Positions 1-33,915 of a DNA stretch of 33,915 nucleotides are shown here, in pieces. Origin of the DNA: a virus; the IMG/VR virus record IMGVR_UViG_3300032325_000396, positions 1-33,915 of that record. One strand, written 5' to 3'. Numbering within the stretch: position 1 is the stretch's first letter; every line of letters begins with the position of its first letter. Under the pieces are notes generated by a model. That model was not told the origin of the DNA and searched no databases. It saw nothing but the letters and a program-made list of their open reading frames with translations. The position numbers and the translations under genes were made by a program.

Positions 1-1
1 G

Positions 2-139
2 ATTACAGGCGGTAATGCACACAGGGTAGATCACCCAGATAAAAAGCAGTGGACAGTGTTTGTGCGTTATGTACCGGATAACGAAGCAGATACTACAGTG
101 GAGATACTAGAAGAAGGCTTTGACCCAATAACCTTCTAA
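2..139 (+). CDS. 3' end of an unidentified protein (partial)
   Basis: An open frame enters from the left edge and ends at TAA 137-139, giving 45 residues with no start inside the window. The fragment is polar and acidic toward its end (EILEEGFDPITF), with an aromatic strand-like stretch (WTVFVRYV). I do not recognise the family. It lies upstream of two small unknown genes and a DUF669-like gene, so it may belong to a DNA metabolism or early operon, but that is inference only. Confidence 0.55.
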   Translation: MTGGNAHRVDHPDKKQWTVFVRYVPDNEADTTVEILEEGFDPITF

Positions 140-182
140 ATAATCCCCGGGTTTTAGCTATTAGCTAAGGCTCCTTATGTGC

Positions 183-243
183 GCCGTCCGCTAACATTTT
201 CTATCCATCGACGTACCGTCGAGTAGAGGTGTTAGTGGGCGGC
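183..243 (+). other. Long nested stem-loop in intergenic region
   Basis: Positions 183-196 pair with 230-243 over 14 bp with two G-U wobbles. Inside, 208-213 (TCGACG) pairs perfectly with 217-222 (CGTCGA) across a TAC loop, and 201-204 can pair with 223-226. The element fills much of the 186-base gap between the partial first gene and the gene at 326. No T-run follows it directly, so a structured leader, an RNA processing site or a small RNA fits better than a plain terminator. Its function is unknown. Confidence 0.5.
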
Positions 244-254
244 ACGAGGTAAGC

Positions 255-298
255 GAAATCACTCCTCCCTCACTTCGTGAAGGAGTCGTCGTGATTTC
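255..298 (+). other. Conserved stem-loop, copy A
   Basis: The outer stem GAAATCAC (255-262) pairs with GTGATTTC (291-298). The inner stem CTCC (265-268) pairs with GGAG (282-285), topped by TCAC/GTGA around a TTC loop, and a 3' spacer TCGTC lies at 286-290. It sits about 30 bases upstream of the ATG at 326. A second copy with compensatory base changes is at 753-796, so the fold appears to be conserved. A TTCTTTG run follows, so weak terminator or attenuator activity is possible. Confidence 0.6.
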
Positions 299-325
299 TT
301 TGTAAAAAAACAAGAAAGGTAAGAC

Positions 326-556
326 ATGGACAACGTAGAGTTAGATTACGAGCCAAGCATTACAGATTGTAATATGTTCTGTGTGTACATCGGAGACTTA
401 GTCAAAGAGATAAGCACAGACAGGATATGGGTAGTAGATGATATCGGTAAAGACTTTATCGTCGGTAAGATCGGTGAAACTACAAACTACATGTCACAGA
501 GCAAGTTCCTGTGGGTTACAAGCCCAAAGCTACCAATCGGTAAAGGGTGGAAATAA
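326..556 (+). CDS. Small hypothetical protein
   Basis: A 76-residue acidic protein beginning MDNVELDYEPS. The start is supported by a strong AGAAAGGTAA ribosome site (about 316-325), the same style used by the decoration protein and other genes here. The sequence looks like a small beta-rich domain (DRIWVVDDIGKDFIVGKI) with no membrane segment and two cysteines near residues 15-19. I do not recognise it. Its TAA shares one base with the ATG at 556, so the two genes are probably translationally coupled. Confidence 0.65.
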   Translation: MDNVELDYEPSITDCNMFCVYIGDLVKEISTDRIWVVDDIGKDFIVGKIGETTNYMSQSKFLWVTSPKLPIGKGWK

Positions 557-813
557 TGACAAGCATAGTTCTATTTGGTCTAGGGTTGTTTAGTTTGCTT
601 ATGGCTAAAGAGTCTAGACATTCAGCAGAGTATGTGCTAGAAAATCCTGGTGAGTTCGGTGGATTCAAGTTCTTTGAGAGCTATCACATGTATGTGAACC
701 TAGATGCTATGTTCACAGTAATTGGTATAGGTTTGTTGTTGGCAGGAGTGGCGAAGTCCCTCCTCCTTCGGCAAGCGAAGGAGTCGTCGGGACTTCTTCG
801 TGTAAGTAAATAA
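556..813 (+). CDS. Small membrane protein, two predicted TM helices
   Basis: An 85-residue protein from the ATG at 556, which overlaps the previous stop as TAATG; a GTG at 547 is the less likely alternative. Residues 1-16 (MTSIVLFGLGLFSLLM) and about 51-68 (AMFTVIGIGLLLAGV) are strongly hydrophobic, suggesting a hairpin in the inner membrane. The last 20 codons coincide with the second conserved stem-loop (753-796), so the C-terminus (AKSLLLRQAKESSGLLRVSK) may be shaped by RNA structure rather than protein need. Its function is unknown. Confidence 0.6.
   Translation: MTSIVLFGLGLFSLLMAKESRHSAEYVLENPGEFGGFKFFESYHMYVNLDAMFTVIGIGLLLAGVAKSLLLRQAKESSGLLRVSK
753..796 (+). other. Conserved stem-loop, copy B
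   Basis: The outer stem GAAGTCCC (753-760) pairs with GGGACTTC (789-796). The inner stem CTCCTTCG (763-770) pairs perfectly with CGAAGGAG (776-783) around a GCAAG loop, and the 3' spacer TCGTC (784-788) is identical to copy A. Both arms of the outer and apical helices differ from copy A in ways that keep the base pairs. It overlaps the end of the small membrane protein gene and precedes the gene at 835. Confidence 0.6.
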
Positions 814-834
814 TAATAATAAGGAGAATAAAAA

Positions 835-1242
835 ATGACAACAATCAAGTTGCCAAAGCTACAAGTTGCATCAGAAGCAAAGCAGTTCCTGCTACCAGCG
901 GGAACATTCACAATGGTCATCGAAGAGATTCGACAGACCAAAGTCAAAACCGGTGCAAGTGCAGGTAAGCCAGCCCTAAACGTTGGTTTGTCTCACGAGG
1001 GTATTTGGGTATGGAAGCAGTTGCCAATGTGGTCGCCTGCCAAGAACGCCCCGCAAAACGAGAAGGACTGGTTCAGAATGAGTACGATAGCATTCTTCAA
1101 TGCTATTGGACACACAGCAGAAGACCTAGACCTTGACAGTCTAATCGGTAGAGAAGTAATTGCCTTAGTAGGAATTCAGGACAATGGCAAAGATTATGGA
1201 AAGCAAAACTACATAACTACATTCACTACAAAGAAAAAGTAA
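835..1242 (+). CDS. Putative ssDNA-binding protein, DUF669-like
   Basis: A 135-residue protein preceded by AAGGAG eight bases before the ATG. The pattern of an N-terminal beta region (LPAGTFTMVIEEIRQTKVKTGASAG), a central helix (STIAFFNAIGH) and a late segment (DLDLDSLIGREVIALVGIQD) then a Lys tail resembles DUF669 and related phage OB-fold single-stranded DNA-binding proteins. If so, it would coat ssDNA during phage replication or recombination. It is the last gene before a strong terminator, so it closes an upstream operon that differs from the virion genes. Family assignment is by eye and moderately sure. Confidence 0.55.
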   Translation: MTTIKLPKLQVASEAKQFLLPAGTFTMVIEEIRQTKVKTGASAGKPALNVGLSHEGIWVWKQLPMWSPAKNAPQNEKDWFRMSTIAFFNAIGHTAEDLDLDSLIGREVIALVGIQDNGKDYGKQNYITTFTTKKK

Positions 1243-1250
1243 AAAGCCAG

Positions 1251-1287
1251 CCCCGAGTCGTTCCCCCCAACGGCTCGGGGTTTTTTT
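1251..1287 (+). terminator. Rho-independent terminator
   Basis: CCCCGAGTCGTT (1251-1262) pairs with AACGGCTCGGGG (1269-1280) across a six-C loop with one G-U wobble, followed by seven T (1281-1287). This is a textbook intrinsic terminator separating the upstream operon from the packaging and virion genes. Confidence 0.9.
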
Positions 1288-1407
1288 CTGTCGCCGTTAT
1301 CCCCTTAAAGAAATCATTTTATTAGCTAATCCATAGGTTGTAGGTACTGGCTCCCACCACGGTCGTATCAGAAGGTCCCTCAAACAAATCAACGTGATTC
1401 CATTACC

Positions 1408-1416
1408 TGATAGAAT
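1408..1416 (+). promoter_or_regulatory. Extended -10 promoter box before the packaging module
   Basis: TGATAGAAT fits the TGn-TAnnnT extended -10 pattern. It lies after the terminator at 1251-1287 and about 45 bases before the ATG at 1461. No clear -35 box is visible. It is the natural candidate for transcription of the terminase and head genes. The stretch 1288-1460 contains no convincing gene. Confidence 0.45.
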
Positions 1417-1460
1417 AGATTACGGAAAAATTTTCCACAGTATTTTTTGGAGGTTTTGAA

Positions 1461-1628
1461 ATGGCGCGATCAATATCCGATCCACCTGAAGAAGAAGAAA
1501 AGAAGCCAGATCCAGTAGACCTGGAAAAGTTGGCAGATATGCTATACAGCGTTTTTCTCGCTGTGCAGGACCTAAATGACAAGGTCGAAAAGCAGAACGA
1601 ACAGCTCAAACGAGTAAACGGACTCTAA
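1461..1628 (+). CDS. Small acidic coiled-coil protein before terminase
   Basis: A 55-residue protein with a strong TTGGAGG ribosome site eight bases upstream of the ATG. The N-terminal third is acidic and proline-rich (DPPEEEEKKPDPVDLEKL). The rest is amphipathic helix with heptad-like spacing (VQDLNDKVEKQNEQLKRVNGL), suggesting a short coiled coil. Its stop abuts the ATG of the next gene at 1629, so the two are probably co-translated. I do not recognise a family. Position suggests a packaging accessory factor, which is inference. Confidence 0.65.
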   Translation: MARSISDPPEEEEKKPDPVDLEKLADMLYSVFLAVQDLNDKVEKQNEQLKRVNGL

Positions 1629-2135
1629 ATGAGCAGAGAACTTTCACTGCTTGACGAGACCCTTATTAGGCTAGCCGCATCTGGCAAGTCAGGTGAGGAG
1701 ATCGAGCGAAAGACCGGTATCCCGGCAATTGAGGCTGTAGCCCACGTAAAGAGGCTAATGTCTCGCCGTGACGTGTGGACAGAGGTTGAGCAGCGTCAGC
1801 TACTTCTTTACCAGCTAAACGAACTTAAGGATTCGCTGACTCAGAACGCTTTGCAGCTACAGGACCCAGACTCAGCACGATTGCTACTTAAGACACTCGA
1901 GCTAATCGGTAAAAGACTAGACAGCCAGAAAGCCGTGCTCGAGCAAGAGGTGCTAAAGCTTTCACAATACCAACAGACTGTTCTGCTAAGAGCGATGGAC
2001 GCAGCACTTGACTTTGCCAAAAAACAATTGCACTCTAAATACCCAGAAGTGGACAAAGATGAGCTTGACGCTTTGGTAGGCGAAGGACTTGCGCTTGCAA
2101 AAGACTCGCTGCAGAAAGATACTCAAGATGATTGA
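1629..2135 (+). CDS. Putative terminase small subunit (HTH protein)
   Basis: A 168-residue protein. Residues about 5-45 look like a winged-helix or homeodomain-type HTH (LDETLIRLAASGKSGEEIER, then TGIPAIEAVAHVKRLM). Long charged helices follow (about 55-115), consistent with an oligomerisation region. Small terminases recognise the phage packaging site and present DNA to the large subunit. The main evidence is its place directly before the large terminase and its overlap with that gene (2128-2135). Small terminases diverge quickly, so the call rests on context plus the HTH. Confidence 0.65.
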   Translation: MSRELSLLDETLIRLAASGKSGEEIERKTGIPAIEAVAHVKRLMSRRDVWTEVEQRQLLLYQLNELKDSLTQNALQLQDPDSARLLLKTLELIGKRLDSQKAVLEQEVLKLSQYQQTVLLRAMDAALDFAKKQLHSKYPEVDKDELDALVGEGLALAKDSLQKDTQDD

Positions 2136-3639
2136 TAACGTAATTGACGGAGTAGTTGCAGACCTTAGGAAACGCAGCAAGAACTCTATTTACTTAAACG
2201 ACCCAGTCGCGTGGGCTCACGACGTACTTGGCAAGCACATGTGGACTAAGCAGGCTGAGATTGCAAGATCTTTAGTCGACAACACTCACACCGCTGTAGT
2301 AAGTTGCAACGGTGCTGGTAAATCCGCAATCGCAGGTATCTTAGGTACTTGGTGGATCGCCGTACACGACCCGTACGAGGTCGCACTGATTTGTTCCGCT
2401 CCGACATACCCACAGATTGCCCGAGTGCTTTTTAGGGAGCTGAAGGACAATCACAAGGCTGCTGCAACCAGAGGGTTTGCATTGCCGGGTCACATCAACC
2501 AATCAGAGGAGTGGAAACTCCACGATGAGTACGGCACACTAATTGGATTCGGTAGAAGACCTGCTGACACTGATATCGTGTCCGCCTTCCAGGGAATCCA
2601 CAGAAGATTTGTTTTTGTAGTGCTAGACGAGGCTGGGGGTATCCCAACTGACTTGTACACTGCTGCAGAAGCCGTTACAACTACCGCTGACTCCAGAGTG
2701 CTTGCAATTGGAAACCCAGACCGCAGAGGAACTGAATTTCACAGAATCTTCCGCGAGGACGAAACTTGGAACAAGATTTCCATTTCTGCGTTCGACACAC
2801 CAAACTTTACAACAGAGGAAATCCCAGAGGAGCTTCGGCCGCTACTAATTCAGCCTAGCTGGGTTGACAGGCAGAAGATCGCGTGGGGCGAGGACTCTGC
2901 AAGGTATAAGTCTAAGATTCTGGGTCAGTTCCCAGAGGAAGACGATACTACCTTCTTTAGCCAAGTAGCGATCGATTACAGCATCGATTGTGACATTCCA
3001 GAGGACACAGAAATCCCTTTGGTCCTCGGCGTGGACGTTGCGCGATTTGGTGATGACGACTCGGTGATCTACACTAACAGTGGCGGCCGTTTGCGCCACT
3101 TTGCAACTTGGAATAAGTCCAACGCAGTAGAGTCTGCGAACAGAATTCATGAAGCAGCAATTGCCCTTGGGGCGAAGGAGGTTCGAGTCGATGGTACGGG
3201 TCTTGGTGCACCTATTGTTGATATGTTGGCTGGTATGTGTAACGATCGGTATGTTGTTATTAGCATCGTTGGTTCTGCCGCTAGCCCTGATAACACTCGC
3301 TGGCTTAACGCTAGGGCGGCGGGTTATGACACTATGCGGGAGAAGATGATCACAGGTCAAATTGACCTAGACATGGGCGATAAAGATTTGATTGACGAAA
3401 TGATGTCGATCAAATACAAGTTCTCCACAAAAGGTTCGATTCAGATTGAATCTAAGGACGACATGCGATCTCGCGGCATGAGTTCTCCAGACAGACTAGA
3501 TGCTGCGATGTACGCGTGTTTAGATTTGTCAAAGCTAATGGGTTCACCTTACGGAACTGCACAGCCCGGAGATAAACTTTACATGGATGCAAATGCACTT
3601 GATTCAAAGTTTCCCTTCTATTCCGGCTGGTCATGGTAG
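2128..3639 (+). CDS. terL: Terminase large subunit (ATPase and nuclease)
   Basis: A 503-residue packaging motor from the ATG at 2128, which overlaps the previous stop by eight bases; an in-frame ATG at 2089 would add 13 residues deep inside the upstream gene and is less likely. ATPase domain: Walker A CNGAGKS at 60-66, Walker B VFVVLDEAGG at about 161-170, coupling motif AIGNP at 193-197. RNase H-like nuclease domain: acidic residues at D303 (GVDVARFGDDD), D355 (RVDGTGLGAP) and D455/D458 (DRLDAAMYACL). All expected catalytic positions are present and the length is normal. It translocates DNA into the prohead at the portal and cuts concatemers. Confidence 0.95.
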   Translation: MIDNVIDGVVADLRKRSKNSIYLNDPVAWAHDVLGKHMWTKQAEIARSLVDNTHTAVVSCNGAGKSAIAGILGTWWIAVHDPYEVALICSAPTYPQIARVLFRELKDNHKAAATRGFALPGHINQSEEWKLHDEYGTLIGFGRRPADTDIVSAFQGIHRRFVFVVLDEAGGIPTDLYTAAEAVTTTADSRVLAIGNPDRRGTEFHRIFREDETWNKISISAFDTPNFTTEEIPEELRPLLIQPSWVDRQKIAWGEDSARYKSKILGQFPEEDDTTFFSQVAIDYSIDCDIPEDTEIPLVLGVDVARFGDDDSVIYTNSGGRLRHFATWNKSNAVESANRIHEAAIALGAKEVRVDGTGLGAPIVDMLAGMCNDRYVVISIVGSAASPDNTRWLNARAAGYDTMREKMITGQIDLDMGDKDLIDEMMSIKYKFSTKGSIQIESKDDMRSRGMSSPDRLDAAMYACLDLSKLMGSPYGTAQPGDKLYMDANALDSKFPFYSGWSW

Positions 3640-3642
3640 ACT
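3634..3642 (+). promoter_or_regulatory. Possible extended -10 box before portal
   Basis: TGGTAGACT overlaps the end of the terminase gene and lies about 32 bases upstream of the portal start. It matches the TGGTAnnaT pattern seen repeatedly in this window, but it is weaker than the copies at 8359 and 11361. Confidence 0.3.
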
Positions 3643-3674
3643 ATTAATAGTTTTTAAACAATTTTGGAGATATT

Positions 3675-5042
3675 TTGGCAGATTTAGACGATTTTTTTAC
3701 CGATCAGCAGGCTCTACAAGAGTCCTATTCACAAATGGCAGCGTCTCTGCTAAGCATCGAAGACGAAGGTTGGACCAAACTAGGCGTTAGTTTCGACGAT
3801 ACAGACGCTTTTACACTAACTCAGCTTCACATGCTATCTCGTGCACTAATGGAGAGAACAGACGGCAATCCGCTTCTAAAACGTGGACTTGGTCTTAGAA
3901 CTAGCTACATTTTTGGAAAAGGCAGCGAAATAACTAATGTTTCGTCTGCAAGGATCAGAAACCTAATTGATGACGCACAAAACCAAGCTGCACTGTTTTC
4001 AACAGAGGCAATGGCAATTAACGAGCGTTCCAACTTTACTTCTGGACAGTTCTTTATCCTAGGTGACAATACAACCAAAAAACTTCAAAGAATTCCTTTT
4101 AACGAGATTACTGGATGGGTTACTGACCCAGATGACGCTGAAACGATCTTTTTCATTCGCAGAAGCTGGTCAAGAAAGAATCTAGAGGGAACTGCTCAGG
4201 AAAGACACGAGTGGTATCCAGTTGACACTTACACCGGTCCGAGAGCAACTAGAATTATCCAAGCTCAGCCAGTAAACTACGGTAAGACCATGTTTGCCTT
4301 TATGGTTAACAAAAGAGCTGGAAATGTCTGGGGAGTTCCAGATGCTTTCTCTGCTTACCCTTGGGCTTACGCTTACAACGAGTATTTGAAGGATGGATCT
4401 CGAATCCTTAAGTCTTTGTCCATGTTTGCATGGCAACTAAAATCTAAGAGCAAGGTCGGCGCTCAAGCCGCAGCTGCAACTATTGCAACACCTTCCTCTG
4501 CAGGATCTACCGCTATCCTTGGTGCTGACATGGAGCTTTCTGCTCTACCACGTACAAGTAACTCAGTCGATCTGGGTAACGGTAAACCTTTAGCAGCTAT
4601 GGTAGCCTCAGCACTTGAGGTTTCCGTAATTGCACTACTATCTGACCCAGGAACTTCTGGAGCCTACGGCGTAGCCCAGACTCTAGACATGCCTACCACA
4701 AAGGCCATGCAATCAAGGCAGAAGCTTTGGGAAAACTACATGAAGAGAATCCTGATGTTCTTTGGCGAGCGCAGGGCAGAAATTAAGTGGCCTAAGATGG
4801 AAAACGAATCCAGCTTTAGACAGCTACAGTCGCTTGCCTTGGCCAAGGAGTCAAACGCAATTTGGGCTGACGAATATCGTACTGCAGTTCTTGACGAGCT
4901 TGATGTTGTTGCGATGAGGCCAGGAGTTCCAGACGACGGCAATTCAGATTCTTCTAATTCTAGTGTGCCAACTCAGGGCAATTCCGGAGCAGTTGGTTCT
5001 ATGCAAGATAATTCAAATGAACTCAGAGATATGGATAATTAA
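3675..5042 (+). CDS. Portal protein
   Basis: A 455-residue protein that starts at TTG (3675), chosen because TTTGGAG sits just upstream and the next residues (ADLDDFFTDQQ) fit. The regions around NPLLKRGLGLRTSYIFGKG (about 68-86) and the Tyr/Trp-rich central stretch VPDAFSAYPWAYAYNEYLKD followed by ILKSLSMFAWQLKSKSK resemble portal proteins of actinobacteriophages. The last 40 residues are low-complexity and acidic, rich in Asp, Asn and Ser. It should form the dodecameric ring at the capsid vertex, docking the terminase and later the connectors. Position between terminase and protease supports the call. Confidence 0.85.
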   Translation: MADLDDFFTDQQALQESYSQMAASLLSIEDEGWTKLGVSFDDTDAFTLTQLHMLSRALMERTDGNPLLKRGLGLRTSYIFGKGSEITNVSSARIRNLIDDAQNQAALFSTEAMAINERSNFTSGQFFILGDNTTKKLQRIPFNEITGWVTDPDDAETIFFIRRSWSRKNLEGTAQERHEWYPVDTYTGPRATRIIQAQPVNYGKTMFAFMVNKRAGNVWGVPDAFSAYPWAYAYNEYLKDGSRILKSLSMFAWQLKSKSKVGAQAAAATIATPSSAGSTAILGADMELSALPRTSNSVDLGNGKPLAAMVASALEVSVIALLSDPGTSGAYGVAQTLDMPTTKAMQSRQKLWENYMKRILMFFGERRAEIKWPKMENESSFRQLQSLALAKESNAIWADEYRTAVLDELDVVAMRPGVPDDGNSDSSNSSVPTQGNSGAVGSMQDNSNELRDMDN

Positions 5043-5058
5043 TCCAGTATTGTAAATG

Positions 5059-5079
5059 TGCTATCATTACATATAGAAT
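5059..5079 (+). promoter_or_regulatory. Tandem -10-like boxes before protease/scaffold gene
   Basis: TGCTATCAT (5059-5067) and TAGAAT (5074-5079) lie in the 58-base gap before the ATG at 5101, which has its own CTGGAG ribosome site. Both resemble -10 elements without visible -35 boxes, so an internal promoter for the head genes is plausible but unproven. Confidence 0.35.
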
Positions 5080-5100
5080 ATTCAATACTCTGGAGTCTTT

Positions 5101-6072
5101 ATGTCAATAAAACTAAAAGAAGATTTAGCCCTTTCATCGGTCGAATCTTCCGGTAATAAATGGCGTATTAAGGTTATCCAGTCTGGTTGGGGCTCATCTG
5201 GCTATTACGGCTCAGAGATGCTTAAAGAGTATGGCCCAAGCGTTTTTGCCGCTGGTACTAAAGTTTTTATGAACCACCCATCCGCATCTGAAGATAATGA
5301 TCGCCCAGAACGCGACGTTCACCAGCTTGCAGGAAAACTAATTAGCGATGCTATCTTCATGGAAGATGGACTGTTTGCTGATGTCCAATTTTACTCACAC
5401 TACGCGCCTATCATTAAAGAGATGGCCGGAGATGTGGGTTTATCAATTCACGCACTAGGTGAAGCCAAACTTGGCGAAGCTGAAGGTCGGGAAGGCCCTA
5501 TCATCGAATCGTTAGTGGAAGATCCACTTACGAGCGTTGATGTGGTCACAGTGGCAGGAGCTGGCGGTAAATTCATAAGCCTGTTAGAAAGCTACAAATC
5601 GCAAGATACTTCGGTCGACTTGATCGAGGAATCTTTAACGGAAGGAAATGGAATGTCCATTACTAAGGAAGAACTTGAGGCAGCAGTAGCTGACCTTAAA
5701 GAGGCCTTCGTTGAGGCAATCAGTCCGCTACGTGAATCTGTATCGGTTCTAGTAGAGGCAGCTACTCCTGCTGAAACCGACGCTGATGTTCAGGAGATTA
5801 CATCTCTTGACCCAGTAGAAGTTGCTGAAAAATTCAACGAGTCAGGACTACCAAAGGTTGCGCTACAGCGCGTCTCTGAGAGTCTAAAATCAGAAACCAA
5901 CACTAAGACTGTTGACGAGCTAATTGAGGAAGAGAAGGCTTACGCCGAGTCTATCCGCGAGACCCTTGTCGTACCAGCACCTGAGTTTGTTGGAGTTATC
6001 CACGAGGCCGGTAAGGCTTCAACCCCAGCAAGTGAACTTGAGACAATCGTCTCTCGTATCGCTGGTAAGTAA
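5101..6072 (+). CDS. Capsid maturation protease with C-terminal scaffold region
   Basis: A 323-residue protein. Residues 1-165 match the phage prohead serine protease type found in actinobacteriophages: SGWGSSGYYGSEML near 28-41, His59 in FMNHPS, Ser115 in VGLSIHALG, and Asp147 in SVDVVTVAGAGG, a likely His/Ser/Asp triad. Residues about 185-323 are acidic, helical and low in hydrophobic core, typical of an internal scaffold (delta) domain. The protein should assemble inside the prohead, shape it, then process head proteins and be lost. An in-frame ATG with a good ribosome site at 5653 suggests that the scaffold is also made alone. Confidence 0.85.
   Translation: MSIKLKEDLALSSVESSGNKWRIKVIQSGWGSSGYYGSEMLKEYGPSVFAAGTKVFMNHPSASEDNDRPERDVHQLAGKLISDAIFMEDGLFADVQFYSHYAPIIKEMAGDVGLSIHALGEAKLGEAEGREGPIIESLVEDPLTSVDVVTVAGAGGKFISLLESYKSQDTSVDLIEESLTEGNGMSITKEELEAAVADLKEAFVEAISPLRESVSVLVEAATPAETDADVQEITSLDPVEVAEKFNESGLPKVALQRVSESLKSETNTKTVDELIEEEKAYAESIRETLVVPAPEFVGVIHEAGKASTPASELETIVSRIAGK
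5653..6072 (+). CDS. Scaffold protein from nested in-frame start
   Basis: An internal ATG at codon 185 of the protease gene is preceded by GGAAGGA about eight bases upstream. It would give a 139-residue product beginning MSITKEELEAAVADLKEAF, composed almost entirely of the acidic helical scaffold region without the protease. Lambda C/Nu3 and several other phages express scaffold from exactly such nested starts. The ribosome site and the position at the domain border are seen directly. That translation really starts here is inferred. Confidence 0.6.
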   Translation: MSITKEELEAAVADLKEAFVEAISPLRESVSVLVEAATPAETDADVQEITSLDPVEVAEKFNESGLPKVALQRVSESLKSETNTKTVDELIEEEKAYAESIRETLVVPAPEFVGVIHEAGKASTPASELETIVSRIAGK

Positions 6073-6084
6073 GAAAGGTAAATC

Positions 6085-6435
6085 ATGGCTCTTAATGAGA
6101 TCTACAAAGACAGCAACGAGCTAGTCTTCGCTGTAAACACAGCTGTTAAGTCTGGAAACGTCGTAAAGGTCGAAGACCTTGTCGGTGTTGCACAGAACGA
6201 CGCAGTAACTGGTGAGGATGGAAACAAGTATTCCACTCTTAAACTTAATGGTGCTTTTGAAATTACATTCAAGTCCGGTGACACATTTAATGTTGGTCAG
6301 AAGGCTTACGGTGTTGCTAACAGCACAACAGGAATTATTCCTGAAGCCCAGGAGTCTTCAACTAGCGCAAAGCTAATGGGACACGTTACCAAGGTCTTGA
6401 CCACAACTGTTGTTGTCCGTCTAGCACAGAACTAA
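6085..6435 (+). CDS. Capsid decoration / cement protein (DUF2190-like)
   Basis: A 116-residue beta-rich protein with an AGAAAGGTAA ribosome site. The early segment SGNVVKVEDLVGVAQND, the Gly/Thr-rich middle and the end (MGHVTKVLTTTVVVRLAQN) match the pattern of DUF2190 capsid cement proteins. These bind the outside of the expanded capsid as trimers or spikes and stabilise it. Position between scaffold and major capsid is the standard one. The gene is only 12 bases from the one that follows. Confidence 0.75.
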   Translation: MALNEIYKDSNELVFAVNTAVKSGNVVKVEDLVGVAQNDAVTGEDGNKYSTLKLNGAFEITFKSGDTFNVGQKAYGVANSTTGIIPEAQESSTSAKLMGHVTKVLTTTVVVRLAQN

Positions 6436-6447
6436 GGATAGGTAAAA

Positions 6448-7554
6448 ATGACTGAAAACATTACCCCACGTCAGGTTGAGGCGGCGAAACTTCTTGAAGG
6501 TGCGCTACGCGGAGACCGCAAAGACAAGCTAAAGCTACAAGAAGGTATCGCAATGAGCGACCTACCTATCCAGCTAGCACCAGTTATCAACAAGATCTTG
6601 TTGCAGAACTACGCAGCCACACCAAAGGTGTGGGACTCGTTCGCAACTCGTCTAGTAGTTGACGACTTCCGCAAGCAGCAGTACCTAAACCTCAAGTACG
6701 AGGATGACGGTATGGACAACCAGGGAGACAAGTTCCGCGAGGGATCACTTCCTACTGTTGGCGAGTACGACGAGTACCCAACTGCTGGTTGGTTCTCAGT
6801 TACTGAGTCCGACTTCGCAGTGAAGAAGGCCGGTCAGCGTGTCCGCTTCTCATGGGAAGCTGTCGTTAACGACGGAAACATCTCTCTTCTAGAGCGTCTA
6901 CCTATCGAGCTTGGCCTAAAGGCTGCCGGTAAGGAAGATGAGGAAGTTACCAAGCAGCTTGTTACTTCGTCTGGTCTAAACACCACGAACTTCAAGTCAG
7001 GTAACAACAACCTATTCTCCGGAAACGGTGCTCTAACTATGGAGAACCTAGAGAAGGCAATCCAGGCTGCTAACCTACAGCAGTACAACGGTAAGCTAAT
7101 CCAGCCAGTAACTCAGTTCGCATTGGTAATCCCACGTGCGCTTGAGCTTACTGCTAGAAAGATCTTCTCTGTTCAGGAGATCCGCACTCAGAACGGTACT
7201 GGAGCTGGCTCAACAGTTACAATCACCGGAAACCCAATCGCACCATCTACAATCAACATCGTAGTAAACGACTGGCTAACAAAGATCAACTCATCCGCAA
7301 GTGCATACTGGTTCCTAATTCCAGTACCATCTCAGACACTTAACCCAAGCGTTGTGCTTGGATTCCTTCGTGGATTCGAGGCTCCTGAGCTTCGCGTTAA
7401 GTCTGCATCTGGTCAGTACTTCGGCGGCGGAGATGTTCCTGAGAACTACGGTTCATTCGACAACGATGACTGGCAGATGAGAATCCGCCACATCGCAACT
7501 GGTGGATTCTTCGTTCCTGCAGGTACAATCGCTTCAACTGGAGCTGGTTCCTAA
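6448..7554 (+). CDS. Major capsid protein (HK97 fold)
   Basis: A 368-residue protein with a ribosome site reading GGATAGGTAAAAATG. The N-terminal 40 residues are charged and helical (MTENITPRQVEAAKLLEGAL), like a short delta region. SDLPIQLAPVINKILLQNY, the E-loop-like stretch with QGDKFREGSLPTVGEYDEYP, and the C-terminal NYGSFDNDDWQMRIRHI then GGFFVPAG fit HK97-type capsid proteins of actinobacteriophages. Codon use is more uniform than in its neighbours (many AAC, GAG and CTA), as expected for a highly expressed gene. A strong stem-loop terminator follows at once. Confidence 0.9.
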   Translation: MTENITPRQVEAAKLLEGALRGDRKDKLKLQEGIAMSDLPIQLAPVINKILLQNYAATPKVWDSFATRLVVDDFRKQQYLNLKYEDDGMDNQGDKFREGSLPTVGEYDEYPTAGWFSVTESDFAVKKAGQRVRFSWEAVVNDGNISLLERLPIELGLKAAGKEDEEVTKQLVTSSGLNTTNFKSGNNNLFSGNGALTMENLEKAIQAANLQQYNGKLIQPVTQFALVIPRALELTARKIFSVQEIRTQNGTGAGSTVTITGNPIAPSTINIVVNDWLTKINSSASAYWFLIPVPSQTLNPSVVLGFLRGFEAPELRVKSASGQYFGGGDVPENYGSFDNDDWQMRIRHIATGGFFVPAGTIASTGAGS

Positions 7555-7567
7555 CAGCTAACAGGGG

Positions 7568-7613
7568 AAATCCCCTCACATAGGCCTCAAGCTTGTGTGG
7601 GGGGATTTTTTTT
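7568..7613 (+). terminator. Rho-independent terminator after major capsid gene
   Basis: AAATCCCCTCACA (7568-7580) pairs with TGTGGGGGGATTT (7596-7608) with one G-U wobble, and the run of T extends to 7613. It ends the head operon and isolates the adsorption genes that follow. Confidence 0.88.
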
Positions 7614-7615
7614 AG

Positions 7616-7621
7616 TATAAT
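7616..7621 (+). promoter_or_regulatory. -10 box after the capsid terminator
   Basis: A perfect TATAAT hexamer follows the T-run of the terminator by three bases and lies about 70 bases before the NlpC/P60 start. A new transcription unit beginning here is plausible; no -35 box is evident. Confidence 0.4.
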
Positions 7622-7690
7622 AATTACCAATTACAACTTAATAGTCAAAAATGACCCCAGTACTAACGCAAGGAAAGGTAAGGTCAAATT

Positions 7691-8281
7691 ATGAAAAAGA
7701 TACTAACAATCGCAGTTATGACCTCTGTTCTAACAACGTGTGGCATGTCTGCAAATGCAAATGATAAAGTAGTAAAACCAATAGTAGTAAAAGAAATTGA
7801 TCATGAGACTTTTATAGAGTTTTTGATTAACTTTGACAAAGAACAAACTTTGCTACAGAAGCAAGCTGCAGAGTTTAAAGCGGCTAAATTAAGAGCTGCA
7901 ATTATGGAATCAAGAATTAGATCACTAGAACAATACGTAGGAAAAACTTGGTACGTATTTTCTGGAGTTACTCCCGAAGGTTGGGATTGCTCTGGATTAG
8001 TAATGTGGTTTTATTCGGAATTTAATATAGAGTTGCAGCACTCTGTGACCGCACAAATTCATTCTGGTGAGCAAACAGAAAACCCAATGCCCGGGGATAT
8101 TGTGGCTTTTAAATATCATGGATCTGACATGGGATACCATAACGGTTTATACATTGGAAACGACATGTATATTCATTCACCACGAGAAGGCGCAAGAACT
8201 AAACTTAGCTCTGTGTCTGAATACGCTGGCGAGCACTCAGTGCCAGTTTATACGAGGGTTGACTTAGGTCTGCTAAAATAG
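7691..8281 (+). CDS. Exported NlpC/P60 cell-wall endopeptidase
   Basis: A 196-residue protein with an AGGAAAGGTAAGG ribosome site. Residues 1-24 form a signal peptide: KK, a hydrophobic core (ILTIAVMTSVLTTC), then SANAN, a likely signal peptidase I site. A charged helical stretch (about 35-82) precedes an NlpC/P60 domain with Cys100 in WDCSG, His150 in YHNGLYIG and His162 in YIHSPRE, the expected Cys/His/polar triad. It would cleave peptide stems of peptidoglycan. Placement at the head of the fibre island rather than beside the lysis genes suggests a virion-associated or envelope-targeted role. Cys17 is a poor lipobox. Confidence 0.85.
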   Translation: MKKILTIAVMTSVLTTCGMSANANDKVVKPIVVKEIDHETFIEFLINFDKEQTLLQKQAAEFKAAKLRAAIMESRIRSLEQYVGKTWYVFSGVTPEGWDCSGLVMWFYSEFNIELQHSVTAQIHSGEQTENPMPGDIVAFKYHGSDMGYHNGLYIGNDMYIHSPREGARTKLSSVSEYAGEHSVPVYTRVDLGLLK

Positions 8282-8313
8282 AGGAAGTCACGTTCCCTCC
8301 TTCGTGACACGAT

Positions 8314-8356
8314 ACCCGCCCTGTTGAGCTTATGTTCCGGGGCGGGTTTCACTTTT
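8314..8356 (+). terminator. Probable terminator after NlpC/P60 gene
   Basis: ACCCGCCC (8314-8321) pairs perfectly with GGGCGGGT (8340-8347) around an 18-base loop, followed by a T-rich but interrupted tail (TTCACTTTT). A shorter GTCAC/GTGAC hairpin precedes it at about 8287-8307. Position right after the stop and right before a promoter box supports termination. Confidence 0.65.
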
Positions 8357-8358
8357 AC

Positions 8359-8367
8359 TGGTAGAAT
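8359..8367 (+). promoter_or_regulatory. Extended -10 promoter, fibre cassette A
   Basis: TGGTAGAAT is a clean TGn-TAnAAT extended -10. The ATG at 8377 begins only ten bases after it, so a transcript starting seven or so bases downstream would be nearly leaderless, although AGAAGGA also lies in between. The box at 11361-11369 is identical in sequence and in spacing to its gene. Confidence 0.55.
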
Positions 8368-8376
8368 AGAAGGACT

Positions 8377-10023
8377 ATGATTATTTTTCCAGATAGCAAT
8401 CTACCACCACAGTCGCAAGACTGGGGCGATAAGGTTGAAAAAGAAATCAAAAGAATTGACAAAAAAACCGGGCGCTCAATATCTGTTTCTGGTGATGATG
8501 GTCAAAGTTCTGGCGATGGTACGCAAGGGCCAGCTGGTCCTGCAGGGCCACAAGGCCCGCAAGGAGATCAAGGTCCAGCAGGTTCACAGGGACTTAAGGG
8601 TGATAAGGGTGATAAAGGCGATACTGGTAATCAGGGAATACAGGGTGAGCAGGGTCTAAAGGGAGATAAAGGCGATACTGGTAACACCGGAGCTCAGGGT
8701 ATCCAAGGCGAGCAAGGCTTAAAGGGCGATAAGGGTGACACTGGTTCTCAAGGCATCCAAGGAGTAAAAGGCGACAAAGGCGACACGGGAGCAACTGGCT
8801 CTCAGGGCATCCAAGGCGAACGCGGTTTAACGGGCGAGCAAGGAATACCTGGTGCAAAAGGCGACAAAGGCAATACTGGAGATACTGGACCAGCAGGGGC
8901 TACGGGCGCTACGGGAGCAACGGGCTCTCAAGGTCAAAATGGTTTTTCTGCTTATCAAGTTGCTGTTATTGATGGATTCGTTGGTACGGAAGCGCAATGG
9001 TTAGCTAGCTTAGTTGGAGCCACTGGTGCAGCCGGTGCAACTGGGGCGCAAGGTATTCAAGGTATTCAAGGTATCAAGGGTGACAAAGGCGACAAGGGTG
9101 ATACTGGAGATACTGGACCACAAGGTGCTTCTGGCGATAGCTCAACTCACTATCACTACAAGACTAAAACAAACACTACAAGCGGAGACCCCGCAAATCA
9201 GCATCTTGGTTGGAATAACACAACACAAATCAATTCCACTGCTTTACGTGTAAATCACATAGATGCAGATAATCAAGATGATGCAATTTTTCTTGACCTA
9301 ATTAATCAACACGATGTCTTAATTATTCAGGATAAAAATAATTCTGCAAACTATCAGAAGTGGGAAGTCTCAGGCGCTCCAACTTACAACGCTACTTGGG
9401 ATCTATTTCCAGTAACTCTTATCGCATCAGGTGGTACTGGCACAACAGACTTTGCAAATAACCATGCTGTGCTTTTGATTATTGTTTCCGTTGGAAACGT
9501 TGGACCGCAGGGACCGGCTGGTGCAACAGGAGCGCAAGGACCGGCTGGACCGACTGGGCCTCAGGGCATTCAGGGTATTCAGGGCGTAAAAGGTGACACT
9601 GGGGCAACGGGAGCCGATTCAACTGTACCCGGTCCACAAGGTCCGACAGGACCAGCTGGACCACAAGGTCCTGCTGGTGAAAGTGCCTCAGTAGCAGTTT
9701 CAGATACTCCACCAACATCAGCTTCTCAAGGCGATCAGTGGTACAATAGCAGTACTGGTGAGAGCTATATTTATTATGACAATTACTGGGTAGAATTAAA
9801 CAACTCACTTCCTGGTCCCCAGGGCGAACAGGGAATTCAGGGAAACACTGGTGCAGCTGGTCCGACTGGTCCGACTGGTGCCACTGGTCCGACTGGTCCG
9901 ACTGGACCACAGGGTCCAGCGGGTGCAGATGGTGCTACTGGTGCAACAGGCCCACAGGGCCCCACTGGGCCAGAGCCTTCTGTTGGTAAGGTAATAGCAA
10001 TGTCAATAGTCTTCGGAGGATAG
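8377..10023 (+). CDS. Collagen-like tail fibre shaft protein
   Basis: A 548-residue fibre protein. The N-terminus ([19 protein letters not shown], then a charged helix) resembles that of the fibre encoded at 30610 and may be the virion attachment site. Gly-X-Y triplet blocks occupy about 51-187, 213-247, 373-437 and 483-540. They are interrupted by a short tail-fibre motif ([13 protein letters not shown], about 200), a nonrepetitive domain (about 248-370) and a module [20 protein letters not shown] that recurs in the gene at 12269. The protein ends in a hydrophobic tail ([10 protein letters not shown]). Collagen-like blocks form trimeric stalks. Repetitive DNA makes length variation likely. 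Confidence 0.85.
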
Positions 10024-10026
10024 TAA

Positions 10027-10386
10027 ATGGCAAATCCAAACATAGTTGGTGTAACAAGCATTTTTGGTAAAACCGTTTCTGTTGCCTTGACTGCTACTGA
10101 GCAAACAATTCTTACGAATGCTGCATCCAGCAATAAAATTTTTAAAGTGAATGTTATCATTGCGGCAAATATAGACGGCGCTTCCTCTGCTGATGTTACT
10201 GTAAGGCTTCACAACGGTACTACGTCATTCCCAATAGCACATACCCTTTCCGTACCGGCAGATGCAACCCTTTTAGTTACTGATAAATCTGCGTCATTTT
10301 ATTTAGAAGAAAACTGGTCTATTAGAGCTCTAGCATCTGCTGCTGGCGATATTCAATTAACTATTTCTTATGAGGAAATAGCCTGA
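10027..10386 (+). CDS. Small beta-sandwich virion protein, paralog 1
   Basis: A 119-residue protein with GGAGG just upstream of the ATG. It is made of alternating hydrophobic strands, starting [20 protein letters not shown] and ending [11 protein letters not shown]. It is paralogous in layout to the proteins at 12673, 14731 and 15104: a Thr-rich entry strand, a conserved V-V-V-N/I stretch after about 40 residues, and an ending in Ile/Phe-x-Ser-like residues. It follows the collagen fibre and precedes a lectin-like gene, so it may be a collar or adaptor in the fibre. No known family is assigned. Confidence 0.7.
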
Positions 10387-11207
10387 TGTTTAATGGAGGC
10401 ATTTTAGGTAAATTGAATTCTCCAGTAGCATCAGGTGCTAAGAGTGGTGTTTGGTCGATACGTGAGCTTTATCTTGGTGAGCAAAGTAGTAACTGGAGGC
10501 AATTCCCGAGTTCTGGATTGCAGCTTCTTTTAGATGCGGGAAATCCAGCCTCTTACTCCGGCTCTGGAACAACTTGGACAAATTTAATGGGAACTGGAAA
10601 TTTTACGATTAATCAAAGTGCATACAATTCATCCGGAGTTAAGTTTATGGACTTCAATGGATCTTTTGGCTGCGCTAAAAAAATAGATTCAGACTTCACA
10701 GCCCTTGGAACCGATAATGTCACTTTCGTTACTTGGACTAGGATTACACAATCGACATCTAACTGGAGAACCCTACTAAGAGGACTCTCCTCCGGAGGTG
10801 ATCACCAAGTTATTATCCAATCAGGTGCGTACACTATTGGAATGTATGATAACGTAAACGCAAGCGCATTTAATAGCTCAGGTTTTAATCAGAATAGCAT
10901 CCCCGGCTGGAATACTGGACAATGGAATATGTTGGTTTGGAGGTGGCGCGGAGGATCATCTCCTTATTATAATTTTAGCTACAACGATTCTCCTAATATC
11001 ATACGTGGCTCAAATACTTCCTCAAATGCTAGATTTAAAAATGGCATTTGTTCAATTGGCGCTTATAATGAGGCGCTTCAATCAAATCCATCTACTGCAA
11101 GTCAGTATTGGGGAGACATCGCTGCCTGCTATGGATATAACAGGTATTTAACGGATCAAGAAATATTAGATATATTTTCAGCAACAAGAGCAAGATATGG
11201 TATGTAA
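10386..11207 (+). CDS. LamG/concanavalin A-like receptor-binding protein
   Basis: A 273-residue protein whose ATG overlaps the preceding stop (TGATG) and has GAGGAAA upstream. The segment LQLLLDAGNPASYSGSGTTW, then WTNLMG, is the standard entry of phage LamG/laminin G-like jelly rolls. The ending IAACYGYNRYLTDQEILDIF followed by SATRARYG is their typical closing helix. Between them lie Trp-rich strands and a Gly/Ser-rich loop. Such domains bind glycans. As last large protein of the first cassette it is the best candidate for the tip that contacts the host surface polysaccharide. Confidence 0.8.
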   Translation: MFNGGILGKLNSPVASGAKSGVWSIRELYLGEQSSNWRQFPSSGLQLLLDAGNPASYSGSGTTWTNLMGTGNFTINQSAYNSSGVKFMDFNGSFGCAKKIDSDFTALGTDNVTFVTWTRITQSTSNWRTLLRGLSSGGDHQVIIQSGAYTIGMYDNVNASAFNSSGFNQNSIPGWNTGQWNMLVWRWRGGSSPYYNFSYNDSPNIIRGSNTSSNARFKNGICSIGAYNEALQSNPSTASQYWGDIAACYGYNRYLTDQEILDIFSATRARYGM

Positions 11208-11216
11208 GAAGCAAAT

Positions 11217-11357
11217 ATGGCAATGAATTTTCCAGATAACCCTACCGTAAATCAACAATTTACTGTTGGACAAAGAACTTGGTACTGGACTGGCGTAGCC
11301 TGGAAAGCTGTAACTCTTAATCCATTAGATGTTTCAGTCGACGGTGGAACCGCTTAA
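11217..11357 (+). CDS. Short tail-associated protein, FP-x-xP / TFTVG type
   Basis: A 46-residue protein: MAMNFPDNPTVNQQFTVG, then RTWYWTGVAWKAV, ending DVSVDGGTA. The motif series N/D-F-P-x-x-P, F-T-V-G, W-x-W and V-W/A-W-K is shared with the 66-residue protein at 14299 and with small modules found in many phage fibre loci. Its last residues (DGGTA) match the end of the next large gene product. It is preceded by AAGAAGCAAAT, a weak ribosome site. Confidence 0.65.
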   Translation: MAMNFPDNPTVNQQFTVGQRTWYWTGVAWKAVTLNPLDVSVDGGTA

Positions 11358-11360
11358 TTG

Positions 11361-11369
11361 TGGTAGAAT
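11361..11369 (+). promoter_or_regulatory. Extended -10 promoter, fibre cassette B
   Basis: TGGTAGAAT, identical to the box at 8359-8367 and again ten bases before its ATG (11379). No Shine-Dalgarno-like sequence lies between box and start, which favours a near-leaderless transcript. Confidence 0.55.
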
Positions 11370-11378
11370 AGAGTCATC

Positions 11379-12269
11379 ATGGCCAACATTCCAAGCAATC
11401 TCTCTTACGGCACTGTAACTGGTCGTTTTATTCTTGCATACGCCGATAGCGTTGACGCTGGAGCAGAGCCAGATGCAATCCCCGCAGCAGGTGCTGTTTA
11501 CTTTAAAGCTTCTCCAGTCTTTATTAAAGACGCAACCGCTGATCCTGCAGCAGTTACAATTCTTCCTGCAGTTGTCGAAGCAACCCTAGATTCAGATGGA
11601 TACATTTGTGGCTTTGGCACAACTCGTGGCGTAAACCTAGTTGCAACAGATGACCCACAGGGAAACCCAGTTAACTGGACTTGGGCTGTTGAGTTTAGAC
11701 TTACTGACCAAACTGGCACACCAGTACCGCTTCCAGGTTTTAGCTTCTCGCTTCCAAGCGGTCAAACACGTGATCTTACGGTTTTGTCTCCTGTGCCAGA
11801 TGCAAACGGAACCTTTTATCTTGTAGGACCAACTGGTCCGGCTAACACTTTATCTGTTGGCACAGTAGCCACTGGAAACGCGGGAACAAATGCTGCGATT
11901 CAGATAACTGGAACAGCCCCATCTCAAACTGTTAATTTTACAATTCCTCGTGGAGATCAGGGAATCCAGGGAATCCAGGGTATTCAGGGTATTCAAGGAG
12001 TCAAGGGTGATGCATTAAATATTCTTGGAACAGTAGCTACTGTTGGAAATCTTCCGACAACTGGCAACGACAGTAATGATGGTTACATTGTTGAAGCAAA
12101 TGGTCATCTTTGGATTTGGCAATCAGTAGAAAATAGCTGGCTTGATGTTGGAGAAATCAAAGGCCCAGGTGTGGCTGGGGGCGGAAGCACTAATGCTATA
12201 CTTGTAAAAGCTAGCAATTCTAGCTATGATACAACTTGGACTAACGTTATAGACGGAGGAACGGCCTAA
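11379..12269 (+). CDS. Minor tail / fibre base protein with collagen-like patch
   Basis: A 296-residue protein. Residues 1-140 form a beta-rich globular domain (NIPSNLSYGTVTGRFILAYA, later WTWAVEFRLTDQTGTP and FSLPSG) typical of actinophage minor tail proteins that anchor fibres. A linker (about 150-190) leads to a short collagen-like run with five Gly-Ile-Gln units ([18 protein letters not shown]), then a WIWQ-containing module and the ending VIDGGTA. No ribosome site is obvious, consistent with leaderless start from the upstream promoter box. The stop overlaps the next ATG (TAATG). Confidence 0.75.
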   Translation: MANIPSNLSYGTVTGRFILAYADSVDAGAEPDAIPAAGAVYFKASPVFIKDATADPAAVTILPAVVEATLDSDGYICGFGTTRGVNLVATDDPQGNPVNWTWAVEFRLTDQTGTPVPLPGFSFSLPSGQTRDLTVLSPVPDANGTFYLVGPTGPANTLSVGTVATGNAGTNAAIQITGTAPSQTVNFTIPRGDQGIQGIQGIQGIQGVKGDALNILGTVATVGNLPTTGNDSNDGYIVEANGHLWIWQSVENSWLDVGEIKGPGVAGGGSTNAILVKASNSSYDTTWTNVIDGGTA

Positions 12270-12673
12270 TGCCCGTTCAGACTGTAATTAAGCACCGCAG
12301 GGATCTTGCTGCTAACTGGACAACTACAAATCCGATTCTTAATGCCGGTGAAATTGGCTTTGAAGCCGATACTGGTAAATTTAAGATAGGTAATGGTACT
12401 CAAAACTGGGTTGCACTAAAGTACGCTGGTGGCGGTGGGATCTCAGTATCTGAGACTGCTCCTACTAACCCAGATCAAGGTGCTCTTTGGTTTAACTCAA
12501 CAAACGGAATTACCTACATCCGCTACGACTCTTACTGGGTAGAGCAAAGCCCAGCAATTACTGGACCACGAGGACCAGCAGGTCCAGCAGGAGCAACTGG
12601 TGCAACAGGTGCAACTGGGTCTGCAGCAAACACTGATGAACTATACGCAATTACACTTATGGGAGCTATCTAA
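12269..12673 (+). CDS. Fibre protein with Mtd N-terminal-type domain
   Basis: A 134-residue protein, ribosome site GGAGGA. Residues about 8-55 (RRDLAANWTTTNPILNAGE, later DTGKFKIGNGTQNW) match the N-terminal domain of the Bordetella phage major tropism determinant, a virion-docking fold common in phage fibres. Residues 60-95 carry the LWFNSTNGITYIRYDSYWVE module also present in the collagen fibre at 8377. Eight collagen-like triplets follow, and then the hydrophobic end ELYAITLMGAI. The variable lectin domain of true Mtd is absent. It probably anchors the downstream proteins of the cassette. Confidence 0.75.
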   Translation: MPVQTVIKHRRDLAANWTTTNPILNAGEIGFEADTGKFKIGNGTQNWVALKYAGGGGISVSETAPTNPDQGALWFNSTNGITYIRYDSYWVEQSPAITGPRGPAGPAGATGATGATGSAANTDELYAITLMGAI

Positions 12674-12978
12674 TGCCATCAACACCAAAAACTTTATTCC
12701 GTGGAGCAGCCACTACAACAGTAGGCACTGTGCTTTACACTGTTCCCGCTGCAACCACTACAGTAGTAACTAGCATTGTTGTGACGAATACCACATCTTC
12801 AGTTGGTACTTTTACTTTAGGTTTAAATGGTACTAACTTTGCAACTACGGTAACCGTTGCTGCCTTGGATTCTACTGTCATCGACATAAAGCAAACCCTT
12901 AACGCTACTCAGACAATTACAGGTGGAGCATCAGCCACTACAATTAACTTTCACATTTCTGGAGTAGAAATAAGCTAA
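12673..12978 (+). CDS. Small beta-sandwich virion protein, paralog 2
   Basis: A 101-residue Thr-rich protein with start overlapping the preceding stop (TAATG) and GGGAG upstream. It has the strands VLYTVPAATTTVVTSIVVTN and ends TINFHISGVEIS. It shares the central VVTSIVVTN-type strand and the G-x-E-I-S ending with the proteins at 14731 and 15104. Position between an Mtd-type protein and a glycine-rich protein repeats in the third cassette. Confidence 0.7.
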   Translation: MPSTPKTLFRGAATTTVGTVLYTVPAATTTVVTSIVVTNTTSSVGTFTLGLNGTNFATTVTVAALDSTVIDIKQTLNATQTITGGASATTINFHISGVEIS

Positions 12979-13901
12979 TGGGAGTGTACAAACTTTCTAC
13001 TGGTGCAGGACTTACTACACCTAGAATTAATTATTCTTCTATGAGTGCTGGTACCCCTAGCGCTTTAATAATTGCTGCTACTGGCGGAACCATAACAACA
13101 GCAAACGGGTATAAATATCACACTTTTACTAGCTCTGGCGACTTTGTAATTTCTTCTGGAACTGGAACTATTGAAGCACTAATTGTTGGTGGTGGCGGTG
13201 GAAGCGGAAAGTGCGTAGGCGGCTCCAGAGGCAGCGCTGGTGGTGGTGGTGCTGGTGGTTTCTTACCAGTTGCTGCGTCTCTTATTTCCCCTGGCACATA
13301 CGCTGTAGTTGTTGGGGCTGGTGGACCTGGAGGAGCTAGCAACCCTAGCGCTGGCTCTCCTGGTGTAAATTCTTCCTTTAATGGCTCAACTGCTATTGGT
13401 GGAGGTGGGGGTGGCAGTAGCTCTACTAACGGGCAAAACGGTGGCTCTGGTGGTGGAGCTGGAACGTCAAGCTCTCAGTCTTCTGCCATAGGTGGTACTG
13501 GAACCGCTGGGCAGGGAACCAATGGTGGAAACCCTGGCTACGGTGGTTCAAACTTACAGTCTGCTGGTGGTGGTGGTGGTGCCCTAGTTGCTGGTGCTAA
13601 CGGAGTTTCAAACGCGGCTGGAGCTGGTGGTAACGGCTCAAACGCTTACTCTGCTTGGGCTACAGATACCTCAACTGGAGTTAGCGGTTACTACGCTGGC
13701 GGTGGTGGTGGTGGTGGTCACGGCTCAGGAGGCACTGGTGGTCTCGGCGGTGGTGGAAACGGCGTAACCTCAAACACTGCTGCTAATCCAGGGACAGTTA
13801 ATACTGGTGGTGGTGCAGGAGGTAATGCTGTGTTTGACACAACTTCACCAGCTAGTGCTGCTGGAGGCTCTGGAATAGTAATTATAAGGTACGCAGCATA
13901 A
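12978..13901 (+). CDS. Glycine-rich tail fibre tip protein 1
   Basis: A 307-residue protein. The N-terminal section (TGGTITTANGYKYHTFTSSG, later FVISSGTGTIEALIVGGGGG) is the standard entry of glycine-rich phage tip domains. A long polyglycine-rich region (about 66-300) is broken by short variable loops, and the protein ends GSGIVIIRYAA. Comparable proteins such as the T-even gp38-like adhesins use polyglycine II helices that display receptor-binding loops. Runs of GGT codons make the gene prone to in-frame length change. The start overlaps the previous stop. Confidence 0.8.
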   Translation: MGVYKLSTGAGLTTPRINYSSMSAGTPSALIIAATGGTITTANGYKYHTFTSSGDFVISSGTGTIEALIVGGGGGSGKCVGGSRGSAGGGGAGGFLPVAASLISPGTYAVVVGAGGPGGASNPSAGSPGVNSSFNGSTAIGGGGGGSSSTNGQNGGSGGGAGTSSSQSSAIGGTGTAGQGTNGGNPGYGGSNLQSAGGGGGALVAGANGVSNAAGAGGNGSNAYSAWATDTSTGVSGYYAGGGGGGGHGSGGTGGLGGGGNGVTSNTAANPGTVNTGGGAGGNAVFDTTSPASAAGGSGIVIIRYAA

Positions 13902-13917
13902 TGAAAGGTAACAAATA

Positions 13918-14283
13918 ATGGCACACTACGCATTTTTAGATGACAACAATGTTGTCACTGAGGTAATCGTTGGGATTGACGAAACTGAGCTTATTGAAGA
14001 CCTAGATACCGAAACCTGGTATGGCAACTTCCGTGGTCAGGTTTGCAAGCGCACTTCTTACAACGGCAACTACCGTAAGAACTACGCAGGTCTTGGCTAC
14101 ACTTACGATGAAGAGCTTGACGCATTCATTGCACCTAAGCCGTTTGACAGCTGGGTACTTGATGAAGACACCGCTCGCTGGGAAGCACCAGTTGCTTACC
14201 CGACTGACGGACTGACTTATGGTTGGGATGAAGCCAGCACCTCTTGGCAGGTCGTAGACTTTCCCGAAACTCCAGCAGAGTAA
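13918..14283 (+). CDS. Conserved small virion-associated protein
   Basis: A 121-residue acidic, Trp/Tyr-rich protein with a GAAAGGTAAC ribosome site. The sequence (MAHYAFLDDNNVVTEVIVG, FRGQVCKRTSYNGNYRKNYA, YTYDEELDAFIAPKPFDSW) belongs to a type I recognise as frequent in aquatic phages, often near tail genes, with no assigned function. The repeated W-x-x-DE and Pro-rich strands suggest a small beta domain. Codon use is more regular than in the flanking fibre genes. It closes the second cassette. Confidence 0.7.
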   Translation: MAHYAFLDDNNVVTEVIVGIDETELIEDLDTETWYGNFRGQVCKRTSYNGNYRKNYAGLGYTYDEELDAFIAPKPFDSWVLDEDTARWEAPVAYPTDGLTYGWDEASTSWQVVDFPETPAE

Positions 14284-14285
14284 GG

Positions 14286-14291
14286 TACAAT
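14286..14291 (+). promoter_or_regulatory. -10 promoter box, fibre cassette C
   Basis: GG-TACAAT-AGA resembles the boxes at 8359 and 11361 and lies eight bases before the ATG at 14299, which lacks a well-spaced ribosome site. The upstream TG is not present, so it is a weaker match. Confidence 0.4.
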
Positions 14292-14298
14292 AGAAACT

Positions 14299-14499
14299 AT
14301 GCCAGCGATAGATTTTCCTAACAGCCCAGCCGTCAACGACACCTTTACAGTAGGTAGCGTTAGCTGGAAGTGGGATGGCTCTGTTTGGCAGAGCGTGCCC
14401 ACAATCGACGCTGTTACTGGTAATCTTGATGGTGGTAAAGCAAATAGCAACTTTGGCGGAATAAATACAATTAACGGTGGAAACGCGGTGTTAGCATAA
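14299..14499 (+). CDS. Short tail-associated protein, FP-x-xP / TFTVG type
   Basis: A 66-residue protein: IDFPNSPAVNDTFTVGSV then SWKWDGSVWQSVPT, followed by a Gly/Asn-rich tail ending INGGNAVLA. Related to the 46-residue protein at 11217 through the F-P-x-x-P, F-T-V-G, W-x-W and V-W motifs. The motif set is common in modular fibre loci and may be a trimerisation or docking element. The stop overlaps the next ATG. Confidence 0.65.
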   Translation: MPAIDFPNSPAVNDTFTVGSVSWKWDGSVWQSVPTIDAVTGNLDGGKANSNFGGINTINGGNAVLA

Positions 14500-14729
14500 T
14501 GGCAGTACAAATTCAATTTCGTAACGATACAGCAGCGAACTGGACTAGCGCCAATCCTATTTTGGCTCAGGGTGAACTTGGTCTAGAAACCAATACTGGA
14601 TTCTTCAAGATAGGCAATGGCTCAACAGCTTGGACTAGCTTGGCTTACGGTGGGGTTAGCGGGTCTACTGGTCCTGCTGGAGCGCCTGGAGAGCCAAACT
14701 TTAGCTCATTCCTTTTGATGGGAGCCTAA
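14499..14729 (+). CDS. Mtd N-terminal-type docking protein, short
   Basis: A 76-residue protein. Residues 6-50 (FRNDTAANWTSANPILAQGE, then LGLETNTGFFKIGNGSTAW) are clearly paralogous to residues 8-55 of the protein at 12269. A short collagen-like patch (GSTGPAGAPGEP) and the hydrophobic end SSFLLMGA follow. It is thus a minimal version of the 12269 protein lacking the NSTNG module. Confidence 0.75.
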   Translation: MAVQIQFRNDTAANWTSANPILAQGELGLETNTGFFKIGNGSTAWTSLAYGGVSGSTGPAGAPGEPNFSSFLLMGA

Positions 14730-14730
14730 T

Positions 14731-15063
14731 ATGGCTCAGGCCTACAAAGTCTTAGCTCAAGGCTCTCCGCTTGTTACTACAGACATTGAGCTTTATGCTA
14801 ACCCAGCAGGGACACAAACTGTAATTTCTAGCCTAGTTGTGTCTAATAGATCTACTACAACCGCTCTTAGCTATAGAATTGCAATTGTTCCATCTGGAGA
14901 AACCCTTGGCGACAAACACTACATAGCTTTTGACGTTCCAATAGCAGCCAAAGATGTTTCTAATTTGGTTATTGGGCTTACCCTAGGTGCGGGCGACAAA
15001 GTAATAGTAAGATCTTCAACGCTAGATTCAAGTTTTAATATTTTTGGAGTTCAGTTTTCTTAG
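14731..15063 (+). CDS. Small beta-sandwich virion protein, paralog 3
   Basis: A 110-residue protein with GGGAG upstream. YKVLAQG, GTQTVISSLVVSNR, YRIAIVPSGETLGDKHYIAFD and the ending NIFGVQFS each align with the protein at 15104, so the two arose by tandem duplication. All-beta by pattern; no known family. It sits between the short Mtd-type protein and the second glycine-rich tip protein. Confidence 0.7.
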   Translation: MAQAYKVLAQGSPLVTTDIELYANPAGTQTVISSLVVSNRSTTTALSYRIAIVPSGETLGDKHYIAFDVPIAAKDVSNLVIGLTLGAGDKVIVRSSTLDSSFNIFGVQFS

Positions 15064-15103
15064 CATGCAAAAATTAAATTCCTTTAATTAGAAAGAAGAA
15101 AAA

Positions 15104-15433
15104 ATGCCAACAAGATACAAAGTTTTGGGTCAGCTAGCAGCTAGCGCAACTACCAATCAAGACCTTTACACGGTTCCAAACGCAACTCAAACAGTTGTTT
15201 CAACAATAGTTGTCGCTAACAGAGGTATTGGAATCAGCTCTTTTAGAATTGCAGTACGTCCAGCAGGGGTAGCCCTAGCTAATCAGCACTTTATTTCTTA
15301 CGACACCACTATAGGTAGCTTAGATTCTACTGCAATAACGCTAGGGATTACGCTTAACTCAACTGATATAATTACTGTTTATGCTGCAAATGCAAACTTA
15401 AGCTTTAGCGCATTCGGCTCTGAGATTTCTTAG
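15104..15433 (+). CDS. Small beta-sandwich virion protein, paralog 4
   Basis: A 109-residue protein preceded by AGAAAGAAG. YKVLGQL, ATQTVVSTIVVANR, FRIAVRPAGVALANQHFISYD and LSFSAFGSEIS align in order with the protein at 14731. The 40-base gap between the two genes contains a small TTAAA-type hairpin and a weak ribosome site, unlike the tight overlaps elsewhere in the cassette, in keeping with a recent duplication. Confidence 0.7.
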   Translation: MPTRYKVLGQLAASATTNQDLYTVPNATQTVVSTIVVANRGIGISSFRIAVRPAGVALANQHFISYDTTIGSLDSTAITLGITLNSTDIITVYAANANLSFSAFGSEIS

Positions 15434-15444
15434 TAAGGGAAAAA

Positions 15445-16326
15445 ATGGCAGTTACAATTTTTAGAAAAACAAGTCAGAATTCAGCTAAGTACACAAACTT
15501 TAGGGGAAACCATCCAGCATTTGAGCTTAGCCTAGAATTTGTACTAGTAGCTGGAGGAGGTGCTGGATCCAGAGGAAGCGGTGGCGCTAATTCTTCTGGC
15601 GGCGGTGCAGGCGGCTACCTTTCTTCAGTTGTAGGTGAGACATCAGGGGCATTATCTGCGGCACTCCCGATTCTTGTTGACGCTATAGGACTAAGTTATT
15701 CCGTAACAATTGGCGCTGGCGGTTCGGGTGGCTCTGGGGCAGGAACAAGAGGATTCGACTCTGTTTTTTCTTCTTATACCGCAATTGGTGGAGGCGCAGC
15801 TCAACCAGGAAATCAGTCTGGTGGGTCTGGTGGCGGTGGTGGCGGGGCTGGAACTGGAACTACAGGACAAGGCTTTAACGGAGGTGCCGCTACTGGTGGC
15901 ACCGCCTATGGTGCTACTGGTGGAGGGGCGGGAATTGTTGGTACTAGCGTAACTGGCAATGCCTCTGCGGCGCAGCCAGTTGTGGGAATAAAATCATCTA
16001 TTACTGGATCTTTGGTTGGTAGAGCGGGCGGTGGTGGAGGAAGCCACGGAGGATCTACTGGAATGGTTGTCATAGACGGTGGAGGTATCGGAGGTAGGTT
16101 TGGCGCAGGCTCTGGAGTTGCAAACACTGGTGGCGGTGGCGGTGGAAATGGTATGGAAGCTGGCACTACTGCTGGGTCTGGTGGATCAGGAGTTGCAATA
16201 TTTAGATATCCTTCTTATTGGAATGTTACAATCGGCGCAGGGCTCTCTGGCTCTACAGAAACGGTTGGATCGAATAAGGTAACAACAATAACTCAGGGCA
16301 CTGGAAATATTAGCTGGGGACTCTAA
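15445..16326 (+). CDS. Glycine-rich tail fibre tip protein 2
   Basis: A 293-residue protein with AAGGGA upstream. A short N-terminal strand region (MAVTIFRKTSQNSAKYTN) leads to LEFVLVAGGGAGSRGSGG and a long glycine-rich body. GVAIFRYPSYW corresponds to GIVIIRYAA of the first tip protein. An added C-terminal domain (VTIGAGLSGSTETV, then NKVTTITQGTGNISWGL) has the T-x-T-x-x-x-G-T-G-x-x-x-W ending typical of such tips. It likely displays receptor-binding loops at the end of the third cassette. Confidence 0.8.
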   Translation: MAVTIFRKTSQNSAKYTNFRGNHPAFELSLEFVLVAGGGAGSRGSGGANSSGGGAGGYLSSVVGETSGALSAALPILVDAIGLSYSVTIGAGGSGGSGAGTRGFDSVFSSYTAIGGGAAQPGNQSGGSGGGGGGAGTGTTGQGFNGGAATGGTAYGATGGGAGIVGTSVTGNASAAQPVVGIKSSITGSLVGRAGGGGGSHGGSTGMVVIDGGGIGGRFGAGSGVANTGGGGGGNGMEAGTTAGSGGSGVAIFRYPSYWNVTIGAGLSGSTETVGSNKVTTITQGTGNISWGL

Positions 16327-16347
16327 TAACAAAAAACGTTAATAAGT

Positions 16348-16379
16348 AAATTAGAATTAAAATTCTAATTTAAATTAGT
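16348..16379 (+). repeat. AT-rich palindrome with two alternative stems
   Basis: AAATTAGAATT (16348-16358) pairs with AATTCTAATTT (16361-16371), 11 perfect base pairs across an AA spacer. CTAATTT (16366-16372) can instead pair with AAATTAG (16373-16379). The stems share one arm and so exclude each other. The element lies in the 81-base gap between the last fibre gene and the connector genes, just before a promoter box. It may be an attenuator, a weak terminator, a protein-binding site or an island border. Confidence 0.6.
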
Positions 16380-16394
16380 TTATAGTGGATAGGG

Positions 16395-16400
16395 TATAAT
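16395..16400 (+). promoter_or_regulatory. -10 box before connector genes
   Basis: GGG-TATAAT-A, with a perfect -10 hexamer, lies eight bases before the ATG at 16408; AAAGG lies between them. It restarts transcription after the palindrome for the connector and tail operon. Confidence 0.5.
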
Positions 16401-16407
16401 AAAAGGT

Positions 16408-16815
16408 ATGGCCCACGCTCCAGACATTTTCCCCCCAAACTACGCGACCGCAATCGGTCAGGTTCGTCTGCTTATCCCAGACACCGAGCAGCTGGATAAC
16501 CCAGCAACCTCAACGGTAGAAGCTGAGTATGTCTTTGACGATCACCAGATTCAGGCTTTACTAACTCTTTACTCAAATAACGTAAAGCGGGCAGCAGCTC
16601 AGGCTAAGCTTGTTCTCGCCACTTCAGAAGCCCTAATCAACAAAGTAATCCGCACAGCTGATTACAACACTGACGGCGCAAAGCTAGGCGCTGAGCTTCG
16701 TGAGCAGTCTAAGCAACTGCAGGCCGAAGCCGACAGGGACGACCTTATCGATTCTTACGACTCAAGCTTTACAGTTGTGCCACTTACGGCCAAGTGGGAT
16801 AACGAATGGCTCTAA
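16408..16815 (+). CDS. Head-tail connector (adaptor) protein
   Basis: A 135-residue, largely helical protein (ATAIGQVRLLIPDTEQLDN, YVFDDHQIQALLTLYSNNVK, then RAAAQAKLVLATSEALINKV) followed by a charged C-terminus. The I/V-R-x-L-I-P-D-T-E opening and the helix containing AAA-x-x-L are characteristic of head completion proteins of the HK97 gp6 type, which dock under the portal. Being the first of four short genes before the tail tube gene supports this. It overlaps the next gene by ten bases. Confidence 0.75.
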   Translation: MAHAPDIFPPNYATAIGQVRLLIPDTEQLDNPATSTVEAEYVFDDHQIQALLTLYSNNVKRAAAQAKLVLATSEALINKVIRTADYNTDGAKLGAELREQSKQLQAEADRDDLIDSYDSSFTVVPLTAKWDNEWL

Positions 16816-17291
16816 ACTCTAGACCAGCAGTAGACCCTAGATGGACATTTCACAACTCATCTATTGAGAAGTCACTAAGACTTGCTAGTGTTGAGATTTA
16901 CGATGCAGATAGCGAAGCTAGTGTTTACAATCCAACCACCAACACCTGGAGTGGTACTACAGTAAAACTTTGGGTTGGTAAAGCCAGGATTCAGCCAAGA
17001 TCATCTTCTGCAAGAGTTGGCTCATCTGGAAATATTATTAGCGCAATTGACCCAGGAGCTTCTCAGATTATTGAAGTACACATTGGACTTAGAGAGAATC
17101 AGCTTGCTGGCTCTAACGGAGTCATGCCAGATCTTAGACCGGGGCACAGAATGTTAGTTACCAACTCCCCGTTAGATCAGCAGCTTAAAAACTTTGTATT
17201 TGTAGTAAGGTCTGTTATTAACAGTTCAAATCCATGGCACCGGGCGCTGTTGTGCGAGGTTAACCAGGAGCTGAACCCGAATAATGACTAA
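16806..17291 (+). CDS. Head-tail stopper-like protein
   Basis: A 161-residue beta-rich protein starting inside the previous gene. TVKLWVGKARIQPRSSSARV and the late segment GHRMLVTNSPLDQQLKNFVF then VVRSVINSSNPWHRALLCEV match the style of DUF6093-type actinophage neck proteins that act as a stopper or connector after packaging. No catalytic motif is seen. It overlaps the next gene by eight bases. Confidence 0.65.
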   Translation: MALNSRPAVDPRWTFHNSSIEKSLRLASVEIYDADSEASVYNPTTNTWSGTTVKLWVGKARIQPRSSSARVGSSGNIISAIDPGASQIIEVHIGLRENQLAGSNGVMPDLRPGHRMLVTNSPLDQQLKNFVFVVRSVINSSNPWHRALLCEVNQELNPNND

Positions 17292-17865
17292 TAATAAAAC
17301 TGCGTTTGCAAGACTAGAAAGAGTACTTTCTCCAGAGTACATCCTTAAAAAGAATCCTGGAATGCAAAAGCTCGCTAAGGAAATGCGTCTTGCGGTTTCC
17401 AGGGCTGGAAAAGCCGGCGCTGACTCAATGCGCAACACAATTCTTTATAGCCCAACCGGGTCCTTGTGGCACGACAGAAGAAACATCTGGAGACAGGCTA
17501 ACAGAGAACCGATTGCGGGAGTAAACAATCAGATCGGATCTCGTATTGAAACCGGAAATATGTACAACAGTGTTTCTCGCAAGTACGGTAAAATAGTTCC
17601 AGGAAAAGATAAGCGCTACAAGCAGGATATTGTAGGTGGCTTTGGTTGGCCAGCGGATAAGATGGGGAACATCAAAGACGCTCCGAGCTCACCGATGTCA
17701 GCTAGCAGAGGCCCAGATACTCCAAACTGGAGAAGCGACCCAAGATACTTTGCAATGCAGGAATACGGCTTTGACGGTACACCGGGCATGAACTCGCAAG
17801 AGACCGCCTCTCGTATTGCTAGGCAGAAACTAGAAGAAGAACTTAACAGGCTAAGGAAAAAATAA
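17284..17865 (+). CDS. Neck / tail-completion protein, HK97 gp10-like
   Basis: A 193-residue basic protein. The N-terminal helix (MQKLAKEMRLAVSRAGKAGA), the middle RIETGNMYNSVSRKYGKI, and the C-terminal PRYFAMQEYGFDGTPGMN give the usual layout of HK97 gp10-like neck proteins, with a Y-F-x-x-x-E-Y-G-F motif near the end and a final charged helix. Position between stopper and tail terminator agrees. Its stop shares a base with the next ATG. Confidence 0.7.
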   Translation: MTNNKTAFARLERVLSPEYILKKNPGMQKLAKEMRLAVSRAGKAGADSMRNTILYSPTGSLWHDRRNIWRQANREPIAGVNNQIGSRIETGNMYNSVSRKYGKIVPGKDKRYKQDIVGGFGWPADKMGNIKDAPSSPMSASRGPDTPNWRSDPRYFAMQEYGFDGTPGMNSQETASRIARQKLEEELNRLRKK

Positions 17866-18296
17866 TGGGACTATCACTACTGCCTATTGAAGACCAGATT
17901 ATTACAAAGCTAAAAGAGCTTCCTCAGACCGTCTATCAAAACGGTGTTCCTGACGATGCTAACTTAGCCTACTCAAACGGCACAATGCTGCCGTTCATCG
18001 TGCCGTTCTTTGGTGGCTTTGCCAGAGCCTTAGATGGCCGTGGCATAACTTCTGTTAGACAAGACCTAGGTGAGAGCTACGTAATTATCCAGTGCGTTGG
18101 TCCGAATGAAAGATCAAGCCGTCAGGTTGCCGATCTCGTGCGCAATAAAATGACCGGATTTACCCCAAGTGATGCAGGCGAAATGGTACCCGCCTCAAAC
18201 TCAAGGTATGTGACTCCTGACTTTAGTAGTCGCCCAGCAAAGTACATATCAGAAGTTACATTTAGATATGCTGTAAACACAAATGTGGTATCATAG
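17865..18296 (+). CDS. Tail terminator protein
   Basis: A 143-residue protein with AAGGA upstream. The layout LPIEDQIITKLKELPQTVYQ, a central FIVPFFGGFARAL, YVIIQCVGPNERSSRQVADL then VRNKMTGFTPSDAGEMVP, and a final strand FRYAVNTNVVS matches the alpha/beta tail terminator fold (lambda gpU-like) in actinophages. It would cap the tail tube and join the tail to the head. Position before the major tail protein is the usual one. Confidence 0.75.
   Translation: MGLSLLPIEDQIITKLKELPQTVYQNGVPDDANLAYSNGTMLPFIVPFFGGFARALDGRGITSVRQDLGESYVIIQCVGPNERSSRQVADLVRNKMTGFTPSDAGEMVPASNSRYVTPDFSSRPAKYISEVTFRYAVNTNVVS
18286..18294 (+). promoter_or_regulatory. Extended -10 box before tail tube genes
   Basis: TGGTATCAT lies 25 bases before the ATG at 18320, overlapping the end of the tail terminator gene. 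It fits the TGG-TAnnAT pattern repeated in this window, and a separate ribosome site (GAAGGGATC) follows it. Confidence 0.45.
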
Positions 18297-18319
18297 ACTA
18301 GAAACCCGAAGGGATCATA

Positions 18320-18559
18320 ATGGCTAGCGTACTAAATACTCGCACGGGCAAATTTGCCAATGTGCCAAATCATTACATTGGGCACCCAATTTTGGGCGAA
18401 GACCTTGTTGTCGTAGACGATGAGTTCGAGGCTGCACCAAAAGAAAAGAAAACCAAGTCTGAGGCCGGAGTTTTCTCCTGGTCAAAGAATCAAAAAACCG
18501 AGGAGCAGCCTGCTCCAGAAACTAACATAGAGAACGAGGAACACGAAGATGCCCACTAA
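18320..18559 (+). CDS. Small acidic protein before major tail protein
   Basis: A 79-residue protein. Residues 1-36 look like a compact beta unit (MASVLNTRTGKFANVPNHYI, then GEDLVVVDDEFE). The rest is disordered, Lys/Glu-rich (PKEKKTKSEAGVFSWSKNQK) and ends in an acidic stretch. I do not recognise a family. It overlaps the major tail protein gene by 11 bases, so the two are likely co-translated. A tail assembly or stoichiometry role is inferred from context only. Confidence 0.6.
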   Translation: MASVLNTRTGKFANVPNHYIGHPILGEDLVVVDDEFEAAPKEKKTKSEAGVFSWSKNQKTEEQPAPETNIENEEHEDAH

Positions 18560-19631
18560 GCTACTCCGACCTAACGTTGGTATTTATGTTGCTGCCGCTG
18601 ATGCGTTTGCCAACTACAAGACTCCGACGCTAACTGAGATTACCGCAGCAACAAAGGTATTCAACATTTCGCCAGCAATTACTGACGATTACACCCTGAA
18701 CATGACTGACTCGGACAGCGACACTTCGCTTGCGATCGTAGACAGCGCTTCAGTTGAGACCCCAACCTACTTTAACTACGAAGCATCTCTTGATGGCTTC
18801 CGTGACGAGAATACTTCAGCAACATCTGTTTACAACAAGTTCCGTGACCTATTCAAGAACCCAGATGTAAAGTATTTCCTAATCAAGCGTGTTGGCTATG
18901 CACACAACGCAGCTTTCGCAGCTGGTCAGGAAGTATCAATCTACGGCGTAAAGACCGACTTCCCAGTCGAGCTTCTTGGCGACGGTGAAATGATTCGTGA
19001 CGGCGCTCGCTTCCTTACCACTGGTGAAGTAGCAGTAAACGTAGCAGTCGGAGCCGGAACAGCAGGAACAGGCCCAGCGCTTGCAGCCACTGTCGGAACC
19101 AAGACAACCGCTAATGGTAAAGTCAGGGTTTACTGGATCCCAGCTGCAAACATCACTGGTACTGAGGATGCATGGCTTGCAGCTCCAGACATCACTGACT
19201 TTAGCGCCGCTGGCTCACTAGACCTAACCTCAGCAATTGCTTGGGACAGCTATGAGCTTGGTTCTACTGACTCGAACAAGATTGATGACCGTGGAATTGT
19301 TGACGAAGGCGCTGTACAAGAGCGTGGCTTTGCACAGTTCTCAGCTTCATTGATGTTCTTCCGTGGAGTCACAGCAGAGACCACTGGCGCTTACTACAGC
19401 GCTTACGAGGCTTTCAAGGCTGCAACTGACGGAACTCGTCCAGTTGGATTCCTTGTAACTCGCGTTGGTATTCCTGCCACTACTGCACTTGCTGCTGCGC
19501 AGACCGTATCTGCTTACAAGTTTATTGCAGATGCTTTTATGGACAACACCGAAGGTGAAGACTCCGTAAAGTTTATGGTCAACTTTGCCCCACAGGGTAA
19601 GCTTGGCGTAAAGGTTGCAACAGTAGCTTAA
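18549..19631 (+). CDS. Major tail tube protein
   Basis: A 360-residue protein with GAGGAA upstream. It starts LRPNVGIYVAAADAFANYKT and has the beta-rich, Thr/Ala-rich body usual for actinophage major tail proteins, with a conserved ending like GEDSVKFMVNFAPQGKLGV. Residues about 160-215 (VAVNVAVGAGTAGTGPALAA then KTTANGKVRVYW) are low-complexity and may be an inserted surface loop. It would stack as hexamers to build the tail tube. A stem-loop follows immediately, and codon use is regular, both as for the capsid gene. Confidence 0.85.
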   Translation: MPTKLLRPNVGIYVAAADAFANYKTPTLTEITAATKVFNISPAITDDYTLNMTDSDSDTSLAIVDSASVETPTYFNYEASLDGFRDENTSATSVYNKFRDLFKNPDVKYFLIKRVGYAHNAAFAAGQEVSIYGVKTDFPVELLGDGEMIRDGARFLTTGEVAVNVAVGAGTAGTGPALAATVGTKTTANGKVRVYWIPAANITGTEDAWLAAPDITDFSAAGSLDLTSAIAWDSYELGSTDSNKIDDRGIVDEGAVQERGFAQFSASLMFFRGVTAETTGAYYSAYEAFKAATDGTRPVGFLVTRVGIPATTALAAAQTVSAYKFIADAFMDNTEGEDSVKFMVNFAPQGKLGVKVATVA

Positions 19632-19639
19632 TCGAACTG

Positions 19640-19687
19640 GTGGGAGAGGGTCTTTGCGCCCATTTAGCCCTCTCCCACTACTTTTAA
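19640..19687 (+). terminator. Stem-loop after major tail protein (partial terminator)
   Basis: GTGGGAGAGGG (19640-19650) pairs perfectly with CCCTCTCCCAC (19668-19678), 11 bp, followed by TACTTTTAA. The T-tract is weak, and the chaperone genes downstream show no obvious promoter before 19720. Partial readthrough or 3'-end protection of the tail protein mRNA is therefore likely. Confidence 0.7.
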
Positions 19688-19719
19688 ACGGGCAAACATA
19701 AAGATAAGAAAGGCGCAAA

Positions 19720-20316
19720 ATGAGCGACGAATTAAATGGAGCAGTTGAAGAGGCTATTGAATTAGCCCAGGAGGCTCAGTCCAAAAAGGTATTTAACCTT
19801 TCGGACGCAATCAAGGGTAGAGCTTACCCACAAAAAGACACAGTTGTTTATCTGGACGACGAAAGCGCAATGAAGCTTGTCGAGCTAGATGAGCAGATGT
19901 CCTACACTACAGACCCAGCCGAGCTTAAAAAGCTAGAGGCTGAGGCGCAAAAACTATCTAAGTCAATCAAAGACTCGGCACTTACCTTTAAGATGCGTGG
20001 CGTAAGCCAGGATGCTATCGAGCTTGTGCTAAAGCAGCTTAATGAGAAGTACAAAGTCAAGGGCTCAGCTGGCACAGAGAACCCTGAGTGGATGAAGGAC
20101 TACATCACAACTCTAGTTGGCATGAACATTATCTCCGTAGTTGACGCTTCTGGTTCTGCAGACGAGGCAACTTACGATTTTGAAAAGACCGAAGAGATCC
20201 GCAGAAACATTCCGGCTGCTGAGTGGGGCAAGCTAGTAGAGATGATGCAGAAGCTTACACTTGCCGGTGGCTACTTTGAGCAACTTACGGATGCAGGTTT
20301 TTTACAGAAGTCCTAA
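19720..20316 (+). CDS. Tail assembly chaperone, upstream (G-type) product
   Basis: A 198-residue protein with an AGAAAGGCGC ribosome site. It is charged and helical, with a central K-L-E-x-E-A-Q-K-L-S-K coiled stretch and an AAEWGKLVEMMQKLTLAGGY segment near the end, as in actinophage tail assembly chaperones lying between tail tube and tape measure genes. These bind the tape measure protein until the tube has assembled. It contains a slippery T_TTT_TTA four codons before its stop, allowing a longer product. Confidence 0.85.
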   Translation: MSDELNGAVEEAIELAQEAQSKKVFNLSDAIKGRAYPQKDTVVYLDDESAMKLVELDEQMSYTTDPAELKKLEAEAQKLSKSIKDSALTFKMRGVSQDAIELVLKQLNEKYKVKGSAGTENPEWMKDYITTLVGMNIISVVDASGSADEATYDFEKTEEIRRNIPAAEWGKLVEMMQKLTLAGGYFEQLTDAGFLQKS

Positions 20317-20747
20317 CTTGGTCGCATAACAGAACTTATGTGGTTAAGCTTAGGGCTGCCATCGAAAATAAAATACGTCCATCAGCAATGCTCTTTCACG
20401 AGCAGCTTGATCTTCCATGGACGAAGTTTGACTTCCTGCTTTTAGAAGCGTATCAAATGCTTCAGGATGAAACCTGCTCTATGTGCGGGAGTCCAATCTG
20501 GATTTGCCGTAATGAGTCCGCTGCAAACGTAGGTTTTAAAATCAAAACCGCAACTTGTTTTGCTAAAGTTGAGCTTGATAAACATCAAGAGCGTGAAGAA
20601 AAAAAGAACAAGAAAAAGAAAAAGTATGGCGAACAGGAATATATAATTCCTTATACCTACGACGGCGGCGAACTGCCGACTAGGATGAGTTATCTTAACG
20701 CCCTAGCAGAAGAAGCAATAAACTCTAGTGATACAAATAGTGTATAA
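19720..20747 (+). CDS. Tail assembly chaperone, frameshifted GT-type fusion
   Basis: A -1 shift at 20298-20304 joins residues 1-195 of the upstream product to 147 residues read from 20304, giving about 342 residues. The -1 frame continues as TEVLTWSHNRTYVVKLRAAI, then HEQLDLPWTKFDFLLLEAYQ, a C-x-x-C pair (ETCSMCGSPIWICRN), a third Cys in TATCFAKVEL and a very basic stretch. The Cys pattern and W-x-x-x-D-x-x-x-x-E motif occur in the downstream chaperone halves of actinophages. The GTG at 20340 is a poor independent start with no ribosome site. By the lambda G/GT model the fusion recruits tube subunits. Confidence 0.8.
20298..20304 (+). other. -1 programmed ribosomal frameshift site
   Basis: The heptamer T_TTT_TTA sits in the right phase (zero frame GGT TTT TTA CAG AAG TCC TAA). 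After a -1 slip both tRNAs re-pair on TTT and TTT. The zero frame stops four codons later, while the -1 frame is open for another 147 codons. The heptamer matches the X_XXY_YYZ rule and is the same as that of HIV-1, whereas many phages use G- or A-rich versions. Confidence 0.8.
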
Positions 20748-20748
20748 T
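20743..20748 (+). promoter_or_regulatory. -10 box before tape measure gene
   Basis: TG-TATAAT-AG overlaps the stop of the chaperone gene and lies 34 bases before the tape measure start. It is a perfect -10 hexamer with a TG two bases rather than one base upstream; no -35 box is clear. Confidence 0.4.
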
Positions 20749-20781
20749 AGGTATAACATAAACTAGACCTAGGCGGAGCTC

Positions 20782-23700
20782 TTGGCAAACAAAGATGACT
20801 TAAGCGTCAATATTAATGTTGGGGTTAACCTCGACAAAGCCAGCGTTGATCAAGCAAAAGAAGAGCTAAAGTTTTTACTTGAGCTTGAGAAAGAGCTTGG
20901 CGTAGAGGGCGCTAAAAAGATCAAGGTGGGTGGATACTCAACCTCGGCATCACCAGACAGAACTGTCCGTAATAAAGCAGCAACCCAAATTGAAAAAATG
21001 GGTGGTGACTGGAGCGGCGTTGACATTGCCGAAAAAGCAAGCGTCGAACTAGCTAAAAGATTCAACGAAGCAGCCCAGGAACTTTCTAAAGCTTTTAAGA
21101 TAGACTTTATTCCAGACTTTGCAGCTTCTATTGGCGAAGCTGATTTTGCACTCCCTAAAGACTCAATGGCCGCAGACAAGATCACACAGGCAATTGAAGA
21201 CTTTGTAATGAACGCCGCTGGCGAAGTTACTGTAAGCCCGGCTATGTTCATGGCTGCAGCCGAAAAGGTAATGAAGAAAAACCCTGGCCTTGCTGTGCCA
21301 CGCGGTATGGATACTGTGAGCGGAATCATTAAACCAACTCCAGCTTTTGGAAATGTCGCAAACTACGATCAAAAACTATCAGAAGAGTTTAATCAGTTTA
21401 TTACACAAGTTGTTGGAGATAACCCAGCAGCTGCAACTAAGGTCTCTGACTTCCTAATTTCCAAACTAAAAGTTTTAATGTCTGGAATTATTGACGATGC
21501 ACAAAAGGCCAGAGAAGATGTATTTAGGTCATTGGGTGTTGCCGAAGGAGACGATGCCGCTGAGAACGTAGTTCGCTATGCTGACGATGCCGCAAGAAGG
21601 GCTGTTGCAATTGGTGAGCAAATGCGTGGCCTGCAAGCAGGAACAACCGCAATGTTTGGGCCTGGGCTTTTGCCAGAAAAATTTCAATCAAAACCAGGGG
21701 CAGTATCTGACCCTCAGCAATTACTAAATGTTCTTATCGGAGAATACTCAGATGAAGTAACTGGGGCTATCATGGCAGCTGTGCCTGACCCATCAAAGGT
21801 TGCAGAGCCAATAGCACAGATTCTAATGAACCCCTATATTCTTGGCGATAAGTTTGCTACTGGATATCAGGATGAGATTAACAAAGCACTCAAGAGAAGA
21901 GCTCCTGCAGTTGCAGAAGTAGCAGCTCCTGTAGTAGCGGCTCGTGGTGGTGGAGCTAATAATCCAGACATTAACTTGCTTCGCAAATATCTTACCGACC
22001 AAAAGGCACTTGTAGAAGCCCAGGGTAAAACCTTTATGGCTGGACTTGACACTGAATTTAACTCGCAGATTGATGAAAAGCTAACTGAGCTTGGATTAGT
22101 AATTGAAGATGGCAGCGGCAAGTTTGTAGAGATCTTTAAGTTCTTGCAGCTTCCGGGAGATCTTGGCGCTATGGAGCAGGGATGGCAAAATCTTCCAAAG
22201 CGTATACAGGGAACTCAGGCTAAAGATGCCGCCGACCTATTAAAACGCGGACAGCTTCTTGGGATTCCAAAAGAAAACATTGGTGTGCCAGATGACTCAG
22301 AAGCAAACTTCCTGCAGTATCGGGAAAAGATTTCTAAGCTTATTGACATACTTAACCTTCTTAGCGAACTTGGAATTAGCTTAACCGGAAGCAACTTCCA
22401 GGCTGCCGAAGCGGCAAATATTAAAAAAGCTATTGGCTACATTAACTCAAAGTCTACCGGGATGGGTCTTGAGCCACTCGGAGTACCAGATCTTGCAAAT
22501 GTATTTGACCCAGCAACTCTTGCAAAGAAACTATCGCCAGGATCTTCTGAGCTTGCAAGAATTTTTGATTCACCAGAAGCCAAGAATGGAATCTCTGGTG
22601 CACTAGGCAATTTAATTAAAAACATTGCTCAGCAATTTCCGGACTTTATTGCCAGATACTCTGACCAGTTTAAGATGTCCGAAGGCGACAGAACTTTTGA
22701 ATACAAAGCTGCCGGTGGATCTGCTCAGGCACACTTTGCACTAACTGACGCTGCGGCCAGCCTTATCGTAAAAGACTTTGTAGAAGAGTTTGGTGACAAT
22801 GCCGCAACTCTTCTTGTGCCGATTGCAAAAAATTTAAACACCAAGGTCCAAGCGGCTGCTGGTGGTTCAGGTGGAAACAAACCACCTAGCACACCGATTG
22901 CATCTGCAGACAAGCCGAGCGAAGATCCTATGGCTAACAGAGCAGCCTCTTCACTGCAGCAGCTTTTGCTCGTTGGACAGAAGTATCAAAGTGCAATCGC
23001 TGGGCTTACAGAAGCTGAGCGGATTAAAGTTGAGCAGAGACTAAAGGTACTGCAAAGCAGCAGAGAGCAAGCAGAATTACTAGGAGAGATTGCCGAGCTT
23101 GAAAAGAAGCGTTCAGAAATTCTTGCAGAAGCGGCTGAGGTTAGTGCAGGGTCTTCTAAATTTGCAAGAGCTAGGATTGTTCTAGGAGATGCTGGTCCAG
23201 AAGGCCCGCTCACTCAGGGCGATACAGCGGCAGCTAAGAGATATCAACAACAAACTATAGCTGCTACTAAGCTGGGCACGGCAATTGCAGAGCTTACAAT
23301 AGCTGGTCAAAAGCGTGAGCGACAGGTAATAAGTTCTGTAAAAGAAGAAGCTCGTTACAAGCAGGTTAGCGAAGCTCTTGTTCAAAATATGCGTAAAGAA
23401 ATTGATACAACTTACGAGAACGCTCAAGCCGGAAAACAAGCTACTGCACAAATTAAAAACCAAATGCAAGAGCAGGTTAATGCTCAAAAGGCTGTGCAAA
23501 GACAAACACAGAGCCTGATGAATACTTGGGTTACATCCCGTTATGCCCTATACGACATTGGTAACTTCTATCAGAATGTTGCACAAAATCTAATTAGGGT
23601 TTCTCGTCAAATCTTTGATACTACAAGATCTTACAGAAACTTTGAGACCGCTTTTACTTCGGTTGAACGTGCAATGCAGCTTAGCCAAGAGGGTGCTGTA

Positions 23701-26700
23701 GATCTAAGAAATCAGTTTATTAAATTATCCGAAACTATTCCAGTATCATTTGAAGAGATCTCCCGAATTGCAACTCTTGGTGCTCAGATGGGAATTGCAG
23801 CAGATGGTATTGTGGGCTTTACCAAAACCATTGCAGAGTTCTCATCTATTACTGGGATCAGTGCCGAAACAGTAGCCCAGCAGTTTGGTAGAATTGCAGA
23901 ACTTGCCGACGTAGATCCAACTGAGTTTAATAACCTGGGTTCAGCCGTGGCATTTGCTGGTGTAAACGCAGTTGCTACTGAGTCTGAAATCCTTACACTT
24001 TCACAAAGCATCGCAGCTGTTTCAAATCAAGTTGGAATTACAGCCCCTGAGATTGTTGGTCTTGGAACCGCACTTGCTTCGGTAGGTATTCCTGCCGAGC
24101 AGGCTCGTGGTGTATTTACCCGTGTGTTTGCAGACATTGATAGAGCCGCAAGTTTGGGCGGAGAAAGCCTTCAGGCGCTTTCTCAAATAACCGGACTTAG
24201 TGCTGAAAAAATCTCGTCAAGCTGGGGACAAGAAGGTGCTGCAAACGAAGTCTTTATTGCATTGCTTAAAGGTCTAAATGCTTCTGAAAATCTAACTGCT
24301 GCTTTTGACAAACTAAACATTGTTGAAACTCGTGAGATTAACACACTCACTCGTCTTGCAAAAAACATGGATGTTGTAATGCAGGCATTAGATGACTCTG
24401 GTATGTCATTTGAGTCTGCAACTTTTTTGAGTGAATCTTTTGATAAAACAGTGGATAACTTAGACTCAAAGCTAACCCTCCTAAGAACTAACTTTGACTC
24501 ATTAACTGCATCTTTGATGTCATCCTTTGGACCAGCCCTAGGATTTGCTGCTGATTTACTTTCTCAAATCTTTAGGTTCTTAAAGGGAGCAGAAGATTCG
24601 TTATTGTTCCGTCTTGGATTACCGGTCACTGGTGCAGTAATAGCACTTGGTGCAGGTGCTGCTCTAACCGCTGCTGGAATTGCAAAACTTACAGCTCAAC
24701 TTTACGCATTTAGAGTTGCGCAAATCAACGCTGCAAATGCACCTACTGCAGTTGATGGAACACTTAGACAAGTTAAAGCGCTCCTTGGTCTAAACTCTGG
24801 ATTAATTGAGATACGTGAAAATGTTTCGGGAGTTAACGAAAGAGGCTTGGTAGAGCCAGTAAACTTTAGGGGCTTATTTACTAGCGTAAAGAAGCAGCAG
24901 CAGGAATTACTTAATCTAAAAAACATTTATATGTCTGTAGGGGATGTTGCTAGGCAGACAATGGATGCAAAGTCTGCCGAAGCTCTTGGCGATGTTAGAC
25001 TTGCAAGACTTGAGGCTGATGCAATTAATAATGCATTAATTTCAAAAAGATTAGAAATAGAAGCTTTGGAAAGAAGCGCAGATCCAGCAGATCTTGCACG
25101 TGCGGCTGCTATGCGAACTGCCTACTCCCAAGCTTACATAGTTTCAGTAGAAGGCGAAATTAGAGTTCTTACTCGCCTAGAGCTTGAAGAGCAAAAGGGT
25201 GTAATAGCATCAAGTAATATGAGCGCAGCAAAAAAGAGGGAAGCTCTGGCTCGCTTAGAAAATGCCACTGCAATAAACTTAGAAACCAAATCTGCTTCAC
25301 AAGCTTTTACCAGCATTGCTGGTAAGGTTACTGGTTTCTTGGGAGTCGCGGCATTAATTGCTAGCTTAATCCCAACTGTGCTTGCATTGTTCGATGCATT
25401 TAAAAACCTTAATAAGATTGACCTAACTGAATCCGGTGGTGGAATAGAGTCTCTTCGTGAGGCAATCCTAAAGGACACTCAAGCCGTAGAAGACGGCACA
25501 ATGAAGGCAATTGCAACTGCAAGAGTAGAGTACAAAACCTACAAGACAGTTACTAACGAAGCTGCTAAATCTATTTACAATTTAGTTTCAGCAAATGGAT
25601 CTGCATCTGGTGCGATTAAAACAGCAACAGAAGATGTTAAGGGTCAGAATGTAGCAATTGCTGACAACACTAAAGAGTGGATTGCAAATGCTATTATGCG
25701 AAATGAAAAGTTGCAAGAGTGGGATTTTGGACAAATTCAAGACACTATGTATAGCCTTGGTTTGGACTTTGAACAAGTAATTGCTGATATGGTTTCACAG
25801 TCTAAAGACGCAAAGATTAACCCACTTAAGGGTGTGGACGCAGAAATCTCAAGAGTAAGAAATGAGATAACAGCACTTGTAAGAGGTGAGACTTTAGGTA
25901 CAGTTGGCTCAGCTAAGATCCAAGAAAGATTAGGACTACAAGAAACTTTAAAGGGATTAGAAAATACAAAGTCATTACTTCTTGCTGTTGGAGATAGCAT
26001 TAAGCAAGCGTTTTCTGAAACAGCGCTTTGGGGTGCAATTAAAGGTGCACTTGGTTTAGAAGGTGCAGAAAATGCAATTACAAAACTAATTGATAAATAC
26101 AAAGATGCAATGGAAAGCGGCAAAGGCTTAAAGAAGATCTTTAATGAAGTTAAGGTTGCTGCTATTCAACTTACCGGGGCAACCGGAAAAGACCTTTTAA
26201 AGATTCAAAGTGCCGAAAGCCTTCAGGGGCTAAGAGATGTTATTGCTGGAATGCTTACCGCAGCTAAGGCGGCATCCACACTAGAGCTTAGAACTGTAAA
26301 GGCAAGCGCTGCACTGATTGCACTGAAGGCTGCTGACAAACTTGAAATTGAAAGTCTTGAAGATGCACTAGCTTCTATAGATGCACTTCTTCTTGGACTT
26401 AAGACTGGAATTGATGGAGTTGGCGGAGCGGCAGAGTCTGCGGCTGACAAGCTTGGAAGATTGCTCAGTGAAGCTAATAGTGGAATTCAAGGAGTGCTAG
26501 ATCTCAGGGGTGCAATTAGGTCCCTTGGCAAGAGTATGGCTGAAAGCAAGGACTTTAGTTTAGACACAGACCTTGGTGCCGCAAACATAAACTCTGTGCT
26601 TTCTGTAATTGAGTCTATTGGAGCTAAGGCTGGCGGAAACTTTAAGCAGGCTGAAAGAAATCTAAACATCTTTAAGCTTACCCTTTCTGACATGGGTGCT

Positions 26701-28101
26701 CCTCAAAGGGCAATTGACCTAGTTAACAATGCAATCGCTAAACTTGGCGGATCAACTAATCTAACTAAAAAGCAAGCAGAAGCTTTAAGAAAACAATTTG
26801 CTGCAATCTTTGGAACTTTTAAAACAAACTTTCAGGCTGGTGCCAATGAAATTAATAACGTAGAAAATAAGATTAGAAGCCTTACTGACTTTGTAAGCGA
26901 TCTTCGCAGCGTATTACAGTCAGCATTTGAGGTCCGCTACGGATCTCAGACTGGACTGGATGCAATAACCAGCGCTTGGTCTAACCTAACGCAAGCAGCT
27001 AAGGATGCAGAAAAAGCAGTTAAGTCTGCCAACGATGAAATCAACCAGTCGATGGCTGACAAAACTGTCCTACAGTACCAGCTCTCAGTAGCACAAAGAT
27101 ACAATGACGAGAAGCGAAGTGCAGTAATCCGCGCCAAGCTAGCAAAGCTTGACCAGCAGATTGTGGATCAACAACAACAACTTGCAGATGCAAATACTGC
27201 AAACGATAAGTCACTTACTGGTAACACTAAGTCTGCAATTGACAACAGAGCTAAGGTTAGAGATCTTGTAACTCAATACAACTCTTACCTACTATCGCTT
27301 GCAAACACAAATATGAGCTCTACTGACCTTGCTGTTAAGGCAAAGGAGCTAGAGGCAGACTTCCTAGCTCAGGGTCTTGCACTTGGTTATGCAGAAGCTG
27401 AGCTAAAAACTTACACTCAAGCTTTTGCCGGAGACTTTACTGCAGTACTAGCGGGTGTTCCTAGAGACATTACTATTACAGTCAACACCGATCCTGCACT
27501 TCGTGCAATCGAGGAGTTTGCAGCCAAAGCAAGAGAAGTACTTTCAACTATTGTTGCTCCGCTTGCTGCTATCAAACCTGGTGCAGCCGAAATTACCGAC
27601 GAAGAAAAAAGATATGCAAACTTATTTAGAACTGGCGAAGCAAACAAACAGGCTGGTCCAGATATTAAGGGTAGGCCAGGGGAAGTTGTTAAGGGACCAA
27701 AGGGCACAACCTGGGCTTGGGATAGTAAGAGTAAAGAGTGGGACAGGGTCGCTAAAAAGGCTATGGGCGGATATGTCAGTGGACCTGGAGGACCAACCTC
27801 TGACTCTATTCCAGCGATGCTTTCAAACGGTGAGTATGTAATTAACTCCAGATCAGTTGGTGCTTACGGTCTAGACTTTATGAATGCACTAAATCAGCAA
27901 CGCGTTGGCTTTGCTCCGACACAGGGATCATTTAACGGTGGGTCTTCTGGCGGGTCTCAAATGGTATACTTGAGCCCAGAGGACAGGGCTCTACTAAGAG
28001 CTGCGGTTGACAGACCTATTGCACTGTACACCGAAAATGCCAAGATTGCTCAATCTGCTAATGCTGGAAATGTGCTCCTAGCACAGAGAGGTACTAACTA
28101 A
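20782..28101 (+). CDS. Tape measure protein (2439 residues)
   Basis: It starts at TTG (20782) after GGCGGAG. N-terminal residues 1-378 are helical with no known domain. Residues about 394-690, between flexible linkers, look like a DEDDh exonuclease fold (separate entry). Residues about 720-930 are coiled coil. About 950-1270 match the conserved tape measure core (SEILTLSQSIAAVSNQVGIT, then AGIPAEQARG-like GIPAEQARGVF). Hydrophobic segments at about 1278-1305 and 1514-1540 may cross the membrane during DNA entry. Long helices follow. Near the end, GGPTSDSIPAMLSNGEYV is the signature C-terminus of tape measure proteins. It sets tail length, here about 360 nm by 1.5 Angstrom per residue, and helps DNA ejection. 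Confidence 0.95.
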   Translation: MANKDDLSVNINVGVNLDKASVDQAKEELKFLLELEKELGVEGAKKIKVGGYSTSASPDRTVRNKAATQIEKMGGDWSGVDIAEKASVELAKRFNEAAQELSKAFKIDFIPDFAASIGEADFALPKDSMAADKITQAIEDFVMNAAGEVTVSPAMFMAAAEKVMKKNPGLAVPRGMDTVSGIIKPTPAFGNVANYDQKLSEEFNQFITQVVGDNPAAATKVSDFLISKLKVLMSGIIDDAQKAREDVFRSLGVAEGDDAAENVVRYADDAARRAVAIGEQMRGLQAGTTAMFGPGLLPEKFQSKPGAVSDPQQLLNVLIGEYSDEVTGAIMAAVPDPSKVAEPIAQILMNPYILGDKFATGYQDEINKALKRRAPAVAEVAAPVVAARGGGANNPDINLLRKYLTDQKALVEAQGKTFMAGLDTEFNSQIDEKLTELGLVIEDGSGKFVEIFKFLQLPGDLGAMEQGWQNLPKRIQGTQAKDAADLLKRGQLLGIPKENIGVPDDSEANFLQYREKISKLIDILNLLSELGISLTGSNFQAAEAANIKKAIGYINSKSTGMGLEPLGVPDLANVFDPATLAKKLSPGSSELARIFDSPEAKNGISGALGNLIKNIAQQFPDFIARYSDQFKMSEGDRTFEYKAAGGSAQAHFALTDAAASLIVKDFVEEFGDNAATLLVPIAKNLNTKVQAAAGGSGGNKPPSTPIASADKPSEDPMANRAASSLQQLLLVGQKYQSAIAGLTEAERIKVEQRLKVLQSSREQAELLGEIAELEKKRSEILAEAAEVSAGSSKFARARIVLGDAGPEGPLTQGDTAAAKRYQQQTIAATKLGTAIAELTIAGQKRERQVISSVKEEARYKQVSEALVQNMRKEIDTTYENAQAGKQATAQIKNQMQEQVNAQKAVQRQTQSLMNTWVTSRYALYDIGNFYQNVAQNLIRVSRQIFDTTRSYRNFETAFTSVERAMQLSQEGAVDLRNQFIKLSETIPVSFEEISRIATLGAQMGIAADGIVGFTKTIAEFSSITGISAETVAQQFGRIAELADVDPTEFNNLGSAVAFAGVNAVATESEILTLSQSIAAVSNQVGITAPEIVGLGTALASVGIPAEQARGVFTRVFADIDRAASLGGESLQALSQITGLSAEKISSSWGQEGAANEVFIALLKGLNASENLTAAFDKLNIVETREINTLTRLAKNMDVVMQALDDSGMSFESATFLSESFDKTVDNLDSKLTLLRTNFDSLTASLMSSFGPALGFAADLLSQIFRFLKGAEDSLLFRLGLPVTGAVIALGAGAALTAAGIAKLTAQLYAFRVAQINAANAPTAVDGTLRQVKALLGLNSGLIEIRENVSGVNERGLVEPVNFRGLFTSVKKQQQELLNLKNIYMSVGDVARQTMDAKSAEALGDVRLARLEADAINNALISKRLEIEALERSADPADLARAAAMRTAYSQAYIVSVEGEIRVLTRLELEEQKGVIASSNMSAAKKREALARLENATAINLETKSASQAFTSIAGKVTGFLGVAALIASLIPTVLALFDAFKNLNKIDLTESGGGIESLREAILKDTQAVEDGTMKAIATARVEYKTYKTVTNEAAKSIYNLVSANGSASGAIKTATEDVKGQNVAIADNTKEWIANAIMRNEKLQEWDFGQIQDTMYSLGLDFEQVIADMVSQSKDAKINPLKGVDAEISRVRNEITALVRGETLGTVGSAKIQERLGLQETLKGLENTKSLLLAVGDSIKQAFSETALWGAIKGALGLEGAENAITKLIDKYKDAMESGKGLKKIFNEVKVAAIQLTGATGKDLLKIQSAESLQGLRDVIAGMLTAAKAASTLELRTVKASAALIALKAADKLEIESLEDALASIDALLLGLKTGIDGVGGAAESAADKLGRLLSEANSGIQGVLDLRGAIRSLGKSMAESKDFSLDTDLGAANINSVLSVIESIGAKAGGNFKQAERNLNIFKLTLSDMGAPQRAIDLVNNAIAKLGGSTNLTKKQAEALRKQFAAIFGTFKTNFQAGANEINNVENKIRSLTDFVSDLRSVLQSAFEVRYGSQTGLDAITSAWSNLTQAAKDAEKAVKSANDEINQSMADKTVLQYQLSVAQRYNDEKRSAVIRAKLAKLDQQIVDQQQQLADANTANDKSLTGNTKSAIDNRAKVRDLVTQYNSYLLSLANTNMSSTDLAVKAKELEADFLAQGLALGYAEAELKTYTQAFAGDFTAVLAGVPRDITITVNTDPALRAIEEFAAKAREVLSTIVAPLAAIKPGAAEITDEEKRYANLFRTGEANKQAGPDIKGRPGEVVKGPKGTTWAWDSKSKEWDRVAKKAMGGYVSGPGGPTSDSIPAMLSNGEYVINSRSVGAYGLDFMNALNQQRVGFAPTQGSFNGGSSGGSQMVYLSPEDRALLRAAVDRPIALYTENAKIAQSANAGNVLLAQRGTN
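21961..22851 (+). other. DnaQ-like (DEDDh) exonuclease-type domain inside tape measure
   Basis: Tape measure residues 394-690. Exo I-like: FMAGLDTEFN with Asp423 and Glu425, then LTELGLVIEDGSGKFVE, the usual strand pair. Exo II-like: ISLTGSNFQAAEAANIKKA at about 532-549 fits the L-V-G-H-N-x-x-F-D pattern, but with Ser for His and no Asp; Glu543 is one place off. A VFDPATLAKKLSPGSSELARI stretch matches the D-T-L-x-L-A-R-x-L-x-P-G element between Exo II and III. Exo III-like: AHFALTDAAAS with His651 and Asp656, an exact H-x-A-x-x-D. Linkers at 378-393 (Ala/Val/Gly) and 691-715 (Gly/Pro/Ser) bracket the block. The order is right; loss of the Exo II acid suggests impaired or altered catalysis. 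Confidence 0.55.
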
Positions 28102-28997
28102 TGAGTAGCGTATACTTTGGAAATAGCAGCCACCAGGCCTGGATCAAAGCACCTCAGACTGGGGTAAGAGCTACCAACCAAGGCTGGAGTGCTGAGACTC
28201 AGCTGCTTAGTGGTAGGACTCACATCAGGCGTTCTGACGCTTCTCACAAGCGTTTTACAATGAACTGGCTTGGGTCAATGAATGACACTGAAAATAGCCT
28301 GATGATTGTAAAGGATTTTGCAGACGGTCTTTATGGTCCAGGACCATTCTTTTGGAATGACCCATACACCCTAACTTCAAATATGTTTCCGCCTGCCTGG
28401 GCAGCCCCGGCTATGAGCATTGATACAGACTGGGATGCTATCTGTCCAGATGATGTAGGAATTACAAAAGCTAAAGTTCTTACCTCAAGCGTATCTAACC
28501 TTGTTGGAAATAACACGCAGGACTACCCAATTTACACAGCTAGGTTTACTGCTCCAGGAACTCCAACGGCAGAGAGTGATAAGTTTAATTTTTACATTCC
28601 AGAAGGCTACACTCTTTGGCTTGGACTACACGGTCATCATGGAACAACTGGTGCTGTATTTGGAAAGCCTTACAAAAACGGAGTTGCTGGAACTGCAGTA
28701 AACATTACCCCACTTGGTGTAAACACCGCCATTAGAGTTAACGCTTCTTTTTCTAGCACCGCAGCAGATCGTGTAGAATTTTATCTAGCAAAAATAGCAA
28801 GTGGTCAGTGCACTTTTCACGTGACCGGGTTAGTTGCTCAGCTTTTAAAAACTAGCTCAAGCCCAGAGCAAGGTAAGTTTATTTCTGGCAGAGGAACCAT
28901 GGGCCTAGAGTTTGCTTCACTGCCTGAAATTGAATACTACTCTGCTGCTATTAACAACGGGCAGATTGGAATGTCTGCAACCTTTGCGGAGATCTAA
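28101..28997 (+). CDS. Distal tail / first minor tail protein
   Basis: A 298-residue beta-rich protein with AGAGAGGTA upstream, start overlapping the tape measure stop. GPGPFFWNDPYTLTSNMFPP and the flanking Trp/Tyr-rich strands resemble the first minor tail protein after the tape measure gene in actinophages, corresponding in position to Dit. Residues about 145-245 (YTARFTAPGTPTAESDKFNF onward) look like an inserted carbohydrate-binding-like beta domain. The protein would form the ring at the tail tip that joins tube to baseplate. Confidence 0.75.
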   Translation: MSSVYFGNSSHQAWIKAPQTGVRATNQGWSAETQLLSGRTHIRRSDASHKRFTMNWLGSMNDTENSLMIVKDFADGLYGPGPFFWNDPYTLTSNMFPPAWAAPAMSIDTDWDAICPDDVGITKAKVLTSSVSNLVGNNTQDYPIYTARFTAPGTPTAESDKFNFYIPEGYTLWLGLHGHHGTTGAVFGKPYKNGVAGTAVNITPLGVNTAIRVNASFSSTAADRVEFYLAKIASGQCTFHVTGLVAQLLKTSSSPEQGKFISGRGTMGLEFASLPEIEYYSAAINNGQIGMSATFAEI

Positions 28998-30610
28998 TGC
29001 CGATAAAACTAGAAAACATATCCGGCAATGGGTCAATACTTCCAAACAGTATTTTTTCTTATTCTTATTCTGAAGAAGTTTCCTCACTTGAGCCTAGCAA
29101 TATAGCTGGAGCAACAAGTCAGGTTAGCGTTTCTGCAATTGCTGTAGACTCAGAGGAAACCGACTCTCATGCTGACAGCAAGTTGCTTATTAACAACGAG
29201 ATGTCATTTACTGATAGCCTTCGTGGCGAAGTTAACTTTAGAGTTAAAAATGTTTCTAAAAATCTAGCAGCTGTTTCTATTACAGGAGAAACAATTGAGT
29301 CTAGGCTAAATGTAGAAAGAACTGCAGCCCCGCATGGCGGAACTGGTGCAACATTATTAACTGCGATTAATTATTACTGCGGACTTGTTAATATAACTCC
29401 GGTTATAGGCACGACCTTTGCAGCTGAACTAGCCCTTGTGCCAGTTAACTTTATTGGATGGAAGGGCATTGTCTGGGAAAAGCTAAAGGAGCTCTGTGCC
29501 GGGTTTAGTGCTAGCGTAAACCAAAATGTTGGAATTGAAATGGTTATTAACCAAAGCAGTCTAGTATTTCGAAAAGCTAAACAAAACATAATTTCTGTAG
29601 AAAAAGAACTTTCTAATGAGTCAATTAATATTGAGTCTTTTGACACCGCTAGGTCAGTGACTGTATTTAACTATAATACATCCTACGGCACAAATAAGGT
29701 ATTTTACGAGGTGTCGAACTTTAATGAGAGTAAAGAAAAGCAGGATCGTTTTCAGTCTAGCATTTCAGACTCAATGCAGGTTGAAGCGGGCGGCACTCTT
29801 AGAAAAAGATTTACTGTTAATGCAACTTTTGTAACAATTAATCAGCCGGTATGTGTAGAGCAAATAACTAGAACTTTCCCAAATCCTTACGCAGGAACAA
29901 CGGGTCAATTTGTTATTGTCGGTATTGATGATTTGCCAATTAAGCCACAGGAGTGGAGCGATAATGGCGGATCGTTAACTGTTGAGCTTGTTGACGAGAA
30001 CGGCGAGGCACTACCCCCGGGGGAAGTTGAGCTAGTCATTAAGGCTCCGAAGCTTACTGGGCTACCAAAGGCTTCAGATCCAAATGAAATAGCTTTTGCG
30101 CCGTACAAAATTGGTGTAGAGTCATCTGGTGAAGCAGAGTATCCTGCTCTTTGGCTTACTGGAACTGGGGTTTTTTACGAAAAGAAAGAAAAACTTTTCT
30201 TAACTGGCTCATCTAATGAGTACACTTCAAAAACTGAGGGTCCAACAGTAGATAACATTTTTATTGTTAATGCTTTCAACGCAAGCTCAAGAGGAGTGGC
30301 AGCTGCTCAAGCTAACTGCGGTCCTAAAATTACTCTAAGCCAAGAAATGTCAAAAGGAATTACTTTTAGTGACGATATTGGCTCCCTACAAACAGTAGGT
30401 TTGAATCAGTACAGAATTAACACAGCTAACTTTAGCGAATCGTCTATATCTATTACTAGCTCAGCGATGCTAACGCTTCAACAATGGAATCAAATTTGGA
30501 CTGGGAAAACCTTTGCAAATTTTAATACCACTGTGCTAAATTCAAATCTTTTTCCAGACGAGGCCTTAAAATTCAATGAGTTTAGTATTATTCCAAGAAT
30601 AGGTGCATAA
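28997..30610 (+). CDS. Baseplate hub / tail-associated minor tail protein
   Basis: A 537-residue protein with GCGGAG upstream. Alternating beta and helical regions (for example LLTAINYYCGLVNITPVIG, WEKLKELCAGFSASVNQNVG then ESFDTARSVTVFNYNTSYGT) fit hub proteins of siphoviruses (Tal/gp27-like), and it follows the Dit-like gene. A Pro-rich linker (NGEALPPGEVELVIKAPKL, about 334-352) separates an N-terminal hub part from a C-terminal part. No peptidase motif is visible. It probably plugs the tube and opens during infection. Confidence 0.7.
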   Translation: MPIKLENISGNGSILPNSIFSYSYSEEVSSLEPSNIAGATSQVSVSAIAVDSEETDSHADSKLLINNEMSFTDSLRGEVNFRVKNVSKNLAAVSITGETIESRLNVERTAAPHGGTGATLLTAINYYCGLVNITPVIGTTFAAELALVPVNFIGWKGIVWEKLKELCAGFSASVNQNVGIEMVINQSSLVFRKAKQNIISVEKELSNESINIESFDTARSVTVFNYNTSYGTNKVFYEVSNFNESKEKQDRFQSSISDSMQVEAGGTLRKRFTVNATFVTINQPVCVEQITRTFPNPYAGTTGQFVIVGIDDLPIKPQEWSDNGGSLTVELVDENGEALPPGEVELVIKAPKLTGLPKASDPNEIAFAPYKIGVESSGEAEYPALWLTGTGVFYEKKEKLFLTGSSNEYTSKTEGPTVDNIFIVNAFNASSRGVAAAQANCGPKITLSQEMSKGITFSDDIGSLQTVGLNQYRINTANFSESSISITSSAMLTLQQWNQIWTGKTFANFNTTVLNSNLFPDEALKFNEFSIIPRIGA

Positions 30611-31146
30611 TGGTAAACATTATTCCAATCAGTTACTTGCCAGTTGCTTCTCAGCCTTGGGGTAGAGAAATACAAAAAAGACTAGAGTCACTAGAGTCTA
30701 ACTTTTCTCTGCAAAAGACAAATACAAACACGGTTGATACACAGCTGCAATCATCCTATAAAAGGCTTGATGAGACGGTTAGAAGTCTCAGTGTAATTAG
30801 CGTAGACATTAGTGATGTTACCGCTTTGTCAAATCAAGCTATTTCGATTGCCAACAGCGCAATTGCTGGACTTAATAGTCTAGCAACTACTGGTAGTTCT
30901 TATCCTATTAACGCTGGTAACGTTACAAGCGGCACAATGGAGCAAGCTAGAATAGCTAACCTTACTTCAGACTTGGCTCTTAAGGCAAATTCCGCATCAC
31001 CTAGTATCACAGGAGTTACAAGTGTTGCAAATGCTACCACCGTGCCTTCTACCAACCCAACAGGTGGAGGATTTTTATACTCAGAAGGTGGCGCTTTAAA
31101 GTGGCGCGGATCTTCTGGAACTGTTACAGTAATTGCAATTGCATAA
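30610..31146 (+). CDS. Baseplate-attached tail fibre protein
   Basis: A 178-residue protein overlapping the hub gene by one base. The N-terminus (NIIPISYLPVASQPWGREI) resembles the N-terminus of the collagen fibre at 8377. Residues 22-95 are coiled coil (QKRLESLESNFSLQKTNTNT, then KRLDETVRSL). The C-terminal half is Ser/Ala/Thr-rich with ARIANLTSDLALKANSASPS and a final beta unit GGFLYSEGGALKWRGSSGTV, common at fibre ends. Likely trimeric. Confidence 0.75.
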   Translation: MVNIIPISYLPVASQPWGREIQKRLESLESNFSLQKTNTNTVDTQLQSSYKRLDETVRSLSVISVDISDVTALSNQAISIANSAIAGLNSLATTGSSYPINAGNVTSGTMEQARIANLTSDLALKANSASPSITGVTSVANATTVPSTNPTGGGFLYSEGGALKWRGSSGTVTVIAIA

Positions 31147-31158
31147 TAAAGAGTAAGG

Positions 31159-31164
31159 TATAAT
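31159..31164 (+). promoter_or_regulatory. -10 box fused to ribosome site
   Basis: AAGG-TATAAT-AAT lies seven bases before the ATG at 31171. The AAGG could serve as a ribosome site in readthrough transcripts, while transcripts starting at this box would be nearly leaderless. Confidence 0.45.
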
Positions 31165-31170
31165 AATATA

Positions 31171-31596
31171 ATGGCATCTACAAGCAAAGGCATTGTTTAC
31201 CCGACATCGGGTGACAACATCGCACCACTCGAGACTCACTTCGCATCACTAGCCCAAAGCGCTGACGAAGCTATAGGTGATGTTCAGACACTCGCTGAAG
31301 AAGTAGAAGCATCAGTAGAGACACTAAGAGATGACATTGGTGATATTCCTCAAGTCGGTGCGTTTGCATTTACTGGGCCATCTGCTGCAGCAACTCCGGT
31401 TGCTTTGACGATTACGCTTCCATCTGGGTACTTTAGTACGGCTCCTACTGTGGTCGCTACGGTTTCAGGTATAAATACCTCGAAAGCCTACTTCCCTGTG
31501 CTTCACAGCATTACTACAAGTCAGTTTCAGGTGAGAGTATGGACCACAAACGCCACTGCAAGCGAAAGCTTAACTTTACAATGGATCGCTAAGTAA
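31171..31596 (+). CDS. Tail fibre protein with H-type lectin-like domain
   Basis: A 141-residue protein. The N-terminus (STSKGIVYPTSGDNIAPLET) and the following coiled coil (ADEAIGDVQTLAEEVEASVE) are a known actinophage fibre anchor. The C-terminal 80 residues (VALTITLPSGYFSTAPTVVA, then FQVRVWTTNATASESLTLQW) have the strand pattern and final W-I-A of H-type lectins, which form sugar-binding trimers. It is probably a receptor-binding protein at the tail tip, separate from the fibre island. Confidence 0.7.
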   Translation: MASTSKGIVYPTSGDNIAPLETHFASLAQSADEAIGDVQTLAEEVEASVETLRDDIGDIPQVGAFAFTGPSAAATPVALTITLPSGYFSTAPTVVATVSGINTSKAYFPVLHSITTSQFQVRVWTTNATASESLTLQWIAK

Positions 31597-31604
31597 GGAA
31601 AATT

Positions 31605-32108
31605 ATGAGACTACCTTTTAATAAACCAATCCCTAAGATTAGCTATGGCTTTGGATGGCGATTTCATCCTATTGAGAAAATCCGAAAGCACCATAATGGG
31701 ATTGACTTTGCTGGCGCTTTGGGCACAGACATCTATGCTGTAGAAAACGGCAAAGTAATTTTTTCTGGACCCTCAAGTATTAAGAATTTAAACGGCGAGC
31801 CAGGTGGGGGTGGCTACATTATTAAGATTAGCCACAAGATCAACGGCTCATTCTATACTTCAACTTACATGCACCTTCTAAAAGGCTCGCTAAAAGTAAA
31901 GAAAGGCGAGCTTGTTATCGAGGGTCAGCCTATTGCAAAGCTTGGTAACACTGGTGCCTCAACTGGACCGCACTTACACTTTGAGATCCAGAAGGGTCGC
32001 ACTTACATCTGGAGTCTAACTGGCAAAAACTACGAAGAGCCACTAAGCTTTATTGATACTCAGCGTAAGCAGGACAGACTAAAGACAAAGGCTAAGGCAA
32101 AAAAGTGA
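31605..32108 (+). CDS. M23 family endolysin (LytM/lysostaphin-like)
   Basis: A 167-residue protein with AAGGAAAA upstream. It begins directly with the catalytic domain (SYGFGWRFHPI). Zn ligands are His30 and Asp34 (HNGID) and His125 (HLHFE); His90 (YMHL) and His123 are the other active-site histidines. It cleaves peptidoglycan crosslinks. There is no signal peptide and no recognisable wall-binding domain, only a Lys-rich tail (RLKTKAKAKK), so export must rely on the membrane proteins encoded next. Its stop overlaps the next GTG start. Confidence 0.9.
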   Translation: MRLPFNKPIPKISYGFGWRFHPIEKIRKHHNGIDFAGALGTDIYAVENGKVIFSGPSSIKNLNGEPGGGGYIIKISHKINGSFYTSTYMHLLKGSLKVKKGELVIEGQPIAKLGNTGASTGPHLHFEIQKGRTYIWSLTGKNYEEPLSFIDTQRKQDRLKTKAKAKK

Positions 32109-32383
32109 ACTGGCTAGACTCTGTATTTTTACTAAAAGATGAAAAGGATAAGGGCTCTGGACCGTCTTGGAAATTTAGACGCAAGCTAATCTTTGGTGCT
32201 TATAGAGTCGGCGTAGTTATGATTGTCTTTGGAATGTTTACATTCTTTTGGGATACTCAAGTGAGTGTGCAGCTAGTAATTGGCGGAGTTGCACTTATCT
32301 CAATTATTTTAACCGCCTACACGGCATCCGCTACAATAGAGGATGTAAACCTATGGAAACCTGGAGAAACTGATGATGTTTAA
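32105..32383 (+). CDS. Holin-like protein, two TM helices
   Basis: A 92-residue protein starting at GTG (32105), overlapping the endolysin stop by four bases (GTGA). A charged N-terminus precedes two hydrophobic segments at about 34-50 (VGVVMIVFGMFTFFW) and 55-73 (VQLVIGGVALISIILTAY), then an acidic tail. Size, topology and position beside the endolysin suggest a holin or antiholin. It overlaps the next gene by 11 bases. Confidence 0.65.
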   Translation: MNWLDSVFLLKDEKDKGSGPSWKFRRKLIFGAYRVGVVMIVFGMFTFFWDTQVSVQLVIGGVALISIILTAYTASATIEDVNLWKPGETDDV

Positions 32384-32579
32384 TTTGAGTAATATGTTTA
32401 ATTTTGAGCCACACGTACGCAAGCTAATTTATGGTGTTATTGCAGCACTGGTCCCACTACTTGTAGCATTTGGCGCAATATCTGATGAGGTTGGGCAGAC
32501 TGTTCTTAACGTAACAGCCGCAATTCTAACTATTAGCGGTTCAGTTCTTGCTATAAAGAACGTACCAGAAGAAAAGTAA
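32373..32579 (+). CDS. Holin-like protein, short, two TM segments
   Basis: A 68-residue protein; ATGs at 32373 and 32376 are both possible. Hydrophobic segments cover about 19-36 (LIYGVIAALVPLLVAFGA) and 42-62 (QTVLNVTAAILTISGSVLAI), ending with a charged VPEEK. This is a compact holin-like topology. It is the middle one of three overlapping or tightly spaced membrane protein genes. Confidence 0.65.
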   Translation: MMFNLSNMFNFEPHVRKLIYGVIAALVPLLVAFGAISDEVGQTVLNVTAAILTISGSVLAIKNVPEEK

Positions 32580-32583
32580 CACC

Positions 32584-32853
32584 ATGGCCGAAGATTACAC
32601 AGAAGTTCTAGTTGCCATTGGGCGCATTGAGGAAGGTATTAAATCAGTGCGAAGTTCTATTGAACGTTTAGAAAAAAAGTCAGACGCTCAAGACAACCAA
32701 ATTAAAGAGCTTAAGGATGATATGCAAGGCCTTGAGCTTGATGTGCAGAAGCTAGAAACTCAGCGTAGTCAGACCAAAGAAAACGTAGCTTTGTTATTTG
32801 CATTTGTTGCATTTGCAGCTACAGTAATTAACTTTATAATTAACAATATGTAA
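32584..32853 (+). CDS. XhlA-like coiled-coil membrane protein
   Basis: An 89-residue protein. Residues 5-65 form an amphipathic coiled coil (LVAIGRIEEGIKSVRSSIER, later DDMQGLELDVQKLE). A single C-terminal membrane segment (VALLFAFVAFAATVINFIINN) follows. This matches the haemolysin XhlA type, which acts with a holin and endolysin in PBSX-like lysis modules. It is the last gene before a strong bidirectional terminator. Confidence 0.7.
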   Translation: MAEDYTEVLVAIGRIEEGIKSVRSSIERLEKKSDAQDNQIKELKDDMQGLELDVQKLETQRSQTKENVALLFAFVAFAATVINFIINNM

Positions 32854-32868
32854 TTACCCGACAAGACT

Positions 32869-32905
32869 AAACCCCCGGCATTTCTGCTGGGGGTTTTAGT
32901 TTTTA
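32869..32905. terminator. Bidirectional terminator between convergent genes
   Basis: AAACCCCCGGCA (32869-32880) pairs with TGCTGGGGGTTT (32885-32896) with one G-U wobble around a four-base loop. TTTTAGTTTTT follows on the plus strand, and a T-rich TTTAGTCTTG follows on the minus strand. It ends the lysis operon and, overlapping the TAA at 32903, also the leftward gene. Confidence 0.9.
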
Positions 32906-33862
32906 ATAGGTCTTCATTTTTATTTTCTTTTTCTTTTTAGCTTCATCAAGATCAATGCTATTAACCCAAGACTTGCCTGCGTCTCCACCCCAAGCGTCCC
33001 ACGCAACCCTGCCTGGACTTGGGTAATTTTTTTCACCAGCAAAGAATCCGTTTGCACGTCGGTCCACAGTGTGTCGTGCAAAGTAAGACCGCATTCGAGC
33101 TACAGTGTCACGGCCTACAGTGCCACCGGAAGCAAGCTGAGACGCTCTGCGTCTTCCTACTGCAGTAAATCCACCACCAGCTTTGCCATCTGCAATCCAC
33201 TTAAGTGCTCGCTTAGCTGCACTGCTTACTCCAGTAGGAACTTTATAAGTCTCTGCTTCTGCAAACTTATTTGACTCCGCTAGGCTTGCAATTTTTGTAA
33301 GCGTAGAAAATTTGTGTCCAACCTTAGTATCAGTTGCGGCCCATCCATCGCCTGAACGCCTCCAAAGAGTTATCAATGCAGCTGGATCTTCTTTGGTGCC
33401 CTTGATTGTAAAACTAGAACCAGGAACATTAATGCTTCCGTTTCTTTCGATCCTGGTAATCTTTCCTCGCGCTGTTCCGCCCGAGCTACCCCAACGCACA
33501 AAGTCGCCGGTCTTAAGAGCTCCGGAAGCTGCTTCCATCATCGGCATGCCAAGGTCTACAAGACCAGGAGGAATAATCGCCAACCTACAAATTCCCTCTT
33601 CTTCAACCTGTGCATCAATTGCAGAGCATCCAAAGCTCTCTTCGGTTTCGACATGGAATACACAGTTGCCACACTTGACACCAATTTCTTTGTCTTCATT
33701 TTCAGAGGGCGGTAAGTAGTTAGGGTAAACAGTGCTACCCTCTGAACCAAACTTACCAAACTGTCCTACGATTTCAATCATTGCATCGGCAAGGGCCTTT
33801 TCGTCCCCCGAGATGTCAGCGTAGAGCTCTTGGTCTACTTCTTTAAGCTTCTTAACAGTCAT
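32903..33862 (-). CDS. Three-domain protein: Cys4 cluster, Tudor-like barrel, conserved helical module
   Basis: A 319-residue protein, reading leftward. The ATG at 33862 is preferred because AGAAGGTA lies nine bases upstream; the ATG at 33886 lacks a ribosome site. Residues 60-95 hold C64-x2-C67-x11-C79-x12-C92 (CGNCVFH, EEEGICRL), like small Fe-S (HiPIP-type) or zinc sites. Residues 117-192 (GDFVRWGSSGGTARGKITRI, later DPAALITLW and VGHKFSTLTKI) match the Tudor-like barrel called HVA1/DUF2945. Residues 208-304 (VGRRRASQLASGG, RMRSYFARH, SPGRVAWDAWGGDAGKSW) are a module I have seen in phage head-gene proteins. The basic tail is KKKKKIKMKTY. Overall function unknown. Confidence 0.75.
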   Translation of the reverse strand: MTVKKLKEVDQELYADISGDEKALADAMIEIVGQFGKFGSEGSTVYPNYLPPSENEDKEIGVKCGNCVFHVETEESFGCSAIDAQVEEEGICRLAIIPPGLVDLGMPMMEAASGALKTGDFVRWGSSGGTARGKITRIERNGSINVPGSSFTIKGTKEDPAALITLWRRSGDGWAATDTKVGHKFSTLTKIASLAESNKFAEAETYKVPTGVSSAAKRALKWIADGKAGGGFTAVGRRRASQLASGGTVGRDTVARMRSYFARHTVDRRANGFFAGEKNYPSPGRVAWDAWGGDAGKSWVNSIDLDEAKKKKKIKMKTY

Positions 33863-33897
33863 AAAACTATACCTTCTTTTAGACATAAACTATGCCA

Positions 33898-33906
33898 ATT
33901 ATATCA
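33898..33906 (-). promoter_or_regulatory. Extended -10 promoter of the leftward gene
   Basis: On the minus strand the sequence reads TGATATAAT, a perfect extended -10. Transcription would start near 33890, giving a leader of about 28 bases with a ribosome site before the ATG at 33862. This spacing is a further reason to prefer that start. Confidence 0.6.
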
Positions 33907-33915
33907 TTACCCATA

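Follow-up and report, generated by a model that had tools for sequence, protein, structure and literature searches.

The tape measure protein (TMP) encoded in the analysed stretch of viral DNA, a linear virus record of 33,915 bases with 45% GC (hereafter, the window), carries ahead of its conserved core a domain predicted to adopt the fold of DEDDh exonucleases. The identity of the domain, its fold class, its conserved residues, its single origin, and its presence or absence among related TMPs were all established computationally. The interpretation we prefer, namely that a DEDDh 3′–5′ exonuclease domain was acquired once by an ancestral TMP and is delivered by the virion as an early exonuclease, appears fairly probable to us, and in it the activity, the location in the virion, the delivery, and the substrate are inferred.

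The window contains a siphophage structural module with genes for the terminase, portal, protease, major capsid protein, fibres, and major tail protein, and, further along, two tail chaperone frames, the TMP, minor tail proteins, and an endolysin of the metallo-endopeptidase type. The similarity of the portal to those of Clavibacter and Microbacterium phages suggests that the host is probably an actinobacterium. The TMP is an open frame of 2439 aa on the + strand (20782–28101), as are all of its features described below. Its TTG start is supported by close relatives (subfamily A, see below), in which a TTG codon occupies the equivalent LA[DN] site. Since it possesses a TMP core domain (Pfam PhageMin_Tail, 3e-13; PHROG tape measure families, down to 3e-109) and follows the tail chaperones within the cluster of tail genes, it fulfils the criterion for a siphophage TMP. 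The N-terminal segment (residues 1–397, 20782–21972) has a TMP-like strand/helix N-terminus and no known domain; it is approximately 51% conserved with the TMP of L003, yet has no family match, and the N-terminal 386 residues used as a lone query found no relatives. At its end lies an Ala/Gly-rich linker (21913–21969; residues 378–393, AEVAAPVVAARGGGAN), which is followed by the DEDDh exonuclease-fold domain (construct of residues 398–686, 21973–22839) and a Gly/Pro/Ser linker (residues 691–715, 22852–22926). The conserved core (residues 930–1263, 23569–24570), which is 58–62% identical to those of the seven closest relatives, was used for the trees. A Kyte–Doolittle scan revealed two hydrophobic segments downstream of the core, the first of which (residues 1273–1304, 24598–24693) is a candidate membrane-spanning segment, while the second covers residues 1508–1541 (25303–25404).

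The initial annotation had proposed a DnaQ/RNase T-like exonuclease domain for the block between the two linkers, and structure prediction bore this out in that an RNase H-like DEDDh fold was obtained. The AlphaFold2 model of residues 398–686, built from eight sequences, had a mean pLDDT of 81.9 and a pTM of 0.84. Three strands, the first bearing the DTEF motif, are followed by a helical stretch, a short strand, a long helix beginning at E543, and a last helix with D656, which is directly preceded by H651, as in the DEDDh layout; D423 and E425 lie on strand 22–29 of the model and E543 on the helix that follows strand four. All nine Foldseek matches in the PDB below an E-value of 1e-3 were DEDDh enzymes, including DnaQ of S. 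thermophilus and RNase T (best 4e-5, probability 1.00), and the top matches in BFVD were likewise named DEDDh/DnaQ. ("TMP" in the PDB title of the S. thermophilus DnaQ stands for thymidine monophosphate, not for tape measure.) The TM-scores normalized to the query length were modest, 0.29–0.41 for this model and up to 0.47 for that of the sister subfamily B, because the domain has long insertions. On these models, residues 398–686 qualify as a separate domain of the DEDDh exonuclease fold, which is predicted rather than solved and whose active-site geometry was not measured.

All residues claimed from the sequence beforehand were found at their places, that is, both linkers, D423-T-E425 of Exo I (22048–22056), LTGSN (residues 534–538), ATLAKKLSPG, E543 at the acidic position of Exo II (22408–22410), and H651-F-A-L-T-D656 of Exo III (HxAxxD, 22732–22749). 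The block occurs in eight other TMPs, which together with the window form subfamily A and whose blocks are 23–31% identical to that of the window; the subfamily HMM matches residues 400–684 of the window TMP with an E-value of 1.3e-97, the window itself being in the training set. In the alignment of these nine sequences only 10 of 289 columns are invariant (D26, E28, E39, P61, G104, K119, G139, H254, A256, and D259), and the four residues D423, E425, H651, and D656, which had been named before any alignment was made, are all among them (hypergeometric p ~7e-7). The motifs of Exo I and Exo III are thus invariant in subfamily A, where domains compared pairwise are as little as 21–43% identical, and DxE and HxxxxD, with their D, E, H, and D, are kept in 16/16 distinct domain-bearing TMPs.

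The initial annotation had also regarded the Asp of Exo II as missing and Glu543 as one place off. The first part holds for the window, which has Glu instead of Asp, while the second does not: the acidic residue stands five positions after N538 throughout the clade (N-x4-[D/E]), a spacing from the Asn that exceeds that of DnaQ (N-x3-D) by one residue. This column is occupied by Asp in six and by Glu in three of the nine subfamily A members (the window, L006, and L007), and by Asp in 13 and Glu in three of all 16. As the relatives have Asp or Glu at a fixed column, Glu543 represents a family-level D/E exchange within a loop that is longer by one residue. Glu in place of Asp at Exo II lowers activity in many two-metal nucleases. 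The window's own copy might therefore be weaker than the Asp forms, its activity being inferred.

The remaining seven domain-bearing TMPs, subfamily B, are larger (~3,300–3,700 aa) and carry the domain likewise between the N-terminus and the core, in the L021 TMP, for example, at residues 1193–1481. Their motifs are those of the textbook (VALDIETTG, PLAIHNAGVSDLSAL, LLVETQ, and VAHDPTIDTAAT), one example reading ALDIETTG, IHNAGVSD, and AHDPTIDTAAT with an intact DEDDh set, and Asp is present at Exo II in 7/7. The subfamily B model (pLDDT 79.8, pTM 0.84) matched TREX1 and RNase T, and 23/23 of its Foldseek matches below 1e-3 were DEDDh enzymes. The hhalign comparison of subfamily B with a 28-sequence DnaQ/RNase_T profile gave an E-value of 8.7e-6 and aligned all motifs, with a one-residue gap exactly within the Exo II loop, whose longer spacing is common to both subfamilies. 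By sequence, A and B are joined only weakly (hhalign E 6e-4, probability 28%). The earlier doubt about activity is partly answered by these results, since the third carboxylate is kept as Asp or Glu and subfamily B possesses the five textbook catalytic residues.

The relationship to DnaQ was also detectable without structures. The block profile scored 23.0 against the same 28-sequence profile. None of 99 column shuffles reached this score (mean 11.2, maximum 16.6), and slices taken from the window TMP outside the block scored 9–17, which is shuffle-like or slightly above; subfamily B also exceeded every column shuffle. None of the named sequence libraries (Pfam, PHROGs, PDB, PF00929) identified the domain, nor did any curated HMM recognise it. 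At the curated cut-off of PF00929 (Pfam RNase_T), no match was found in the window or at the TMP of any of the 15 relatives, thus the domain is not filed in PF00929. The block as a single-sequence query had no match in Pfam or the PDB, and the profiles of the two subfamilies returned only noise against the PDB sequences. A match of the block to the PHROG "RNase H" (E 0.1) covered only the Exo I strand and was unusable, and L002, likewise brought up by the block as a single sequence, was discarded as a chance match in an unrelated TMP. Because the block alignment was too divergent for a degenerate-pattern scan, the relatives were collected via the TMP core.

The presence or absence of the domain, which the initial annotation had proposed to check in relatives, was determined by scanning the HMMs of both subfamilies over TMPs from viral contigs and eight from isolates. 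The domain was present in 16 TMPs and absent from 26 others, including all eight from isolates (Clavibacter CMP1, Clavibacter CN1A, Arthrobacter Molivia, Microbacterium Pioneer3, Curtobacterium Yappy, Streptomyces JustBecause, Stenotrophomonas Jojan60, and Pseudanabaena Pan2). The hosts of the nearest isolates are Microbacteriaceae and Arthrobacter. The same fusion in 16 distinct TMPs from independent contigs rules out an assembly artefact. In the core tree of the 42 TMPs, the 16 domain-bearing ones formed a single clade (support 96/91), which indicates one acquisition. The two groups are cleanly split by the start of the core, which lies at residue 930 or beyond in the domain-bearing TMPs (one contig being incomplete) versus at most 406 in the domain-less ones. 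No relatives were found by tblastn of either domain against 50,697 isolate phage records, and pattern and profile searches of GTDB genomes revealed no TMP of the domain-bearing clade, their sole yield being a distant TMP from an Actinomyces MAG.

Compared with the domain-less TMPs, the domain-bearing ones are extended by ~700 to 1,700 residues, always N-terminally to the core. So long an extension, with flexible linkers on both sides of the domain, could also mean that the producing cell is where the domain acts, ahead of tail assembly or in its course, with RNA or leftover host DNA as possible substrates, or that the domain is cleaved off the TMP before assembly, and TMPs are indeed often found fragmented (PMC11661146). 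Nevertheless, a late structural gene is a poor site for an enzyme that could have a gene of its own, and no protease site was identified; we therefore hold a role in the producing cell to be very improbable.

The domain is under purifying selection (dN/dS 0.19–0.28, with dS near saturation in most pairs). Like the other N-terminal parts, it diverges far more rapidly than the core, while its D, E, H, and D never change. As far as can be judged from sequences, fixed D/E/H/D residues combined with fast drift elsewhere match the picture of an enzyme that preserves its active site while its surface can vary freely or is driven to vary. In two pairs of TMPs, the cores were 96% and 87% identical (L122/L125 and L117/L118, respectively) versus 47% and 45% for the DEDDh domains, which may reflect an N-terminal module that either diverges rapidly or is exchanged.

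The fast evolution of the domain, its escape from the family HMMs, and the Glu at Exo II in three members would also be compatible with a co-opted fold that has lost catalysis and serves only nucleic-acid binding or a structural purpose. However, all 16 lineages keep the D, E, H, and D unchanged where most other positions vary, a purely structural role would not need the Exo III histidine, and the DEDDh set of subfamily B is intact. As the histidine and the carboxylates are invariant, a dead structural fold is less likely, and we consider an inactive domain improbable.

With regard to the delivered exonuclease that we favour, two published systems are informative. The N-termini of the phage 80-alpha TMPs are located at the neck, bound to the tail completion protein, which in turn touches the terminal phosphate at the 3′-end of the DNA (PMC11661146), and during genome injection by lambda, labelling placed TMPs at the inner membrane, where the host nuclease SNIPE makes contact with them (PMC13190303). 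If the TMP of the window is oriented as in 80-alpha, its exonuclease domain adjoins the leading genome end and leaves with the genome. Together, the neck position in 80-alpha and the inner-membrane TMPs of lambda favour a virion-delivered early 3′–5′ exonuclease. By this mechanism, the domain would have been gained once, in the ancestor of an uncultured siphophage clade, with the metal-binding residues and the catalytic histidine retained. Being part of the neck-proximal N-terminal extension, it would lie close to the leading end of the genome as packaged, would exit the tail together with it, and would digest 3′-ends of nucleic acids at or inside the cell membrane during genome entry, from which the phage may benefit by countering nucleic-acid-based defences of the host, or competitors. 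The travel with the DNA and the action on nucleic acid at entry, which the initial annotation had put forward, remain an inference, supported by the neck-proximal N-termini of the 80-alpha TMPs (PMC11661146). What speaks against delivery is that three copies of a folded 32-kDa domain would fit tightly in the tail lumen. The more far-reaching idea of a nuclease-armed tape measure, that is, that the phages of this clade inject an active exonuclease within the TMP at the leading genome end, which clears hostile nucleic acids or nucleotide signals at entry, is one to which we give slightly less than even credence.

The main rival of the delivered exonuclease is the handling of the DNA end within the virion, in which case the domain would sit at the neck and, as head and tail join or as the genome is ejected, grip and perhaps trim the phage's own DNA at its 3′-end, without any host targets. 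It draws on the same structure of 80-alpha, in which the TMP N-termini adjoin the DNA end, with its last 3′ phosphate in the grip of the tail completion protein (PMC11661146), and on the extension being N-terminal to the core in every case. However, most phages, including the isolates checked, do without the domain, and an active exonuclease beside the genome end would require restraint. Moreover, the domain diverges about as fast as the other variable parts of the TMP, unlike a part fitted to conserved neck proteins. We regard DNA-end handling as unlikely, although not negligible.

The enzyme domains known in TMPs serve the attack on the cell wall. TMPs with peptidoglycan hydrolase or transglycosylase domains (PMC10194240) are likewise fusions of an enzyme into the TMP, presumably aiding entry, whereas here the fold is that of a nucleic-acid enzyme and the placement is N-terminal and neck-proximal. 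The injected "polyvalent" multidomain proteins and other virion-delivered effectors (PMC7824862) are similar in the proposed pre-emption of host defence, but the polyvalent proteins are separate proteins, while in the present case the carrier is the ruler of tail length itself, a protein that also guides the DNA into the cell. With DnaQ (Pol III epsilon) and RNase T (PDB 8h2f/8h18, 3v9w), the domain shares the RNase H-like fold by model, the order of motifs, the DxE of Exo I followed by two antiparallel strands, and the HxAxxD of Exo III. It differs from them in its size (~290 versus 170–210 residues), in being built into a tape measure protein, in the Exo II loop longer by one residue, with Glu in the window, and in falling below PF00929 detection. 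TREX1, the best structural match of subfamily B, has similar ALDIETTG and HxxxxD motifs; however, it is a eukaryotic DNA exonuclease without TMP context and the sequence identity is low (14–17%). In the open-access literature, subscription papers being outside the scope, no precedent was found for a nuclease domain within a TMP; that no precedent of this architecture has been described rests on open-access text searches. A nucleic-acid-processing TMP domain with an active site kept across a deep clade would suggest that a TMP can carry an effector for the cytoplasm or the inner face of the membrane, and that the phages of the clade may supply, along with the genome, an enzyme that trims DNA or RNA. 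It would open to testing the long-standing question of how deeply the TMP penetrates the cell and which function its neck-proximal end has, and it complements the recent evidence that the host nuclease SNIPE is placed at the same spot and cuts entering phage DNA.

Some further observations concern other genes. Four subfamily A phages encode a separate RNase H-like/DEDD protein of ~245 aa with the motif DLETRPN, which scores above the PF00929 cut-off and lies away from the TMP (L063–L066, on the contigs of L003, L004, L006, and L005, respectively); it is not the TMP domain, and this gene was not found in the window. At the window end, a 327-aa gene on the − strand (32903–33886) has a C-terminal match to PHROG 2859, a family of unknown function, and a gene resembling it adjoins the RNase H-like gene at L063. 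In the first tail chaperone frame of the window (19720–20316), a slippery heptamer, T TTT TTA (20298–20304), is located in frame close to the 3′-end, and the −1 frame, which runs on to 20747, shows a match to the C-terminal half of the first frame's PHROG, thus a programmed −1 frameshift is likely in the tail chaperones.
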